From NCBI RefSeq assembly GCF_013214175.1, contig NZ_JABSPA010000002.1, positions 62,001 through 126,000 on the forward strand: 64,000 nt of DNA. The letters run 5' to 3'. This document shows, in pieces, positions 1 through 64,000 of the stretch (the first letter of the stretch is position 1; every line of letters begins with the position of its first letter). Source of the stretch: Colwellia sp. (GTDB lineage: Bacteria > Pseudomonadota > Gammaproteobacteria > Enterobacterales > Alteromonadaceae). The translations under genes were made by a program, and so were the position numbers. A model generated the notes under the pieces. It saw nothing but the letters and a program-made list of their open reading frames with translations. It did no database searches and was not told where the DNA came from.

Positions 1-480
1 ATAGGCTATAGGGCGCCGAGTTTCTCCTTTAACGATAGTAATATTTGGGTTTATGAAATTCTGGCTGAGTTGGGTTTTGACTACAGCTCTAGTACCTATC
101 CGATTGAACATGATTTATATGGCGTGCCTGATTGGCCACGCTTCAAATACCAGCGTCCGGAAGGGATTTTAGAAATTCCTGTACCGACAGTACGTAAAAA
201 CGATCGTAATACCGGCATAGGTGGCGGCGGTTATTTCCGTCTTTATCCTTACTTTTTATCTAAAAGGCGAATTGATAACTACTTAAGTACAGAGCAGCAG
301 CCTTATAGCTTTTACTTTCATCCTTGGGAGATAGACCCAGAGCAACCTCGGGTAGCTGGCGCTTCAGTTAAATCAAGACTTCGTCACTACTTAAATTTAT
401 CCCGTATGGAAGCTAAAGTTGTGCGCTTATTAGAGGATTACCAATGGGATACAATGAAAAGTGTTTACTTGGATAAATAG
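1..480 (+). CDS. XrtA-associated polysaccharide deacetylase, C-terminal part
   Basis: The reading frame is open from the first base and stops at 478-480, so the gene begins outside the window and about 159 residues remain. The fragment opens with GYRAPSFS, the third NodB-type deacetylase motif (R-A-P-S-F-S). The rest matches the C-terminal extension of the deacetylase found in exosortase A loci (TIGR03006/DUF3473 type). Family members remove N-acetyl groups from polysaccharide in the envelope or during export. A TTG at 70 lies inside the conserved domain and is not a real start. The FemAB gene follows after about 70 bp, which is the usual order in XrtA clusters. The family assignment rests on the motif plus context; the catalytic Asp and His motifs are off the window. 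Confidence 0.85.
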   Translation: MGYRAPSFSFNDSNIWVYEILAELGFDYSSSTYPIEHDLYGVPDWPRFKYQRPEGILEIPVPTVRKNDRNTGIGGGGYFRLYPYFLSKRRIDNYLSTEQQPYSFYFHPWEIDPEQPRVAGASVKSRLRHYLNLSRMEAKVVRLLEDYQWDTMKSVYLDK

Positions 481-550
481 CTAAAACGCTAAACGGAGAT
501 AAGGCTTTTATGGTATTAATCATAAAGTTAAATAACAAGAGAATGGATAC

Positions 551-1633
551 TTGAATACTATTTATAATACCAGCACTGATACAGCTTCTAATACTAATGT
601 TGCAATTAAACAGCTAACCTCCGCTGACTTTGAACAGTGGGATCTCTATGTCAAAAACCATTCGCAAGGTAGCTTTTTTCACTTAAGTGGCTGGCAACAG
701 GTTATCTCAAAAAGCTTTAACCATGATTGCTATTTTTTGTTTATAGAGCTTGATGGCAATATTGCCGGTGTTCTACCTTTAGTAGAAGTTAAAAGTAAAT
801 TATTTGGTCACGCGCTCATCTCAACGCCTTTTTGTGTTTATGGCGGCGCTATTGCCGATACTCCAGCTCTTGTACGCCAACTGGAACAAGAGGCTTGCCA
901 GTTAGCCGAAAAGCTTTCCGTTGATTATTTAGAATTAAGATATCAAGAAAAGCAGGATTCGGAGTTATTGCTTAAACAAGCGCATAGTAGTTTTGCTTGT
1001 GAATTGGCCGATGACAATGAACAAATCCTAGCAAATATTAAGAAAAAACAGCGTGCCGTTATTCGTCATTCCCTTAAAAATGAACTGAGTTTCTCCCTCA
1101 AACAAGGAAAAGCGAATTTTCATGACTTTTATCAACTATTGTCAACCAGCTATCGCAACTTAGGTACGCCTATATTTAGCCAGGACTATTTTACTAACTT
1201 AGTTGAGTTTTTTGGCGACAATGTTGACATCGCTGTCATCAAAAACAAAGATAATCAGCCTTCAAGTGCAGTGATGAATTTTTATTTTAATGGACAAGTG
1301 TTACCTTATTATGGCGGCGGTAATGACAGTGCTCGAGCCTTGAAAAGTGCAGATTTTATGTATTATCAAGTGATGTGTAATGCCAGTGAACGAGGCTATC
1401 GTAGCTATGACTTTGGTCGCAGTAAAAATGATAGTGGCCCCTACAAATATAAGAAAAACTGGGGCATGCAGCCTAAGTCACTGTATTACTATTACCACCT
1501 AGTTAATGTCGATGAATTACCTAACTTAAGTCCTAACAATCCAAAATATAAGTTGTTTATTCAGCTTTGGCAGAAATTACCGTTAAAAGTAAGCCAAATT
1601 GTTGGTCCATTTTTATCTAAGTTTTTGGGGTAA
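551..1633 (+). CDS. FemAB-like protein, XrtA/PEP-CTERM system-associated
   Basis: The product has 360 residues of the FemAB/GNAT-like acyltransferase class found beside exosortase A (TIGR03019 type). FemAB relatives transfer amino acids from aminoacyl-tRNA to cell-wall precursors, but the substrate of the XrtA-linked branch is unknown. Visible signatures are the N-terminal stretch with SFFHLSGWQQV near residue 40 and the C-terminal block DFGRSKNDSGPYKYKKNWG near residue 295, typical of this subgroup. The start is TTG at 551, supported by AAGAGA at 537-542 eight bases upstream; the nearby ATG at 544 is out of frame and stops at once. It sits between the deacetylase and a glycosyltransferase, only 5 bp from the latter, so it is almost surely in the same operon. 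Confidence 0.87.
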   Translation: MNTIYNTSTDTASNTNVAIKQLTSADFEQWDLYVKNHSQGSFFHLSGWQQVISKSFNHDCYFLFIELDGNIAGVLPLVEVKSKLFGHALISTPFCVYGGAIADTPALVRQLEQEACQLAEKLSVDYLELRYQEKQDSELLLKQAHSSFACELADDNEQILANIKKKQRAVIRHSLKNELSFSLKQGKANFHDFYQLLSTSYRNLGTPIFSQDYFTNLVEFFGDNVDIAVIKNKDNQPSSAVMNFYFNGQVLPYYGGGNDSARALKSADFMYYQVMCNASERGYRSYDFGRSKNDSGPYKYKKNWGMQPKSLYYYYHLVNVDELPNLSPNNPKYKLFIQLWQKLPLKVSQIVGPFLSKFLG

Positions 1634-1638
1634 TTGCC

Positions 1639-2910
1639 ATGACCCTTGCTAGTCAGCCAGTTCAACTCGATGTAAGTCTAATAAAAAAAGAGCCTTTACT
1701 GTTTCTTTGTCATCGAATACCTTTCCCGCCTAATAAGGGCGATAAAATACGTTCATTTAATATTCTAAAAAAATTAAGTGAACATTATGACGTGCATTTG
1801 GGTTGTTTTATCGATGACCCATTTGATAAGCAATATGTGGCAACCTTGGCTAAATATTGTGTTGCAGTGTTTCATTTAGATCAGCATAAAATACTGGCAA
1901 AAATTAAAGGCTTAACAGGCTTTATAACGAATCAGCCAATTACTCTACCTTATTATTTTGATAAACGTATGCAGCAATGGACTAATAGAACACTTACTGA
2001 GCATAATATTAGTAAGGTTTTTATTTATTCTTCTTCTATGGCGCAGTACGTGCAAAGCAAGCCCGGTAAAGATGATGAGTATCAAGTATTAGAGCGTGTG
2101 ATTGACTTTGTTGATGTCGATTCTGATAAATGGCGTCAATACGCGAATAAAAAAACCGGAATTGCTAAGTGGTTTTTTAATCGTGAATATAAGTTATTAG
2201 CGAAAGAAGAAAACTCAATTAGTGCCCAATTTACTCATAGCTTATTTGTTTCAGCGGATGAAGCACAACTATTTAGGGATAGTCAGCCACAAGCGCAACA
2301 AGCCAAAGTACATGGTTTACTTAATGGGGTAGATGTTATTTTTTTTAACCCTGCAGTCACATTTTCTGAAGAAAGCTTAGTCCCTCAGGTACCCTTTATT
2401 AGTTTTACTGGTGCTATGGATTATTGGGCAAATGTTGATGCCGTGTTGTGGTTTGTTGAACATGTTTGGCCATCAATTTTAGCCAAGCAACCCGATGCTA
2501 TTTTTTGCATTGTTGGTGGTAACCCAAGTAGTGAAGTGAGTGCTTTAGCTAAAAAGAAAGGTATTGTTGTTACGGGTCGTGTACATGATGTACGGCCTTT
2601 TATAGAGCAAGCTCAATGCGTGGTCGCGCCATTACAAATTGCCCGTGGCATTCAAAATAAAGTATTAGAAGCTATGTCTCTTAATAAAGCCATTGTTGTC
2701 ACAACGATGGCGATGGCTGGCATTAATGCCCAGCAATCTGATGGTGTCATCATCACCGATGATAGTAATGCATACGCACAAGCTTGTTTAGCATTACTCG
2801 ATGAGCAGCCAAAGGTTTTAACAAATAGACAGTGGATTTTAGATCACTTTACTTGGCAGCAAACTTTACAGCCATTAATGAATTATTTTACAGCTAAGGA
2901 AAGTCATTGA
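1639..2910 (+). CDS. Glycosyltransferase, XrtA/PEP-CTERM system-associated (TIGR03087-like)
   Basis: The product is a 423-residue GT4-type glycosyltransferase. The N-terminal block LFLCHRIPFPPNKGDKIRSF (from about residue 20) is the hallmark of the exosortase-linked sugar transferase group often called stp1. The C-terminal half has the nucleotide-sugar binding region with VVAPLQIARGIQNKVLEAM (about residues 330-348). It should act in the cytoplasm at the membrane, adding a sugar to the lipid-linked polysaccharide unit; donor and acceptor cannot be read from sequence. The start ATG at 1639 is 5 bp after femAB, and the stop TGA overlaps the xrtA start (TGATG), implying translational coupling to the exosortase. 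Confidence 0.87.
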   Translation: MTLASQPVQLDVSLIKKEPLLFLCHRIPFPPNKGDKIRSFNILKKLSEHYDVHLGCFIDDPFDKQYVATLAKYCVAVFHLDQHKILAKIKGLTGFITNQPITLPYYFDKRMQQWTNRTLTEHNISKVFIYSSSMAQYVQSKPGKDDEYQVLERVIDFVDVDSDKWRQYANKKTGIAKWFFNREYKLLAKEENSISAQFTHSLFVSADEAQLFRDSQPQAQQAKVHGLLNGVDVIFFNPAVTFSEESLVPQVPFISFTGAMDYWANVDAVLWFVEHVWPSILAKQPDAIFCIVGGNPSSEVSALAKKKGIVVTGRVHDVRPFIEQAQCVVAPLQIARGIQNKVLEAMSLNKAIVVTTMAMAGINAQQSDGVIITDDSNAYAQACLALLDEQPKVLTNRQWILDHFTWQQTLQPLMNYFTAKESH

Positions 2911-4382
2911 TGAAGATAACCGATAAACGATTTTTGGCGACCTTTTCATTACTCATTCTTACTTGGGCACTGGTTTATCAAGATGCTTTAGTGGGAATGG
3001 AAGCAATATGGTCAAGGTCGGATACTTTTGCCCATGGCTACTTTATCTTACCGATTAGCTTATGGCTTTTATGGCAAGATAAAGAAAACTTGCTACAAAG
3101 CAAGGTGCAAGCGAGTTGGTTGCCATTGCCTTTACTGGCCGTATCCTTGTTTGTAGGCTTATTCGCTTATGCTGCAGATATTAATGTCTTGAGCCAGTTA
3201 TCTGCGGTTACTTCACTGATTTTTCTACTTTGGCTGCTTATTGGTAACAAACTAGCATGGCATTATAAATTCCCATTAGCCTATTTATTGTTTGCCGTGC
3301 CTATGGGGGAGAACCTTATTCCCTGGCTGCAAGACGTAACCGCATGGTTTACCGTGTTCTTCTTGAAGTTAAATGGCATACCGGTTTACGTTGATGGCTT
3401 ATATATTCAAATACCTACTGGTATGTTTGAAGTGGCGGTTGCCTGTTCGGGTATTCGTTACTTAATCGCTTCTGCGGCGGTTGGCGCTCTATATGGGCAC
3501 TTAACCTATCAAAAAATTCATAAACAAGTCATCTTTTTTATCTTTGCTTTGTGTTTACCTATTTTAGCTAATGGTATGCGCGCATACGGCATAGTGGCAA
3601 TTGCCTATTATTCAGATATGGAGTACGCCACCGGCGCTGATCATTTGATTTATGGTTGGTTGTTTTTTGGTTTAGTCATTATGTTGATGTTCTGGATTGG
3701 TGGCTTTTTTGCTGATAAAGAGAAAAGTAGTGCCCTCACGCAGTCAAGTGAAGTTAAAAGCAATAACAACACTAAAGCTAGTTTTGGGTATTTATACAAG
3801 GTATCTGTAGTTTTTCCGTTATTTTTATTGGCTTTTTACCTGCTGCAATCCATTCCTATAATTTCAGCTGCTAGTATGGACAATGATGAAACGCTAGTCT
3901 CTTCTTGGGGGATTTCTTTTTCTGGTGCGCTAGAGAAAACTCAAATAAGTGATAATGAAGGTGTCGAACTTTTTCATGCTGTGTATGGTAATAAACAAAC
4001 TAAAGGAGAGATGATCTCCTGGGAAAATGTCACTCATGACCATGATAAATGGACAGTCGTGAGCGCTGAAGAGTTATCAATCGCTGATAAACCAGTAATG
4101 TTGGTACATCTACGTAGTGTCAATGGCCAACCAAGAAGTTATTTATATCAATATAAAGTTGGTGATTTCTACACGGTTAATGAAAATAAAGCCAAATTAA
4201 TGCAAGCATGGAATAGCTTAACTCGTCAGTCAGATATTAGTGAAGTTAGAGCTGTTTCTTTCGCGGGACAAATAGATGTGTCCGTTGCTGAAGATAAGCT
4301 TACTATGGCATTTATACAGGCGAATTTTTCTGAATTCTCGCGTGAATATCTACTAAAGGCAACCGTTAGCTATGCTAGATAA
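2910..4382 (+). CDS. xrtA: Exosortase A with fused EpsI-like C-terminal domain
   Basis: Exosortase A is an integral membrane cysteine transpeptidase that cleaves PEP-CTERM tails and sorts those proteins to the cell surface. The first 270 residues hold about eight hydrophobic segments. The expected triad is present: Cys179 in ACSGIRY, Arg224 in NGMRAYG and His245 in ADHLIYGW. After a polar linker near residue 275, one more membrane segment leads into a soluble domain of roughly 180 residues resembling EpsI/DUF3485, a fusion common in XrtA proteins. I chose ATG at 2910, which overlaps the preceding TGA and has AAGGAAA suitably upstream, rather than TTG at 2907. The gene overlaps the next glycosyltransferase by 11 bp. 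No PEP-CTERM substrate is encoded in this window. Confidence 0.95.
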   Translation: MKITDKRFLATFSLLILTWALVYQDALVGMEAIWSRSDTFAHGYFILPISLWLLWQDKENLLQSKVQASWLPLPLLAVSLFVGLFAYAADINVLSQLSAVTSLIFLLWLLIGNKLAWHYKFPLAYLLFAVPMGENLIPWLQDVTAWFTVFFLKLNGIPVYVDGLYIQIPTGMFEVAVACSGIRYLIASAAVGALYGHLTYQKIHKQVIFFIFALCLPILANGMRAYGIVAIAYYSDMEYATGADHLIYGWLFFGLVIMLMFWIGGFFADKEKSSALTQSSEVKSNNNTKASFGYLYKVSVVFPLFLLAFYLLQSIPIISAASMDNDETLVSSWGISFSGALEKTQISDNEGVELFHAVYGNKQTKGEMISWENVTHDHDKWTVVSAEELSIADKPVMLVHLRSVNGQPRSYLYQYKVGDFYTVNENKAKLMQAWNSLTRQSDISEVRAVSFAGQIDVSVAEDKLTMAFIQANFSEFSREYLLKATVSYAR

Positions 4383-5490
4383 GGATAAAGCCCCAGTAAT
4401 AGTGCACCTTATCTATCGTTTAGATATCGGCGGTTTAGAGCGAGTGATGCTTAATTGTATTAATCAGATGCAGGGTGAAAAATTTCAGCATGTCATTATA
4501 TCTTTAACTGATGCTAATAATTTTGCCCAAGCTGAAAATACTCATATTGAAGTTTTTTGTTTAGGTAAAAAGCAGGGTAGTGATCTTGGTATTCACTTTA
4601 AACTACTTAAGCTTTTAAGAAAAATAAAGCCTGCAATATTACATACTTATAACCTCCCAACCATTGAGTACCATCCAATTTCCTGGTTAGCGGGTGTTAA
4701 AGGTCATATCCATGCCGAACATGGACGTGACATTGGCGATCCACAAGGCTTAAATAAAAAACATAATTTTTTACGAAAATTGATGGCGAACTTTATACAG
4801 CGGTATGTCTGTGTAAGTGAAGACTTACATCAATGGTTAATAAGTACTGTCGGCATATCTCAGCGTAAAGCCTTACTTATTCAAAACGGTATCAATACCG
4901 ATCGTTTTAACCTGCCAAAAACTTTTAACAAAGAAAACACCAAGCAGCTACGCTTTGCTATTGTCGCGCGTATCACGCCAGTAAAGGATCACCAAAATTT
5001 ATTAAACGCCTTTGTCTTATTGCAAGAGCAAATAGGTAGCGCCAAAATGCCGCAACTTGCAATTGTCGGAGATGGTGAACAACGAGCACAATTAGAACAA
5101 TACTGCCAAGATCATGCTTTAAGTACTGTAGAGTTTCTCGGTGCTCGTGATGATATAGAGCAGATATTATCGGAAACAGATGTTTTTGTTTTATCTTCAA
5201 TTGCCGAAGGTATCCCTATGACCATCTTAGAAGCTATGTCGGGAAAAACTCCGATAGTTGCTACACGAGTGGGCGGTATTCCAGAAATCGTTGATGATGC
5301 TAAAGAGGGCTTCTTAGTTGAGAAAAGTAATCCAGCAGCTTTAGCAAATGGGTTACTACGCTATATCAATCAACCTGAATTAATTGTGAAGCATGGCGAT
5401 AATGCCCGTGCCAAGGTATTGAAAAAGTTTAATGAAAAACACATGGTGCAAGCATACTTAGAACAGTATAAAGCACTAATTAAAGGATAA
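4372..5490 (+). CDS. Glycosyltransferase, XrtA/PEP-CTERM system-associated (TIGR03088-like)
   Basis: The product is a 372-residue GT4-family retaining glycosyltransferase. The N-terminus (VHLIYRLDIGGLERVMLN, residues 11-28) and HAEHGRD near residue 116 match the second exosortase-linked sugar transferase group (stp2). The C-terminal Rossmann domain carries SSIAEGIPMTILEAMSG (about residues 276-292), the E-x7-E donor-binding region of GT4 enzymes. It should elongate the lipid-linked repeat unit on the cytoplasmic face; the sugar is unknown. The ATG at 4372 lies 11 bp inside xrtA, so translation is probably coupled. The amidotransferase gene starts 7 bp after its stop. Confidence 0.88.
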   Translation: MLDKDKAPVIVHLIYRLDIGGLERVMLNCINQMQGEKFQHVIISLTDANNFAQAENTHIEVFCLGKKQGSDLGIHFKLLKLLRKIKPAILHTYNLPTIEYHPISWLAGVKGHIHAEHGRDIGDPQGLNKKHNFLRKLMANFIQRYVCVSEDLHQWLISTVGISQRKALLIQNGINTDRFNLPKTFNKENTKQLRFAIVARITPVKDHQNLLNAFVLLQEQIGSAKMPQLAIVGDGEQRAQLEQYCQDHALSTVEFLGARDDIEQILSETDVFVLSSIAEGIPMTILEAMSGKTPIVATRVGGIPEIVDDAKEGFLVEKSNPAALANGLLRYINQPELIVKHGDNARAKVLKKFNEKHMVQAYLEQYKALIKG

Positions 5491-5497
5491 TAAGAGA

Positions 5498-7462
5498 ATG
5501 TGCGGGATAACAGGTTTTATACATTTTTCAGCTGCTAGCTCATCAGATAGTTCTGCCAATGACTCGGTAATAGATCAAAAACTATTAGCGCAAATGAATA
5601 AGGCACAATTTCATCGTGGTCCAGATGAGGGCGGTGAATATCTTGATAAGCATGTTGCTCTAGGGCATAGGCGCTTATCCATAATTGACTTATCATCGGG
5701 CCAGCAACCCATGGCAAGTGACGATGGCGACTATGTGTTGATCTTTAATGGTGAAATATACAACTTTAAAGAAACGCGTATAGAGCTAGAGGTATTAGGT
5801 CATACTTTCCATAGCCATAGCGATACTGAAGTGATTTTACATGCCTATATGCAGTGGGGTCAGGCTTGCGTTGATAAATTTCAGGGTATGTTTACCTTTG
5901 CTCTTTGGCATAAATCCAAACAGCATTTATTTATTGCCCGTGATCGTTTAGGTATAAAACCATTATTCTATGCCCTGATTGACGGCACACTTTATTTTGC
6001 CTCTGAACTGAAAAGTATCACTTTGGTACCAGGATTAAGTAAAAAAATAGATGTAAAAGCTATCGAGCAATACTTTGCCTTAGGTTATGCCGCTGAACCG
6101 CATACTATTTATCAACAGGTGGCTAAATTGCCGCCTGGTTATACGTTAAGCCTTACCGTTGGTGATAAGGCGCCTAAAATAGAGCAGTACTGGGATGTAA
6201 GTTATGCTCAGCAAGTCGAAATGGACGAAGAAGACTACCTCGAAGAAATGGTCGAGCAATTTAAAAGCGCCGTTGATAGCCATATGAATGCCGATGTGCC
6301 ATTGGGTTCATTTTTATCAGGCGGTGTAGATTCAAGTGCAGTGGTGGCTATGATGTCGCAACTTAACAGTGAAAAATTGAAAGAAAACAGTTCAGGTATA
6401 GTATCAAATAAGGCGGTCACAACTTGTTCTATCGGTTTTGATGTAGAAGATTACAACGAAACTGACTTTGCTCGTATGGTTGCTAAAGATTATAAGACCG
6501 ATCACCATGAACAAGTGATTTCCAGTAACGATTTTGAATTAGTTGATATTCTCGCAGGCTTATATGATGAGCCTTATGCTGATAGCTCCGCCATGCCTAC
6601 TTATCGTGTTTGCCAAATGGCGCGGGAGCAAGTAACCGTGTGTTTATCTGGTGACGGAGCAGACGAGTTATTAGCAGGCTACCGCCGTTACGGTTTAATG
6701 ATGAACGAAGAAAAAGTACGTTCAATATTACCTTACGCAATTCGCAAACCAATATTTGGCACGCTTGGCAAGCTTTATCCTAAAATGGATTGGGCACCAC
6801 AATTTTTACGAGCGAAAACCACCTTTCAGTCTTTAGCAATGGATACTGCAGAGGGCTACTTCCACGGTGTATCTCTGCTAAATGATGCCCAACGTAAAGC
6901 ATTATTTTCTGATGAATTATACCAAGAACTTAAAGGTTATACGGCTCTAGAAGTCTTTAGAGAGCATGAAGCTAACTTTGATGGCAATGACCCGTTATCT
7001 CTCATTCAATACTTAGACATTAAAACCTACCTTGTTGGTGATATTTTAACTAAGGTTGACCGCGCGAGCATGGCGCATAGCTTAGAAGTTCGTGTGCCAT
7101 TTCTTGACCATAAGTTTGTTGAGTGGACAGCAAAGGTGCCAACAGCGCTAAAAATTAAAAATGGTTGTGGTAAATATATTTTGAAAAAAGCCATGGAACC
7201 ACATCTGCCACACGATGTACTTTACCGAAAAAAAATGGGCTTTAGAGTGCCATTATCTGATTGGTTTAGAGGTCCATTAAAACAAAAATTACGTGATTCA
7301 TTATTAAGTAAGCAAATGAGAAATAGCGGCTTATTTAATATGAAAACGGTTGAAAAGTGGCTAGATGATCATCAATCAGGTCGCAAAGAGTATAGTGCGC
7401 CATTATGGACGCTGTTAATGTTTGCATCTTTTTATAAACAAGCAGAGCTGGGTAGCGAATAA
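5498..7462 (+). CDS. XrtA/PEP-CTERM system amidotransferase (asparagine synthase-like)
   Basis: The product has 654 residues and the two-domain layout of glutamine-hydrolysing asparagine synthase. The start MCGITGF places the nucleophile Cys2 at the mature N-terminus. The class-II glutaminase domain includes FHRGPDEGG (near 40) and FNGEIYN (near 84). The synthetase domain has the ATP-binding PP-loop SGGVDSS at residues 274-280. The length and the locus match the exosortase-associated amidotransferase (TIGR03108) rather than housekeeping AsnB. The likely role is ATP-dependent amidation of a carboxylate on the polysaccharide or its precursor; this is inferred from context. It is 7 bp downstream of a glycosyltransferase and followed by a 160-bp gap containing inverted repeats. 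Confidence 0.88.
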   Translation: MCGITGFIHFSAASSSDSSANDSVIDQKLLAQMNKAQFHRGPDEGGEYLDKHVALGHRRLSIIDLSSGQQPMASDDGDYVLIFNGEIYNFKETRIELEVLGHTFHSHSDTEVILHAYMQWGQACVDKFQGMFTFALWHKSKQHLFIARDRLGIKPLFYALIDGTLYFASELKSITLVPGLSKKIDVKAIEQYFALGYAAEPHTIYQQVAKLPPGYTLSLTVGDKAPKIEQYWDVSYAQQVEMDEEDYLEEMVEQFKSAVDSHMNADVPLGSFLSGGVDSSAVVAMMSQLNSEKLKENSSGIVSNKAVTTCSIGFDVEDYNETDFARMVAKDYKTDHHEQVISSNDFELVDILAGLYDEPYADSSAMPTYRVCQMAREQVTVCLSGDGADELLAGYRRYGLMMNEEKVRSILPYAIRKPIFGTLGKLYPKMDWAPQFLRAKTTFQSLAMDTAEGYFHGVSLLNDAQRKALFSDELYQELKGYTALEVFREHEANFDGNDPLSLIQYLDIKTYLVGDILTKVDRASMAHSLEVRVPFLDHKFVEWTAKVPTALKIKNGCGKYILKKAMEPHLPHDVLYRKKMGFRVPLSDWFRGPLKQKLRDSLLSKQMRNSGLFNMKTVEKWLDDHQSGRKEYSAPLWTLLMFASFYKQAELGSE

Positions 7463-7476
7463 GTCACTCTATCGTC

Positions 7477-7501
7477 ATTCCCGAAGTGTCTGATCGGGAA
7501 T
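7477..7501. repeat. REP-like inverted repeat (ATTCCCGA...TCGGGAAT)
   Basis: Perfect 8-bp arms ATTCCCGA at 7477-7484 and TCGGGAAT at 7494-7501 enclose a 9-base loop. The flanks GTC and CCA resemble the GTCATTCCC...GGGAATCCA pattern of small dispersed palindromes in many gammaproteobacteria. It begins 15 bp after the amidotransferase stop. It has no T-tract, so it fits a REP-type element or mRNA-stabilising hairpin better than a terminator. A weaker relative lies at 30267-30289. Confidence 0.55.
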
Positions 7502-7576
7502 CCATGATCTTTAATATGAAAAAGAGTAATCTTGGCAAGTTATACTTGTTATGGCATTTACCAAACAATATCGGAA

Positions 7577-7610
7577 TTACGTTACGGGATCTGCCGTATA
7601 TTTAACGTAA
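7577..7610. repeat. Two-tier inverted repeat in the gap before a glycosyltransferase
   Basis: Outer arms TTACGTT (7577-7583) and AACGTAA (7604-7610) enclose inner arms ACGG (7584-7587) and CCGT (7594-7597), with a 6-base bulge on one side. It ends 12 bp before the ATG at 7623, so it could be an operator or a leader hairpin. No function is recognised. Confidence 0.4.
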
Positions 7611-7622
7611 AGTATTAATATT

Positions 7623-8846
7623 ATGAAAATTTTACACGTATTTGATCATTCCCTGCCATTACATAGTGGTTATACCTTCAGAAGCCGCGCTATATTAAAG
7701 CAGCAGCATGCATTAGGTATTGAAACCTGCCATGTCACCAGTCCCAAACATGGTAATGACCAAATTGAAATTGAAGAGATTGATGGTCTTAAGTTTTATC
7801 GTAGTGCGCCCATTTCTGGCTTGATGTCAAAACTACCGCTATTGAACCAAATGGCTTACATAGCCCCAATGGTTAAGCGGATTCTAGAAGTTATTGCAAT
7901 TGAAAAGCCTGATGTTATTCACGCTCATTCTCCGGCACTTAATGGTTTAGCGGCCTTAAAAGCGGGCAGGAAATCAGGATTACCCGTTGTTTATGAAATT
8001 CGTGCTTTCTGGGAAGATGCTGCCGTTGACCATGGCACCTGTAAAGAAGATGACTTACGCTATCGTTTAACCCGAAAAATGGAAACTCATGTGGTCAAGA
8101 ATGCGAATGCTGTGACTACTATCTGTGAGGGATTACGTGCAGACCTAATTAGTAGAGGCTTCGAGGAAAGTAAATTTACTGTTATAGCTAATGCGGTAAA
8201 TATCGAACAATTCAATGTTATTACATTACAAGATAAAGCCAATAATACCGATTTAGCTAAATCATTAGAATTAACAGATTGTGATGTACTCGGTTTTATA
8301 GGTTCTTTTTATGCTTATGAAGGTCTAGACCTAGCTATTACGGCTATGCCGGCAGTATTGGCTAAAAATCCGAAAGCGCGATTATTACTCGTTGGCGGTG
8401 GCCCGCAAGAGCAAAGTCTAAAACAACAAGTCACTTTGTTAGGCTTAGAAGGCAAGGTGATATTTACCGGTCGTGTACCTCACAGTGAAGTTGGCAAGTA
8501 TTACAGTTTAGTTGATTTATTAGTATACCCACGTAAAGCCATGCGCTTAACCAATTTAGTAACACCATTAAAGCCTTTAGAGGCTATGGCGCAAGGTAAG
8601 CCAGTACTTGCATCTGATGTCGGTGGTCATAAAGAACTTATTAGTGACAATGAAACAGGCTTTTTATTTAAAGCGGGGGATAGCGTCGAGCTTGCTGAGC
8701 GTATGGCTGATTTATTGGCAGATGAGAATAAACTTAACAGCGTACTTTCTAACGGTCGTGATTATGTCGAAAACGTCCGTAATTGGCGAAATAGTGTCAA
8801 CAATTACTTACCGCTTTATCAAAAGCTAACTGAACAAAGCCGCTAA
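7623..8846 (+). CDS. Glycosyltransferase, exosortase A system-associated (TIGR04063-like)
   Basis: The product is a 407-residue GT4 enzyme. The N-terminal stretch HVFDHSLPLHSGYTFRS (residues 5-21) is the hallmark of the third XrtA-linked glycosyltransferase group (TIGR04063). Other GT4 features are HAHSPALNGLAAL (near 100), the acceptor-side YEIRAFWEDAAVD (near 122) and a C-terminal donor site around KPLEAMAQGKPVLASDVGG (near 320). It should add one sugar of the repeat unit in the cytoplasm. It is the first gene after a 160-bp gap with two inverted repeats, so it may have its own promoter. Its stop TAA overlaps the next start (TAATG). Confidence 0.88.
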   Translation: MKILHVFDHSLPLHSGYTFRSRAILKQQHALGIETCHVTSPKHGNDQIEIEEIDGLKFYRSAPISGLMSKLPLLNQMAYIAPMVKRILEVIAIEKPDVIHAHSPALNGLAALKAGRKSGLPVVYEIRAFWEDAAVDHGTCKEDDLRYRLTRKMETHVVKNANAVTTICEGLRADLISRGFEESKFTVIANAVNIEQFNVITLQDKANNTDLAKSLELTDCDVLGFIGSFYAYEGLDLAITAMPAVLAKNPKARLLLVGGGPQEQSLKQQVTLLGLEGKVIFTGRVPHSEVGKYYSLVDLLVYPRKAMRLTNLVTPLKPLEAMAQGKPVLASDVGGHKELISDNETGFLFKAGDSVELAERMADLLADENKLNSVLSNGRDYVENVRNWRNSVNNYLPLYQKLTEQSR

Positions 8847-10030
8847 TGAATATCCTCGTTTTAACGACACTCTATCCAAATAATATTCAGCACAGGCATG
8901 GCATTTTTATTGAAAATAGAGTGAAAGAACTAGTGAAGCGTTATCCTGACGCTAAGGTAAAGGTACTTGCGCCAGTGCCTTATTTTCCTACTTGGTTACC
9001 TATTAATGAATATAAGAAATATAGTGCCGTATTCGAGCAAGAAGTTCGCGCCAATATAGAGGTTTTCCATCCTAAGTATTTAGTTATACCTAAAATAGGT
9101 ATGAATATTACGCCTCATTTTTTATATAAAACATGCTTAACTAGCATTGCTGAAATTCAAGATGAAGGTTTTTCTATTGATGTAATAGATGCCCATTACT
9201 TCTATCCAGATGGTGTAGTGGCTAGTTGGATAAGTAAAAAACTGAATATACCGGTAATGGTAACGGCACGTGGTAGTGATATTAATGTTATCCCTGAAAA
9301 TAAGATTGCTAGAAAACGAATAATAAAGGCATTAATGAATATTGATGCCAGTGCAGCTGTTTCACAAGCGTTGGCTGAGGAAATGATGAAGCTTGCGCCA
9401 TTGGCTAAGCCGCCAATAGTATTAAAAAATGGAGTAGACTTAGAAGTTTTTCACCCAAAGGTGCCTAAGCCACAATTACCATTTACTTTATCTAAAGATG
9501 AAAAGCTGATTCTCAGTGTTGGTAACCTAATTGAGTTAAAAGGGCATCACCTTGTTATTGAAGCACTGGCCTTAATGCCTAATATCAAGCTGATCATTAT
9601 TGGTGAAGGTATATTGAAGGCAAAATTACAACAGCAAGTGGAAAAACTAAAATTAGCTGATAGGGTGCACTTTACGGGTAACATATTACAAAGAGAACTA
9701 CCGGGTTACTACGCCAGTGCGGACGTTTTAGTACTCGCATCCAGTAGAGAAGGGATGCCTAACGTGCTGATGGAATCCATAGCATGTGGAACACCGGTTG
9801 TTGCAACTAATGTTGGAGGTAGCAAAGAAGTAATATATTCACTAGAAGTGGGTCAGCTGCTAAATGATAGAAGTAGTAAAAGTATTGTTAAAGCGTTAAA
9901 TTCCGTTTTATCAAAAGACTTAAATAAAGAGGATATCCGGTGTTTTTCAGAGTGCTACGGCTGGGAAAAAACAACAGAGCAGCAATATCGCCAGATAAAC
10001 GAAATAGCTAATATAAAGGGTTTGTTTTAA
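8846..10030 (+). CDS. GT4-family glycosyltransferase
   Basis: The product is a 394-residue glycosyltransferase with two Rossmann halves. Visible features are the N-terminal LTTLYPNNIQHRHGIFIENR (residues 6-25), a mid-protein TARGSDINVIPE (near 140) and the donor region SSREGMPNVLMESIACGTPVV (split around residue 300) followed by ATNVGG. It probably transfers a sugar to the lipid-linked intermediate; donor and linkage are unknown. The ATG at 8846 overlaps the previous TAA by one base. The stop is followed immediately by the ATG of a 28-codon gene, suggesting continued coupling. Confidence 0.85.
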   Translation: MNILVLTTLYPNNIQHRHGIFIENRVKELVKRYPDAKVKVLAPVPYFPTWLPINEYKKYSAVFEQEVRANIEVFHPKYLVIPKIGMNITPHFLYKTCLTSIAEIQDEGFSIDVIDAHYFYPDGVVASWISKKLNIPVMVTARGSDINVIPENKIARKRIIKALMNIDASAAVSQALAEEMMKLAPLAKPPIVLKNGVDLEVFHPKVPKPQLPFTLSKDEKLILSVGNLIELKGHHLVIEALALMPNIKLIIIGEGILKAKLQQQVEKLKLADRVHFTGNILQRELPGYYASADVLVLASSREGMPNVLMESIACGTPVVATNVGGSKEVIYSLEVGQLLNDRSSKSIVKALNSVLSKDLNKEDIRCFSECYGWEKTTEQQYRQINEIANIKGLF

Positions 10031-10117
10031 ATGGATAGTTTACTTTTTGGTGTAAACATTATTTCGATTGCCTTTTTATGTTATTGGGCTGTAAAAAATG
10101 AAGGTGATGACGAATAA
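10031..10117 (+). CDS. 28-residue membrane microprotein between glycosyltransferase and O-glycosyl ligase
   Basis: This reading frame starts with ATG directly after the previous TAA and ends in TAA at 10115-10117, where the last A is also the first base of the ligase ATG (TAATG). The product, MDSLLFGVNIISIAFLCYWA followed by VKNEGDDE, has one hydrophobic helix of about 18 residues and an acidic C-terminal tail. Both junctions have the coupling arrangement used by the real genes around it, and no other frame fills the space. That is good evidence it is translated. I recognise no family. It could be a small partner of the ligase, or simply a coupling peptide that delivers ribosomes to the ligase start. 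Confidence 0.65.
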   Translation: MDSLLFGVNIISIAFLCYWAVKNEGDDE

Positions 10118-11445
10118 TGCGCGATATTTTACTGGTATTGGTTTTTCCCTTCCTTCTATATTTTATCTTTAAGCGCCCTTATATTGGTGTTTCGTTATGG
10201 ATTTGGAGCGCAATGTTTTTTCCAAATGGTTGGGTCTGGGGTTTTGCTTCATCTATACGCTACAACATGTTGATTGCAGCTGTGACTATTATTTCTTATT
10301 TTTTCCAAAAAGATAAAATAAAAACAGATAGCTCAGCTTTAACGACTTTAATTCTGTTCTTTTTTATTTTGACCACTATTTCTAGTGCTTTTACTATTTC
10401 GAACCTCGATATTGTTTGGTATGAGTGGAGCTTATTTTTTAAAATTATAATTTTTTATCTATTGTGCATTTTAACGATTAAAACCAAGCATCATGTAAAT
10501 GTATTTATTTGGGCTATTACCTTGTCGGCAGCTTATTTTGGTGCCGCAGAAGGTCTTAAATACATAATAACTGCTGGCGGCCATGTTATTGAGGGCATAC
10601 CTGGTAGTAGGCTAAGAGATAGGAATGAGCTAGCGCTTGCCGTTAATATGACTTTACCCTTAATTATTTTTTTATTGTCGCAAACAAAATATAAATGGTT
10701 AAGGTTAGCTTTGATTGGCGCAGTTATTTTTAATGTCGTGGCAATCATAGGCTCTTTCTCACGCGGCGGCATGTTAGGGTTGATTGTCATTGGTGGCTAT
10801 TTTTTCTTGCAAAGTAAACGGAAGTTACTGGTATCAATCGTTTTAATTTTAAGTGTCGGCATTGGTAGTGTCTTTGTTTCTGATAAATGGACAAATCGTA
10901 TGGATACTATAGAAACTATGGGGCAAGACTCTTCTTTTCTTGGACGAGTTGTTGCTTGGAAGCAAGCGGTATTAATGGCTGTTGACCATCCTATTTTGGG
11001 TGGCGGCTTTAAAGCAGGGCAAAACCCAAGTGTTTGGTATTTGTATGAAGATAACTTCCACAGTTTAAACTTTATTATTGATACCGGTGACTATAGAGTT
11101 TCTAGGCCAAAAGCTGCCCATAGTATTTATTTTCAAGTCTTAGGTGATCAAGGTTTTGTCGGTTTATTTACTTTTCTGGCAATTTTGTTGCTTGCTTACC
11201 GTAAGTTAGTTTGGGTGACTAAAAATACTACTGATGAATGGCTTATAGGCTTAGCGCGAATGGTCAAAGTGTCTTTAGTTGCCTATGCCGCAGGGGGGTC
11301 GGCATTAAGTTTACCTTACTTTGATCTTTCATTTGCTTTGTTTGCCCTTTGCCATATTTTATCTGAAATAGTTAAAAGGCAAAACAACAAGCACTTACTA
11401 GTTGAGCCCGCGATTAACTCTAGAAGGTATACAAATAATGTTTAG
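10117..11445 (+). CDS. Putative O-glycosyl ligase, exosortase A system-associated
   Basis: The product is a 442-residue polytopic membrane protein with about ten hydrophobic segments, of the Wzy/WaaL O-antigen-ligase superfamily. The N-terminus (MRDILLVLVFPFLLYF, then RPYIGVSLWIWSAMFFPNGW) matches the exosortase-A-linked ligase group (TIGR03097). Wzy_C features are SFSRGGMLGL (near residue 211) and the periplasmic KAAHSIYFQVLGDQG (near 331), which contains the His expected in this superfamily. It should act on the periplasmic side, polymerising repeat units or transferring glycan to protein; which of these is not known. The start is coupled to the 28-residue gene before it, and its end overlaps the next gene by 8 bp. 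Confidence 0.87.
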   Translation: MRDILLVLVFPFLLYFIFKRPYIGVSLWIWSAMFFPNGWVWGFASSIRYNMLIAAVTIISYFFQKDKIKTDSSALTTLILFFFILTTISSAFTISNLDIVWYEWSLFFKIIIFYLLCILTIKTKHHVNVFIWAITLSAAYFGAAEGLKYIITAGGHVIEGIPGSRLRDRNELALAVNMTLPLIIFLLSQTKYKWLRLALIGAVIFNVVAIIGSFSRGGMLGLIVIGGYFFLQSKRKLLVSIVLILSVGIGSVFVSDKWTNRMDTIETMGQDSSFLGRVVAWKQAVLMAVDHPILGGGFKAGQNPSVWYLYEDNFHSLNFIIDTGDYRVSRPKAAHSIYFQVLGDQGFVGLFTFLAILLLAYRKLVWVTKNTTDEWLIGLARMVKVSLVAYAAGGSALSLPYFDLSFALFALCHILSEIVKRQNNKHLLVEPAINSRRYTNNV

Positions 11446-12400
11446 TCATATTATTGCCCCTGTTTTAAATGGCGTTGTCGCTGTATCGGGTGAAAATAAG
11501 TTAGGGGTGTTAACTTATCACCGAATTGGTGCATCATATAACCAAAATTTTATGGATGAACACTTGTTTGAGCAGCAACTCATTTGGTTAAAACGATACT
11601 TTAATCCGGTTAGTCTCGCTGAAGGTTTAGTACTGCAACAACAAGGTAAACTGCCAAAACGAGCTGTCGCTATAACCATTGATGATGGCTATCTGGATAG
11701 TTACACAAAAATATTTCCCTTATTAAAAAAACACAAAATAACCGCTACTTTTTTTATTAGCACTTCAGGTTTGAAATCTGGTTTTTTATGGGATGAACTT
11801 ATTTCTTCAACTATTTTGACTCTAGCGGTTAATGTTTCAGAATTAAGCTTTGATGGTGATAAATACCCATTAACTACTTATAACCAAAGACTTAGTTGTT
11901 CAAAACTAATTATTGAAAAAGTTAAGTATTGTTCATTACAAGAAAGAGAAAGGCTTATTAAACTGTTATTAAAGCAAATAGGTCAACCTGAATTATGCCA
12001 TCAATTTTTAGATGAAGAGCAGATCATTACTTTGCATCAGGCCGGTATGGGCATTGGTGCACATACGGTAAATCATCCAATACTCGCTTGCGAAGATAAC
12101 GCTACCGCTAAAGCTGAAATGCTTAAATCAAAGCGTCAATTGGAAGATATTATAGGTAAGCCCGTAGACTTTATTGCTTACCCGAATGGCAAAAAGAATA
12201 TAGATTTTAATGAAAAACATCAGGAGCTTGCCAAAGAATGTGGTTTTAAAGCTGCATTTAGTAGTGACTGGGGTTGCATAAATAAATCGGATGACCCCTT
12301 TTATTTCAAGCGTTTTACTCCATGGGATGCTACTGAGGCTAAATTTAGTTTGCGTTTAGCGTTAAACTTTAGCGGGCTATATACAAGGCTATTCAATTAA
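11438..12400 (+). CDS. NodB-type polysaccharide deacetylase
   Basis: The product has 320 residues with a NodB homology domain. Motif 1 is TIDDGYLDSY (metal-binding and catalytic Asp pair), motif 2 is GAHTVNHP (the His pair of the metal site) and a later block is FIAYPNGKKN. A helical insertion of about 90 residues separates the first two motifs, as in the long polysaccharide-deacetylase subgroup of XrtA and EPS loci. It would remove acetyl groups from a sugar precursor or polymer. I chose ATG at 11438, with AGAAGG at 11422-11427, over an upstream TTG at 11402 that would add 12 unlikely residues inside the ligase gene. No signal peptide is visible. It abuts the next gene with no gap. Confidence 0.85.
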   Translation: MFSHIIAPVLNGVVAVSGENKLGVLTYHRIGASYNQNFMDEHLFEQQLIWLKRYFNPVSLAEGLVLQQQGKLPKRAVAITIDDGYLDSYTKIFPLLKKHKITATFFISTSGLKSGFLWDELISSTILTLAVNVSELSFDGDKYPLTTYNQRLSCSKLIIEKVKYCSLQERERLIKLLLKQIGQPELCHQFLDEEQIITLHQAGMGIGAHTVNHPILACEDNATAKAEMLKSKRQLEDIIGKPVDFIAYPNGKKNIDFNEKHQELAKECGFKAAFSSDWGCINKSDDPFYFKRFTPWDATEAKFSLRLALNFSGLYTRLFN

Positions 12401-13609
12401 ATGACGACTCAGAGTAAACGTACCATTTTAATGGTCGCCTTAGACTTTCCACCCTGTCAGAGTGCCGGTGTGCAACGCACGTTAAAGTTCGCTGAGTATT
12501 TAGTGGACCTAGGCTGGGATGTTATTGTTTTAACAGTTGATGAAAATGTTTATGCAGTAACCGATCAACAGGTAAGTATTCCTGAAAATGTAAAAGTATA
12601 TCGTTGCCATGCTTTTGACTCGGCAAGAGATTTTTCAGTTAAGGGCAAGTACTTTGCTTGGAGTAAAGTGCCTGATCGTTGGTGGTCATGGGCGATAAAA
12701 GCAATCCCCTTAGGCAAGAAACTGATTGAACAATATCAACCTGATATTATTTGGTCTACTTATCCTGTGTCAACGGCTCACTTTATTGCTTATAAATTAC
12801 AGCAATTCAGCAAGCTTCCTTGGATTGCTGATTATAGAGATCCTTTGCAATGTCGTTATGATAAGAAAGTCTTAAAATATAGCTTTATAGCTAAATGGAT
12901 TGAAAAAAAGACTATTCAACACTGTAGCAAGGCGGTATATACCACTGAACGAGCAGCGCAGCTGTACCGAAGATTATATCCGGATGAAAAATTAACTAAG
13001 TTTACACTTATCGAAAATGGCTTTGATGAAGGTAACTTTAAAAATATTACTGTTGTTGATAATAATATAGGTAGTAAATATACCTTATTGCATAGTGGTG
13101 CTGTCTATGAAAATGGTAGGGACCCTAAGTCTATTTTTAGTGCGATAAGTGAGCTACAACAAGAAGGACTACTTAATAACGATAATTTTGAATTGGTATT
13201 TCGCGGTGCCAGCAGTGAGCGATATAAATTACAGATACAAAAACTAGGAATTGGAAATTTAGTTCACTTTAAAAAAAATGTATCGTATAGCGATTCTTTA
13301 AGCGAAATGGCGGCAACATCGGGTCTTTTACTTATTCAAGGTCAGTTATTCGATAACCAGATTCCAAGCAAAGCATATGAGTATATTCGTTGTAATAAAG
13401 CTATATTGGCATTAACACCAAGGGATGGCTCCACTGGACTGCTATTGCAGCAAGTTCATGGTACTGAAATAGTCGAGGGTGTAGATGATATTAAAAAAGC
13501 AATAAAAAGAATGTTGTTAAAGGGAGCTATTAAGGAAAGAGCAAGTGCTAGCTTTTCTCGTTATACCAAAACACTACAGTTAGATCTTTTATTAAGATCA
13601 TTGTGTTAA
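12401..13609 (+). CDS. Glycosyltransferase (GT4-like)
   Basis: The product has 402 residues. The N-terminus MVALDFPPCQSAGVQRTLKF (residues 11-30) is the FPP...G-x-QR type of donor/acceptor loop seen in EPS glycosyltransferases, and DYRDPLQCRYD (near 142) is a second recognisable block. The C-terminal donor site reads QIPSKAYEYIRCNKAIL (near 322), a variant where the classic E-x7-E is replaced by SK-x-YEY, as in WcaL/fucosyltransferase-like groups. The sugar is unknown. The start follows the deacetylase stop directly. A 26-bp gap precedes the first flippase. Confidence 0.82.
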   Translation: MTTQSKRTILMVALDFPPCQSAGVQRTLKFAEYLVDLGWDVIVLTVDENVYAVTDQQVSIPENVKVYRCHAFDSARDFSVKGKYFAWSKVPDRWWSWAIKAIPLGKKLIEQYQPDIIWSTYPVSTAHFIAYKLQQFSKLPWIADYRDPLQCRYDKKVLKYSFIAKWIEKKTIQHCSKAVYTTERAAQLYRRLYPDEKLTKFTLIENGFDEGNFKNITVVDNNIGSKYTLLHSGAVYENGRDPKSIFSAISELQQEGLLNNDNFELVFRGASSERYKLQIQKLGIGNLVHFKKNVSYSDSLSEMAATSGLLLIQGQLFDNQIPSKAYEYIRCNKAILALTPRDGSTGLLLQQVHGTEIVEGVDDIKKAIKRMLLKGAIKERASASFSRYTKTLQLDLLLRSLC

Positions 13610-13635
13610 TTTTTTGATATTTAATCGTTATTGGG

Positions 13636-15111
13636 TTGATAAAGTTGTCATCATTAAAAAATAAAGTTATCTCTGGTTTGGCTTGGTCAAGTCTAGCTAA
13701 ATTGATCGCTCAGCTATTATCATGGATAGCTACTTTTGTTGTTATACGTTATTTAAATCCGGACGATTATGCCATCGTTGGTCTAGCTTTTGCTTTTACC
13801 GGATTTTTTTATGTATTGAGTGAGTTTGGCTTAGCAGATGCATTAATACAGAAAAAGAACACCAAGGAAGAAAACTACTCACAAGTATTTAGTGCAACGT
13901 TATTATTAAATACGATTATTTTTATATTTTTTTATGGTGTAAGTGCTAGTTTTGCTGATTTTTATCAGAATAAGGCGTTGGAAGCTGTTTTACTATTTGT
14001 TGCGGCCAATTTATTACTCTCTTCGTTTATCGTTATTCCTGAAACGTTAATGAATAAAAAAATGCTCTTTAAACGAAGAGCATTGATTGAAACCTTGGCC
14101 AGTACTCTTAATACGTTGACCACCTTGGGTTTAGCGGTAACAGGTTTTGGTTACTGGTCGATTCTTATAGGACAAGCGGTAAATACGTTAAGTCGGGTAA
14201 TCTTGTTTAATAGCTTTGGTTATCATAATTATAACCTTATGTTTAATTTTAAAGGCTTTGGATCCTTATTGAATTTTGGTGGTTATACTTTTGCCTCAAG
14301 AGCTGTTTGGGCATTTTATAATAAGCTCGATATATTGATTATAGGTCGTGTTTTTGGCTCGCAATTATTGGGTGTATATACTATTGCTTTGCAATTAGCG
14401 TCTATGCCGTTAGAGAAAATATCAGGCACAATAAACCAAGTAGCTTTTTCTGCTTTTAGCCAAAATAATGATAGTAAAGAAAATGAGCAACACTTTTTAT
14501 TTTCACTTAGGCTTCTTGCCGTTGTTCTTTTTCCTGCATTTATTGGTATTGCCGCAATATCGCCTATTTTAATCCCTGTACTTATTGGCGATAAATGGCT
14601 TGAGTCCATAATTTTTATACAGTTACTCTCGTTAATCATGCCATTAAAATTAATTAGTAGTTTTGTAAATACTTTTATTGCCAGTAAAGGTGATGCAAAA
14701 TTTAACCTTAAAATGTCTTTGTTATATTTATTGTTTATTGGCGTAGGTTTAATAATAGGTAGTTATGGAGAAGTCATTGATGCGGTAATCGGTTTAGTGC
14801 TTGGTTATACGTTGTGCTTTTTAATAGTATCTTACTTTTCCATAAGTAAGTTAAGCTGTTCGTATAGGCTCTTTATAGAGTGCTTATGGCGACCTATTGT
14901 ATGTGCTTTACTTATGTGGTCAATAATTTCATTACAGCAATCTTATTATCCATTTAACCTCCATTCGTTACTAAACCTTTGCATTATGATTGTGCAAGGT
15001 GGCTTAGCTTATTCAATGTGTATATGGCTAATAGGTAGAACTCATATTAAAGATATTATGGAATTGATTTCTACTTTTCGCGTAGAAACTACTTCAAAAG
15101 GAAAGTTGTAG
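13636..15111 (+). CDS. Polysaccharide flippase (Wzx/MOP superfamily), first of two
   Basis: The product is a 491-residue membrane protein with 12-14 hydrophobic segments, of the lipopolysaccharide-exporter (WzxC/TuaB-like) branch of the MOP superfamily. The N-terminal SGLAWSSLAKLIAQLLSWIA and YLNPDDYAIVGLA blocks are typical. It should flip the undecaprenyl-linked repeat unit across the inner membrane. The start is uncertain: TTG at 13636, or TTG at 13645 which would begin MSSLKNK; neither has a convincing ribosome site. The stop at 15109-15111 is directly followed by the ATG of a second, clearly diverged flippase. Confidence 0.88.
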   Translation: MIKLSSLKNKVISGLAWSSLAKLIAQLLSWIATFVVIRYLNPDDYAIVGLAFAFTGFFYVLSEFGLADALIQKKNTKEENYSQVFSATLLLNTIIFIFFYGVSASFADFYQNKALEAVLLFVAANLLLSSFIVIPETLMNKKMLFKRRALIETLASTLNTLTTLGLAVTGFGYWSILIGQAVNTLSRVILFNSFGYHNYNLMFNFKGFGSLLNFGGYTFASRAVWAFYNKLDILIIGRVFGSQLLGVYTIALQLASMPLEKISGTINQVAFSAFSQNNDSKENEQHFLFSLRLLAVVLFPAFIGIAAISPILIPVLIGDKWLESIIFIQLLSLIMPLKLISSFVNTFIASKGDAKFNLKMSLLYLLFIGVGLIIGSYGEVIDAVIGLVLGYTLCFLIVSYFSISKLSCSYRLFIECLWRPIVCALLMWSIISLQQSYYPFNLHSLLNLCIMIVQGGLAYSMCIWLIGRTHIKDIMELISTFRVETTSKGKL

Positions 15112-16578
15112 ATGGATGCCTTAAATAAAAAAGTAGCTATCGGTGCTGGCTGGGCAATTTTTACAAGGCTTTTAGTTAAATCGTTAGGGTTAATAAGTAC
15201 AGTGATTCTAGCAAGGGTATTGGCACCTGAAGATTTTGGTGTCATAGCAATGTGCATGATCATTATTGCCTTCCTTGAGGTTTTTACTAGTTTTGGTTTT
15301 GATATAAACATTATCCAGAGGGATAAAGTTTGTAATAGGTTATTGGATTCTGCTTGGACCTTAAAGCTCGTAACGGGAGGGGTACTTACTTTAATATTAG
15401 TGGTGATAAGTGAGTATATTGGTTTATATTATGATGATACTAGACTTGTCCAATTAACTCTTGTCCTATCCTGCCTCCCCTTGATTTCTAGTTTGCAAAA
15501 TATTGGTTTTGTTTTATATCGAAAGAAGTTAGACCTGACTAAAGAGTTTCGTCTCGAGGTTGTTTCAAAGTTAGGTTCTTTCATTGCAACAATAGGCTTT
15601 GCTATTTTTTTAGAAAACTACTGGGCATTAGTTATTGGGATGTATGTAAATGCTGTTATGAAAGTAATTATGAGCTTTCTAATGCACCCTTATAGACCCC
15701 ATTTTTCTTTGGTGTATGCTCAAGAGTTATTTAAGTTCTCTAAGTGGCTTTTACTTAATAATCTACTTATCTTTTTTAATCACAAAATAACTGACTTATT
15801 TATTGGCAAGCAGTCATCAGCACAAGAATTGGGTTTTTATACTGTGGGTTATGAGATTTCAAATCTACCAACAACAGAGTTAGTTTTTCCATTAAGTAGG
15901 GCAATATTTCCCGGTTATGCAAAAATTAGAGAAGATAAATCCTTACTTAAAAAAATGTTCCTTCAATATACAACCGTCATTATATTTTTTGCCGCTCCCA
16001 TAAGCTTTGGGATAGCGGTATTATCAAAAGATATTGTTGCAATACTGCTAGGAGATAAGTGGGAGGGTGTTGAAGATATAATTTATATCTTAGCTTTTTA
16101 TGGGCTAATACGTGCATCCGTAAGTAATGCAGGAAGTGTTTTTCTTGCTATTGGTAAGCCAATGATACCAGTGGTAATCTCAACAATCAGACTAGTTCTA
16201 ATTATTCCTTTACTCTTGTTTTTGGTACCTACAAATCTTGCTGTCGGGGGAGCATGGTCAGTATTATTGGTTTCGTGTATAGTTTTTTTCATGAGTTTGG
16301 GGAGTTTAGCTTACTGTATATCTATTGACTTTAAAGAGTATTTATCTATTTTTTTACCTCCTGTTATTGTCAGCTCTATAATGTACTTTACTCTTCTTTT
16401 GCTTCAAGAAAACAGCTATTTTACAAGTAGCTTAATTATAGGCTTTATAATGCAAGTGTCTTTAGGTGCTGTCATATATTTACTGTTAATAATACTGTAT
16501 TTTCGTATATATCAAACCGAACACTTTTCATTTCAATTAATGGAAAAAATAAAGGAAATTTTAAAAGGGAAACTATGA
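15112..16578 (+). CDS. Polysaccharide flippase (Wzx/MOP superfamily), second of two
   Basis: The product has 488 residues and about 12-14 membrane segments, of the same general family as the preceding gene. The two share the layout around ARVLAPEDFGVIAM (residues 31-44), but the sequences are far apart, so this is not a recent duplication. ATG at 15112 has AAAGGAAAG at 15097-15105. The end overlaps the pyruvyltransferase-like gene by four bases (ATGA). By eye, codon use is more AT-rich here (many ATA and AGA codons) than in the XrtA core, consistent with an accessory part of the locus. The specific lipid-linked substrate is not predictable. Confidence 0.86.
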   Translation: MDALNKKVAIGAGWAIFTRLLVKSLGLISTVILARVLAPEDFGVIAMCMIIIAFLEVFTSFGFDINIIQRDKVCNRLLDSAWTLKLVTGGVLTLILVVISEYIGLYYDDTRLVQLTLVLSCLPLISSLQNIGFVLYRKKLDLTKEFRLEVVSKLGSFIATIGFAIFLENYWALVIGMYVNAVMKVIMSFLMHPYRPHFSLVYAQELFKFSKWLLLNNLLIFFNHKITDLFIGKQSSAQELGFYTVGYEISNLPTTELVFPLSRAIFPGYAKIREDKSLLKKMFLQYTTVIIFFAAPISFGIAVLSKDIVAILLGDKWEGVEDIIYILAFYGLIRASVSNAGSVFLAIGKPMIPVVISTIRLVLIIPLLLFLVPTNLAVGGAWSVLLVSCIVFFMSLGSLAYCISIDFKEYLSIFLPPVIVSSIMYFTLLLLQENSYFTSSLIIGFIMQVSLGAVIYLLLIILYFRIYQTEHFSFQLMEKIKEILKGKL

Positions 16579-17789
16579 CTATTAATATTTTATTAACAGA
16601 TAACGTAATCTTAAATGGAGGAGATTCAGCCATATTAAAAGGGACTTTTGATGTTCTGAATACACTCCCAAAAAGCAATGGTTTTTCTTATAAAGTTCAT
16701 TGTGATTATTTTGATTCAGCAATAAATCAATATAAAGATTTACCATTAAACCGTTCAATACAGGAGTCGGTTAACCTCTTTCCTCCACGCTTCTTTTGGC
16801 GGTTCTCATCTATAAATCGATTTGTAAAATATGGTCCCTTAACTCTTTCAAAAGCGGAGCTAGAAGCCTTTAATGATTATAAACAAGCAGACATTGTAAT
16901 AACTTGTGGTGGTAGCTTCTTAACTGATTCATATTCTTTGGAGAATACACTTCTAGGTTATGATGTCGCTTTAAATTTGAAAAAACCTCTTTACCTTGTT
17001 GGGCAATCAATAGGGCCTTTTACTTCAGAAATAAAAAAAGAAGAAGTAGCTATTCGTTTAAGGAAAATGGATAAAATACTTGTACGTGATCATAAGAGCT
17101 ATCTCGAGGCGCTAGATATGGGGTGCTCTGTTGATTCCCTATATGAAGCTAAAGATATGGCTTTTAATATTAGTACGAAGGTAACAAATAAAACATTAGA
17201 TGAAGATAATTTAACTATTGGTATTTCTGTTAGAAAATGGACATTTCCATATGATTCACAACTAGATAGAGATAAAAAGTACGAAAATTACATTTCTTCT
17301 ATGAGAGAGTTAGTGAATTCATTGGTGGATAAATATAATGCAAATATTGTTTTTGTCTCGACATGTCAAGGTGATGAGTCATATAAATTTCATGATAATA
17401 AAGTTGCTGAAGAAATCACTGCAGGACTGTCTAGGGATACTAAAGAAAGAGTTACAATTAATTCTACATTTATGACCCCTGAAGTGTTTATGTCTGAAGT
17501 TGAAAAATTAGATGTATTTATTGGTACTCGTATGCATGCGTGTATTCTTGCGCTATTAAAAAATATTCCGACTATTAATATATGCTATGAGTTTAAGTCA
17601 GCAGAACTTTTTGAGTCCATGGACTTAGGAAATTTTGTTCATGATATCAATCAGGTTGAGCCGATTAAAATTATAGAAAATATTTCTTTGATTTTCTCTC
17701 AATATGATGAAATAAAGTCAAATATATTTATGAAAATTGCTGAATTCAAAGAGATAAATAGAAAAGCAATTCATGAAGTTTTTGAATAA
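16575..17789 (+). CDS. Polysaccharide pyruvyl transferase family protein
   Basis: The product has 404 residues resembling the polysaccharide pyruvyl transferase family (PF04230, WcaK/CsaB-like). Signatures are an N-terminal LTDNVILNGGDSAILKG (from residue 6), CGGSFLTDSYS with LVGQSIGPFTS in the middle (near 114-146), and GTRMHACILALLKNIPTIN (near 317), the conserved GxR-x-H region. Family members move pyruvate from phosphoenolpyruvate to a sugar, giving a ketal, though some act as glycosyl- or related transferases. The start ATG at 16575 overlaps the flippase stop. After the gene there are 74 bp before the next start. A pyruvylated polymer is an inference from the family only. Confidence 0.8.
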   Translation: MTINILLTDNVILNGGDSAILKGTFDVLNTLPKSNGFSYKVHCDYFDSAINQYKDLPLNRSIQESVNLFPPRFFWRFSSINRFVKYGPLTLSKAELEAFNDYKQADIVITCGGSFLTDSYSLENTLLGYDVALNLKKPLYLVGQSIGPFTSEIKKEEVAIRLRKMDKILVRDHKSYLEALDMGCSVDSLYEAKDMAFNISTKVTNKTLDEDNLTIGISVRKWTFPYDSQLDRDKKYENYISSMRELVNSLVDKYNANIVFVSTCQGDESYKFHDNKVAEEITAGLSRDTKERVTINSTFMTPEVFMSEVEKLDVFIGTRMHACILALLKNIPTINICYEFKSAELFESMDLGNFVHDINQVEPIKIIENISLIFSQYDEIKSNIFMKIAEFKEINRKAIHEVFE

Positions 17790-17863
17790 AATCTTTTATT
17801 CATTGAAGTGCCTTTCTTAGTTAGTAGGTGTTTAAGCGTATTTATATGGTTCGGGGTGACGTT

Positions 17864-19084
17864 TTGAATATACTGATTGTAGGTAATATTAACTGGTTTA
17901 ATTTGAGGGATATGCATATTAAACCGTTAATAAATGCAGGCTATAAGCTGACGGTTTTGTCAGATGTAGAGCCAGATAGCCCTGATTATATAAAAGGCGT
18001 TGATTTTATCCACCTAAATAAACGTCGCTTCTCAATTAAGGGTTGGCTTTATATGGCTAAGCAGTTGTTTAGCCTTCTAGTTAAAGGGAGATTATTTGAA
18101 TGGAAAGAGCGCGCTCGAGTCCTTTATTTATACCAAAACTCTCTGAAGTATTTAGGACAAGTTAACGCCATTCAGCAAGATAAATTTGATCTTGTTCATT
18201 GTCACTTTCTTACACGCCCAGCTTGTATTACTTTATATTTATCGAATATATCCTTGCCTATTATTTCAACTATTCACGGCTCTGATCTGTATGTTTCTGC
18301 CTTTAATACCATTGTGGACAGAAGTTATATCGAGCTGAGTTTCTTACGTTCTACTAATATCGTTGTTCCTGGGAGCTCTGAAGAAGAGTTGTTGGTTAAA
18401 CTTGGAGGAGCTAGCAAAAAGGTTGTTAAACTTCCTTGGGGAATAGATACATCCTTTTTTACTTTGTTAGATTCTGAGGACTCTCAAGAACTTTTGAAAG
18501 AAAGGTGGGGATTTGCTAACAAGCAAGTCTTACTTAGTACAAGAAATCATGCATCAATTTATAACATTCAGTCAATAATTAAAGCTTTTTCCTCTTTTAG
18601 TGTTAAAGAGGATACTATTCTTGTGATAGCAGGGAATGGCGAACAAACAGATGAACTGCAATCCCTAGTCAAAAAGTATAAATTAATAGAGATGGTTATA
18701 TTTACAGGGAGGTTAACGCATAATGAGTTAAAAGAATTGTATCAGTTGTCAGATGTTTACGTTCAAAACCCTTTGTCAGACGCCTTACCTTATTCCATGC
18801 TAGAAGCCATCGCATGTGGCTGCAGTGTGGTTTGTGGTGAGTTAGGTAGTATTGTTGATTTGGTAACTAACCCTGAGCTTAATGAGCAATCAAGTTTGTT
18901 TTTTTCGGGCGAAGGAGTGCTTAACGACCACGAACTTTCAAAGCTACTTACACTTGCCATGACGAATGGGAGAAAAAAATATTTTTCAATAAAATATCAA
19001 AGTGTTATCGATAATAATTATTCTTTGAGTGCTTATACATCGAAGATATCGAATATTTATCAATCATTATTAAAGGTAAAGTGA
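17864..19084 (+). CDS. GT4-family glycosyltransferase
   Basis: The product has 406 residues from TTG at 17864. I chose this start because GT4 proteins usually begin at the first beta strand (here MNILIVGNINWF) and GGGGTGA lies a few bases upstream. ATG at 17846 or GTG at 17828 would add 6 or 12 unlikely residues. Features include FDLVHCHFLTRP (near 105), STIHGSDLYVSAF (near 134) and a C-terminal donor site NPLSDALPYSMLEAIACGCS (near 303) with the E-x7-E position partly altered. It is likely a cytoplasmic sugar transferase for the accessory glycan. It ends with TGATG overlap onto the next gene. Confidence 0.82.
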   Translation: MNILIVGNINWFNLRDMHIKPLINAGYKLTVLSDVEPDSPDYIKGVDFIHLNKRRFSIKGWLYMAKQLFSLLVKGRLFEWKERARVLYLYQNSLKYLGQVNAIQQDKFDLVHCHFLTRPACITLYLSNISLPIISTIHGSDLYVSAFNTIVDRSYIELSFLRSTNIVVPGSSEEELLVKLGGASKKVVKLPWGIDTSFFTLLDSEDSQELLKERWGFANKQVLLSTRNHASIYNIQSIIKAFSSFSVKEDTILVIAGNGEQTDELQSLVKKYKLIEMVIFTGRLTHNELKELYQLSDVYVQNPLSDALPYSMLEAIACGCSVVCGELGSIVDLVTNPELNEQSSLFFSGEGVLNDHELSKLLTLAMTNGRKKYFSIKYQSVIDNNYSLSAYTSKISNIYQSLLKVK

Positions 19085-20223
19085 TGCAGTTTATAGTATT
19101 AGCTCAAAATCAATGGCAAAGCCGCTGGATGAACAGGCAGCAGTTGTTTAGCCGAATAGGCAAACAACATAATGTTGTTTACGGATCTGGTGCAGCGTTT
19201 ACTTGGGATTTTACGCTTAAAAAACTGTTTAATTCATTATTTAAAAAAAAACATACCAAGCAAGACAATGTTAGCGTTATAAATCCAAGCTATATTTTTT
19301 TGAGAAATCCTAAGTTTAAGTTGTTTGATAAACTTGCCGTAAATCACTATAAATCTAAGTTTAATACCGCAATATCTAAAGATAAGCCTATTGTTCTTTA
19401 TATATTTCATCCTGAATTTTTTGAGTACATACAATACATTAAGCATGATTATTTAATTTTTCATGCTTACGATGATTATTCAAAACAAAATGGTTATGGT
19501 AACCAAATAAAGCATGATGAAGAACAATTGTGTATGCAAGCAGACTTAATTATCACTTCGTCTTTACTTATTAGAGAACGTTATCTCGAGAGTCAACCGG
19601 AAAATAAAGTGAAGTTTGTACCAAATGGCGTGGATTATGATGCGTTTTCACGTTCTTATGAAGAGCCAGCCGAGTTGGCGAATATTCCTAAACCTAGAAT
19701 CGGTTATGTTGGAGCCATTAATTTAAAGGCTGATATAGCATTATGGTTTGCGCTTGCTAATCATTTTAAAGATGTCTCATTTGTTTTAATTGGCCCGGTC
19801 AATCAGCTAACAGAGGATGATCATAATACTTTTAACAAGCTAAAACTGTTAAAAAACAGTTTCTATCTGGGTAGTAAAGAGAAAGATCGAATAGCTTCTT
19901 ATATGCACCACTTTGATATTAATACAATGATTTATAAATCTAATCGAAGTGGTTGGGCATCTTCAGGTTATCCCTTGAAGCTTCATGAGTATTTAGCAGC
20001 AGGTAAACCTGTTATTTCTTCTAACATCGAGGCTGTTAGGAGCTTTTCTGATGTAGTTTCAATTGCTGAAGGTATAGATGAGTGGGTAGATAATATTAAA
20101 ATATTATTAAATGAAAGCAACTCATCTGACTTAGTCGCTAAAAGAAAGAAGGTTGCTAAAAATAATACATGGGAATGCAGAACAGAAAGCATAGTTAATT
20201 ATATAAAACAGTTAGATAAATAA
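19084..20223 (+). CDS. Glycosyltransferase (TuaH-like)
   Basis: The product has 379 residues and resembles the TuaH-like branch of GT4-fold enzymes. Visible blocks are VLAQNQWQSRWMNRQQLFSR (residues 5-24), HAYDDYSKQNG (near 128), PNGVDYDAFSR (near 180) and the C-terminal SGYPLKLHEYLAAGKPVISS (near 297), where KLHEYLAAGKPV forms the donor-binding helix. ATG at 19084 overlaps the preceding TGA; a GTG three bases earlier would add one residue. The sugar donor and acceptor are unknown. About 48 bp separate it from the next gene. Confidence 0.82.
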   Translation: MQFIVLAQNQWQSRWMNRQQLFSRIGKQHNVVYGSGAAFTWDFTLKKLFNSLFKKKHTKQDNVSVINPSYIFLRNPKFKLFDKLAVNHYKSKFNTAISKDKPIVLYIFHPEFFEYIQYIKHDYLIFHAYDDYSKQNGYGNQIKHDEEQLCMQADLIITSSLLIRERYLESQPENKVKFVPNGVDYDAFSRSYEEPAELANIPKPRIGYVGAINLKADIALWFALANHFKDVSFVLIGPVNQLTEDDHNTFNKLKLLKNSFYLGSKEKDRIASYMHHFDINTMIYKSNRSGWASSGYPLKLHEYLAAGKPVISSNIEAVRSFSDVVSIAEGIDEWVDNIKILLNESNSSDLVAKRKKVAKNNTWECRTESIVNYIKQLDK

Positions 20224-20271
20224 TGAGTTTAAGTGTTTTTACTTTACTTAAGGTAGATATAGTCAGTTCTT

Positions 20272-21267
20272 ATGCATAAAACTAAGGTAATCATCTCATT
20301 TGATACTGAATTTAGTATTGGTGGGGCTTTTCAATTTCCAGAAAAATATACCCCTTTATCTGATGAAATATTCAGCCCTACTTTTCAAAACCAAAAAATA
20401 GGTTTTGGAAATGTTCTCGAGATATTAAATAAAAATGATGTTCAATGTACTTTTTTTGTTGAGCCATTGCAGTCATATTATTTTGGTCATGAAAAAATGG
20501 GTAGTTATGTAAAGAAATTAACTGACTCTAAACAAGATATTCAATTACATACTCACCCTTGTTGGGGGAAGTTTAAGCATAATAAAAAAGTGCCTGAAGC
20601 TATTTGTCCAGATGACAATTTTTGTCAATTATCAGAAAACACAGTCAGAGAGTATTTAAACTATTGTCTAAAGGTTTTTAATAGGTGGGATGTTAAGTCA
20701 CCTACTGCAATCCGTACAGGAAATTTAGAGATTAGTCGGAATCTATACAAACTATTGTATGAATTTGATATCAAGCTATCTAGCTCTGTGGGCACCGCTC
20801 TATTCATGCCTGTTGATTCAGACATGCAATTTGAAAATTTTAATAAACGTTTTGATTCGGTACTGGAAGTACCCATAACTTCCTTTCGATCTGTAGGTAA
20901 TCGAAAAAAGCTATTAACGATAACTAGTGTTAGCTTTCATGAAATTAAAGACGTACTTGAGGCATGCCATAAACAAGGTATTGAACACGTCATCATATTG
21001 AGCCATATTCATGAGTTTGTTAAAAACAAAAACTTTCGTTTTGAACAGGTTAGACCAAATAAAGTTAACAGTAAAAGATTAGAACAGTTATGTAGTTATG
21101 TTAACCAAGACGAACGTTTTACTTTTACTACATTTGGACAGGAAATTGAAAGTAATGGGTTTTCTGTTACGGATGAGCAATTAGATAAGCGTATCAGTTC
21201 AAGAGCCTTTTCAGGCTTGTATACCATATTAGAAAATAAAGCTAATGATAAGTTTTGGAATTATTAA
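20272..21267 (+). CDS. NodB-fold (polysaccharide deacetylase-like) protein
   Basis: The product has 331 residues. The N-terminus ISFDTEFSIGG has an Asp-Thr-Glu in place of the usual Asp-Asp of NodB motif 1, and IQLHTHPCWGKF (near 88) supplies a His pair, as in WalW-like deacetylases. AIRTGNLEISRNL (near 146) replaces the typical RxPY/F motif 3, keeping the Arg. ILSHIHEF near residue 243 is a late His motif. The fold assignment is fairly sure, deacetylase activity less so because motif 1 differs. There is no signal peptide. ATG at 20272 has only a weak ribosome site. It opens the accessory module that runs to the ATP-grasp gene. Confidence 0.72.
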   Translation: MHKTKVIISFDTEFSIGGAFQFPEKYTPLSDEIFSPTFQNQKIGFGNVLEILNKNDVQCTFFVEPLQSYYFGHEKMGSYVKKLTDSKQDIQLHTHPCWGKFKHNKKVPEAICPDDNFCQLSENTVREYLNYCLKVFNRWDVKSPTAIRTGNLEISRNLYKLLYEFDIKLSSSVGTALFMPVDSDMQFENFNKRFDSVLEVPITSFRSVGNRKKLLTITSVSFHEIKDVLEACHKQGIEHVIILSHIHEFVKNKNFRFEQVRPNKVNSKRLEQLCSYVNQDERFTFTTFGQEIESNGFSVTDEQLDKRISSRAFSGLYTILENKANDKFWNY

Positions 21268-21294
21268 GTAATAAGTTATCAGAGAATATATGGC

Positions 21295-22767
21295 ATGAAT
21301 AAATGGGTAAAGGTATTAAAAAAGTATTTCATATTAATAGGCTTATTAGGGAATTTAACCTTCTTTGTAATCTTTGGTTTGTTGTTAAATAAAATATCAT
21401 CTTTAGAATTATCTTTACCATTATTTAGTGAAAAAGTGCGTGAACAATTAAAAACCAATCAACCCAATTTATTAGCGATAGTAGCCCCAATACTAGACGT
21501 TATGAGTTTACTTAAATCGAAGAATTATTACTTTAGAGAAGTTGATATTGAACAATGGTCTGGAATTGGAGCAAAAAAATATTTCTCTGTTAGTTCAACC
21601 GCTGATATTAACGTTTTTAATGCTTCAGAGTTACTCTCAGCGCTAAAAAATGTATCAGCAGGCCAAACTATAGTTGTAGCTCCAGGTGAGTACGTTGTCG
21701 ATCAGTTTGGTATTAGCTTAAATAAATCAGGCACTAAATTCTTACCTATAAGAGTAATAGCTCAGCAGCTAGGTACAGTTAAAATATTTCTGAGAGGGGA
21801 AGGTTTTGTCGTTAAAAAACCCTACTGGCAATTTCATAATTTGCATTTGATAGGGTCATGTAAAATACATAGCCGCTGTGAGCATGCCTTTCATGTGGTA
21901 GGTGAAGGGAAACATGTTTTAATAGAAAATAATATTATTCAAGACTTTAATGCCATGATTAAAGTTAATGGTATTGGTCGTTCTTATCCGGATTATGGCA
22001 AAGTAATTCAAAACACCCTTTTTAATACTAGCGCAAGAAATACAGCAAACCCTGTAACTCCTATTGATTTAATGCATGCAAATAGCTGGCAAGTTGCTGA
22101 TAATTTTATTTTTGATATTCAGAAGTCGGCAGGTAATCAAGTAAGTTATGCGGCCTTTTTTAAAGGAGGCTCTCAATTGGGTGTTTTTGAGAGAAATCTA
22201 ATTATTTGTGCAGCTAATTTACCTGGTAATTATACATCTATTGCGCTTTCTTTAGGTGGTGGAGGATCACCATTGGCTCATCGGAGAAATAATAATGTTG
22301 CTGAACATGTCAATGGCACAATTCGTAATAATATAATCATGCATTGTGCCAATGATGTAGGCATTTATTTAAACAAGGCAGCCAATAGCCAAGTTCATCA
22401 TAATATCTTGTATAACACCTTAGGCATTGATGCCCGTTTTAAAGAAACAACAGCCTTTATTTATAATAATGTTATTTCTGGGCGAGTTAAAAGTCGAGAT
22501 AAAGGTGAACTGGTTCAAAAGGACAACCTGATAGTGAAACGCAACTTTTTTACTGGGAAGGATAATTTATCTGAGTACTTTTCTGCACCAGATATAGGTG
22601 ACTTTTCATGGCTAAACGCTAGGGATATTGGAAGTTATGAACTGTCTGAAAATAATAGTTTCTGTGGTGAAAAACCTCTATTCGGATATCTTGGTGCTTA
22701 TTCTGATGCTACGTTTTGCTTTAATAGGCTAAATTTAATATCAAGATATACAGGTGTTTTTAAGTGA
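21295..22767 (+). CDS. Membrane-anchored right-handed beta-helix protein
   Basis: The product has 490 residues. An N-terminal hydrophobic segment (about residues 11-29) without a clear cleavage site suggests an inner-membrane anchor with the rest outside the cytoplasm. Repeated strands rich in Asn, Ile and Val follow, such as VLIENNIIQDFNAMIKVNG and NNIIMHCANDVGIYLNKAAN, typical of right-handed parallel beta-helix (PbH1) repeats. The opening APGEYVVDQFGISL resembles PL6 polysaccharide lyases and mannuronan epimerase-like folds. It could trim, epimerise or bind the polysaccharide in the periplasm. No catalytic residues can be assigned. It overlaps the next, related gene by four bases (GTGA). 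Confidence 0.72.
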   Translation: MNKWVKVLKKYFILIGLLGNLTFFVIFGLLLNKISSLELSLPLFSEKVREQLKTNQPNLLAIVAPILDVMSLLKSKNYYFREVDIEQWSGIGAKKYFSVSSTADINVFNASELLSALKNVSAGQTIVVAPGEYVVDQFGISLNKSGTKFLPIRVIAQQLGTVKIFLRGEGFVVKKPYWQFHNLHLIGSCKIHSRCEHAFHVVGEGKHVLIENNIIQDFNAMIKVNGIGRSYPDYGKVIQNTLFNTSARNTANPVTPIDLMHANSWQVADNFIFDIQKSAGNQVSYAAFFKGGSQLGVFERNLIICAANLPGNYTSIALSLGGGGSPLAHRRNNNVAEHVNGTIRNNIIMHCANDVGIYLNKAANSQVHHNILYNTLGIDARFKETTAFIYNNVISGRVKSRDKGELVQKDNLIVKRNFFTGKDNLSEYFSAPDIGDFSWLNARDIGSYELSENNSFCGEKPLFGYLGAYSDATFCFNRLNLISRYTGVFK

Positions 22768-23951
22768 CTCTTTTTAGGCGATATCTTTTTTTATCAGGTG
22801 TACTTGTACATTTATTAGTAGTTTTAATACTTTTATGGCAACCCTCCCTCATTAAAAAAGTAACGAACAAACTAAGTAATAAATATTATCAATTTCAAGC
22901 CAAGCGTGAATATAAACTACTTACTCAAGGTAAAATTATGACGCTTGAGCAAGAAATATCAAAAGCGTTTGTTGCTTGGAAGCCACGAGCCAAAAATGTA
23001 GATATTCAAAATAAAATATTAGTAAATAAACAGCCGTTTGAACAACTCATACCTGCGATAAGAAGCCTACAACACGGAGATACTTTAGTTATTCCTGAAG
23101 GGGTGTATCAAACGCCGATAGTTATAAAGAAGAATGATATAACTATCATTGGTAATGGCCATGTTGTTTTTGAAAAAAAGGCCGCTAGGGGGAAGGGGTA
23201 TATATTAAGTCAGGGTAATAATTTAACGGTTGAAAATATAGAGTGTCGCTATATAAATGTCAGTGATGGGAATGGTGCTTGTATAAGGCAGGAGGGTAAA
23301 GACCTTACTCTCAACCATGTTTATTTTCATAGTAGTCAAGAGGGAATATTAGAAACAGCAAAGGAAATCGGTTTTATTAAAATATTTGATAGCCGTTTTG
23401 AACGGTTAGGTTTTAATGGTCAAGCTCATGGAATATATACGAATAAAGCTGAAGTGGCCATTTATCAGTCATTATTCGTTGCAGCTAAAAGTGAGGGGCA
23501 TGCGATTAAAGTTAGAGGTAAGAGGCTCTATATTGAAGCATCAGTAATCGCTTCATTATCTTCGGATGATAGTCGTTTAATTGATATGTCTAATGGCGGT
23601 GAGCTTATCGTAAAAAATTCAATCTTAGAACAAGGGCCTAAGTCAACAAACGGACAAATGATTGGTTTTGGTTTAGAAGGGATTAAGCATGTCAAAAATC
23701 AAATACAACTTGTTGGTAATATTATTTATTTAGATAGAATAGGTGTAAACCAAATGTTAAAATTACCATCGAAACAACAAGGGATTAGTGTTATTCAGGA
23801 AAAAAACTTGATCATTGGTATAGATTTATCAGAAGAAAAAATTAGCACTAATAACTACTTTAAAAATAGGGAAGAACTTGGTTTGCCAAATTACCCTCAC
23901 TTCTCAAAAAGTCTTTGCTATAACCTTCTAAATTGCTTTATCGCAGACTAA
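22764..23951 (+). CDS. Second membrane-anchored beta-helix protein
   Basis: The product has 395 residues. An N-terminal hydrophobic segment at residues 8-25 is followed by a basic stretch and then beta-helix sequence: HGDTLVIPEGVYQTPIVIKK (near 110), LTVENIECRYINVSDGNGAC, and HGIYTNKAEVAIYQSLFVAA (near 230). The GDTLVIPEGVY block is the usual cap of PbH1 proteins. It starts with GTG at 22764, overlapping the stop of the longer beta-helix gene. The two share layout but little sequence, so they may form a functional pair acting on the polymer outside the inner membrane. Function is unknown; a lyase, epimerase or glycan-binding role is equally possible. Confidence 0.68.
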   Translation: MTLFRRYLFLSGVLVHLLVVLILLWQPSLIKKVTNKLSNKYYQFQAKREYKLLTQGKIMTLEQEISKAFVAWKPRAKNVDIQNKILVNKQPFEQLIPAIRSLQHGDTLVIPEGVYQTPIVIKKNDITIIGNGHVVFEKKAARGKGYILSQGNNLTVENIECRYINVSDGNGACIRQEGKDLTLNHVYFHSSQEGILETAKEIGFIKIFDSRFERLGFNGQAHGIYTNKAEVAIYQSLFVAAKSEGHAIKVRGKRLYIEASVIASLSSDDSRLIDMSNGGELIVKNSILEQGPKSTNGQMIGFGLEGIKHVKNQIQLVGNIIYLDRIGVNQMLKLPSKQQGISVIQEKNLIIGIDLSEEKISTNNYFKNREELGLPNYPHFSKSLCYNLLNCFIAD

Positions 23952-24006
23952 ACAGTAATTTTTTGTGTGATATAGACTAAGGTTACCTTACAAACAGGAT
24001 GAAAGA

Positions 24007-24684
24007 ATGATTATCAAACGACTTGATTACTTTATATCAATAAGTATTATTAGCCTTTTTATTATTTGGGCTGAATTTTCACCTAGTTCATTGGTCGATT
24101 ACTCACTAGAAGATGGTTTTTTTGAAAATTTAAGTGCTATTTTCTTTGGGGTTGCATCCTTCGTTTTTGCTTTTGCCATAAAAACGAATAAACAATATTT
24201 CGACATTAAAATAGGTTTAGGTATGTGGGCTACACTAGCTTGGGTAACCTTAATGTTTATTTTTATGGGAGAGGAAATTAGCTGGGGGCAAAGAATTTTT
24301 TCTATTGCCACTCCTGAAGCTTTGATGGAAACAAATTTACAGCAAGAGTTTAATCTTCATAATCTAGCCATAGTTGATAATACTATGGGAGGAAAATATA
24401 GATTATTTTCTTTAATGCTATTGTGCTTTGGTTTGGTATTTCCAATAATGAAATTCTTTGCTACAGGCAAGAGGATACTTCATTTTTTTGCATTCCCTGC
24501 ACCATCACTGGGCCTCGGTATATTAACTGTAGCAGCCTATGTGTTTGGTAAGTACTATTTTGATTTATTACCTATGGATGCGGCTTCTGAAATTAGAGAG
24601 TTTTTATTCTCTGTTGCAGTATTAATACTATCGATACAGTCGGTATTTTACCCTGATAAAGCGTATGTTATAGAGCCAAATTAA
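24007..24684 (+). CDS. Polytopic membrane protein with EEISWGQR motif, unknown function
   Basis: The product has 225 residues with six or seven hydrophobic segments: residues 9-24, 38-56, 74-90, 134-150, 163-182 and 195-213 approximately. A conserved-looking polar block MGEEISWGQRIF (near 90) follows the third segment, and EFNLHNLAIVD (near 113) follows it. The acidic pair plus His in a membrane protein could form a metal or catalytic site, but I do not recognise the family. ATG at 24007 has GAAAG upstream (gatgaaagaATG). Context suggests a role in polysaccharide modification or transport. An inverted repeat begins directly after the stop. Confidence 0.6.
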   Translation: MIIKRLDYFISISIISLFIIWAEFSPSSLVDYSLEDGFFENLSAIFFGVASFVFAFAIKTNKQYFDIKIGLGMWATLAWVTLMFIFMGEEISWGQRIFSIATPEALMETNLQQEFNLHNLAIVDNTMGGKYRLFSLMLLCFGLVFPIMKFFATGKRILHFFAFPAPSLGLGILTVAAYVFGKYYFDLLPMDAASEIREFLFSVAVLILSIQSVFYPDKAYVIEPN

Positions 24685-24713
24685 CTATGTACTTGCTTTA
24701 TTCTAGTACATAG
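24685..24713. terminator. Inverted repeat after the EEISWGQR gene, possible weak terminator
   Basis: Perfect 9-bp arms CTATGTACT (24685-24693) and AGTACATAG (24705-24713) enclose an 11-base loop. They are followed by AGGCTTTTA, a short T-rich stretch. The stem is AT-rich, so termination would be partial. It begins on the base after the stop codon. Confidence 0.35.
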
Positions 24714-24778
24714 AGGCTTTTAAATGTTGAACCGAAGGCGTTTTCTATGATTAATCCCAATAGTTTTACTAAGCTTTA

Positions 24779-25681
24779 ATGCCAGGGGGGGGGATCTTGA
24801 ATATAGAGTTATTTACGAACTTATATAATGAGTTATTAAGCAATTTGAGCTCTGTGCAAGTAAGTAGAATACATAGCTTAGTTGCCGTTAGTTACAAGCA
24901 AACGGTGAGGGTACAAAGCTATCAAGACGAGACTCTTGCGAAAGCATTTATTGAACTAAATGAAAGCAATGATTATCATTTATTACAAACATACAAAAAA
25001 CTTCTTATTATAGGATCTATCTTAAAAAACTGGCCTGATTTAAGCGCTCAGTCGAAGGGGCGGTTATCTGTAGAGTATCAGGTCTATTTACAGCGAATTT
25101 ATCATCTGTTTATTAATGAATTAGATGATAGTTTCGATAATATGGATATTTTTTGGAAGGAATTGGCTGTTGCTCGTTTACAACTCTTTCCATTGCGTGC
25201 AGGTGTTGCTGAGTTCTACTCAGGTTTTGGTATTAGACAAGGCTTAACGTTCAATTTAATTGAAACCATTCGTTTTATAGCCTATTTGCTCCAAAGTGAT
25301 TTTGTAAGAAAGGCTTATTACAAAGTACATACTCATACGCCGACCATTAGTAATTTTTCCGAGGATGGTTGGACGAAAAGTTATTTGCAACTTGCAGAAA
25401 TGTTAAAGCGTGATAAAACAATCAAAGGTGTTATTCGGGGAAGTTGGTTTTTTGACCCTGAAATTAAAAAAATCAGCCCTCATCTGAGTTATTTGCAGGA
25501 TTTACCTTTACAGCATGGCGCTAAATTATTTTATATTGGCTCCGATAAATCGGGTTGCGCATTTTCCAAATCAAAAGCACGCCTGAAGCTTTATCATGAT
25601 GGAAAATACACCCCCAAAAATTATTTATTGGTGTGGCCAAGAGAGGCAATCATTCACTGGGCCGACTCAAAAATTAAATAG
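24779..25681 (+). CDS. Hypothetical protein with a G9 tract at its start
   Basis: The product has 300 residues from ATG at 24779, or 294 from TTG at 24797. Nine consecutive G (24785-24793) lie between these starts. With the ATG, tract length sets the reading frame; with the TTG, the tract occupies the ribosome-binding position. The protein appears soluble and mostly helical in its first half; the C-terminal third contains GVIRGSWFFDPEI, FYIGSDKSGCAFSKSKARL and NYLLVWPREAIIHW. No membrane segment or known family was recognised. It sits between a membrane protein and a deacetylase in the accessory module. The ATG has no ribosome site, so the TTG is a serious alternative. Confidence 0.6.
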   Translation: MPGGGILNIELFTNLYNELLSNLSSVQVSRIHSLVAVSYKQTVRVQSYQDETLAKAFIELNESNDYHLLQTYKKLLIIGSILKNWPDLSAQSKGRLSVEYQVYLQRIYHLFINELDDSFDNMDIFWKELAVARLQLFPLRAGVAEFYSGFGIRQGLTFNLIETIRFIAYLLQSDFVRKAYYKVHTHTPTISNFSEDGWTKSYLQLAEMLKRDKTIKGVIRGSWFFDPEIKKISPHLSYLQDLPLQHGAKLFYIGSDKSGCAFSKSKARLKLYHDGKYTPKNYLLVWPREAIIHWADSKIK

Positions 25682-25731
25682 CCTAGGCTATTGATTATAG
25701 AGTTGGTTCACGAATTCGTTTTAGGTGTCTA

Positions 25732-26748
25732 ATGAAAACAATTATTTTATATTTCATAAAATTTCTAGGTGGCTTTTGGTTATCTAGAAAATTAATCCGT
25801 AATAAAACACTTATTCTTGCTTATCATAGTTTTGAAGTATTCGATGAAAGTGAATTCCGGCCTAATTTGTTTATTAAATATTCGACCTTAACCCAGCGGT
25901 TAAAGTATTTGAAAACCCACTGTAATGTAGTTTCACTTTCGGAGATCGAACAATCTAATAAGCCAATTAACTCTGTTGTTATTACCGTTGACGATGGCTG
26001 GGCTTCTACTTTAAGTCACGCATCCTCTGTTTTTAGTAAATTCAATTTCCCTTATACTATCTATTTAACAACAGAAAATGTATTGGATAACCAACCTGTT
26101 TTTCATATTTTATTAGATTATATTCTACAGGCATCTGTGGGGAAGACTTTAACGATAATATTGAAAGGTAAGGAGTGTATTAAAACTGTTGTAAGTATCA
26201 ATAATATAGAAAATTTAAAAAAAGAGATTGCCCTTGTTAAAACGAAGAGATTAGATACGGAGTTGTTAACTGTTATAGCAAGAAGTCTTGATGTTGACAT
26301 CGGTGGGATAATTGATAAAAAATCCTTTTCATTGATGTCAGTGGATGAGGTCAAAAATATCGCTCAATTAGGTGCCGATATTCAACTACATACTCATAGC
26401 CATCATACCTACTTATTTGATGAAAATGCTTTTGAGAAAGACCTTCAAGCAAATCAACAGCATATTGAAGATATAACTGGAATAAAGCCATTACATCATT
26501 GTTATCCATCAGGTAGCTATAATGCAGATAGCATACAATGGCTAAAACGATTAGGCATAAAAACAGCAACAACCTGTAATCCTGGCTTTTGTGATGAACA
26601 ATCAAATAAACTCGCATTGCCTCGTTTTTTAGATGGAGAGAATATACCTCAAATAGTTTTTGAAGCTGAGGTGAGTGGCGTATTAGAAGTGTTTAGAAAG
26701 CTTAAGTCATTAATTATTAGCGGAAAGCTACGAACGGTAAATAGTTAA
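25732..26748 (+). CDS. NodB-type polysaccharide deacetylase
   Basis: The product has 338 residues. NodB motif 1 is ITVDDGWAST (near 85), motif 2 is IQLHTHSHHTYL (near 220) with the metal-binding His residues, and HCYPSGSYN (near 258) is motif 3. An insertion of about 100 residues lies between motifs 1 and 2, as in the deacetylase at 11438. The N-terminal hydrophobic patch (ILYFIKFLGGFWL) is short and may be a peripheral membrane helix. Function is likely deacetylation of a precursor or polymer. It is followed by a 55-bp gap and the ATP-grasp gene. Confidence 0.82.
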   Translation: MKTIILYFIKFLGGFWLSRKLIRNKTLILAYHSFEVFDESEFRPNLFIKYSTLTQRLKYLKTHCNVVSLSEIEQSNKPINSVVITVDDGWASTLSHASSVFSKFNFPYTIYLTTENVLDNQPVFHILLDYILQASVGKTLTIILKGKECIKTVVSINNIENLKKEIALVKTKRLDTELLTVIARSLDVDIGGIIDKKSFSLMSVDEVKNIAQLGADIQLHTHSHHTYLFDENAFEKDLQANQQHIEDITGIKPLHHCYPSGSYNADSIQWLKRLGIKTATTCNPGFCDEQSNKLALPRFLDGENIPQIVFEAEVSGVLEVFRKLKSLIISGKLRTVNS

Positions 26749-26803
26749 CTATACTAGGGGGACTGGCTGCTTATTAGTCAAGTGTGGTTTCTAAAGGGAA
26801 GAT

Positions 26804-27925
26804 ATGCAGGCCAATAGTTTTTCTATATTTAAGCGGTTAATACTTACTTATTCTTATATTCAATTAGAAGCGAAAAGGTACCATCGCAGTATTATCAGTA
26901 TTATTCTTGAAATGTTATACCTGTGTATAAAGAATGGTTTTGGTCCTAATTATTATTTGTTGGCTGGCATGGCAGATAAAAACATGTCATGGCATGAAAA
27001 ATGTCAGCACATCAATCATGCTCAATACCACCGAGCGTTAAATATTCTTAACCCAATACCATATCGCAAGTTAACTCAGCATAAATTAACAGAGAAAGCG
27101 TTTTTACAACTCGCAAAAATACCAACAGCTGATTTTATCGGTTATTACCATCCGCTAAAGGGATTTGATGATAATGGTGATTCCCTTCGAACTTATGCAG
27201 CATTAGAACGTTTAATGCTCTCGTTTCAAGGTGGCAGTATTTGTATAAAAATTCCAGAAGGCTCTTGTGGACAAGGTTTTTTTGCTGGTGAAGTGCAAGA
27301 AAATGAGCAGGACAGTGAGGAAATAATTCTTAAGCCTATATGTAAATTAAATACTATTCCCTTAGAGGCTCTACTTGAAGATTATAAAGACGTTATTGAG
27401 CATGAAGGGATCATTCTTGAGCATTATATTAAACAAACTAAGGGCTACGCTAGGTTTAATCCTGCAAGTGTTAATACTGTGCGTGTATGGGTGCTACAAA
27501 CAAAGGGAACTATTGAGGTCATAGGAGCTTATTTTCGTATCGGCCGAAAAGACTCAATAGTAGATAATTCTGGAGCAGGTGGCATTGTTTGCCCTGTTGA
27601 TCATAAAACAGGGAAACTTGCTAAAGGGATCTTCACTGCTACTCCATATAGAGAAAATATTGAACATCATTGCGATAGCCAAGTGCCGTTATATAATGAA
27701 GTTTTGCCTCGATGGCAAGAAATCTTAGATTGCTCTTGTGAGACCCTTCGAAAACTTCCCTATACTAACTTTGCCGGTTTAGATATATGTATGTCAGATA
27801 GTGGCCCATTGGTTATCGAAGTAAATGTAGCACCTGATAAAGATGGCGCCGCTTACGCTAATATTCCTTCTTCATTACTTCTTAAGGCCGCTAATGAGTT
27901 AATGACTGCCGATAGGTGTCAATAA
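26804..27925 (+). CDS. Sugar-transfer associated ATP-grasp protein
   Basis: The product has 373 residues resembling the ATP-grasp family linked to sugar transfer (PF14397). ATP-binding features include SICIKIPEGSCGQGFF (near 145), a Lys/Glu-bearing segment ILEHYIKQ (near 204), RVWVLQTKGTIEVIGAYFRI (near 226) and the metal-binding end FAGLDICMSDSGPLVIEVN (near 323), whose Asp and Glu/Asn are the usual magnesium ligands. Such enzymes form an amide or ester bond using ATP; the substrate of this branch is not known. ATG at 26804 has AAGGGAAGA just upstream. It is the last gene before manC. Confidence 0.82.
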   Translation: MQANSFSIFKRLILTYSYIQLEAKRYHRSIISIILEMLYLCIKNGFGPNYYLLAGMADKNMSWHEKCQHINHAQYHRALNILNPIPYRKLTQHKLTEKAFLQLAKIPTADFIGYYHPLKGFDDNGDSLRTYAALERLMLSFQGGSICIKIPEGSCGQGFFAGEVQENEQDSEEIILKPICKLNTIPLEALLEDYKDVIEHEGIILEHYIKQTKGYARFNPASVNTVRVWVLQTKGTIEVIGAYFRIGRKDSIVDNSGAGGIVCPVDHKTGKLAKGIFTATPYRENIEHHCDSQVPLYNEVLPRWQEILDCSCETLRKLPYTNFAGLDICMSDSGPLVIEVNVAPDKDGAAYANIPSSLLLKAANELMTADRCQ

Positions 27926-27999
27926 TGTTAAGTATTTATACTTAGTTGTTAGCGAAGGTGAAAGAGGTTTCGTTGACAGCCAGTATCGCTTATTATTGA

Positions 28000-28014
28000 T
28001 ACATTACTAATGTA
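28000..28014. promoter_or_regulatory. 15-bp perfect palindrome upstream of manC
   Basis: TACATTACTAATGTA is a perfect inverted repeat with 7-bp arms about a central C, 30 bp before the manC ATG. A consensus-like TTGACA lies at 27973-27978, but no convincing -10 box is spaced 16-18 bp from it. It looks like an operator for a dimeric regulator of GDP-mannose supply. No known regulator site is recognised. Confidence 0.45.
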
Positions 28015-28044
28015 GCAATAATAACTCTCATCAATGGAATTAAT

Positions 28045-29475
28045 ATGAGCCAGTCAAATACTTCATCTACGTCTATTTACCCAGCAATTATGTGCGGGGG
28101 CAGCGGCACGCGCCTTTGGCCTTTGTCACGTGCTCTTTTCCCGAAACAATTTTTACCCTTAGTTAATGATACTAGCATGCTACAAGACACGCTGTTACGC
28201 TTGCCTGAAAATAGCAATGAGCCAGTATTTATTTGCAATGAAGAGCATAGGTTTTTAGTCGCAGAGCAGGTAAGGCAATTATCACAAAGCCAAGGCACTA
28301 TTTTACTTGAACCAGAAGGACGAAATACCGCCCCTGCTGTTGCCTTAGCGGCAATTAATGCCTTAGAAAAAGATAAAGATGCATTGTTGCTGGTGTTAGC
28401 CGCCGATCATGTTATTCAAGACACTGTCGCTTTTCATCAAGCGGTTGCACAAGCAATTATTGCAGCACAGCAAGGTAAGTTAGTTACCTTTGGTATTGTG
28501 CCGACTCATGCTGAAACAGGGTACGGTTATATTAAAAAAGGCACTGAGCAAACAACAAATACTTTTGATGTCGCACAATTTGTTGAAAAACCTAATCAGG
28601 ATATAGCCGATGAGTATCTAGCCTCAGGTGATTATTTATGGAATAGCGGTATGTTTTTATTTAAAGCCTCTCGTTATTTAGATGAGTTGGCTAAGTATCG
28701 CGCTGATATCCTTGACAACTGCCAACAAGCAATGACTGATGTTGAGCTAGATTTAGACTTTTTAAGACCAAATAAAGCGGCCTTTTTAGCTTGTGCTAGT
28801 GAGTCTATTGATTATGCAGTAATGGAGAAAACAGATTCAGCTGTAGTTATCCCACTTGATGCTGGCTGGAGTGATGTCGGCTCATATTCAGCATTATGGG
28901 AAGTTTGTCAGCAAGATGATGATAAAAATGTTCTTAAAGGTGATGTCATTGCACAGACAACCACTAATAGTTATATCCATAGTCAAAATAAACTGATCGC
29001 AACGGTTGGTGTTGATAATTTAGTTATTATTGAGACACCTGATGCTATTTTGGTTGCCAATAAAGACAAGGTACAAGAAGTTAAACAAATTGTTGAGCAG
29101 TTGAAAAAAGAGCAACGCTCTGAAGCTGTATTACACCGAGAGGTTTATCGTCCTTGGGGTAAATACGACAGTGTTGATACCGGTGAACGCTTCCAAGTAA
29201 AACGTATTACGGTAAAACCTGGCGCTAAGTTATCGGTGCAAATGCATCATCATAGAGCCGAGCATTGGATCATTGTTTCAGGTACTGCAAAAGTGACCAT
29301 AGATGAAAAAACAGTGTTATTAACTGAAAATCAGTCGGCTTATATCCCCGTTGGTGCAGTGCATGCCTTAGAAAACCCTGGAATACTACCTTTAGAGATG
29401 ATTGAAGTGCAATCAGGTAGCTATTTAGGCGAAGATGACATCGTTCGTTTTGAAGATAGGTATGGTCGAGCTTAG
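28045..29475 (+). CDS. manC: Mannose-1-phosphate guanylyltransferase / mannose-6-phosphate isomerase
   Basis: The product has 476 residues of the bifunctional type II PMI-GMP family (ManC/CpsB/AlgA). The N-terminal nucleotidyltransferase starts with [14 protein letters not shown] (residues 16-29), the GTP-binding loop, and has FVEKPNQ (near 180) and WNSGMFLFK (near 199). The C-terminal cupin isomerase domain carries [10 protein letters not shown] (near 373), [10 protein letters not shown] (near 398) with metal-binding His residues, and [13 protein letters not shown]. It converts fructose-6-P-derived mannose-6-P and mannose-1-P with GTP into GDP-mannose for the polysaccharide. ATG at 28045 follows a separate upstream region with a palindrome, so it may be transcribed independently of the EPS operon. 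It ends at a strong bidirectional hairpin. Confidence 0.93.
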
Positions 29476-29481
29476 TTAATA

Positions 29482-29518
29482 AATTATGTGCAGCTTACTC
29501 CCCAACCTGCACATAATT
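29482..29518. terminator. Bidirectional terminator between manC and the DNA glycosylase gene
   Basis: Perfect 12-bp arms AATTATGTGCAG (29482-29493) and CTGCACATAATT (29507-29518) enclose a 13-base loop. It lies 6 bp after the manC stop and overlaps the last codons of the convergent glycosylase gene. The A/T-rich outer arms serve in place of a long T-tract, so it can serve both converging transcripts. Confidence 0.6.
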
Positions 29519-30226
29519 ATCACCACAAGAAAAAGCAATTAAACGGCTAAGCTGGGTTAAGCTATAGCCACTTTCACTTTGTAACTTGTTAAAGTGTGCT
29601 TGTATAGCTGTTAAGCTTTTTTTACTTTGTAAACCACCATCAATAATTTCTTGTGCTCTTAAGTAAGCTTCAACATCACTGCTTAAAATAAAAGTATCTT
29701 TACCTAATAATCGCAATGCATAAGGTCCAGTATTGCCACCTAAACGTTGACCGTGCTTTTTCAGGTAAGCCCATAAACCAATGATATCTGTACTTGGCCA
29801 GTTGTTGATAAACTGAGCAAAGCTCATATTACTTTCAATGTGGTGATCGAACATCATTTGCGCATTGGCTTTAATGGTTTTTACTTTATTATAATTACGA
29901 ATTATTTTTGGGTCGGCGGCTTTTCGTTCCAACATTTCTTCTGGCATCATAAGAATTTTTTCAATATTAAAATTGAAAAAATTCTCTTCAAAATCAGGCC
30001 ATTTATTTTCGACCACACGCCAGACAAAACCGGATTTGAAAATTTGTTTGGTAAATGCAGCAAGAATACGATCGTCACCTAGTTCGGCAACACTGTGTTG
30101 TGCTGCGGTATCGTCTAGTAATCGCTTACCGAGGATTTTTTTACCTAGCAATACTTCTAAAGCGGGTACGCCACCTTTTCTTTCGGCAGCACGTTGGAAT
30201 AGTGATTTAAATGATTCGTGAGTCAT
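29495..30226 (-). CDS. DNA-3-methyladenine glycosylase I (Tag) family protein, divergent
   Basis: The product has 243 residues with a helix-hairpin-helix-type glycosylase region like Tag (PF03352): DDRILAAFTKQIFKSGFVWR (near 50), MLERKAADPKIIRNYNKVKT (near 97) and GLWAYLKKHGQRLGGNTGPY (near 150). Tag removes 3-methyladenine from alkylated DNA. The E. coli enzyme binds zinc through two Cys and two His at its termini. This protein has only one visible Cys, near its C-terminus, so the zinc site is missing. That places it in a shorter, zinc-free branch whose activity is less certain. It converges on manC and shares its terminator. ATG at 30226 is the only good start. Confidence 0.75.
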   Translation of the reverse strand: MTHESFKSLFQRAAERKGGVPALEVLLGKKILGKRLLDDTAAQHSVAELGDDRILAAFTKQIFKSGFVWRVVENKWPDFEENFFNFNIEKILMMPEEMLERKAADPKIIRNYNKVKTIKANAQMMFDHHIESNMSFAQFINNWPSTDIIGLWAYLKKHGQRLGGNTGPYALRLLGKDTFILSSDVEAYLRAQEIIDGGLQSKKSLTAIQAHFNKLQSESGYSLTQLSRLIAFSCGDNYVQVGE

Positions 30227-30266
30227 AGTTTCTTAATTCGGATGGTTCTGTTGATAAGTTAAATCA

Positions 30267-30289
30267 TTCCTGCATTCGTTGAGCGGGAA
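30267..30289. repeat. Degenerate REP-like inverted repeat
   Basis: TTCCTGC (30267-30273) and GCGGGAA (30283-30289) form a 7-bp stem with one G-T pair around a 9-base loop, preceded by TCA. It resembles the element at 7477-7501 in the TCATTCC...GGGAA pattern. It lies in the 155-bp gap between the glycosylase and prlC. Confidence 0.35.
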
Positions 30290-30305
30290 GCTAATCTTAT
30301 GAATG

Positions 30306-30334
30306 AACCTTAGCCTATGGTTTAGGCTAAGGTT
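30306..30334 (-). terminator. Hairpin downstream of prlC, probable terminator
   Basis: Perfect 12-bp arms AACCTTAGCCTA (30306-30317) and TAGGCTAAGGTT (30323-30334) enclose a 5-base loop, 48 bp beyond the prlC stop. There is no strong T-tract on the minus strand, so it may act as an mRNA 3-prime end stabiliser or need Rho. Confidence 0.45.
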
Positions 30335-30381
30335 CTGTTAACACGAGAGACTTGATTCTCGCTAACCGCTGATAGTGCTCG

Positions 30382-32433
30382 TTATGCTTCAATTCCACAA
30401 TGGCGTAACAGAGCATCAATTTCGGGTGTTCGGCCACGGAATTTTTGGAATAATGCACTTGGCTCTTCGCTGCCACCTTTCTCTAGGATATTGTTTAAGA
30501 AAGACTGTCCAGTTGCTTCGTTAAAGATACCTTGCTCTTCAAATAAACCAAAGGCATCAGCCGATAAAACTTCCGCCCATTTGTAGCTGTAATAACCGGC
30601 AGAATAACCACCACCAAAGATATGGCTAAAACCGTGTTGAAAACGATTAAATTCAGGTGCCTTGACTACTGAGTACTGCTTTCTAACATTATCGAGTGTT
30701 TGTTGAATATGCTGTTCATTGTTTAATGCTTTTGGCTCAAAGCTTTCATGCATAGTAAAATCGAAGATGCTGAACTCAAGTTGACGTAACATTTGCATAG
30801 CAGATTGGAAGTTTTTGGCTGCCAGCATTTTATCTAACATTTCTTGTGGTAATGGCTCGCCACTTTCAAAATGACCAGAAATAAAGGCTAAAGCTTCTGG
30901 CTGCCAGCACCAGTTTTCTAAAAACTGGCTTGGCAGCTCAACCGCATCCCAAGGCACGCCATTAATACAGGCAACACTGCTGGCATTAATTTGGCTTAAC
31001 ATGTGGTGAATTCCATGACCAAACTCATGAAACAAGGTCACTACTTCATTATGAGTAAATAATGCCGGATTATTGCCTATAGGGCCGTTAAAGTTACAGG
31101 TTAAATAGGCAACGGGGTATTGAATAGCGCCATCAGACTTCTGACTACGACCTACACAAACATCCATCCAAGCGCCGCCACGTTTTTTCTCACGCGCATA
31201 TAGATCTAAATAGAAACTACCACGCTTTTTACCGGCTTTATCAACTATGTCATAAAAGTTCACATCGTCATGCCAAACATCAACGCCTTCACGATGTGTG
31301 ATAGATAGGCCGAATAATTTATGCACTACGGCAAATAAACCAGCCACAACCTTATCTTTTGGAAAGTAAGGACGTAATTGCTCATCTGAAATAGCATAAC
31401 GACTTTGTTTTAATTTCTCACTGTAATAAGCCAAATCCCAAGCTTGCAAGTTTTCTTGCTTGAACTCACTGGCAGCAAAGTCACTTAGCTCTTTAAAATC
31501 TTGTTTGCCTTGGTGTTGTGATTTAATAGCCAAGTTTTCAAGAAACTGCATTACTTCACTAGTGGAGTTTGCCATTTTGGTCGCTAAGGAGTGTTGAGCA
31601 TAGTTGTCAAAGTCGAGTAAATTCGCTAATTCATGCCTTAAGCTTAATAACTCATTCATAATGCCACTGTTATCAAATTCATTAGCATTTGGGCCTTGAT
31701 CTGAGGCACGGGTAACAAAGGCTGTATAAAGTTGTTCACGTAAGTCAGTATTATCGCAATACATCATTACTGGCAGGTAGCTTGGAATATCTAGGGTGAA
31801 GGTATAGCCTTGTTTTTCTTTTGCTTTAGCTAATTCTTGGGCTGCAGCTAAGGCACTTTCAGGTAAGCCAGTTAACTTATCTTTGTTTTCTATGGTGATA
31901 CTAAAAGCATGGGTGGCATCGAGTACGTTATTGCTAAAGCTTGAACTGAGCTCAGATAAGCGTGTCTTTATTTCACCGTAACGCTTTTTATCTTCATCAT
32001 TTAGCGCGATGCCTGATAATTTAAAATCGCGTAGTGCATTGGTGATTACTTTTTGTTGAGCTACGTCGAGTTGTTCAAATTCATCGCTATTTTTAATACT
32101 AAGGTAGGCTTGATATAAATCTTCATGTTGACCAACAAAGGTGCCATATTCAGATAAAATTGGCAGACATGATTCATAGGCTTCTCGTAATTCATCACTA
32201 CTAACCACTGAATTCATATGAGAAACCGGTGACCATAGTTTAGCTAACACATCATCAACATCATCAATTGGCATAACTAAGTTCTGCCAAGTAAATACCT
32301 CATTATCAGCGAGTACTTGCTCAATAACTTTTTTACAGTCACTGATAGCTTGCTCAACAGCAGGTTTTACCTGCTCAGGCTTAATTTTTGAAAAGGCAGG
32401 TAGTTCACTCGATACTAATAATGGATTGGTCAT
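30382..32433 (-). CDS. prlC: Oligopeptidase A (M3 family zinc metallopeptidase)
   Basis: The product has 683 residues, close to E. coli oligopeptidase A (680). The zinc-binding motif HEFGHGIHH begins at residue 469 (His469, Glu470, His473), with the third ligand expected in the helix that follows. The N-terminal NPLLVSSELPAFSKIKPEQV is typical of the family. It is a cytoplasmic enzyme that degrades signal peptides and other short peptides. ATG at 32433 begins the conserved N-terminus. It is divergent from gor, sharing a 187-bp intergenic region; there is no sign that the two functions are linked. Downstream lies a strong hairpin at 30306-30334. Confidence 0.95.
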   Translation of the reverse strand: MTNPLLVSSELPAFSKIKPEQVKPAVEQAISDCKKVIEQVLADNEVFTWQNLVMPIDDVDDVLAKLWSPVSHMNSVVSSDELREAYESCLPILSEYGTFVGQHEDLYQAYLSIKNSDEFEQLDVAQQKVITNALRDFKLSGIALNDEDKKRYGEIKTRLSELSSSFSNNVLDATHAFSITIENKDKLTGLPESALAAAQELAKAKEKQGYTFTLDIPSYLPVMMYCDNTDLREQLYTAFVTRASDQGPNANEFDNSGIMNELLSLRHELANLLDFDNYAQHSLATKMANSTSEVMQFLENLAIKSQHQGKQDFKELSDFAASEFKQENLQAWDLAYYSEKLKQSRYAISDEQLRPYFPKDKVVAGLFAVVHKLFGLSITHREGVDVWHDDVNFYDIVDKAGKKRGSFYLDLYAREKKRGGAWMDVCVGRSQKSDGAIQYPVAYLTCNFNGPIGNNPALFTHNEVVTLFHEFGHGIHHMLSQINASSVACINGVPWDAVELPSQFLENWCWQPEALAFISGHFESGEPLPQEMLDKMLAAKNFQSAMQMLRQLEFSIFDFTMHESFEPKALNNEQHIQQTLDNVRKQYSVVKAPEFNRFQHGFSHIFGGGYSAGYYSYKWAEVLSADAFGLFEEQGIFNEATGQSFLNNILEKGGSEEPSALFQKFRGRTPEIDALLRHCGIEA

Positions 32434-32557
32434 AGGGTTACTTAAATAGCTTTATGAATTACTTATATGTAATGTTTAATTAAGACAATTTCAAGGTATT
32501 GCCCTAATAATAAAGCCAAGCTTATTGTTCGCGGTTGTCGACTTTATAAAATGACAC

Positions 32558-32586
32558 TTGAAATCAGCGGCTGTTGGGCATATATA
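32558..32586 (+). promoter_or_regulatory. Candidate sigma70 promoter for gor
   Basis: TTGAAA (32558-32563) and TATATA (32581-32586) are separated by 17 bp. Predicted transcription would start about 30 bp before the gor ATG at 32621. A second possible pair, TTGTTC at 32525 and TAAAAT at 32547 with a 16-bp spacer, lies just upstream. No OxyR-like site was recognised. Confidence 0.4.
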
Positions 32587-32620
32587 TTGATTAAGAAACG
32601 ACAAATTTATTGAGAGAATT

Positions 32621-33988
32621 ATGACACAACATTTTGATTATCTTGCCATTGGTGGCGGTAGTGGTGGTATAGCTTCAGCTAACCGTGCGGCTAGATTAGG
32701 TAAAAAGGCCGCAGTTATTGAAGCTAAATACATTGGTGGTACTTGTGTCAATGTTGGTTGTGTCCCTAAAAAAGCCATGTGGTATGCCGGACAAATAGCC
32801 GATGCGTTAAAGTATGCCCATGATTACGGCTTTAGCCAGCATCTTACTCAAGGTGAGTCTCAATTTGATTGGGGCAAGTTAGTTGCTAACCGTGAAGCTT
32901 ATATTAAACGAATTCATGCGGCCTATCAGCGTGGTTTTGATGCGAATGATGTCACTGTGATTAATGGCTTTGCCAAATTTATTGATAAAAATACAGTGGA
33001 AGTGAATGGTGAGCTTATCACCGCTGACCATATTACTATCGCTACGGGTGGACGCCCCGCGATCCCTACTATTGAAGGTGCCGAGTATGGTATCGATTCC
33101 GATGGCTTTTTTGCCTTAACGGAACAACCTAAAAGCGTTGCTGTTATTGGTGCAGGTTATATTGCCGTTGAATTAGCCGGAGTATTTCAAGCCTTGGGCA
33201 CTGAGTCTCACTTAGTAGTGCGTAAAGAAAAACCATTGCGCGGCTTTGATGACATGTTAAGTGATACCTTGGTTGAGCAAATGGCTAAGCACGGTCCTAA
33301 GCTACACAATCACAGCACACCAGAACGCATTGAGAAACTGAGTGACGGAAAATTAGTTGTGCACTTTACTAATGGTAAATCATTAGCGCCAGTAGATACT
33401 GTAGTTTGGGCCATAGGCCGTGAGCCAGCCACCGATAATATCAACTTAGCTGCCACAGGCGTTGAGGTTAATGAACGTGGTTTTATTGTTACTGATAAAT
33501 ATCAAAACACCAATGTTGAAGGTATTTATGCAGTCGGAGATAACACCGGTCGTGCACAACTAACTCCAGTTGCCGTTGCTGCGGGTCGACGTTTATGTGA
33601 ACGGTTATTTAATAACAAACCTGATGAGCATTTAGATTATTCTGGCATTGCCACCGTGGTATTTAGTCATCCGGTTATCGGTACCGTTGGTTTAACTGAA
33701 GATGAGGCTAAAGCCGAATACGGAGCAGACAATATTACTGTTTATAACTCACAATTTACTGCGCTTTATCAAGCGATCACTGACGATTATCGCGATCCAA
33801 CACGGATGAAACTAATTTGTGCTGGCAAGGATGAGAAAGTTGTTGGTCTACATAGTATTGGCTTTGGTAGTGATGAGTTATTACAAGGCTTTGCGGTAGC
33901 GATGAAAATGGGCGCAACCAAAGCTGATTTTGATAATACAGTTGCTATCCACCCCACTTCAGCAGAAGAGTTTGTTACGTTGAGCTAA
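32621..33988 (+). CDS. gor: Glutathione-disulfide reductase
   Basis: The product has 455 residues (E. coli Gor is 450). The N-terminal FAD-binding [13 protein letters not shown] is followed by the redox-active disulfide [13 protein letters not shown] with Cys42 and Cys47. The NADPH-binding region has [16 protein letters not shown] (near 175) with two Arg ([12 protein letters not shown]) that favour NADPH. The dimerisation domain ends with [14 protein letters not shown], containing the catalytic His. It is a cytoplasmic flavoenzyme that reduces oxidised glutathione. ATG at 32621 has GAGAG upstream. It is followed by a clear terminator at 34051-34096. Confidence 0.95.
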
Positions 33989-34050
33989 TTATCTGTCACA
34001 CCGAGCTTATACAGCTTTGCATTAGCTTCGATAGATAACATTTAACAAAT

Positions 34051-34096
34051 AAAAGCCTCTGAGACTTATTTAATAATAAGGCTCATAGGCTTTTTT
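34051..34096 (+). terminator. Rho-independent terminator of gor
   Basis: The arms AAAGCCT...TGAG...TTATT and AATAA...CTCA...AGGCTTT pair with two small mismatches, and the right arm runs into TTTTTTATA at 34091. It lies about 60 bp after the gor stop. On the other strand the same hairpin could serve the convergent DUF4399 gene. Confidence 0.85.
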
Positions 34097-34120
34097 ATAT
34101 AGTTTTTACCTAGAGGTACT

Positions 34121-34561
34121 TTATTTCACGGTAATAGTAATCTTCTTGGAAACAACCGCTGGTTTATGAGGAATATGATGATGATCGCCCATAATCAGCT
34201 GCAAAGTATGTGTGCCTTTAGGTAAGGTTAATGTTGTTTGAGTTTGACCACCTCCGAAGTGTTTCACGTCACCGCCCATCGGCATATCAAAGTCAGGAAG
34301 GGAGTCTTTATCTATCAATAAGTGATGATGACCAGTATGCTTTTTCTCAACACCCGCAGGAGCAACACCCATATCTTTTAAGCCAAACGTCACGGTAAAA
34401 GTACTAGGCACAGTTGCGCCATCGACAGGTGTAATAATATAAACATTAGCGCTCGCTGGAGATACAGATTGCGGCATGCTATTGGCGTTAGCTAGTTCCG
34501 ATGTTAATAACACCGGGCTTAACGCTAAAGTTAACAGTGATAATTGGATAAGTTTTTTCAT
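34121..34561 (-). CDS. DUF4399 domain-containing periplasmic protein
   Basis: The product has 146 residues. An N-terminal signal peptide (MKKLIQLSLLTLALSPVLLT, cleavage after ANA near residue 27) is followed by a single DUF4399 domain: ANVYIITPVDGATVPSTFTV, GHHHLLIDKD and QLIMGDHHHIPHKP, then a final beta strand ending in ITVK. Its three His-rich stretches suggest metal binding, but no function is established for the family. It is a single gene converging on gor. Confidence 0.87.
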   Translation of the reverse strand: MKKLIQLSLLTLALSPVLLTSELANANSMPQSVSPASANVYIITPVDGATVPSTFTVTFGLKDMGVAPAGVEKKHTGHHHLLIDKDSLPDFDMPMGGDVKHFGGGQTQTTLTLPKGTHTLQLIMGDHHHIPHKPAVVSKKITITVK

Positions 34562-34664
34562 CTTATGACTCGCTTATTTCAAGTAAATAATCTTAATCGA
34601 TTGTTTTAATTAATTTTCGGATGGGATAAAAATAGCGGTACTTACTGTAGCCGTCAATATTTGA

Positions 34665-35447
34665 TTAAAATTGGTAGTCAATTTTAAAATTAAAGCTGGT
34701 ATCATTTTGACTGTAATTTCCCCAATCTAAATTGGCATAGACTATTTCACCTGCTAACCCCATACCAAAAGAAAACCTATGTTCTATGGCGATGTTTGCA
34801 CCTATCATATAACCATCACTTTTAAGTTGCTGAGTAGTGGCATTGGTAATGGTTTTATCGCCGCGGAGCTGGCCCCATTGATAAAACGGACCACCGTAGA
34901 TAATGTCTCTGGCAGCGAATTTATAACCGACTACCCAAGCAATATCATAAACATTGGTGTCATGCTGCCAATTTCCCGTTTCAGAGATATAATCACAATA
35001 ATAATCATCGCAATCGCTGTAATAGCCACCAATGTAGTCTTGCTTACTGGTAGTATTTCTTTCATAACCTAAGGTAAACGCTTGTGAAAGATTCCCTTTA
35101 GTTGATTGCTCAGTATGGGCACCATAAAATTGATATTTGATACCAATTCGAGTCGCCGAGTCATCATCACCTCGTAGTGATATTTCTAAACCTTTTGCTG
35201 CGGTGATATTACCTCGGTAATAGCCATAAAGATTTGTGCCACTAATATCATAATCATCACCTTGATCTTCTATAATCAACCTTGTTCTACTACCATGACC
35301 TAAAGCTAAATTCACTGTTAAAGGCTCACTACTAACTTCTGGATTATCAAAGCGAGTGGTAGACATAGAGACACTTACGGGGTTAGTAGAACAAGCCGAT
35401 AAAAGTATACTTAAGATCAGGCTGTTGAGTAGGGAGTAATATTTCAT
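34665..35447 (-). CDS. Putative outer-membrane beta-barrel protein with lipobox-like signal
   Basis: The product has 260 residues from ATG at 35447. I chose this start because it gives a typical lipoprotein signal, MKYYSLLNSLILSILLSACS, with lipobox LSAC at residues 16-19. ATG at 35462 or TTG at 35489 would add 5 or 14 residues before it. The rest shows alternating hydrophobic residues, Gly and aromatic-rich strands (GLEISLRGDD, RIGIKYQFYG, AWVVGYKFAA, FSFGMGLAGEIVYANLDWG) and ends in DYQF with a C-terminal Phe, as in outer-membrane barrels. A cluster DCDDYYCDY (near 160) supplies Cys and Asp. Function and family are unknown. Confidence 0.65.
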   Translation of the reverse strand: MKYYSLLNSLILSILLSACSTNPVSVSMSTTRFDNPEVSSEPLTVNLALGHGSRTRLIIEDQGDDYDISGTNLYGYYRGNITAAKGLEISLRGDDDSATRIGIKYQFYGAHTEQSTKGNLSQAFTLGYERNTTSKQDYIGGYYSDCDDYYCDYISETGNWQHDTNVYDIAWVVGYKFAARDIIYGGPFYQWGQLRGDKTITNATTQQLKSDGYMIGANIAIEHRFSFGMGLAGEIVYANLDWGNYSQNDTSFNFKIDYQF

Positions 35448-35647
35448 TAATTTCGAGTCCATTTGATATTTTGTCGGCAAAGATAACAAAATTATAGAGT
35501 TGGCTCAAATAAAAATAGGTCTCATTCTTAAATATAAATAAAGAGGGGAAATATGGGGCTGATTACATTTAATTACTTGATAGCACTTTAATGTTTTTAG
35601 CTAACTTGTAATACTGAGGTCGCGCGAGGTAGGCGACATGGCTTTTA

Positions 35648-35676
35648 TTGACTAGGTTAATTTTTTTGATTAACAT
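35648..35676 (+). promoter_or_regulatory. Candidate promoter with inverted repeat for the metal-efflux operon
   Basis: TTGACT (35648-35653) and TAACAT (35671-35676) are 17 bp apart. The inverted repeat GTTAAT (35656-35661) and ATTAAC (35669-35674), with a 7-base spacer, lies between and over the boxes, where a metal-responsive regulator could bind. The ATG of the first gene is at 35718. A consensus TATAAT at 35708 is too close to the ATG to serve as its -10. Confidence 0.4.
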
Positions 35677-35717
35677 CTTCCTTCGCAGGTTCTTATATTA
35701 GGGTAAATATAATACAG

Positions 35718-36065
35718 ATGAAAAACACTTGGCTTGGCTTAATATTAGTATTATTGATTGCATTGCAATCATATGCTGCTGTGGCTAATTCAGATGAAAA
35801 TCATCAAGTTGACTCTCAACATATTCTAACAGAACATTTTCATGATGTTGATGACATTGAGCTTCTCGATGAATCATCTGACAGTGAACATAATATTAAA
35901 GACTGCCATCACTGTGGTCATTGTCAAGGCGCTCATACCCAATGGGTTGCCAGTAACAAATCTGCTTTACCGACACCTCAATTTATAATCACCAATCAAT
36001 ATTTCTATACAGACAACCTTGATAAGAGTTTCATTGAAGAGCTTATACGCCCCCCCATTTCTTAA
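35718..36065 (+). CDS. Small His/Cys-rich exported protein leading the metal-efflux operon
   Basis: The product has 115 residues with an N-terminal signal sequence (hydrophobic residues 5-20, cleavage around AVA-N). It then has an acidic, His-rich segment and a compact metal-binding-like motif DCHHCGHCQGAH (near residue 73) holding three Cys and four His. It is the first gene before CzcC-, CzcB- and CzcA-like genes, as in many marine gammaproteobacteria. It may sense, buffer or chaperone the exported metal in the periplasm; this is inferred from motif and context. It is separated by 129 bp from the CzcC-like gene. Confidence 0.7.
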   Translation: MKNTWLGLILVLLIALQSYAAVANSDENHQVDSQHILTEHFHDVDDIELLDESSDSEHNIKDCHHCGHCQGAHTQWVASNKSALPTPQFIITNQYFYTDNLDKSFIEELIRPPIS

Positions 36066-36194
36066 TTTAATTTAAAAACTACCCGCAACAAACCTTATCT
36101 TTAAGCAAAGCTTAACTAAAGCCGAATTTGATTTAGCTTAGTTAGTTTATTTGAGCTTAGTTGCGACATTTTATTGTTAAATTAAGAGATTATT

Positions 36195-37433
36195 ATGAAA
36201 TTTTTCTCGGTAAAATCTGCTGGCGTAGCGTTATTCATTAGCTACTCGGCAACTATGTCGGTAAGTTGTTTGGCTTTTGCACAAACAACTTTATCAAGTG
36301 ATTGGCTTGATCGACAAATCAATAAACATCCTGATATTGTCTCAGCGCGTGAACTGATGAATGCTGAATTCTCAAAAGCACAGGGCAGTAAGTTACCACT
36401 TTATAACCCTGAATTGTCTACCGGTTATGAGCGAGAAGGTGATGGCAATAACTTTAATATTGGTATTAGCCAAACCATTGATTTGTGGGATAAGCAGGCC
36501 GTTAATGTTGCCATTGGCGATAAAATATTAACCGTAGCTAGTAATCAATTTACTTACGCAGTAGCACAAAAAAAAGCCCAAGCATTAACAGCATTGATTA
36601 ACTGGCAACTTGCCACGGACAAATCGGTACTTGCGTTTGAGCAGGAACAACAATTAGATATTCTGCTAAAAATTGTTACTAAAAGGCAGCAGGCTGGCGA
36701 TCTTGGTCCGGTTGATGCTGAGCTGACGTTCTTGAATTTGTCGCAACTACTCAATAAAACTGCGCAAATACAAGCACAGTTAACCCAAGCTCAAGCGGAT
36801 GTTAATGAACTACTGCCTGACTGGCGCCCTGATACTCAGGTGTATCCAGAGAAGGGCTTGGGAGTTACAAACTTTCAAGTAGTTGAGCAGTGGTTAACAC
36901 AGCATCCGCAAGTATTAGCGGCGCAAGCGCTATGGCAAGTACAAAAAAACATTGCTCAATATGCCATGCTTGAAACCAAAGCAGATCCTACTATTGGTCT
37001 TAGTGCCGGAAAAAATGCTGACGATAATATAGTCGGCATCACCTTTTCTATGCCATTAAATATTCGTAATGACTACCAAGCCAATGCCAAGGCCAAAAAT
37101 CAGCAAGCTATCGCCGCAGAAGCGAGTTTTCGTGCGGTTATGCGCAAACAAAAGTATCTGATACAGGCAAGTACCGCGTCATTAATTTCTAATAAAAAAT
37201 ATCTTGGCCGTTGGCAAAAGTTAATGCAAGGGCGTGGTGAAAGCAGTGCGCAATTATTGCAAAAACAATGGCAATTAGGTGATTTAAATACCTCTGATTA
37301 TTTATTGGCGTTACAACAAAGAGCGGAAGGTTTATACGCGGGCATTGAATTACAAGCCCAGTTCAAATTAAGCGAAGTGCAATGGTTACTGAATGTCGGC
37401 CAATTAAATGTCGCCACTAAGCTATTAAACTAA
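36195..37433 (+). CDS. TolC-family outer-membrane channel of heavy-metal efflux (CzcC-like)
   Basis: The product has 412 residues with a signal peptide (cleavage likely after AFA near residue 29). It has the long alternating helix layout of TolC/CzcC outer-membrane factors: KLPLYNPELSTGYERE (near 55), NIGISQTIDLWDKQ (near 84) and a matching second half with GITFSMPLNIRNDYQANAKA (near 277). CzcC proteins form the outer-membrane exit of tripartite RND pumps. ATG at 36195 has AAGAGA upstream. It is the second gene of the operon and has its RND partners directly downstream. Confidence 0.87.
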   Translation: MKFFSVKSAGVALFISYSATMSVSCLAFAQTTLSSDWLDRQINKHPDIVSARELMNAEFSKAQGSKLPLYNPELSTGYEREGDGNNFNIGISQTIDLWDKQAVNVAIGDKILTVASNQFTYAVAQKKAQALTALINWQLATDKSVLAFEQEQQLDILLKIVTKRQQAGDLGPVDAELTFLNLSQLLNKTAQIQAQLTQAQADVNELLPDWRPDTQVYPEKGLGVTNFQVVEQWLTQHPQVLAAQALWQVQKNIAQYAMLETKADPTIGLSAGKNADDNIVGITFSMPLNIRNDYQANAKAKNQQAIAAEASFRAVMRKQKYLIQASTASLISNKKYLGRWQKLMQGRGESSAQLLQKQWQLGDLNTSDYLLALQQRAEGLYAGIELQAQFKLSEVQWLLNVGQLNVATKLLN

Positions 37434-37502
37434 AACCGTTATCTCATCTTATATAACTACCATTAGCGTAGGTATAAGTTGTCAAAGAATTTGGAATCAA
37501 AA

Positions 37503-38846
37503 ATGAAAAATATATTAACTGATAAAGTATCTAAAAAAATAAAACTCATTACCCTGAGTAGTCTATTTACCGGCTTAGCTGTGGCATCGACCACAGTGTT
37601 AGCTTACAAGGATGTTGTGCTAGAAAACGCGCTGTCGGGTGCGCAAGCGATAGTGGTACAAGCTGAACATGTTCATGAAGTAGCAGAAGAAGCGGGTCAT
37701 GATCATGCCAACGAGAATAAAAAAGACGAGCACGACCAAGAAGCTAAAGTTAATGATAGTCACGGCCATACGAACGAAGGTACTAGCGAAATTACAAACG
37801 AAAATGGCAGTAAAAGTGCTAGTGAAGAAGAGCATGAAGAAGGTATAAGCTTTAGCCCTGAAAAAATGGCCTTAGCCAATATCAAAGTCTCTACTTTAAC
37901 CGCCAAAATTTTCGCTAAAAGTGTTTATGCTCCCGGAGAAATAAAAGCCAACGGTTACACCAGCTATATTGTCTCGCCACGTACCGAGTCGGTAGTTATA
38001 AGCCGTCACGCCATTTTGGGTGAACATGTCGAAAAAGGCCAAGCTTTGGTGACTTTATTTAGTGAATCGATGGCAGAAGCGCAAGCAGAGTACCGTGTTG
38101 CTTATAGTGAGTGGCAGCGAACTAAAAAACTAGGTCTTGGCACTGTCAGTGAAAGCCGTTTATTAGCAAGTGAAACCGCTTATATTACTGCTTACGGTCG
38201 ATTAACTGCATTTGGCTTAACCAAAGCGGCTATTAAAGAAATTGTTAAAAATAACTCATCAAATCTGGGTGAGTATACCTTAGTAGCTAAACGAGCTGGC
38301 GCGGTATTAAGTGATGATTTTTCCCAAGGGCAACGAGTTGCACCGGGCGATAAAATAATGGTCTTGGCCAATGAAGAAAATTTATGGGTAGAAGCGCGAG
38401 TTTCACCTAATAAGAAACTGAACTTACCCGTAGGCACCATAGCCAAGGTTGAGTTTGCTGGCCAAGTACATTTCGCTAAAGTGATTCAAGAAGCACACAC
38501 CATAGACCCAATTACCCGTACCCGAATTGTGCGCCTGTCCGTTGATAATAAAGATGACACTTTACACTCCGGCATGTTCGTTAATGTTAATTTTCAGTTT
38601 GATACCCAAACCCCGGTAATCGCGGTGCCAGAAACGGCATTAATGCGTGGTGCAGATGGTGATTGGACTGTATTTGTTGAAGATCATCCTGGTGAGTTTA
38701 AAGCTGTTGAAGTTGAACTCGGTCAGCCCTTAGGTCATTACCGTCAAATTATCGGTATTGCCCCTAATACGCGAGTGGTGACCAAAGGTGCATTCTTTGT
38801 TGCTTCAGAAATAGCAAAAGGCGGATTTGATCCGCACGGCCACTAG
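37503..38846 (+). CDS. RND efflux periplasmic adaptor with His-rich N-terminus (CzcB-like)
   Basis: The product has 447 residues from ATG at 37503. A TTG at 37479 would add 8 residues; the ATG gives a better signal anchor (MKNILTDKVSKKIKL, then a hydrophobic segment). Residues 50-105 are rich in His, Asp and Glu (HVHEVAEEAGHDHANE, DSHGHTNE), a metal-capture segment typical of CzcB-type adaptors. Then come the lipoyl-like and beta-barrel domains of membrane fusion proteins: SPRTESVVISRHAILGEHVEKGQ, VARVSPNKK-like VEARVSPNKK and IDPITRTRIVRLSVDNKDD. It links the inner-membrane pump to the outer-membrane channel. Confidence 0.87.
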   Translation: MKNILTDKVSKKIKLITLSSLFTGLAVASTTVLAYKDVVLENALSGAQAIVVQAEHVHEVAEEAGHDHANENKKDEHDQEAKVNDSHGHTNEGTSEITNENGSKSASEEEHEEGISFSPEKMALANIKVSTLTAKIFAKSVYAPGEIKANGYTSYIVSPRTESVVISRHAILGEHVEKGQALVTLFSESMAEAQAEYRVAYSEWQRTKKLGLGTVSESRLLASETAYITAYGRLTAFGLTKAAIKEIVKNNSSNLGEYTLVAKRAGAVLSDDFSQGQRVAPGDKIMVLANEENLWVEARVSPNKKLNLPVGTIAKVEFAGQVHFAKVIQEAHTIDPITRTRIVRLSVDNKDDTLHSGMFVNVNFQFDTQTPVIAVPETALMRGADGDWTVFVEDHPGEFKAVEVELGQPLGHYRQIIGIAPNTRVVTKGAFFVASEIAKGGFDPHGH

Positions 38847-38861
38847 GTAAGGAATGAAATT

Positions 38862-41800
38862 ATGTTTAATAAAATGATTGATTGGTCGATCAATAATCGA
38901 CTATTGGTAGTTATCGCACTGATCGCCACTATGGCGGCAGCTGTTATGGTGATCCCCAAGTTAAATTTAGATGCTTTTCCTGACGTAACCAATGTTCAGG
39001 TAGCGATAAATACCGAAGCACCTGGCTTAGCAGCAGAAGAAGTTGAGCAGTTAATAACTTATCCTATTGAAGCTGTAATGTATGCACTGCCTGATGTAGA
39101 GCAAGTACGTTCAATTTCAAAAACAGGTTTGTCGGGCGTTACCGTAGTATTTAAAGAAGGTACCGACATCTATTTTGCTCGCCAACTGGTTTTTGAACGT
39201 TTACAAGCGGCGAAAGAATTAATTCCTCAAGGTGTAGGTACACCAGCAATGGGACCTAATACCTCGGGTTTGGGTCAAATTTTTCAGTATCTGTTAATTG
39301 CTGACAAAGATTCTGGTTATGATTCAATGACCTTAAGAAGTTTAAATGACTGGATAGTGAAGTTATTGGTAATGCCGGTTGATGGTGTTACCGATGTCTT
39401 GTCTTTTGGCGGCAACGTTAGACAGTATCAGGTCAATATTGAACCCAGTAAGTTATTGTCATATCAGTTAACCCAAGACGATATTGTTGCGGCACTTGAG
39501 AACAATAATGCTAATGTTGGTGGTTGGTACATGAACCGCGGGCAAGAGCAATTAGTGATTCGTGGTACCGGTTGGTTTAATAGTGGCGAAGCAGGTTTAG
39601 ACGATATTAGACAAGTACCAGTGAAAACCGTTGCTGGTACTGTGGTTACTATTGACGATGTCGCTAAAGTTTCACTGGGTAGTGAAATTCGCCAAGGCGC
39701 GGTTACTATGACGCGCAGAGATGCAGAAGGCAATATTGAAAACTTAGGTGAAGTGGTTACCGGCATAGTGCTAAAACGTATGGGGGCAAATACCAAAGCC
39801 ACTATTGATGGTATTAGTGCACGTATTCCTATGATCAATCAAGCGTTGCCTGAAGGTGTGCGTTTTGAGCCGTTTTATGATCAAGCGGACTTAATTACTC
39901 AAGCAGTTGATACTGTGGTTGAAGCCTTAGCCTTAGCGTTTATTTTCATTGCCATAGTGTTGGCACTGTTTTTAATGAACTTGCGCGCCACGTTTTTAGT
40001 ACTCATTTCAATTCCTATTTCTATCGCTATTGCCTTAATGGTGATGTCTTGGATAGGTTTATCGGCTAACTTAATGTCGTTAGGTGGTATTGCGGTTGCT
40101 ATTGGTATGTTGGTTGATGGCTCAGTAGTGATGGTTGAAAATATGGTTAAACATCTTAATAGACCTGATGCCACTCATTACAAAAATGCCCAAGCAAGAA
40201 ATCCAGATACAGATGTTGACCCACATAACGTAGAAAGTGATGAAGCTGGTATCCCTTTACGATTAAAAGAAGCCGGTAAAGAAGTCGCCCGTCCGGTATT
40301 CTTTGCTGCTTCCATCATTTTAGTGGTATTTATGCCGCTGTTTAGTTTTGAAGGTGTTGAAGCTAAACTGTTTCAACCTATGGCTATCAGTATTATTTTA
40401 GCGGTTATTTCGGCTATTTTAGTGGCATTATTTGTAGTACCGGCTTTAGCGACTTATATGTTTAACAAAGGCGTTAAAGAAAAAGAAAGCTTTGTCTTAA
40501 AGCCATTAAACAAGCTTTATCGCAAAGGGCTAAAAGCGGCAATGAAACACACAAAAGTAGTGATTGCTGCTTCCGTTTTATTGTTTATTGGTGCCGCTGC
40601 TTTAGTACCACAAATTGGTACTGAGTTTGTGCCTGAGCTCGAAGAAGGCACTATTAACCTAAGAGCGACTTTGGCGCCTTCATCAAGTTTGGAAACTGCC
40701 TTGTCGGTGGCACCCATTCTTGAAGCAATGTTAATGGAATTCCCTGAAGTAGAATACACCCTAAGCCGCATTGGCCGTGCTGAAATTGGTGGCGATCCTG
40801 AGCCAGTCAATAACATTGAGATATATATTGGCTTAAAACCCGTCTCCGAGTGGAGCAGTGCGAGTAATCGCTTTGAGTTACAGGGGTTAATGGAAGAGAA
40901 ACTTGAACAGTTTCCAGGCTTATTACTTAACTTTTCACAGCCGATTGCTACACGTGTTGATGAATTACTTTCTGGGGTTAAAGCACAACTTGCTATTAAG
41001 TTGTTTGGTCCTGAGTTAGATGTTCTGGCGAGTAAAGGTCAAGAAATTGAAGCCGTCATTAAGAAAATTGCAGGCGCTAGAGATGTAGCCTTAGAGCAAA
41101 TAGCTGGTGAAGCACAACTAGTAATTAAACCGAAAAGACAACAGCTATCACGATATGGCTTATCGGTTGGCGATGTCATGGCCGTGGTTAAAGATGGCAT
41201 TGGCGGCGTTAGTGCTGGCCAAATAATCAATGGTAATGAACGATACGATATTTATGTGCGTTTTGAAGAAAAGTATCGTGATAACCAAGAGGCTATTGCT
41301 GACCTGAGAATACAATCACCTACCGGTGCTTGGGTACGTTTAGGCGATATTGCTACCGTTAGTTTTGAGTCTGGTCCGCCACAAGTACGCCGTGATGATG
41401 TGCAAAGACGTGTCGTTATTCAGGCTAATGTACAAGGCCGAGACATGGGCAGTGTGGTTAACGACATTCGCAAAGCTATTGATGACAAAGTGGACTTGCC
41501 CGCAGGTTACTCTGTGGTTATTGGTGGTCAGTTTGAAAACCAACAACGAGCACAGCAACGTCTTGCTGTAGTAGTGCCGTTATCACTGGCGCTAATTGCT
41601 TTACTACTTTACTTTGCTTTTGGCTCTGTCGGTCAAGCGATGCTTATTTTAGTTAACGTGCCTTTGGCGGTTATTGGCGGTATTTTCTCGCTCTATATTT
41701 CAGGGCAATATTTGTCAGTGCCAAGTTCGGTCGGTTTTATCACCTTATTTGGTGTCGCCGTACTTAATGGTGTGGTGATGGTAGAAAGCATTAATCAACT

Positions 41801-42062
41801 GGTTAAGGATGGTATTGACACATCAAAAGCGGTTTTTGATGGCGCGGTATCACGTTTACGTCCAGTGTTGATGACGGCTATTACTTCTGCATTAGGTTTG
41901 ATCCCAATGTTAATGTCAAATGGTGTTGGTGCTGAAATTCAACGACCATTGGCCAGTGTTATTGTTGGCGGCTTAGTGACAGCAACGTTATTAACTTTAT
42001 TTGTTTTGCCGGTATTGTATCCAAGGTTTTCTAAAACAAAAATTGCCCAACTAACGCGTTAG
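38862..42062 (+). CDS. Heavy-metal efflux RND permease (CzcA/CusA family)
   Basis: The product has 1066 residues, the full RND size. It starts MFNKMIDWSINNRLLVV (TM1) and has large periplasmic domains after TM1 and TM7. The TM4 signature reads AIGMLVDGSVVMVEN at residues 413-427. It has the conserved DG and Glu of HME-RND pumps, but Ala-Ile-Gly in place of the DFG that marks zinc/cobalt/cadmium CzcA and nickel/cobalt CnrA; AxG is seen in copper/silver CusA. The substrate is therefore not settled. It drives proton-coupled export of metal ions with the CzcB- and CzcC-like proteins upstream. It is 15 bp after the adaptor gene. Two hairpins follow at 42091 and 42143. Confidence 0.9.
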   Translation: MFNKMIDWSINNRLLVVIALIATMAAAVMVIPKLNLDAFPDVTNVQVAINTEAPGLAAEEVEQLITYPIEAVMYALPDVEQVRSISKTGLSGVTVVFKEGTDIYFARQLVFERLQAAKELIPQGVGTPAMGPNTSGLGQIFQYLLIADKDSGYDSMTLRSLNDWIVKLLVMPVDGVTDVLSFGGNVRQYQVNIEPSKLLSYQLTQDDIVAALENNNANVGGWYMNRGQEQLVIRGTGWFNSGEAGLDDIRQVPVKTVAGTVVTIDDVAKVSLGSEIRQGAVTMTRRDAEGNIENLGEVVTGIVLKRMGANTKATIDGISARIPMINQALPEGVRFEPFYDQADLITQAVDTVVEALALAFIFIAIVLALFLMNLRATFLVLISIPISIAIALMVMSWIGLSANLMSLGGIAVAIGMLVDGSVVMVENMVKHLNRPDATHYKNAQARNPDTDVDPHNVESDEAGIPLRLKEAGKEVARPVFFAASIILVVFMPLFSFEGVEAKLFQPMAISIILAVISAILVALFVVPALATYMFNKGVKEKESFVLKPLNKLYRKGLKAAMKHTKVVIAASVLLFIGAAALVPQIGTEFVPELEEGTINLRATLAPSSSLETALSVAPILEAMLMEFPEVEYTLSRIGRAEIGGDPEPVNNIEIYIGLKPVSEWSSASNRFELQGLMEEKLEQFPGLLLNFSQPIATRVDELLSGVKAQLAIKLFGPELDVLASKGQEIEAVIKKIAGARDVALEQIAGEAQLVIKPKRQQLSRYGLSVGDVMAVVKDGIGGVSAGQIINGNERYDIYVRFEEKYRDNQEAIADLRIQSPTGAWVRLGDIATVSFESGPPQVRRDDVQRRVVIQANVQGRDMGSVVNDIRKAIDDKVDLPAGYSVVIGGQFENQQRAQQRLAVVVPLSLALIALLLYFAFGSVGQAMLILVNVPLAVIGGIFSLYISGQYLSVPSSVGFITLFGVAVLNGVVMVESINQLVKDGIDTSKAVFDGAVSRLRPVLMTAITSALGLIPMLMSNGVGAEIQRPLASVIVGGLVTATLLTLFVLPVLYPRFSKTKIAQLTR

Positions 42063-42090
42063 TAAAATATTTGACCCTGCTATCCCAAGA

Positions 42091-42128
42091 GGCAGAATGC
42101 AGTTGGAATTTAAAACTCGCATTTTGCC
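42091..42128 (+). other. Hairpin just before the czc operon terminator
   Basis: GGCAGAATGC (42091-42100) and GCATTTTGCC (42119-42128) pair over 10 bp with one G-T pair around an 18-base loop. It has no T-tract and is followed 15 bp later by the real terminator. It may stabilise the 3-prime end of the efflux mRNA. Confidence 0.35.
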
Positions 42129-42142
42129 GTGTCATGGGGATA

Positions 42143-42180
42143 AAAATTCCTGTTAAAATTTAGCAGGAATTTTGTTTTTT
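42143..42180 (+). terminator. Rho-independent terminator of the metal-efflux operon
   Basis: AAAATTCCTG and CAGGAATTTT pair over 10 bp, with TAAA/TTTA extending the stem inside, and the sequence runs into GTTTTTT ending at 42180. It is about 80 bp after the permease stop. Confidence 0.9.
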
Positions 42181-42398
42181 AAAATAAAAACTATCATAAA
42201 TATTTTTATTTAACTGGTGGATCTGTTGCTAGCTATTGTCCTTACTCGCTTATGTTTTTTTGTTCTTTAAAAGTGTAACTACTCTGTAAAAAAAGTTTAA
42301 AAATGCGCTGGTAATCACGCCAAATTCTGATAATCTCTTACCTCGTTATTTTCATCAGGTGCTTTTTTGTACAACTTGAAAGTAACTTGATAATAAAA

Positions 42399-42407
42399 TT
42401 ATCCACA
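42399..42407 (+). promoter_or_regulatory. Perfect DnaA box
   Basis: TTATCCACA, the consensus DnaA-binding 9-mer, lies in an AT-rich segment 265 bp before the polA ATG. A second copy in the same direction lies at 42545. A single box may occur by chance; two perfect copies in 155 bp are less likely to. Confidence 0.5.
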
Positions 42408-42490
42408 TATTTTAAAAATAAGAACATTGTCTATTAGAAGTCTTTAGCACTTCGTTTTTTTACAATTAAATCAAAGGACTATATTTATCA

Positions 42491-42527
42491 AGCCAGATTT
42501 TCCATTTGAAAATCCTTGGCTGTTTTT
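42491..42527 (+). terminator. Terminator-like hairpin in the polA leader
   Basis: AGCCA plus GATTTTC (42491-42502) pair with GAAAATC (42508-42514) and TGGCT (42517-42521), with a two-base bulge and a 5-base loop. GTTTTT follows directly. No gene ends just before it, so it may end a short leader transcript or an unannotated small RNA beginning after 42180, or attenuate polA. Confidence 0.5.
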
Positions 42528-42544
42528 CGTACTTGATCACAAGG

Positions 42545-42553
42545 TTATCCACA
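42545..42553 (+). promoter_or_regulatory. Perfect DnaA box
   Basis: A second TTATCCACA, in the same orientation as the one at 42399, is 110 bp before the polA ATG. It could let DnaA regulate polA, or titrate DnaA. Confidence 0.5.
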
Positions 42554-42663
42554 AGAGGATCCATGATCCAAGCAATTAAGCACACTGATAAAGTGGAGCC
42601 TACTTGCACTTTGTGGCATGCTTAGCCACCTTTAGCTTATTTTACTCGCTTCGCGTATTTCTT

Positions 42664-45450
42664 ATGACAACTTCTGCAACCTCACCTGATGCTAATAACA
42701 CGCAATCACCCTTGATCTTAGTTGATGGATCTTCGTATTTATTTCGAGCCTATCACGTGCCATATTTGCAAGCACTTTCAACCGCAGATGGCCAACCAAC
42801 AGGTGCCATCACCGGTGTATTGAATATGCTACGTAGTTTGAAAAAAGACTACCCAAATGGCAATATTATCGCTATTTTTGATGCAAAAGGTAAAACCTTT
42901 CGCAATGATATGTATCCAGAATACAAAGCAAATCGTCCACCAATGCCGGATGATCTACGTACACAAATAGCGCCATTGCATGAAATTATTACTGCTATGG
43001 GTTTACCCTTATTAGTCATCCCTGGCGTAGAGGCCGATGACGTTATTGGTACTTTGGCAAAACAAGCCGATGAACTCGGTATAGAAACCGTTATTTCAAC
43101 GGGCGATAAAGATATGGCGCAGTTAGTTACTAAACATGTGCGTTTAATTAATACCATGACTGATGTAGAAATGGATGTTGCCGGCGTTAGTGAAAAATTT
43201 GGTGTTCGCCCCGATCAAATCATCGACTATCTTGCCTTAATGGGCGATAAAGTTGATAACATTCCTGGTGTAGTAAAGTGTGGTCCAAAAACTGCCGTTA
43301 AATGGTTAGCAGAGCATGGCACCATGGCTGAAGTTATTGCTAATGCTGATAAAGTAAAAGGAAAAATAGGCGAGTACCTACGTGATGCGCTAGTGCAGCT
43401 ACCTTTGTCATATAAATTAGCCACTATTAAATGTGATGTTGAACTAGATCAAACCGCAGGACAATTAGCTGCCAGTGAAGCCGATGTCGAAGCACTTACT
43501 AAGCTTTATCAAAAATTTGAATTAAAACGCTTATTAGCTGATTTAGCTAAAGGTGTCGATGAAGCAAGTACTAAATCAAGTAAATCGACAAGCTCAACAG
43601 GCGAGCAAGCTGCGGAAATCGAAGCCGTGACGGTTACAGAAAGTGAATACGATATCATTTTAGATAAGGCCTTATTTAGCCAGTGGCTGGAGAAGTTACA
43701 AGGGTGTGATGCCTTCGCCTTTGATACTGAAACAACCAGTGTTGATTATATGAAAGCTGAAATAGTCGGCGTATCTTTTGCAGTGGAAGTAGGTAAAGCG
43801 GCTTATGTACCATTAACTCACGATTATGAAGATGCTCCCGAGCAGCTTGATAAAGACTGGGTATTAGCGCAGTTAAAACCGTTACTAGAAAGTAAAACAA
43901 TTAAAAAAATTGGTCAAAACCTTAAATATGATGCCAATGTATTAAGCCATTATGATATCGCTTTGCAAGGTATCGAATTTGATACCATGATCGAGTCATA
44001 TTGCTACAACAGTGTTGCTACTCGCCATAATATGGATGCGCTAGCACTGAAATACCTTGATTATAAAACGGTAAAATTTGAAGATATTGCTGGTAAAGGT
44101 GCTAAGCAGCTTACTTTCAATCAAATTGAGCTGGAAAAGGCTGGTCATTATGCCGCAGAAGATGCTGATATCACTTTGCGTTTACATAAAGCTATTTTCC
44201 CAGCGTTAGAAAAGTCAACGTCGCAGCTCAGTGTTTTTAATGAAATTGAGATGCCTTTATTACCTGTACTGGCCCGTATGGAGCAAACAGGGGTATTGAT
44301 TGACAGTGATATTTTAGCCGATCAAAGCCAGACCCTAGGTCAGCGCTTAGCCGAGCTGGAAATTGAAGCGCATAACTTAGCCGGTAAAAGCTTTAACTTG
44401 GCTTCACCGAAGCAATTGCAGCAAATTCTTTTTGAAGATCTAAAAATCCCGGTCATCAAAAAGACACCCAAAGGTGCACCATCTACTGCAGAAGATGTCT
44501 TGCAAGAGCTAGCACTTGATTACCCATTACCTAAAGTTATTTTAGAGAATAGAGGTTTAAGTAAATTAAAGTCGACTTATACTGATAAGTTACCGTTAAT
44601 GGTGAGTGAAAAAACCGGGCGTTTACATACTTCGTATCATCAGGCAGTTACGGCAACGGGGCGTTTATCTTCGACCGATCCAAACTTACAAAACATCCCA
44701 ATTCGCAGTGAGCAAGGTCGCAAAATTCGCCAAGCCTTTATAGCGCCAAAAGATCATAAAATAGTGGCAATAGATTACTCACAAATTGAATTACGCATCA
44801 TGGCGCACTTGTCCGATGATAAAGGTTTAGTTACTGCTTTTAGCGAAGGTAAAGATATCCATAGAGCAACAGCAGCAGAAATTTTTGCTGTTGAACTTGA
44901 TGAAGTAACCACTGATCAACGCCGAAGTGCCAAAGCCATTAACTTTGGTTTGATTTATGGTATGTCAGCCTTTGGTTTATCCAAGCAATTAAATATTGGC
45001 CGTAAACAAGCACAAGAGTATCAAGATAAATACTTCCAGCGTTATCCCGGTGTATTAACTTATATGGAAGATACTCGCATAAAAGCGAGTGAGCAGGGCT
45101 ATGTTGAAACCTTGTATGGCCGCCGATTATATTTACCTGACATTAATGCTAAAAATGGCATGCGCAAAAAAGCGGCCGAGCGTGCTGCAATCAATGCGCC
45201 TATGCAAGGTACTGCTGCCGATATCATTAAAAAGGCCATGTTAGCGGTAGATTCATGGTTGTTAGAGCAAAACGATGAGCGTATTAAAATGACCATGCAG
45301 GTGCACGATGAATTGATTTTTGAAATTCATCAAGACATTGTCGAAGAAACTACGCAGAAGTTGGTTGAATTGATGAATGATGCAGTAGAGCTGAAGGTGC
45401 CATTAATTGCTGAAGCAGGCATAGGTGATAACTGGGATGAAGCGCACTAA
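42664..45450 (+). CDS. polA: DNA polymerase I
   Basis: From ATG at 42664 the product has 928 residues, the same length as E. coli PolA. The 20 residues upstream in frame from TTG 42604 do not resemble the family. Domains in order: 5-prime nuclease (LILVDGSSYLFRAYHV at about 19-34), 3-prime to 5-prime exonuclease with an intact first motif (FAFDTETTSVD, near 350), and polymerase motifs A (DYSQIELRIMAH), B (RRSAKAINFGLIYGMS) and C (QVHDELIFEI). All three activities should be functional. It fills Okazaki-fragment gaps and repairs DNA. It is preceded by a long leader with two DnaA boxes and followed by a strong terminator. Confidence 0.96.
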   Translation: MTTSATSPDANNTQSPLILVDGSSYLFRAYHVPYLQALSTADGQPTGAITGVLNMLRSLKKDYPNGNIIAIFDAKGKTFRNDMYPEYKANRPPMPDDLRTQIAPLHEIITAMGLPLLVIPGVEADDVIGTLAKQADELGIETVISTGDKDMAQLVTKHVRLINTMTDVEMDVAGVSEKFGVRPDQIIDYLALMGDKVDNIPGVVKCGPKTAVKWLAEHGTMAEVIANADKVKGKIGEYLRDALVQLPLSYKLATIKCDVELDQTAGQLAASEADVEALTKLYQKFELKRLLADLAKGVDEASTKSSKSTSSTGEQAAEIEAVTVTESEYDIILDKALFSQWLEKLQGCDAFAFDTETTSVDYMKAEIVGVSFAVEVGKAAYVPLTHDYEDAPEQLDKDWVLAQLKPLLESKTIKKIGQNLKYDANVLSHYDIALQGIEFDTMIESYCYNSVATRHNMDALALKYLDYKTVKFEDIAGKGAKQLTFNQIELEKAGHYAAEDADITLRLHKAIFPALEKSTSQLSVFNEIEMPLLPVLARMEQTGVLIDSDILADQSQTLGQRLAELEIEAHNLAGKSFNLASPKQLQQILFEDLKIPVIKKTPKGAPSTAEDVLQELALDYPLPKVILENRGLSKLKSTYTDKLPLMVSEKTGRLHTSYHQAVTATGRLSSTDPNLQNIPIRSEQGRKIRQAFIAPKDHKIVAIDYSQIELRIMAHLSDDKGLVTAFSEGKDIHRATAAEIFAVELDEVTTDQRRSAKAINFGLIYGMSAFGLSKQLNIGRKQAQEYQDKYFQRYPGVLTYMEDTRIKASEQGYVETLYGRRLYLPDINAKNGMRKKAAERAAINAPMQGTAADIIKKAMLAVDSWLLEQNDERIKMTMQVHDELIFEIHQDIVEETTQKLVELMNDAVELKVPLIAEAGIGDNWDEAH

Positions 45451-45517
45451 GCTAAGTGAAGTTAGCTTAAATTAGCTGAGTAAGTTTTACCTGAATAAAC
45501 TATAACGTATCAAAAGT

Positions 45518-45555
45518 AAGGCAGTTATCTATCTGAATTAGATAACTGCCTTTTT
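45518..45555 (+). terminator. Rho-independent terminator of polA
   Basis: Perfect 14-bp arms AAGGCAGTTATCTA (45518-45531) and TAGATAACTGCCTT (45539-45552) enclose a 7-base loop, followed by TTTATT. It lies between polA and the convergent solute-binding protein gene and may serve both. Confidence 0.9.
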
Positions 45556-45576
45556 ATTGCGGGTATTAAAATCCGT

Positions 45577-46623
45577 TTAGAAATCTAAAGTACAACCACT
45601 TCCCACCTTGATAAACCTATCGGTTTCACCACTTTGTTGAAACTCTAATAACGCTAAATTAACGTCATCGAGTAACTGAGACCATTGTTGATATTTATTG
45701 CTGATAGCAAAATATAAATGGTTGTATTTTAACGCAGGCTGTACTATTTCTATGTTATTGAGCAGTGCTTGTTTATTGCGATTTGATAAGTTGGAGTAAT
45801 TGACACTATAGGTAAACACTTTAGGATCGCCAATGATTAAGTCGACTCTTTTAGCGACCAGTAGCTTTACTAATTGTAATTCATCTACCGCTTCAATAAC
45901 GGCAAATTGTTTTGAATCCATCATGGCATCAAACTCAGGGGTATTTTGATAGCCGCGAACAACACCAATTATCTTACCTTTTAAATTCCTCAAATTTTCT
46001 TGTAAATCAAACGGGTAACCTAGCCTTTTCAATAAAGATAACTCACCGCCAGAAAACTTATTTGACAGCACTAGTAGTTCACTGCGTTTTTTACCTGGCA
46101 CAGCATCTGATGGTGCGGAACTTTCAATAAAATACTCTGGGAAGAGTATGTCCATTTTACCCTGCTCCACTAACATCACAGATCTTGCCCAAGGGTAAAA
46201 GTGGATATTTACTTGGTAACCTTTACTGACGAGTACTGCGACGGCAAATTGGAAAACCCAACCTTTATTGCAGAGCTCTTCACTAATATAAGGCGGCCAA
46301 TTTAAGCTGGCTAGGTTAATGACTTTATTGGATCTTTCGTTAAAGCGATAACCTTGAGCTGTTTGTTTTCCTTGAATGGTATGTTGTTGGCCTTCGCTGA
46401 AATAAGTAACCGTTAACTGTTCGTTTTGACTATCGCTTAGAGCTTCGACTTGAACTTTAGCTTGTGCGACTTGGCTTAAGCCTAAATTCAAACTAATGAT
46501 GAGGATAAGGCTGAAAGTAATGCCTTGAATAGCAGGTAAAAGTAAAGCTAACGGACCTGTATGTACATTAGCTTTTATCGAGGAGAAGCTTTGATCTTGT
46601 GTCGTTGAGAAATAGAATAACAT
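45577..46623 (-). CDS. Periplasmic solute-binding protein (SBP_bac_3-like)
   Basis: The product has 348 residues. Residues 25-55 contain a signal-like hydrophobic segment ending VAQA, unusually far (about 30 residues) from the only ATG at 46623. The domain then resembles amino-acid-type solute-binding proteins: LASLNWPPYISEELCNKGWVFQ (split near 103), VNIHFYPWARSVMLVEQGKM and IIGVVRGYQNTPEFDAMM. No permease or ATPase gene is adjacent, so it may be a stand-alone binding or sensory protein like those common in marine Alteromonadales. The ligand is unknown. It is downstream of the DASS transporter on the same strand, with 118 bp between. Confidence 0.72.
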   Translation of the reverse strand: MLFYFSTTQDQSFSSIKANVHTGPLALLLPAIQGITFSLILIISLNLGLSQVAQAKVQVEALSDSQNEQLTVTYFSEGQQHTIQGKQTAQGYRFNERSNKVINLASLNWPPYISEELCNKGWVFQFAVAVLVSKGYQVNIHFYPWARSVMLVEQGKMDILFPEYFIESSAPSDAVPGKKRSELLVLSNKFSGGELSLLKRLGYPFDLQENLRNLKGKIIGVVRGYQNTPEFDAMMDSKQFAVIEAVDELQLVKLLVAKRVDLIIGDPKVFTYSVNYSNLSNRNKQALLNNIEIVQPALKYNHLYFAISNKYQQWSQLLDDVNLALLEFQQSGETDRFIKVGSGCTLDF

Positions 46624-46676
46624 CAGCTAAAATCCCATTACTTAGGTGTGCTACTTCTAACTGTAGCTGTTCATCA

Positions 46677-46700
46677 CGATTATTTCATGGTGAATAATCG
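46677..46700. other. Hairpin between DASS transporter and solute-binding protein genes
   Basis: CGATTATT at 46677-46684 and AATAATCG at 46693-46700 form an 8-bp perfect stem, extended by TCA/TGA with a bulge. It lies in the 118-bp gap downstream of the transporter on the minus strand, without a T-tract. It may be a weak terminator or processing site. Confidence 0.3.
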
Positions 46701-46741
46701 TCTGTTTAGTAGAGCGGCAAAACACTGCCCCATTTTTCTAT

Positions 46742-48118
46742 TTAAATAAGAAACGCGTAACAAACCATAGCGACAATACTTGATACTATAACGCTCAAAA
46801 TAAACCCTTCTTTAACCATATCTTGAATTTCAATTTCGCCGGTACCATAGGCAATAGCATTAGGAGCTGTTGCTACAGGCAGCATAAACGCACAACTAGC
46901 GGCCATCGCTGCGGGTATCATAAGTATCTCAGGGTTGAGTCCCGATGATATAGCTGCAACAGCTAATATAGGCATTAGTAACGTTGCCGTGGCAGTATTA
47001 CTGGTTATCTCTGTTAAATAGGTAACCACCAAACAAATAGTCAATATCATCAGCATTGGCGGTAGGCTAGATAATGATGTTAACCATTCACCAAGAATGG
47101 TACTAAGACCAGAAGCTGTAAAACCTTTTGCTATGGCAATACCACCGGCGAACAACAACAGCATACCCCACGGAATTGAATTGGCTGTCTTCCAGTCAAG
47201 TAATCTGCCGCCTTTGCCATTGGGCACAACAAACATAATAACTACGGCTAGCAGCGCTACTGTGCTATCACCGGCAATCTTTATATCCAGCAATGAACTC
47301 CAGCCACCAAAGGGTTCACCCCTTGTAATCCAAGCTAGAGCGGTTAAACCAAATACCCATAAGGTACGCTTTTCCTCAGGTCGCCATTTACCCAACTCAG
47401 GTAAAGTTAGCTCATGTTCAAGTTTTACTTTACGTGTTAACCATAGCGCCATGATTGGTAAAGATATAAGTACCACAGGTACACCGATTTTCATCCACGC
47501 AAAGAAGCCAAATTCTTTACCTGTGTGCTCTTCATAGATAGCCGCGAAGATTATGTTAGGGGGAGTTCCAATCAAAGTGCCTAGTCCACCAACACTAGCT
47601 GCATAAGCGATACCTAATATCAGAGCAACCTTTAATCTTCTATTATCTACATGGCTCAGTATTGCTAAAGCCATTGGTAACATGATTAAAGTAGTCGCCG
47701 TATTTGATATCCACATACTCAATATGCCGGCAGCCAGCATAAAGCCTAGTACCAATCTTCTACCGCTAGAGACACCGACAAGTCGTACCATGTAAACAGC
47801 CAGCCTTTCATGGGCGCCACTCTTCTCTAAGGCTTTTGAAAGCATGAATGCTCCCATCAGCAATAGAATTACATGGCTACCTAATGAGGACGCCACGGTT
47901 TTGTGATCAACAATGCCAAACAAGGGCAACAAAGCAAAAGGTACTAATGAGGTTGCCGGAATTGGGATAGCTTCAGTGATCCACCATATTACCGTTAGTA
48001 GCGTAATTGCTGCGGCTATGGCAGGTTTATCAGCTAAACCAAAGTAACCTAGTAATAAATAAAAGCCAAAGGCAATAGCTGGCCCAAGTGGGATAAAGTG
48101 CTGACGGGTTAATTTCAT
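46742..48118 (-). CDS. DASS/SLC13-family anion:sodium symporter
   Basis: The product has 458 residues with about 11 membrane segments. I chose ATG at 48118 (MKLTRQHFIPLGPAIAFG); an upstream ATG at 48148 would add a hydrophobic decapeptide not usual in the family. Family signatures are WWITEAIPIPATSLVPFALL (near 45), SNTATTLIMLPMA (near 138) and the second SNT motif ITSNTATATLLMPILAV (near 385). These two SNT motifs bind substrate and sodium. Substrates in the family are dicarboxylates (succinate, malate, citrate) or sulfate; the exact one cannot be read here. It is single or followed by the solute-binding protein gene. Confidence 0.88.
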   Translation of the reverse strand: MKLTRQHFIPLGPAIAFGFYLLLGYFGLADKPAIAAAITLLTVIWWITEAIPIPATSLVPFALLPLFGIVDHKTVASSLGSHVILLLMGAFMLSKALEKSGAHERLAVYMVRLVGVSSGRRLVLGFMLAAGILSMWISNTATTLIMLPMALAILSHVDNRRLKVALILGIAYAASVGGLGTLIGTPPNIIFAAIYEEHTGKEFGFFAWMKIGVPVVLISLPIMALWLTRKVKLEHELTLPELGKWRPEEKRTLWVFGLTALAWITRGEPFGGWSSLLDIKIAGDSTVALLAVVIMFVVPNGKGGRLLDWKTANSIPWGMLLLFAGGIAIAKGFTASGLSTILGEWLTSLSSLPPMLMILTICLVVTYLTEITSNTATATLLMPILAVAAISSGLNPEILMIPAAMAASCAFMLPVATAPNAIAYGTGEIEIQDMVKEGFILSVIVSSIVAMVCYAFLI

Positions 48119-48197
48119 AATGATTACAAACTCTATTATTAGTAGCACTCAGTTAACGGTGCTTTTATTATTTGTTTATTTAAAAATAAATTTTTGC

Positions 48198-51125
48198 TTA
48201 TCCTGCTGGCGCTAGTGAACAGCTAATATCACTTGGTGACGCGGCAAGTACTTCTACTTTACCGATAATGAGACGATTGGCTGCAAGCTGATCATCACTT
48301 AGTAGCACCTGTTGAATACTACGGCTACGCTCTTGGGCTAAATTGACCAACATATTATTATCAATCACTACTTTTGCTAATAATACTGCTTCAACTTGCT
48401 CTATTTTCCAACTGAGTAAAGCATCGACTGCCATGTTTGGCGCTTCGCTAAAGTTATACCTTTGACCATAGCTTTGGCTATAGGCATTTTCTAATGCAGC
48501 TAAGCGTTGGCTATTACTTAGCTCTACAGCATTTGGATTAATAGTTTGTTTGAATATTTGCTGTTTTAGCGCTTCGCTATCTTGCGGATGATAACAGCCA
48601 GTAATTTCTAGTTGTAATTCAGGTCTTTGCATTAGTGCTTGTTTTAGCGAGTTTAAACGTTCCATCATTGCTTCATCAGGAGTTGGACTGCCAGCAATAA
48701 ACTCAATAGTGCCCAAATCTTCGTCACTATCAACTAGACCAGCAAGTAAGCTGAATGGTGAAGTAACGGCTTTAATAATCAGATTACCTAAGGTACCCCA
48801 AACCAGTTTTCCATAACTAAAATCAGGATCACTAAGGTTACCACTTATTGGCATATCAATATGAATTTCATCTTTACTGTCTTTTAATAAACTCACCGCA
48901 AGACCAATTGGTAAGCTGGTTGCCTCTTCACTTTCGACTTCTTCACCTAAGTGGAATTTATCGATAAAAATAGTATTGTCGGCAGTAAGCTCTTGATCTT
49001 CAATTAAGTAATTTATATTAAGGTTTAGCTTACCTTTATCAATCTCGCGGCCAACATAAGTGCCAGAGAAAGGAGTAAAGTCGCTCATTTGCACATCATT
49101 TAATAGCAAGTTGAAATTGGTATACAAGGTCTCAGATAATAAATTCACACTACCGGTTAATTTAAGCGGGGCAAATTTATTTATCTTACCTTGTAAATCA
49201 ATGGTTGCTCGGCTATTCACTTTACTTGAAAGGCCCTTAATTGTTGCTTGTAAAGGCTCAATACGCATTTTATAACGCGGACTTACCGAATAGTCGGTAT
49301 AAACCACGGCAGAGGAATTCAGCTGAAAATGTTTAAGGTTAATTACCGCGGCATTACCTGCTTCAGCAGCTTCGTGGCGTTGCTCCATACGTTCTTTACG
49401 AATGCTAGCAACATTCATAACACCTTGTTCATTACGCTGAGCATTAAGCCACAACTTATCAATAGTGACCTTGTCTATGTCTATGGTGTTTTCTGGCTGA
49501 ACAATATTAATGCCTTGAACTGAAACTTTATTAATACGTATATAATCTTCATCTTTGTCTGTAACTCGGGTACGCCAGTTATTTAATGCCATATCGCCAG
49601 TGATACGGAATTTTTCCGGGCTGGCAGCCATTGATATATTGGCGGCAAGCGCTTCGGCATAATTAATATGTAATTTTGCATCAAAATTACCGGCAATCAG
49701 CTCTGAAATAATAAATTGATGCATATAAGGCTCAATGCTAAGCAATGGAACAGTTTCGGCGTTAAAGTCGAGTTCGGCTGTTAGCGGATATAAGGACAGC
49801 TTTCCATTGGCGGAAATATTACCAGTTTGTTCAACAACCGCTGAAAAGTCTAAGGGGAACATAGCCTCTGCTTGTAAGTTGAACTTAGCTAAGTTCATAT
49901 TAATAGCCGTTAAATGTACCTGAGTTGCTACATCTGTGGTGTTATCGGTTAGTTTCAATTGGTTGTTTACTAGGCTTATTTTATCAATAGCTAGTTGCAT
50001 TTTTTGTGGTGCAGTGGTTTTACTTTCTGGTTTAGCGCCTTTTTCATTAGGGCTTTCTTCGTTAGGGCTTGGCGGTAACATTTGTAGTAAGTTCAGCTCC
50101 CCGCTTTTACTGCGAATGACATTTATTAAGCTGTCAGTAAGCACAATTTCTTCTAGTGTTACTTGGTTTTCTGGTAATGAATAATTAAGACCATTGATAG
50201 CAAGGCTATTTAATTGCACATCATCAATATTGGCGGCTTTTTGTTTAATAAATAAATCAGTAAACAACAGGTTAGTATTCTTGATCTTAAGTATCATCTC
50301 TGGTTGAGAGAGATCTACGGTATATTCGGCACTGATATTTAATTCACCTGAGCTGAGTGCCGTTGGCAGGTCCTCTTGAAAATATTGGTACAGTGTTGGC
50401 AGATCAATACCGTCTATTTTAATTTTACCGGAAGAGCGTAATGGTAAAATAGTGACATGACCTTGCCATTCAAGGCTAGAACCAATAACACCACCGGCAG
50501 AGGTTGCTTTTAGCTTATAGGGACTATTTAACTCTCGTTGCGTGGTGAAGTTATCCAGTTCAATAGTTAATGGGCCAACGTTGGCATCAAATGGCTCTTG
50601 TTTAGCATGGTCGGTAAAGCGTAAATTTAATTGCTCAATATTTAAACGCGAGATTAGGATCTCTGGAATAGCATTTTCTTCCGCACTCCCTTCAGCATTT
50701 TCTTTAGTTTTTGTGCTGCTTTGTGAACCAATAAGCTCATCAAAGTTACTACTGTTATCTTGGTATATCTGGTAGTGCAAGTGCGGGGCTTCTAGGGTGA
50801 ATTCATCAAAAGTCCATAACCAACGAAATAGTGAGGACATTTGGAAATTGACAAATAAGCGCTTAAATCCGGTAAAATCGTCACCATTTTTATCGAGTAT
50901 TTTTAATTGTTTAACTTCAAGGGATAAGTAAAAGGGGTTGATATCAATATCTGCCACTTGCATGGTATATGAAGAGTTTTCACTGACTATGGCCGGAAGT
51001 TTTTCTTTGAGTAAATAAGGCGTCAGTAAACCTAACAGCAAGGCATAAAGAGCAATGGTGCTGAGCGCTATTAAGGTTATTTTTAATAACTTCTTATTGT
51101 TTTGTATAAACGTATTAAATAACAT
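48198..51125 (-). CDS. DUF748 domain-containing protein (AsmA-like, large periplasmic)
   Basis: The product has 975 residues. A single N-terminal hydrophobic helix (about 14-34) anchors a long periplasmic region. Features are the opening SYTMQVADIDINPFYLSLEV and repeated amphipathic strands typical of AsmA/YhdP/TamB-like bridge proteins. DUF748 members are often tied to envelope or lipid handling, but their exact function is not settled. The C-terminal part (LEITGCYHPQDSEALKQQI) has helical character and a single Cys. It is a single gene between the DASS transporter and recG. Confidence 0.83.
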   Translation of the reverse strand: MLFNTFIQNNKKLLKITLIALSTIALYALLLGLLTPYLLKEKLPAIVSENSSYTMQVADIDINPFYLSLEVKQLKILDKNGDDFTGFKRLFVNFQMSSLFRWLWTFDEFTLEAPHLHYQIYQDNSSNFDELIGSQSSTKTKENAEGSAEENAIPEILISRLNIEQLNLRFTDHAKQEPFDANVGPLTIELDNFTTQRELNSPYKLKATSAGGVIGSSLEWQGHVTILPLRSSGKIKIDGIDLPTLYQYFQEDLPTALSSGELNISAEYTVDLSQPEMILKIKNTNLLFTDLFIKQKAANIDDVQLNSLAINGLNYSLPENQVTLEEIVLTDSLINVIRSKSGELNLLQMLPPSPNEESPNEKGAKPESKTTAPQKMQLAIDKISLVNNQLKLTDNTTDVATQVHLTAINMNLAKFNLQAEAMFPLDFSAVVEQTGNISANGKLSLYPLTAELDFNAETVPLLSIEPYMHQFIISELIAGNFDAKLHINYAEALAANISMAASPEKFRITGDMALNNWRTRVTDKDEDYIRINKVSVQGINIVQPENTIDIDKVTIDKLWLNAQRNEQGVMNVASIRKERMEQRHEAAEAGNAAVINLKHFQLNSSAVVYTDYSVSPRYKMRIEPLQATIKGLSSKVNSRATIDLQGKINKFAPLKLTGSVNLLSETLYTNFNLLLNDVQMSDFTPFSGTYVGREIDKGKLNLNINYLIEDQELTADNTIFIDKFHLGEEVESEEATSLPIGLAVSLLKDSKDEIHIDMPISGNLSDPDFSYGKLVWGTLGNLIIKAVTSPFSLLAGLVDSDEDLGTIEFIAGSPTPDEAMMERLNSLKQALMQRPELQLEITGCYHPQDSEALKQQIFKQTINPNAVELSNSQRLAALENAYSQSYGQRYNFSEAPNMAVDALLSWKIEQVEAVLLAKVVIDNNMLVNLAQERSRSIQQVLLSDDQLAANRLIIGKVEVLAASPSDISCSLAPAG

Positions 51126-51270
51126 TATTTACCTTATCTATTCCATTGTTATTTATGGTAATTCATATGTTTTCTCAATACTACCCTATTTTGCTTAAAT
51201 GCAATTTTTGCTGACTTATTGTGATCAGGAGGGCGCGACAGTATTATTAATTACTGTCGTTGGCTAAGTA

Positions 51271-51290
51271 TTAACTAAGAGGTTAGTTAA
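51271..51290. other. AT-rich hairpin downstream of recG
   Basis: Perfect 8-bp arms TTAACTAA (51271-51278) and TTAGTTAA (51283-51290) enclose the loop GAGG. It lies 41 bp past the recG stop on the minus strand, within a stretch of repeated TTAGTTA-like units running to 51336. There is no T-tract; it may be a weak 3-prime end structure. Confidence 0.3.
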
Positions 51291-51330
51291 GGCTTAATTA
51301 AGTATAAGTTAGCTATTAGTTAAGTTTTAG

Positions 51331-53424
51331 TTAGGCGTTGGAGTATTGTTCTTTATTACCTAACCAACGTTGAATTAATGCTTGCGCACATTCAGGGTGC
51401 TGGCGCGATAATAAATACGCCTGTTGCCGTATTTCAGGGATTAGGTAACCATCTCGTACCAGATCGGCAATTTTAAGATCGGCTAAACCGGTTTGTCTGG
51501 TACCTAACAACTCTCCGGGACCACGGATTTCCAAGTCTTTTTCTGCGATAACAAAACCGTCATTACTTTCACGTAATACTTTTAAGCGTTTAACGGCGGT
51601 TTTTGATAGTGGTGCTTTATACATTAATACACAAAAAGAGGCGACAGAGCCTCGACCGACACGACCACGTAATTGGTGCAGTTGTGCTAAGCCTAAACGC
51701 TCTGGGTTCTCAATGACCATTAAGCTGGAATTAGGCACATCAACGCCTACTTCTATTACTGTAGTAGCGATAAGCAAGTGAAGATCGCCGGCTTTAAAAG
51801 CATCCATCACTTGTTGTTTTTCAACCGCTTTCATCCGCCCATGTACTAAGCCAATTTTTAATTCCGGCAGTTGTGCTGCTAATAAAAGCGCAGTTGCTTC
51901 GGCGGCTTGGCACTGTAATACTTCCGACTCTTCAATTAAGGTACATACCCAATAAGCTTGCCTGCCATCATTAACACAGCCTTGGCGAATACGTTCAATA
52001 ACATCCCCGCGGCGTGAATCGGGTAATGCCACGGTGTTTATTGGTGTGCGACCTGGAGGTAATTCATCAATAATAGAGGCATCTAAATCCGCATAGGCGG
52101 TCATCGATAAAGTACGAGGAATAGGTGTTGCCGTCATGATCAGTTGGTGTGGATACTTGTTATCAAAGACACCTTTTTCCCTCAGGGTCAGGCGTTGATG
52201 AACACCAAATTTATGTTGCTCATCAATAATAACCAGTACCAAATTTTTAAATATCACATCGGCTTGAAATAGCGCATGGGTGCCAATAACCATTTGCATT
52301 TCACCACTGGCTATTTTCTCAAGGGCTTCTCTTTTCGCTTTTACTTTAGTTTTGCCAGCCAACCAACCGACACTAATATCTAGCGGGGTAAACCAGTTGG
52401 CAAAGTTAATCGCGTGTTGTTCGGCAAGAATTTCCGTCGGTGCCATTAAGGCAACTTGATAACCCTCACTAATGGCCGTTAAGGCGGCAAGCGCAGCCAC
52501 TAAGGTTTTACCTGAGCCGACATCACCTTGAACCAAGCGCATCATAGGCTGACTTTTAGCCAGGTCAGTTTTTATTTCATCAACCACACGAGTTTGCGCA
52601 TTGGTTGGCGTAAATGGCAATGCTTTGAGGAATTTTTGATTAACTTTTTCATCACCCAACAAAGGTAACGCATCATGCACATCACTATTTTGTCTGAGCT
52701 TAAGCATGCTCAGGTTGTGAGCAAGTAACTCTTCTTTAATTAATCGTTGCTGTGCTGGATGACGGCCTTGCTCTAATTGCTCAATAGAAACATCGGGCGG
52801 TGGGCGGTGAATAATGGCTAAGGCATCACTGAGCGTGTATTGCTCATTAAAAATATTGCTTGGCAGTAATTCTTCTACTTGGCCGCGCTGCAAGCGAATT
52901 AAAGATTGTTCGGTTAAGCTGCGTAGTGAAACTTGTCTTAAGCCATCGGTACTGGGATAAACCGGTGTTAAGGTCTCTTCTACAGAGGTTAATGCTCTAT
53001 CGTCATCAAGGGTTTTGTACTCAGGATGAACTATTTGATAACCACGAGGGCCGCGTTTTACTTCACCATAACAGCGAATGTTGTTACCAATGGCTAAGCT
53101 ATTTTTTTGACTGGCGGAAAAGCTGAAAAAACACAGTTGAATACTGCCAGTGCCATCATGGAGAGTAACCACCATCATGCGTCGTTTACCGTGGGTGATC
53201 TGGTTATCGGTAATTTCACCAATAATATTGGTTGAGGTACCCACTAATAATTCGCGCACTGTGCTGACACGGGTTTTATCTTCATAACGCAGTGGTAAAT
53301 GAAAGAGCATGTCTTGCACAGACAGCAAGCCTATTTTCTCAAGTTTTTCAGCTAGACTAGGCCCGACACCCTTAAGAGTGCTTAGCGGAATTTTCGATAG
53401 CTTAGTGAGCGCTTCCAGTGCCAT
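51331..53424 (-). CDS. recG: ATP-dependent DNA helicase RecG
   Basis: The product has 697 residues (E. coli 693). An N-terminal wedge domain (LKGVGPSLAEKLEKIGLLSV) precedes an OB-fold and the helicase core. Helicase motifs seen are GDVGSGKT (motif I, near 303), IIDEQHKFGVHQR (motif II, DEQH, near 402), TATPIPRT (motif III, near 430) and QLRGRVGRG (motif VI, near 590). It remodels stalled forks and Holliday junctions in the cytoplasm. ATG at 53424. It lies 9 bp downstream of trmH on the same strand, so they are probably cotranscribed. Confidence 0.96.
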   Translation of the reverse strand: MALEALTKLSKIPLSTLKGVGPSLAEKLEKIGLLSVQDMLFHLPLRYEDKTRVSTVRELLVGTSTNIIGEITDNQITHGKRRMMVVTLHDGTGSIQLCFFSFSASQKNSLAIGNNIRCYGEVKRGPRGYQIVHPEYKTLDDDRALTSVEETLTPVYPSTDGLRQVSLRSLTEQSLIRLQRGQVEELLPSNIFNEQYTLSDALAIIHRPPPDVSIEQLEQGRHPAQQRLIKEELLAHNLSMLKLRQNSDVHDALPLLGDEKVNQKFLKALPFTPTNAQTRVVDEIKTDLAKSQPMMRLVQGDVGSGKTLVAALAALTAISEGYQVALMAPTEILAEQHAINFANWFTPLDISVGWLAGKTKVKAKREALEKIASGEMQMVIGTHALFQADVIFKNLVLVIIDEQHKFGVHQRLTLREKGVFDNKYPHQLIMTATPIPRTLSMTAYADLDASIIDELPPGRTPINTVALPDSRRGDVIERIRQGCVNDGRQAYWVCTLIEESEVLQCQAAEATALLLAAQLPELKIGLVHGRMKAVEKQQVMDAFKAGDLHLLIATTVIEVGVDVPNSSLMVIENPERLGLAQLHQLRGRVGRGSVASFCVLMYKAPLSKTAVKRLKVLRESNDGFVIAEKDLEIRGPGELLGTRQTGLADLKIADLVRDGYLIPEIRQQAYLLSRQHPECAQALIQRWLGNKEQYSNA

Positions 53425-53433
53425 TGTTAGTAC

Positions 53434-54141
53434 TTAGTCATCAATGTGTTGCCAAGCTTTTTTGTTCATTTGCATTTTTTTCCACCATTTTTCATCAGCA
53501 ACAATTTGACCTGCTTCATCAATTTCAGGATAAGGCAAACCTTTACGCTGACAAGCCTCGGCAAAGATAGGATGACCACCTTCAAATAAAGTACGTTGAC
53601 GACGTTCATGGCTCAAGCGCGGTTGATCATACATACCGGCTAATTGACGCTGGCGCTGTGCTTCGTATAAAACCACCGAACAAGCAACCGAAACATTGAG
53701 TGATTGAACCATGCCAACCATAGGAATAACAATGTGGTGGTCAGCTAGTTCAAGAGCTTCTTTTGAGGTACCAAACTTCTCTTGTCCCAAAATAATGGCG
53801 GTGGGCTTGGTATAATCAATTTCAGTAAAATTAACCGCAGTATCAGACAAGTTGGTGACTAATACCTGCATGCCCTGTGCTTTTAACACGGCAATTGCAT
53901 CAGCTGTTTTGTGATAGTTATGCACGTCAATCCAATTTTGGCTGCCGGCGGCGCTACCACCACGTACTTCCGCCTCTTCACTCTTCCATACGGCATGAAC
54001 ATCACTAATACCAATGGCATCACAAGTACGTACTACGGCGGCTAAATTATGGCTTTTATGCAGGCCTTCCATACACACTGTTAAGTCTGGCTGGCGTTTA
54101 TCTAACATGGTATTAATGCGTGCTAATCTTTCTGGAGTCAT
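53434..54141 (-). CDS. trmH: tRNA (guanosine(18)-2-prime-O)-methyltransferase TrmH
   Basis: The product has 235 residues, as in E. coli TrmH (229). SPOUT features are present: NLAAVVRTCDAIGI (near 32) with the conserved Arg, ILGQEKFGTSKEAL (near 117), the GxE loop that binds SAM, and VSVACSVVLYEAQRQR (near 150). It methylates the ribose of G18 in tRNA in the cytoplasm. ATG at 54141 gives the known MTPERLARI N-terminus. The order trmH-recG downstream of spoT is a common gammaproteobacterial one, with ridA inserted. Confidence 0.95.
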   Translation of the reverse strand: MTPERLARINTMLDKRQPDLTVCMEGLHKSHNLAAVVRTCDAIGISDVHAVWKSEEAEVRGGSAAGSQNWIDVHNYHKTADAIAVLKAQGMQVLVTNLSDTAVNFTEIDYTKPTAIILGQEKFGTSKEALELADHHIVIPMVGMVQSLNVSVACSVVLYEAQRQRQLAGMYDQPRLSHERRQRTLFEGGHPIFAEACQRKGLPYPEIDEAGQIVADEKWWKKMQMNKKAWQHIDD

Positions 54142-54351
54142 TGTGGTTTATTCTGTAAAGGTAAAAAGTCTAATATGTTAGTGTTAAGTGTTGCTGCACG
54201 AACAAGCAAGACGCGTAAACATAGCCAATATGTTAAATGAATGAAATTTAGGCAAAGCCATCAAGCTGTGAGTTCATGGAGCTTATGTCTATAAGTGACT
54301 TGAACGAACAGCGCAGACAATGCCGAATAAATCTCTTTCATGACACATATT

Positions 54352-54741
54352 TTAATTGACGCTAGGAAGTTCCATTATCCCGTCAATTTCGATGGCCACA
54401 TCTTTAGGTAATCTAGATACTTGTACCGCAGCTCTTGCTGGGTAAGGCTGGCTAAAGTAACGACTCATAATTTCGTTAACCGTAGCAAAATTGCTTAAAT
54501 CGGTTAAGAAGATATTTACTTTTACCATATTGTTAATTTCACCACCGGCTGCATCACAAACGGCAACTAGGTTTTTAAATACTTGCTCTGCTTGTGCAGC
54601 AAAGTCACCTTCAACAACTTGCATAGTTTCAGCAATAAGAGGAATTTGTCCTGATAAGTAAACCGTATTATTTACTTTTACCGCTTGGCTATAAGTACCA
54701 ATGGCACTTGGTGCTTTGTCTGTACTGATAATACTTTTCAT
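54352..54741 (-). CDS. ridA: 2-iminobutanoate/2-iminopropanoate deaminase RidA
   Basis: The product has 129 residues, typical of RidA/YjgF trimeric deaminases. Signatures are [21 protein letters not shown] and [20 protein letters not shown], including the Arg expected to bind the substrate carboxylate. It hydrolyses reactive enamine/imine intermediates made by PLP enzymes such as threonine dehydratase. It lies 88 bp downstream of spoT and 210 bp upstream of trmH on the same strand. ATG at 54741 gives [11 protein letters not shown], the usual start. Confidence 0.93.
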
Positions 54742-54829
54742 AATACGTCCTGTTTAAACTGTTTTATTTAGCATACCACTAAATAGTTATGTAATTTGTT
54801 AGTTTACTAATGAGCAATAACCGCTGTGG

Positions 54830-56938
54830 TTATTTATTACGGATAACCCGTTGCACATCAATCATCACTTTAATCTTGCGAATAATATCAGCTAAATGAA
54901 TACGGTCACGACAGGTGATTTCCATGTCTATTACGTATAAACCTGCTTCTTTTTCACCTGAGTTTAAGCTATGCACATTAGAGCTACATCGAGCGATAAC
55001 ATTAGTTAATAATGCTAAGGCACCTTGATGGTTAATTATTTCAACTCTAAGCTTAGCAATAAATTCTTTATCGATATCATTGTCCCATTTTACTGGGAAC
55101 AAGCTGCCTTGGTCATGACCTTTGATATTGCGGCAACCTTGCTGATGTACCATCAAGCCTTTACCTGGGCTTAAGTAAGCTACAATGCCATCGCCAGGGA
55201 TAGGGCGACAACATTTACCGTAATTGACTAACATGCCTTCGGTGCCTCTTATCGGCATTTTAGCTTTAGTACTGTTAGGATCTAGTTCGGTATCTTCGGT
55301 AAAACCATCGGTTAGCTGACGAGCAATACCGATACTGAGGGCATTGCCTAAACCTATATTAGTCAGTAATTCATCAAAGGTCTTATTGCCACTTTGTTGC
55401 ACTACTTCATCAATTTTTTCTTGTGCTAAATCTTTAAGCTTGGTTTTACCCAAGGCGTGACTTAATAAACGAATGCCTAACGCATGGGATTCGTCTTTTT
55501 CACAACTTCTTAAGTAAGTTCTGATTTGTAAGCGTGCTTTAGCAGTAACAACAAAGTTTAACCAAGTCGCATTAGGTCTGGCTGCCTTAGAAGTAATTAC
55601 TTCAATGGTTTGCCCTGAATCTATTGGTTGGCTCATTGGGTAAGGTTTACGATCTACCTTAACACCAACACAAGAGTTGCCAACATCAGTGTGCACTGCA
55701 TAAGCAAAATCGATTGCCGTGGCACCCATTGGTAGCTCAATAATGCGGCCATCAGGGGTGAAAACATAAATCTCTTCAGGAAATAAGTCAGACTTAACGT
55801 TTTCAATAAACTCAAAAGAACTACCGGCACTTTGTTGCAGTTCAAGTAGGCTTTGCATCCAACGACGCGCTTTCATTTGCGCTGTTGTGCCGGTGTTCTC
55901 ACCGTCTTGTTTGTAAAGCCAATGCGCGGCAACACCTTTATCCGCCATTTGATCCATATCATGGGTACGGATCTGAATTTCTACCGGAATACCATGAGGA
56001 CCAATTAACGAAGTATGCAGCGATTGGTAACCATTAGTTTTAGGAATGGCGATGTAATCTTTAAAGCGTGATTCAATGGGTTTGAACAGGTTATGCATGG
56101 CACCTAAAGCACGGTAGCAGTTGTCAATTTTCTCATTAACGATTACACGGAAAGCATAAATGTCCATGACTTCATTGAACATTAATTCTTTATTAAGCAT
56201 TTTTTTATAAATTGAATAGAGATGTTTTTCTCTACCGACAATTTGTGCATCAATGCCGCTTTCGGCTAAACGTGCGGCAATTTCTTTCTCAATGTTATCA
56301 ACAATAGCTTTACGATTACCGCGGGCACTTTTTACTGCAGATTTTAAAGCACGTGAACGCATAGGATAAAGCGCTTCAAAGCCTAAAAGCTCTAATTCAT
56401 TTTTTATATCATGAATACCCAAACGGTTCGCTATTGGCGCATAAATCTCTAAGGTTTCACGGGCAATGCGACGGCGCTTATCCGGTCGTAAAGAGCCAAG
56501 GGTACGCATATTATGTGTACGGTCGGCAAGTTTAATTAAAATAACACGAATGTCTTGCACCATGGCAAGTACCATTTTACGGAAGTTTTCCGCTTGCATT
56601 TCTTCTTTGTTATTAAACTTTAACTTATCGAGTTTACTAACCCCTTCAACGAGTTCAGCTACGGTATGACCGAACAATTCAGCTAATTCATCTTTGGTTA
56701 CTTCGGTATCTTCAATAACATCGTGTAATAAAGCCGCCATGAGTGTTTCATGGTCTAAGTGCATTTGGGCTAAATTAATCGCTACGGCAACCGGATGAGT
56801 AATATAAGGATCACCACTTGAGCGCATTTGACCATCATGGGCATCACGCGCAACTATATAAGCGTGTTTAAGCAGGTCAACTTGTACTTTTGATAGGTAG
56901 GTAGAGCTAAGTTCTTTTAACGGTTCAAATAGGTACAC
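54830..56938 (-). CDS. spoT: Bifunctional (p)ppGpp synthetase/hydrolase SpoT
   Basis: The product has 702 residues, the same as E. coli SpoT. It starts with GTG at 56938, giving MYLFEPLKEL, the conserved start; GGAG lies a suitable distance upstream. The hydrolase domain has HD at residues 72-73 and the ED pair at 76-77 (LLHDVIEDT). The synthetase region contains RFKDYIAIPKTNGYQSLHTS, with the RXKD motif seen in bifunctional enzymes. A TGS domain (IYVFTPDGRIIELPMGATAI) and a C-terminal ACT domain follow. Unlike the usual gmk-rpoZ-spoT order with close spacing, 380 bp with a terminator and a repeat element separate it from rpoZ. Confidence 0.96.
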   Translation of the reverse strand: MYLFEPLKELSSTYLSKVQVDLLKHAYIVARDAHDGQMRSSGDPYITHPVAVAINLAQMHLDHETLMAALLHDVIEDTEVTKDELAELFGHTVAELVEGVSKLDKLKFNNKEEMQAENFRKMVLAMVQDIRVILIKLADRTHNMRTLGSLRPDKRRRIARETLEIYAPIANRLGIHDIKNELELLGFEALYPMRSRALKSAVKSARGNRKAIVDNIEKEIAARLAESGIDAQIVGREKHLYSIYKKMLNKELMFNEVMDIYAFRVIVNEKIDNCYRALGAMHNLFKPIESRFKDYIAIPKTNGYQSLHTSLIGPHGIPVEIQIRTHDMDQMADKGVAAHWLYKQDGENTGTTAQMKARRWMQSLLELQQSAGSSFEFIENVKSDLFPEEIYVFTPDGRIIELPMGATAIDFAYAVHTDVGNSCVGVKVDRKPYPMSQPIDSGQTIEVITSKAARPNATWLNFVVTAKARLQIRTYLRSCEKDESHALGIRLLSHALGKTKLKDLAQEKIDEVVQQSGNKTFDELLTNIGLGNALSIGIARQLTDGFTEDTELDPNSTKAKMPIRGTEGMLVNYGKCCRPIPGDGIVAYLSPGKGLMVHQQGCRNIKGHDQGSLFPVKWDNDIDKEFIAKLRVEIINHQGALALLTNVIARCSSNVHSLNSGEKEAGLYVIDMEITCRDRIHLADIIRKIKVMIDVQRVIRNK

Positions 56939-57036
56939 CTAATACTCCAAATTAAGGGGGAACATGGGGGTAATTCGAGTATATACCCTACTATAGCCAG
57001 CATACGCGGCAATACGCTCTGTTTACAAGGAAAATC

Positions 57037-57195
57037 ATACCAGTTTCATTAAGTTTATGAGCTTGTTGTGGGTAGGAAAAATAAATCAGGGCAAGGCACT
57101 CGATTGACCAATAGCTGGCTATTGGGATTGAGAGTAACGTAGTCATGGAGTATTTTAGCCAACACAAGTGGGCAGTCACTTAGTGAAATAGGTAT
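57037..57195. mobile_element. MITE-like element, 159 bp, with ATACC...GGTAT terminal inverted repeats
   Basis: The ends ATACCAGTTTCATTAAGT (57037-57054) and ACTTAGTGAAATAGGTAT (57178-57195) are inverted repeats matching at 15 of 18 positions. Inside is a perfect 8-bp hairpin CCAATAGC/GCTATTGG at 57108-57125. It has no transposase, and a 62-codon reading frame across it on the minus strand is probably not a gene. It sits in the spoT-rpoZ gap. Related ends occur at 60777 and 61888. No clear target duplication was seen. The rest of the gap (56939-57318) holds only the terminator at 57222. Confidence 0.6.
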
Positions 57196-57221
57196 CAAAG
57201 TCTAACTAATAAATAAGCAAT

Positions 57222-57274
57222 AAAAAAACGCGTAACCTATTTTCTGACATAAGCAGAATGAGGTACGCGTTTTT
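57222..57274. terminator. Terminator downstream of rpoZ
   Basis: AAAAACGCGT (57224-57233) and ACGCGTTTTT (57265-57274) pair over 10 bp, with inner CC/GG and TTCTG/CAGAA pairs extending the stem. A and T runs lie on both ends, so it can act on the minus strand after rpoZ, 45 bp past its stop. It separates rpoZ transcription from spoT. Confidence 0.8.
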
Positions 57275-57318
57275 AAGTGCTTAAAACTAAGTCCTTCTCT
57301 AAATAGAAGGAGTTAACT

Positions 57319-57606
57319 CTAGCTTAATTCGTCTTGTTGACCACCAACAATCGCTGCAACTGCATCTAATTCAGCAGTATCTTGCTGGATTTGCTGTGCA
57401 CGATCAGAAGTGTTCATAATATCTGTAGTAATTAAGCCTGCTTCGATTTCACGCAAAGCAATTACCGTTGGTTTGTCGTTTTCGACTTCAACCAATGGCT
57501 CTTTTCCGCCCGTTGCAATTTGACGAGCACGACGTGATGCAACTAGCACCAAATCAAAACGATTACCGACTTTTTCTACGGCATCTTCAACAGTTACGCG
57601 AGCCAT
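57319..57606 (-). CDS. rpoZ: RNA polymerase omega subunit
   Basis: The product has 95 residues from ATG at 57606, starting [20 protein letters not shown], the conserved omega N-terminus. GGAGTGA lies six bases upstream. A longer frame reaching 57663 would add 19 non-conserved residues. The middle [20 protein letters not shown] and ALREIEAG are typical. Omega helps assemble the beta-prime subunit and, with beta-prime, forms a ppGpp site. It follows gmk by 124 bp and is closed by the terminator at 57222-57274. Confidence 0.96.
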
Positions 57607-57730
57607 CTGGTCACTCCAACTAATAAACGAACTTATAAAATAGCTGCGTAGTTTACTGCCCACTCATTAATTAAGCAAGTAATACCATGTGTATTAAGCC
57701 GCGCAACCGAGGAAATATTTTTTATCTTAC

Positions 57731-58387
57731 TTATTCAGCCGATTCAGTCGCTGCATTGTTCAGCAGATTACTAAATAATTCTTGCTGAGCAATGCTCTGT
57801 TGACGACATTTAAGGCGCTGATTATTTACAATAGTGATTAGATCAAGCAGGGCTTGGTCGAAGTCATCATTAACGATAATGTAATCAAATTCATTATAAT
57901 GAGAACATTCAGCTTGCGCCTGTTCCATACGACTGGCGATTACTTCTTCACTGTCTTGACCACGACCACGTAAGCGACTTTCTAGCTCTTCTTTAGAAGG
58001 AGGGCTAATAAAAATAGTGGTTACACTAGGTTTCTTCATACGAACTTGTTGAGCGCCTTGCCAATCAATATCAAGGAATACATCAATACCTTGGGCAAGT
58101 TGTGCATCGATTGCCGCTGCAGAGGTACCGTAATAGTTACCAAAGACTTCGGCATACTCATAGAAGGCATTGTTACTTATTTGTTTTTTGAACTCTTCAA
58201 CGCTAACAAAGTGGTAATGTTCAGCATTATTTTCACCAGGACGAGCATCTCGAGTGGTATGAGAAACCGATACCTGCATAGCTCTAGCGGATGCTTGGTT
58301 ATCTTGCTTTAGTAAAGCATTGATTAGGCTTGATTTCCCTGCACCACTTGGCGCAGAAAGAATAAATAAATTACCGGGAACAGTCAC
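57731..58387 (-). CDS. gmk: Guanylate kinase
   Basis: The product has 218 residues. The P-loop [11 protein letters not shown] is at residues 10-20, followed by [13 protein letters not shown] (GMP-binding, near 44) and [13 protein letters not shown] (near 100). It phosphorylates GMP to GDP with ATP in the cytoplasm, in the purine nucleotide pathway. The start is GTG at 58387 with AAAGGAAA upstream; it gives [11 protein letters not shown], the usual length. It is 124 bp before rpoZ on the same strand. Confidence 0.96.
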
Positions 58388-58477
58388 AGGGTTTTCCTTT
58401 AAAACAAACTTGAATCACATATGAGTAGTACTAAATTGAGTGATTAGTTACTCCATTTAGTTATAAATTTTTGCCAA

Positions 58478-58528
58478 TAAAAAAGGCTGAGACATATTTT
58501 ACTCTATTAGAATAAAAAAAGCTCAGCC
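58478..58528 (-). terminator. Rho-independent terminator of the aminotransferase gene
   Basis: On the minus strand GGCTGAG pairs with CTCAGCC (plus-strand positions 58485-58491 and 58522-58528), with a weak inner TTTTA/TAAAA pairing, and runs into TTTTTTATT at 58484-58478. It is about 40 bp past the stop at 58569. Confidence 0.85.
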
Positions 58529-58568
58529 AGATTTTATTTATACTTACTATCTGTGATTTATTGCCGTA

Positions 58569-59759
58569 CTAAAGCACTTTAGCAATAGATTTCGCTAAGT
58601 AATCAACATTACTATTGGCAATGCCAGCGATACTCATACGGCTAGAACCGACCATATAAATGCTGTATTCATCTTGTAGTTGTTGCACTTGCTCAGGGGT
58701 AATACCTAAGAAAGAGAACATACCATTTTGACGTTGAATAAAGCTAAAGTCGCGAGTTACGCCATTTTCTACAAGCTTATCGACGATTAATTTACGGTTG
58801 CCATTAATGCGATCACGCATTTCTTTTAATTCGCCATACCATTCGTTACGCAATTCATTAGAACTAAGGATAGTTTCTACAATGGCTGCGCCATGTGCTG
58901 GAGGCATAGAGTAAATAACACGTACCACATAAAGTAATACCGAGTTAGCGATATCAACCGCTGTGCTTGATTCGCCAATGATGGTACAAGCACCAATACG
59001 TTCACGATATAAACCGAAGTTTTTAGAACATGAACTACAGACGATCATTTCTTTAACTGTTTCCGCCATTAAACGTAAACCGTAAGCATCTTCGTCTAAA
59101 CCAGAACCGAAACCTTGGTATGCCATATCAATTAATGGCGTAAAACCAATACTTTTTGCTACTTCAGCAACTTGTTGCCATTGCTCTTTATTTAAATCCA
59201 TACCACTTGGGTTATGACAACAAGCGTGTAATAACACCACATCATCACTGCTGACTTGTTTAAGCGCATTTAACATGCCGTCAAAGTCTAAGCTTTTGTT
59301 TTCATGATCATAATAAGGGTAAGTTTTAACGTTTAAACCAGCCGCTTTAAATAAACCGGTATGATTTGCCCATGTTGGGTCACTTACCCAAATGGTAGCG
59401 CCTGCTTTACACGATTTGATAAATTCAGCAGCAACACGTAAAGCACCAGTACCACCAGGGGTAGATACGGTACGAGCACGATTTTGGTTTAATACTTTAT
59501 GCTCAGCGGTAAAAATAAGCTTAGCCATTTCATCATTGAATAACTCTGAGCCAGTAGGACCAATATAAACTTTGGTGTCTTCTGTCGTTAGGCGATGTTG
59601 TTCAGCTTTTTTTACACAATTAAGTATCGCAGTGTGACCTGCTTCATTTTTGTAGACACCAACACCTAAATCGATTTTATTTGGGTTGTTATCTTTTCTA
59701 TATTTAGCCAATAATCCAAGAATTGGATCGGCAGGCAAAGCCTTTAAACTACCAAACAT
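58569..59759 (-). CDS. Aromatic/aspartate aminotransferase (class I, PLP-dependent)
   Basis: The product has 396 residues, as in AspC/TyrB. The PLP-binding Lys246 lies in CSSCSKNFGLYRERIG, and the start MFGSLKALPADPILGLL is typical. HACCHNPSG (near 178), with the conserved Asn, and SRMSIAGI near the C-terminus (the Arg that binds the substrate carboxylate) are present. It moves amino groups between glutamate and oxaloacetate or aromatic 2-oxo acids. I cannot separate TyrB from AspC by sequence. ATG at 59759. It is a single gene with its own terminator. Confidence 0.93.
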   Translation of the reverse strand: MFGSLKALPADPILGLLAKYRKDNNPNKIDLGVGVYKNEAGHTAILNCVKKAEQHRLTTEDTKVYIGPTGSELFNDEMAKLIFTAEHKVLNQNRARTVSTPGGTGALRVAAEFIKSCKAGATIWVSDPTWANHTGLFKAAGLNVKTYPYYDHENKSLDFDGMLNALKQVSSDDVVLLHACCHNPSGMDLNKEQWQQVAEVAKSIGFTPLIDMAYQGFGSGLDEDAYGLRLMAETVKEMIVCSSCSKNFGLYRERIGACTIIGESSTAVDIANSVLLYVVRVIYSMPPAHGAAIVETILSSNELRNEWYGELKEMRDRINGNRKLIVDKLVENGVTRDFSFIQRQNGMFSFLGITPEQVQQLQDEYSIYMVGSSRMSIAGIANSNVDYLAKSIAKVL

Positions 59760-60003
59760 GACAGAAGTTTACCTTATGTTAGATGAGAGCTTGGTAATAA
59801 GGCATCATTGCGCTTATTAGCTTAAAAGCTCTAATTTTTTTAGTTAACTAAGCATAACCTAAGATTAAGGCGTAATTAAAGTGATTTTTACACCATAATG
59901 TGGCAAATATAAGATTAATTTGTACGGTGATGGGTCTTTATTTTATAAGTGCCAATAGAATTGTTAAATAAAGCCATGAGTATTTATCCTTGAATAATAG
60001 TTA

Positions 60004-60714
60004 CTAAAAACTATTAGTGAGTGCTGCAACAAGGCCAATAACACCGCCAAATATTCCGCCCCAAACCACTAACCAGCCTAAATGTTTTTTGATCATTTTT
60101 TGAATGATCTCTTTGACTAACTGAGGAGTTAATTCATTAAGGCGCTTTTCGATAATATCGCTAACTTTATCCCGCATGCCGGAAATGATATCCGGTTGCT
60201 CCAATTCTTCTCGCAGCAGGGTATTGAATTGCTCACTTTGGGTAATGTCTTGCATAGCGATTTTCATCTTGGCAATGAAGGGTTCTTTCATTGGTTGAAT
60301 GGCTTCACTACCGCCAACCATGGCAAGCATAGGGCCAAATGACGATTGTTCAATAACTTCAACTAAACTCTTGAACGCAGGACTAAGGTCGACTTTATCA
60401 ATAACCGGCGATAAGTTAATGGTGCTGGCTTTACCTGAGCTATCAGAAAGAAAGCGGTCGATGTTTTCTTCAGTAAAAAATTCTTCCATCATCAATTGAC
60501 GAATAGCTACTTTGAATTCTTCAAAACGTGCAGGAATAACGCCAGAGCCATAAAGCAGTGGTACTTTTTCAAAGAGCATATGCACGGCAAGCCAGTTAGT
60601 GACGGCACCAGATAAAGCGAAAAGACCTAAAGTAAAAAGCAAATGTTGCTCGCTAACATAGCCGCCTAACGTACAAGTTAACGCAATAAGGTTGGTGATA
60701 AGGCTTTTGTTCAC
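60004..60714 (-). CDS. DUF445 family membrane protein (YheB-like)
   Basis: The product has 236 residues from GTG at 60714, which has GGAGTG a few bases upstream; a GTG at 60726 would add four residues (MECF). There are hydrophobic segments near residues 4-35 and at the C-terminus (LGWLVVWGGIFGGVIGLVAALT), and between them the DUF445 pattern GAVTNWLAVHMLFEKVPLLYGSG and GVIPARFEEFK. DUF445 proteins are integral membrane proteins of unknown function. It is divergent from the cyclophilin gene. The preceding gap (59760-60003) holds only AT-rich sequence that likely includes the aminotransferase promoter. Confidence 0.85.
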   Translation of the reverse strand: MNKSLITNLIALTCTLGGYVSEQHLLFTLGLFALSGAVTNWLAVHMLFEKVPLLYGSGVIPARFEEFKVAIRQLMMEEFFTEENIDRFLSDSSGKASTINLSPVIDKVDLSPAFKSLVEVIEQSSFGPMLAMVGGSEAIQPMKEPFIAKMKIAMQDITQSEQFNTLLREELEQPDIISGMRDKVSDIIEKRLNELTPQLVKEIIQKMIKKHLGWLVVWGGIFGGVIGLVAALTNSF

Positions 60715-60776
60715 GAAACACTCCACAATGATTTGGTTAAATTATAAAAGTGGCTATGATAGCATTTAATTTACTT

Positions 60777-60853
60777 ATACCAATTCCATTAAATTTATTC
60801 AGCTCTAGTTATGCTAAATTCAATGACTTTATCGCTGTTAATAGGTTTGGTAT
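60777..60853. mobile_element. Small ATACC...GGTAT inverted-repeat element, 77 bp
   Basis: The ends ATACCAATTCCATTAA (60777-60792) and TTAATAGGTTTGGTAT (60838-60853) are inverted repeats matching at 13 of 16 positions. The left end is close to that of the 159-bp element at 57037 (ATACCA-TT-CATTAA). It lies between the DUF445 and cyclophilin genes, and the cyclophilin ATG comes 29 bp after it. An upstream frame from 60750 crosses it and is not coding. Confidence 0.5.
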
Positions 60854-60881
60854 CTCCATAAAAATAGATAAAGGCTCTGCC

Positions 60882-61754
60882 ATGAAAGTTTCCTTAAAAA
60901 CTGTACTGACCTTAGCAACGTTATTTTTTATTAGTGCTTGTGGCGCTGATAATTCTGCAGATTCAATGTGGCGCAAGTTGTCCCTTGATAACACTGTGTT
61001 GTTAACTTTACCCCATGGCAAAGTCGTTATTGAACTGGCGCCGCAATTCTCGCCAAAAAATGCCGGACAATTTAGTGATTTAACTCAGCAAGGTTTTTAT
61101 GATGGCACTAAGTTTTATCGTGTTATTGACGGTTTTGTTGCCCAAGCAGGCCCCAAAGATGGTAGTAAAAAAGATAAATCAGTACCATTATTAGCCATGG
61201 AATCGGAATGGCACACAGATAAGACATGGCGCTACACCCCCGTACAGCAGCAAGATTTATTTGCCGAGCAAACTGGATTTAAAGACGGCTTTGCCTTGGC
61301 TTATCAAGCGGATGAAAATGCTAATTCTGGTAAAGCTTGGTTAACGCATTGCCCTGGTACCATCGCCATGGCTAGAAACAATGAGGCAAATTCAGCCTCA
61401 AGCCATTTCTATTTTGTTATTGGTCAAGCGCCGCGTTATTTAGACCGTATAATGACCATCTTTGGTCGCGTGGTTTACGGTATGCAGCATATTCAAGCGA
61501 TACAGCGCACTGAAGTTGTGGAAGGGGATTATGCGGTCGATCATCGTAACTTTACTAAAATCATTAGTATGCAGTTGATGAGTGATGTGACAAAAGCTGA
61601 GCAAATTCACCTTGAAGTAGAGAATACAGAATCAACGGCCTTTGCTGAACGCTTAGTGAAACGTCGCAAACGGGACAATGCCTTTTTCTATAAAAAACCA
61701 CCGCCGGTACTTGATGTATGCCAAATTCCTATTAGAAGTCGGTTAGTTAAGTAA
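60882..61754 (+). CDS. Peptidyl-prolyl cis-trans isomerase, cyclophilin type, lipoprotein
   Basis: The product has 290 residues from ATG at 60882, with AAAGG eight bases upstream. The start at 60750 is rejected because it runs through a repeat element. The first 19 residues are a lipoprotein signal (MKVSLKTVLTLATLFFISAC) with lipobox ISAC, so it is probably anchored to a periplasmic membrane face. The cyclophilin domain has FYDGTKFYRVIDGFVAQAGP (near 70) and IAMARNNEANSASSHFYFVI (near 162), close to the PpiA/PpiB pattern, with an insertion of about 35 residues between. It likely speeds proline isomerisation of exported proteins. Confidence 0.85.
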   Translation: MKVSLKTVLTLATLFFISACGADNSADSMWRKLSLDNTVLLTLPHGKVVIELAPQFSPKNAGQFSDLTQQGFYDGTKFYRVIDGFVAQAGPKDGSKKDKSVPLLAMESEWHTDKTWRYTPVQQQDLFAEQTGFKDGFALAYQADENANSGKAWLTHCPGTIAMARNNEANSASSHFYFVIGQAPRYLDRIMTIFGRVVYGMQHIQAIQRTEVVEGDYAVDHRNFTKIISMQLMSDVTKAEQIHLEVENTESTAFAERLVKRRKRDNAFFYKKPPPVLDVCQIPIRSRLVK

Positions 61755-61887
61755 GGTTTAGTTAGGTTATCAATTAGCTAGGTTTTTAGTTTGTAGCTAT
61801 TAAGTTGTAACGATTCGGTGGTTTTGTTTGTTTGCAGGTGTTCTGATTTTAGTGACATGTTAATATAGGTTATTAATAGTACATATT

Positions 61888-61923
61888 ATACCAAGCGGAC
61901 CACTTAATTAGTCTGATTGGTAT
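61888..61923. repeat. 36-bp ATACCAA/TTGGTAT palindrome
   Basis: ATACCAA (61888-61894) and TTGGTAT (61917-61923) are perfect 7-bp arms, with inner GAC/GTC at symmetric positions. It sits in the gap between the cyclophilin and TraF-like genes, and its ends match the ATACCA ends at 57037 and 60777. It could be a minimal member of the same repeat family or an operator. Confidence 0.45.
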
Positions 61924-61957
61924 GACCTATAATTAACTACTAACTAGAGTCGATATT

Positions 61958-63463
61958 TTGCCTATTTTTTCATTAAACCTATGCAAACTATGTTTCCTTG
62001 AAATAATAGCAAAGCGCAATGCCCTAGCTGTTACTACTTTAATGAGTATCTCAGCACTAAGTAGCCATGCTTGGGCCGATATTCAGCCGCGTAGTGCTAG
62101 TCTTAATTATTCACAAAAATCGCTCTCCAATGCTGGTAACCCTGCGGCAGCTGCCTTGATAGTTGCCCGTAAAGATCCCCATGTTATGACGGGGGGCTCT
62201 ATTGAATTGGGCGGAGGTATTGAATACGGTAATCTCGATGAACTATTCTCCAAAATAGATGAATTGTCATTGCTATTTAATCCTCCTAGCGAAGGGGATG
62301 ATGGTAGTGAAGTTGAGTTGCCACCGACACCGGAAAATCCGATTAGAGATTACACTTGGGAAGATCTCTTTACCGAGTATCCAGAGTTAGAAGACCGCCT
62401 CGATATCGTCAAAACTAAAGTGGCTACCACCGCCGGTTTATTAGCGTTAATTGCTACCGAGGGGTATGGAAAAGCTGAGGTTACCAGTGATGCAAGCTTT
62501 GTCCTAAGTGAAGATTTATTTGGTGGCACCTTGTTATTTGGTGCTGCATTTAAAGGCAACTCAAAAGCAGTAGGTATTTTTGAGGATATTGATTTTGACT
62601 CAGAGCAAGCCAAAGAGCAATTACAGACTATTCCTGGTTATACCGAAGATGAGCCAGTGCAAGAGCTAGATCTCTCCGGTGGAATCACCTTATTCTACAA
62701 TCCTGCGAATAATAAAGTCAAAATGACCGTCGATAATGACAGTCTATTATTGATTAAAGCGGCAAAGGTATCTCAGTTTTCATTGGCCTACAGTCGGCAT
62801 GCATTGGAAAGTGATTTAGGTGATTTATACTGGGGCATTAAACCGACTTTTTATCGTGTTGGTTTAACCAGTGTCGGTACCCGGATTGGTGATATTACCG
62901 ATACCGAAGCTTTATTTGATGATATCAAAAATGCTGATTTCATTTATGAAAATGGTTTCGATGTTGATTTAGGGCTAGTCTGGGCAGCCGAACATTATCA
63001 ATTAGGTGCTTCATTAACTAGCGTATTTGAGCATACTTATGAGTTTCCTGAGCTGGATAGAAACCGTTTTAGTTCCGCGAGCATCCTCAATCAGTTAAAT
63101 GACCATGAGGTATTTACTATGGCACGGCAGTTAAAAATCGAAGCAGGGATTTTTACTGATCAACGCCATTGGAGTTTAAACGTTGAGCTAGATGCTAATG
63201 CGGTTGTTGATCCAATGCATGATGAATATCAGTGGTTTACCTTAACCGCAGGCTATGCAGCCGATAGTTGGTGGTTACCTAGCGCACGTTTGGGTATGAG
63301 CAGAAATTTAGCGGGCACTGGCTTAGGTTATATTAATGCGGGCATCACGGTAATGAAATTTATTAATCTGGATGTTGCCACCACGCTAGATACGGTTACC
63401 TTAGACGGTAATGAAATGCGTCGCGGCTTAAATCTGCGCTTAGGTGTACAGTTTGATTACTAG
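61958..63463 (+). CDS. TraF-like outer-membrane protein (PF13729 type)
   Basis: The product has 501 residues. The start at TTG 61958, with AGAG upstream, gives a long leader; the hydrophobic part (ALAVTTLMSISALSSHAWA) looks like a signal peptide ending near residue 39. The mature protein begins with RSASLNYSQKSLSNAGNPAAAALI, the N-terminal pattern of the family annotated as conjugal transfer protein TraF. Strand-rich regions such as LDVGLVWAAEHYQLGASLTS-like sequence (near 325) and a final GLNLRLGVQFDY suggest a beta-barrel ending in an aromatic residue. No conjugation gene is near, so the name reflects family only. Function is unknown. Confidence 0.72.
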   Translation: MPIFSLNLCKLCFLEIIAKRNALAVTTLMSISALSSHAWADIQPRSASLNYSQKSLSNAGNPAAAALIVARKDPHVMTGGSIELGGGIEYGNLDELFSKIDELSLLFNPPSEGDDGSEVELPPTPENPIRDYTWEDLFTEYPELEDRLDIVKTKVATTAGLLALIATEGYGKAEVTSDASFVLSEDLFGGTLLFGAAFKGNSKAVGIFEDIDFDSEQAKEQLQTIPGYTEDEPVQELDLSGGITLFYNPANNKVKMTVDNDSLLLIKAAKVSQFSLAYSRHALESDLGDLYWGIKPTFYRVGLTSVGTRIGDITDTEALFDDIKNADFIYENGFDVDLGLVWAAEHYQLGASLTSVFEHTYEFPELDRNRFSSASILNQLNDHEVFTMARQLKIEAGIFTDQRHWSLNVELDANAVVDPMHDEYQWFTLTAGYAADSWWLPSARLGMSRNLAGTGLGYINAGITVMKFINLDVATTLDTVTLDGNEMRRGLNLRLGVQFDY

Positions 63464-63465
63464 CT

Positions 63466-63492
63466 AGCCAATAAAGAGTACTTTATACGGCT
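63466..63492. terminator. Possible bidirectional terminator between TraF-like gene and greB
   Basis: AGCC and ATAAAG pair with CTTTAT and GGCT around an AGTA loop, with a one- and two-base bulge. It overlaps the greB stop codon (63483-63485) and lies 3 bp after the TraF-like stop. Confidence 0.4.
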
Positions 63493-63965
63493 GGTTTATA
63501 GCTAATGCTAATAATATCAAAAATACGTTCACCTTCAGGGGTTTTTACTACCACTTCATCATCAACGGCTTTGCCTAATAATGCTCGTGCCATAGGAGAA
63601 TCAATACTGATCTCTCCTCGTTTAACGTCCCATTCATCCGGACCAACAAGGCGATAAAGCACTTCAATATCATCTTCATTAACGAGTGTCACCCAAGCAC
63701 CAAAAAATATTCGACCTTCCTGCTGAGGATCTGGGTAAACAATATTTAACTCTTCAGTACGCTTCATTAAAAAGCGTACTCGGCGATCAATCTCACGTAA
63801 ACGTCGTTTTCCATAAATATACTCAGCATTTTCACTGCGATCGCCCTGCGCAGCCGCTTCACTGACGGAGTGAGTGATTTTAGGCCGCTCGTCTTTCCAA
63901 AGAAACTTTAGCTCTTTATCTAAACGGTCCCAGCCTGCGCGAGTAATGTAGTTTGATTTCTTCAT
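63483..63965 (-). CDS. greB: Transcription elongation factor GreB
   Basis: The product has 160 residues (E. coli GreB 158). The N-terminal coiled-coil includes AAAQGDRSENAEYIYGKRRL with the acidic DRSENAEY tip that reaches the RNA polymerase active site, and RRVRFLMKRTEEL follows. The C-terminal domain contains FGAWVTLVNED and VGPDEWD, matching GreB rather than GreA. It stimulates transcript cleavage in backtracked RNA polymerase. ATG at 63965 gives MKKSNYITRAGWDRLDKEL. It is at the end of the window; 35 bp upstream remain. Confidence 0.95.
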   Translation of the reverse strand: MKKSNYITRAGWDRLDKELKFLWKDERPKITHSVSEAAAQGDRSENAEYIYGKRRLREIDRRVRFLMKRTEELNIVYPDPQQEGRIFFGAWVTLVNEDDIEVLYRLVGPDEWDVKRGEISIDSPMARALLGKAVDDEVVVKTPEGERIFDIISISYKPAV

Positions 63966-64000
63966 AGATTACTTGTTAATAATTACTGTACTAAGTATCA

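What the first reader, a model, noticed from the sequence alone, without database searches (positions are those of the whole stretch)
10031..10117. 28-residue membrane microprotein coupled to the O-glycosyl ligase
A 28-codon frame exactly fills the space between a glycosyltransferase and the XrtA-linked ligase. Its ATG follows one stop directly and its own stop overlaps the next start (TAATG), the coupling style of the surrounding real genes. The product is one hydrophobic helix plus an acidic tail. Below normal annotation cut-offs, it would be missed. It may be a ligase subunit or a coupling peptide.
Basis: partly seen in the sequence, partly recalled or inferred. Interest (0 to 1): 0.65.

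Follow-up and report, generated by a model that had tools for sequence, protein, structure and literature searches.

The report
Conserved one-helix partner of sugar ligase
A 28-amino-acid membrane protein, below usual gene-finding size limits, sits directly before a bacterial sugar-ligase gene and is kept, as protein, in every examined member of one branch of these ligases, so it is probably a dedicated small subunit of that enzyme.

Summary
A 28-codon ORF (10031-10117) lies between a GT4 glycosyltransferase and a TIGR03097 ligase in an exosortase A (XrtA) cluster; its stop overlaps the ligase start. It is a real gene. Of 180 ligase loci on a tree, 109 carry such an ORF (26-86 aa, median 28: one helix, charged tail) and 71 do not; the 109 are exactly one side of one branch (SH-aLRT 98). 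Five were recognised only on a second reading; one fixed rule applied to all 180 finds 104 of 109 and 2 of 71. In 295 genomes the 64 strongest profile hits all lie beside such a ligase. Codons show purifying selection (pN/pS 0.25; shifted frames 0.86, 1.67). Shine-Dalgarno-like motifs precede 57 of 80 starts, against 116 of 1805 control ATGs. Presence follows ligase type, not genus or upstream gene. No Pfam or NCBIfam model matches the window protein. Most likely it is an obligate one-helix subunit stabilising or activating a WaaL-fold ligase. The genetic partnership is strongly supported; binding and activation are inferred; no expression data exist. A pure coupling leader is unlikely.

The parts
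10031..10117 (+). microprotein gene, 28 aa, one predicted membrane helix (about residues 3-20), charged C-terminal tail; stop overlaps the ligase start
10015..10020 (+). AAAGGG, Shine-Dalgarno-like site 10 nt before the microprotein ATG, inside the end of the glycosyltransferase gene
   Evidence: sequence; group statistics
10101..10106 (+). AAGGTG, Shine-Dalgarno-like site for the ligase, inside the microprotein's tail codons
   Evidence: sequence; group statistics
10117..11445 (+). XrtA-associated putative O-glycosylation ligase (TIGR03097; Pfam Wzy_C + DUF5935), proposed partner of the microprotein
   Evidence: WaaL fold of the near relative L023:
8846..10030 (+). GT4 glycosyltransferase upstream; in relatives the gene in this place can instead be an AMP-dependent acyl-CoA ligase (L033, L036, L065), so not the constant partner
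2907..4382 (+). exosortase A (XrtA), marks the cluster

Best explanation
The ORF encodes a genuine membrane microprotein that is the dedicated, probably obligate, small subunit of one clade of XrtA-associated WaaL-fold ligases. It is translated between the upstream gene and the ligase by tight coupling, so that it is made with the enzyme and inserted beside it, with the short acidic N-terminus in the periplasm and the charged tail in the cytoplasm. Its single helix most likely packs on the ligase as an extra helix, stabilising or activating the enzyme, as the helix of PBP2 does for the fold-related polymerase RodA. Shown here: coding selection, gene order, one-clade association and charge asymmetry. 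Inferred: binding, stoichiometry and the activating or stabilising role.
For: Presence follows one ligase clade: 109 of 109 inside, 0 of 71 outside, one change on the tree, split support 98; a fixed rule applied to all loci gives 104 of 109 and 2 of 71. In six genera that hold both kinds of locus, each locus falls on the matching side of the ligase tree. The 64 best profile hits in 295 genomes are all beside such a ligase. pN/pS is 0.248 (bootstrap 0.195-0.300) against 0.86 and 1.67 in shifted frames. Shine-Dalgarno-like motif before 57 of 80 starts against 116 of 1805 control ATGs. Kept whether the upstream gene is a glycosyltransferase (window, L067) or an AMP-dependent acyl-CoA ligase (L033, L036, L065). 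C-tail richer in K/R in 97 of 109, tie in 12. A near relative's ligase has the WaaL fold (Z 22.1) with FtsW and RodA next, and RodA is stimulated by a fused PBP2 helix alone (passages of PMC10449877).
Against: No expression, binding or phenotype data. The predicted model gave no coordinates or contacts, so docking could not be read. The covariation test was uninformative. No residue is invariant. The other 71 ligase loci do without it, so the fold does not need it in general. Five of the 109 were assigned only on a second reading, and several divergent members (for example L040, L073, L074, L165-L168) match the others by place and make-up rather than by a significant profile hit.
Confidence: 0.74

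Rival explanations
1. A leader or coupling ORF: only its translation matters, delivering ribosomes to the ligase start; the peptide is a by-product.
For: Stop overlaps or touches the ligase start in most loci (end of stop relative to ligase start: +1 in 38 of 80, +4 in 16, +8 in 7, 0 in 6), and the upstream stop overlaps the ORF start in 39 of 80.
Against: Strong selection on amino acids; a recurring helix and N-terminal motif; 24 of 66 ligases without the ORF overlap the upstream gene directly and 21 more lie within 15 nt, so no extra ORF is needed; in L163 the ORF ends 72 nt before the ligase.
Confidence: 0.08
2. A real microprotein whose main partner is another cluster member (glycosyltransferase, flippase, XrtA) or that acts as a regulator, placed before the ligase for co-expression.
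For: All 85 of 295 genomes with the ligase (both types) also have XrtA, 81 within 40 kb, so other possible partners are nearby.
Confidence: 0.11
3. A detached piece of the ligase: the ORF and ligase are joined by programmed frameshift or stop read-through, or it replaces a helix that other ligases carry fused (as DltX does for MBOAT enzymes).
For: The ORF and ligase touch in one frame in 6 of 80 loci.
Against: The relative frame varies (62, 11 and 7 of 80). The predicted membrane helices of a ligase without the ORF correspond in order to those of a ligase with it, so none is missing; the WaaL alignment leaves the microprotein outside.
Confidence: 0.03
4. A membrane-targeting leader that brings the message or ribosomes to the membrane ahead of the ligase.
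For: The message of the 27-aa protein YohP goes to the membrane independently of translation (abstract of PMC7549839).
Against: The ligase begins with its own hydrophobic helix; ligases without the ORF manage; the protein sequence is constrained.
Confidence: 0.04

Closest known systems
RodA-PBP2 / FtsW-FtsI (SEDS polymerase with a one-helix partner)
   Same: Fold-related polytopic polymerases (Z 10.7-13.4 to our model); the one PBP2 helix packs on RodA TM8 and TM9 and, fused without the rest of PBP2, stimulates it (PMC10449877, passages).
   Different: PBP2 and FtsI carry a large enzyme domain outside and, as recalled, insert the other way round; the microprotein is a bare helix; the enzyme is a WaaL-type ligase.
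DltX, membrane microprotein of the MBOAT enzyme DltB
   Same: Small membrane protein that works with a polytopic membrane transferase (passages of PMC12148441).
   Different: DltX carries a shuttle motif near its extracellular C-terminus and supplies a part that other MBOATs have fused; here the C-terminus is predicted inside, no residue is invariant, and no helix is missing from the relatives.
WaaL O-antigen ligase (PDB 7tpg)
   Same: Fold of the partner ligase (Z 22.1, 368 residues aligned, rmsd 5.0).
   Different: The alignment does not include the microprotein; the listings of searches showed no paper on a small subunit of WaaL.
Ost4, 36-residue subunit of yeast oligosaccharyltransferase (recalled)
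   Same: Tiny one-helix subunit of a lipid-linked-oligosaccharide transferase.
   Different: Different enzyme family; not compared here.

Membership tests
TIGR03097 XrtA-associated ligase (the partner gene) | score over the curated cut-off | tested here: met
   473.5 bits against 188.1
WaaL-fold ligases (the partner gene) | overall fold | tested here: met
   read-through model of relative L023: Foldseek E 4.5e-6, VIA Z 22.1 to 7tpg
DltX (PF12459) | profile match | tested here: not met
   none for the window protein at E<=1; 2 of 61 members match, best E 0.023
DltX (PF12459) | extracellular C-terminal shuttle motif | tested here: not met
   no invariant column; C-tail predicted inside by charge
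CydS (PF22282) | profile match | tested here: not met
   no match for the window protein; 9 of 61 members match weakly, best E 8.4e-4, cut-off not printed
CydS (PF22282) | encoded with cytochrome bd genes | tested here: not met
   64 of 64 strong hits beside the ligase
any NCBIfam or Pfam family | match of the window protein | tested here: not met
   none. Among 60 other members scanned as an alignment only weak matches appear, cut-offs not printed; among 8 divergent members scanned singly all matches are below cut-off, nearest PspB on one, 23.3 against 25.6 bits
one-helix partners of SEDS polymerases | physical docking on the enzyme | not testable with these tools
   the model gives no coordinates; helix pLDDT 79-85, linker 57-66

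The most novel reading that the evidence does not exclude
The first accessory subunit of a WaaL/Wzy_C-type ligase: a lone membrane helix that switches on or shapes a polysaccharide ligase, gained (or lost) once in ligase evolution, carried with the enzyme between species and even classes of Proteobacteria, and overlooked because it is under 50 residues long in most species.
Probability: 0.55. Interest if true: 0.75.

Novelty: new variant of a known kind. Interest (0 to 1): 0.63.

Why it matters
One-helix microprotein subunits are known for several membrane enzymes (oxidases and transporters recalled; DltX in PMC12148441), but my searches listed none for WaaL-type ligases. This one comes with an unusually clean natural experiment: related ligases with and without it, sometimes in the same genus. 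That makes it testable whether a bare helix can control a lipid-linked glycan ligase, and it gives the poorly understood XrtA/PEP-CTERM surface system a possible missing part. It also shows that a gene under 30 codons can be identified with confidence from comparative data.

Tried and rejected
Programmed fusion of the two ORFs: rejected, the relative frame varies. Missing-helix replacement: rejected, the same membrane helices are predicted in order with and without the ORF; the models differ only at the start of the first helix (low confidence in the read-through model) and in a short helix at its C-terminal end. A catalytic or shuttle residue: none invariant. Free-standing copies: none among hits with E <= 5.7e-5; the next five hits (E 6e-4 to 5e-3) are not beside a ligase. 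More distant Wzy_C ligases from related genomes: 6 of 6 fetched have no such ORF.

Led nowhere: residue covariation between microprotein and ligase (109 pairs, about 86 effective) was uninformative. The first ligase profile was seeded with wrong ORFs and discarded. The first joint alignment put the ligase's first helix on the microprotein columns and was not used; the second used most ligase rows cut after that helix, so the low confidence at the start of the ligase in the model may be an artefact. In VIA-align's list no well-scoring row reaches model residues 1-43, which is not evidence of absence.

Literature searches listed nothing on a small ORF before an XrtA-linked or WaaL ligase; the library is open-access only. 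Seen as passages: PMC12148441, PMC1569441, PMC10920833, PMC13390465, PMC10449877. Seen as outline with abstract: PMC7549839, PMC12457691. Whether RefSeq annotates any of these ORFs could not be checked.

Rows dropped before counts: L164 (ligase without a start, although its genome has the ORF about 220 nt before the ligase match); L201 (contig starts inside the ligase); three matches that were partial or below cut-off and not fetched; the ten loci below the family cut-off (L041-L050; L043 and L044 read, no such ORF; the rest only scanned, four of them on the wrong strand). Two hydrophobic ORFs flagged by the rule (L086, L118) were rejected by me for lack of any resemblance.

Mended on checking: the branch support of the 109-row split is 98; a value of 89 printed belonged to another branch after re-rooting. 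The upstream acyl-CoA ligases were first named by eye and then tested.

Full report
OBSERVATION. The frame exists exactly as described: glycosyltransferase stop at 10028-10030, ATG at 10031, stop at 10115-10117 overlapping the ligase ATG at 10117. The ligase is a TIGR03097 member (473.5 bits, cut-off 188.1) with Pfam Wzy_C and DUF5935, in a cluster with exosortase A and other XrtA-associated genes. The window protein matches no Pfam or NCBIfam model.

FIRST CONSERVATION TEST. A protein search in 61 related genomes (the window's own included) gave nine other matches with E below 1e-3, all nine directly upstream of a TIGR03097 ligase found by a separate search of the same genomes. Reading upstream of the ligases showed a similar short frame even where sequence similarity had become low. 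The preceding gene varies: GT4 glycosyltransferase in the window and L067, AMP-dependent acyl-CoA ligase in L033, L036 and L065 (four upstream genes tested; families below their curated cut-offs).

SURVEY. I gathered 149 ligase loci from searches of relatives, order, family and class; the genomes are drawn evenly from larger groups, not exhaustive. One (L164, ligase without a start) was dropped. By profile, by a hydrophobic-ORF rule and by my reading, 80 carried a 26-49 aa one-helix ORF just before the ligase, 66 did not, and two were unclear. On a ligase tree the label changed once (shuffled mean 48.3). Reading the two unclear loci showed such an ORF in both. A separate scan of named genomes with a ligase alignment returned 80 loci: 47 repeated earlier ones, one was truncated, 32 were new. 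Of the new ones 24 were positive by profile, three more on reading (L246, L254, L255) and five negative. On the tree of all 180 the split between the 109 positives and the 71 negatives is a single branch with SH-aLRT support 98, and one change suffices. The 109 ORFs are 105 different peptides. Because five positives (L162, L163, L246, L254, L255) were assigned on a second look, I applied one fixed rule, written after seeing the family but the same for all 180: it finds 104 of 109 and 2 of 71 (L118, L176), and with the N-terminal motif required 99 of 109 and 0 of 71. The tree is a quick one. Next to the clade, L171 and five alphaproteobacterial ligases lack the ORF. Gain once, or ancestral presence with loss, cannot be told apart without a root.

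RANGE. Positive organisms by record title include Colwellia, Thalassotalea, Rheinheimera, Alishewanella, Aliiglaciecola, Paraglaciecola, Bowmanella, Haliea, Chromatocurvus, Kineobactrum, one Vibrio sp., and Undibacterium, Rhodoferax, Burkholderiales and Rhodospirillales metagenome bins. Six of 68 genera contain both kinds of locus, and each locus falls on the matching side of the ligase tree. Named alpha- and betaproteobacterial forms are longer (44-86 aa), except that of Undibacterium (37 aa).

SPECIFICITY. A profile of 61 members run over 295 whole genomes gave 64 hits with E at most 5.7e-5, and all 64 lie beside a TIGR03097 ligase (in G551 about 220 nt from a broken one); the next five hits are elsewhere and weak. 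Many of these 64 are in the profile, so the count of finds is partly circular, but the absence of free-standing copies is not. Of the 295 genomes, 85 have the ligase at E <= 1e-50; 21 of these 85 gave no such hit, being either ligases without the ORF or divergent forms that the profile misses. All 85 have XrtA over its cut-off, 81 of them within 40 kb. Sixty-one further genomes have XrtA but not this ligase, and none holds a strong hit. Six distant Wzy_C ligases from relatives had no such ORF.

CODING EVIDENCE. In 25 pairs of related loci (each locus used once; first two codons and last codon left out) pN/pS is 0.248 (bootstrap 0.195-0.300), and changes fall 147, 70 and 275 on codon positions 1, 2 and 3. 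The same DNA read in the two shifted frames gives 0.86 and 1.67. Several pairs are saturated at synonymous sites and the pairs' tree paths were not checked for overlap, so the corrected ratio 0.14 is rough. A Shine-Dalgarno-like 4-mer precedes 57 of 80 microprotein starts and 61 of 80 ligase starts, against 116 of 1805 ATGs inside the ligase genes.

ANATOMY. Among 109 members the N-terminal tails together hold 4 K/R and 48 D/E; the 12 residues after the most hydrophobic stretch hold 200 K/R and 315 D/E; 97 of 109 have more K/R on the C side and 12 tie. By the positive-inside rule (general knowledge) the N-terminus is outside. An acidic residue near the start followed by a hydrophobic one is present in 103 of 109. 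No column of the 61-row alignment is invariant, which fits packing rather than catalysis. The stop overlaps or touches the ligase start in most loci, with the frame relation varying (62, 11, 7 of 80), against a conserved fusion.

PARTNER. Ligases with and without the ORF differ at strongly conserved positions (window ligase numbering): with it K148 in 107 of 109 and E145 in 93 of 109; without it K144 in 71 of 71 and G145 in 70 of 71. Those with it also mostly have an insertion around residues 305-328, ahead of the shared His335. So the ORF marks a remodelled ligase type. A model of L023 read through the stop (mean pLDDT 90.6; microprotein helix 79-85, linker 57-66) has the WaaL fold (Z 22.1 to 7tpg over residues 44-451), with FtsW and RodA at Z 10.7-13.4. 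The microprotein lies outside that alignment. A model of a ligase without the ORF (L027) has the same membrane helices in order, apart from the low-confidence start of the first and a short C-terminal extra in L023, so the microprotein is an added helix. Contacts could not be read, and the covariation test was uninformative.

MECHANISM. The most economical reading is a dedicated one-helix subunit. The precedent is close in fold: the PBP2 helix, fused without the rest of PBP2, stimulates RodA and packs on its TM8 and TM9 (passages of PMC10449877). DltX is a precedent for a microprotein built into a membrane transferase (passages of PMC12148441), but its defining features are not met. Shown: real coding gene, exclusive neighbourhood, likely topology. 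Inferred: binding, one-to-one ratio, stabilising or activating role. A pure coupling leader explains the overlap but not the amino-acid selection, and most ligases lacking the ORF abut the upstream gene without it (45 of 66).

NOVELTY. No family model matches the window protein, and the literature searches listed no mention. One-helix subunits are a known kind; this is a new family and, as far as found, the first for a WaaL-type ligase.

Noticed in passing
   Followed up: partly
window 10117-11445 (ligase residues 144-148 and 305-328): Ligases with the microprotein mostly have E145/K148 where the others have K144/G145, and carry an insertion before His335: perhaps a different donor or acceptor.
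   Followed up: partly
L164 (G551): The ligase appears broken (match begins at profile position 59, one stop inside) while a good microprotein ORF remains upstream.
   Followed up: no
L163 upstream of the ligase: The microprotein ends 72 nt before the ligase, with a second short hydrophobic ORF between them.
   Followed up: no
window 13636-15111 and 15112-16578: Two MOP-family flippase-like genes stand in tandem, one directly after the other.
   Followed up: no
   Followed up: partly
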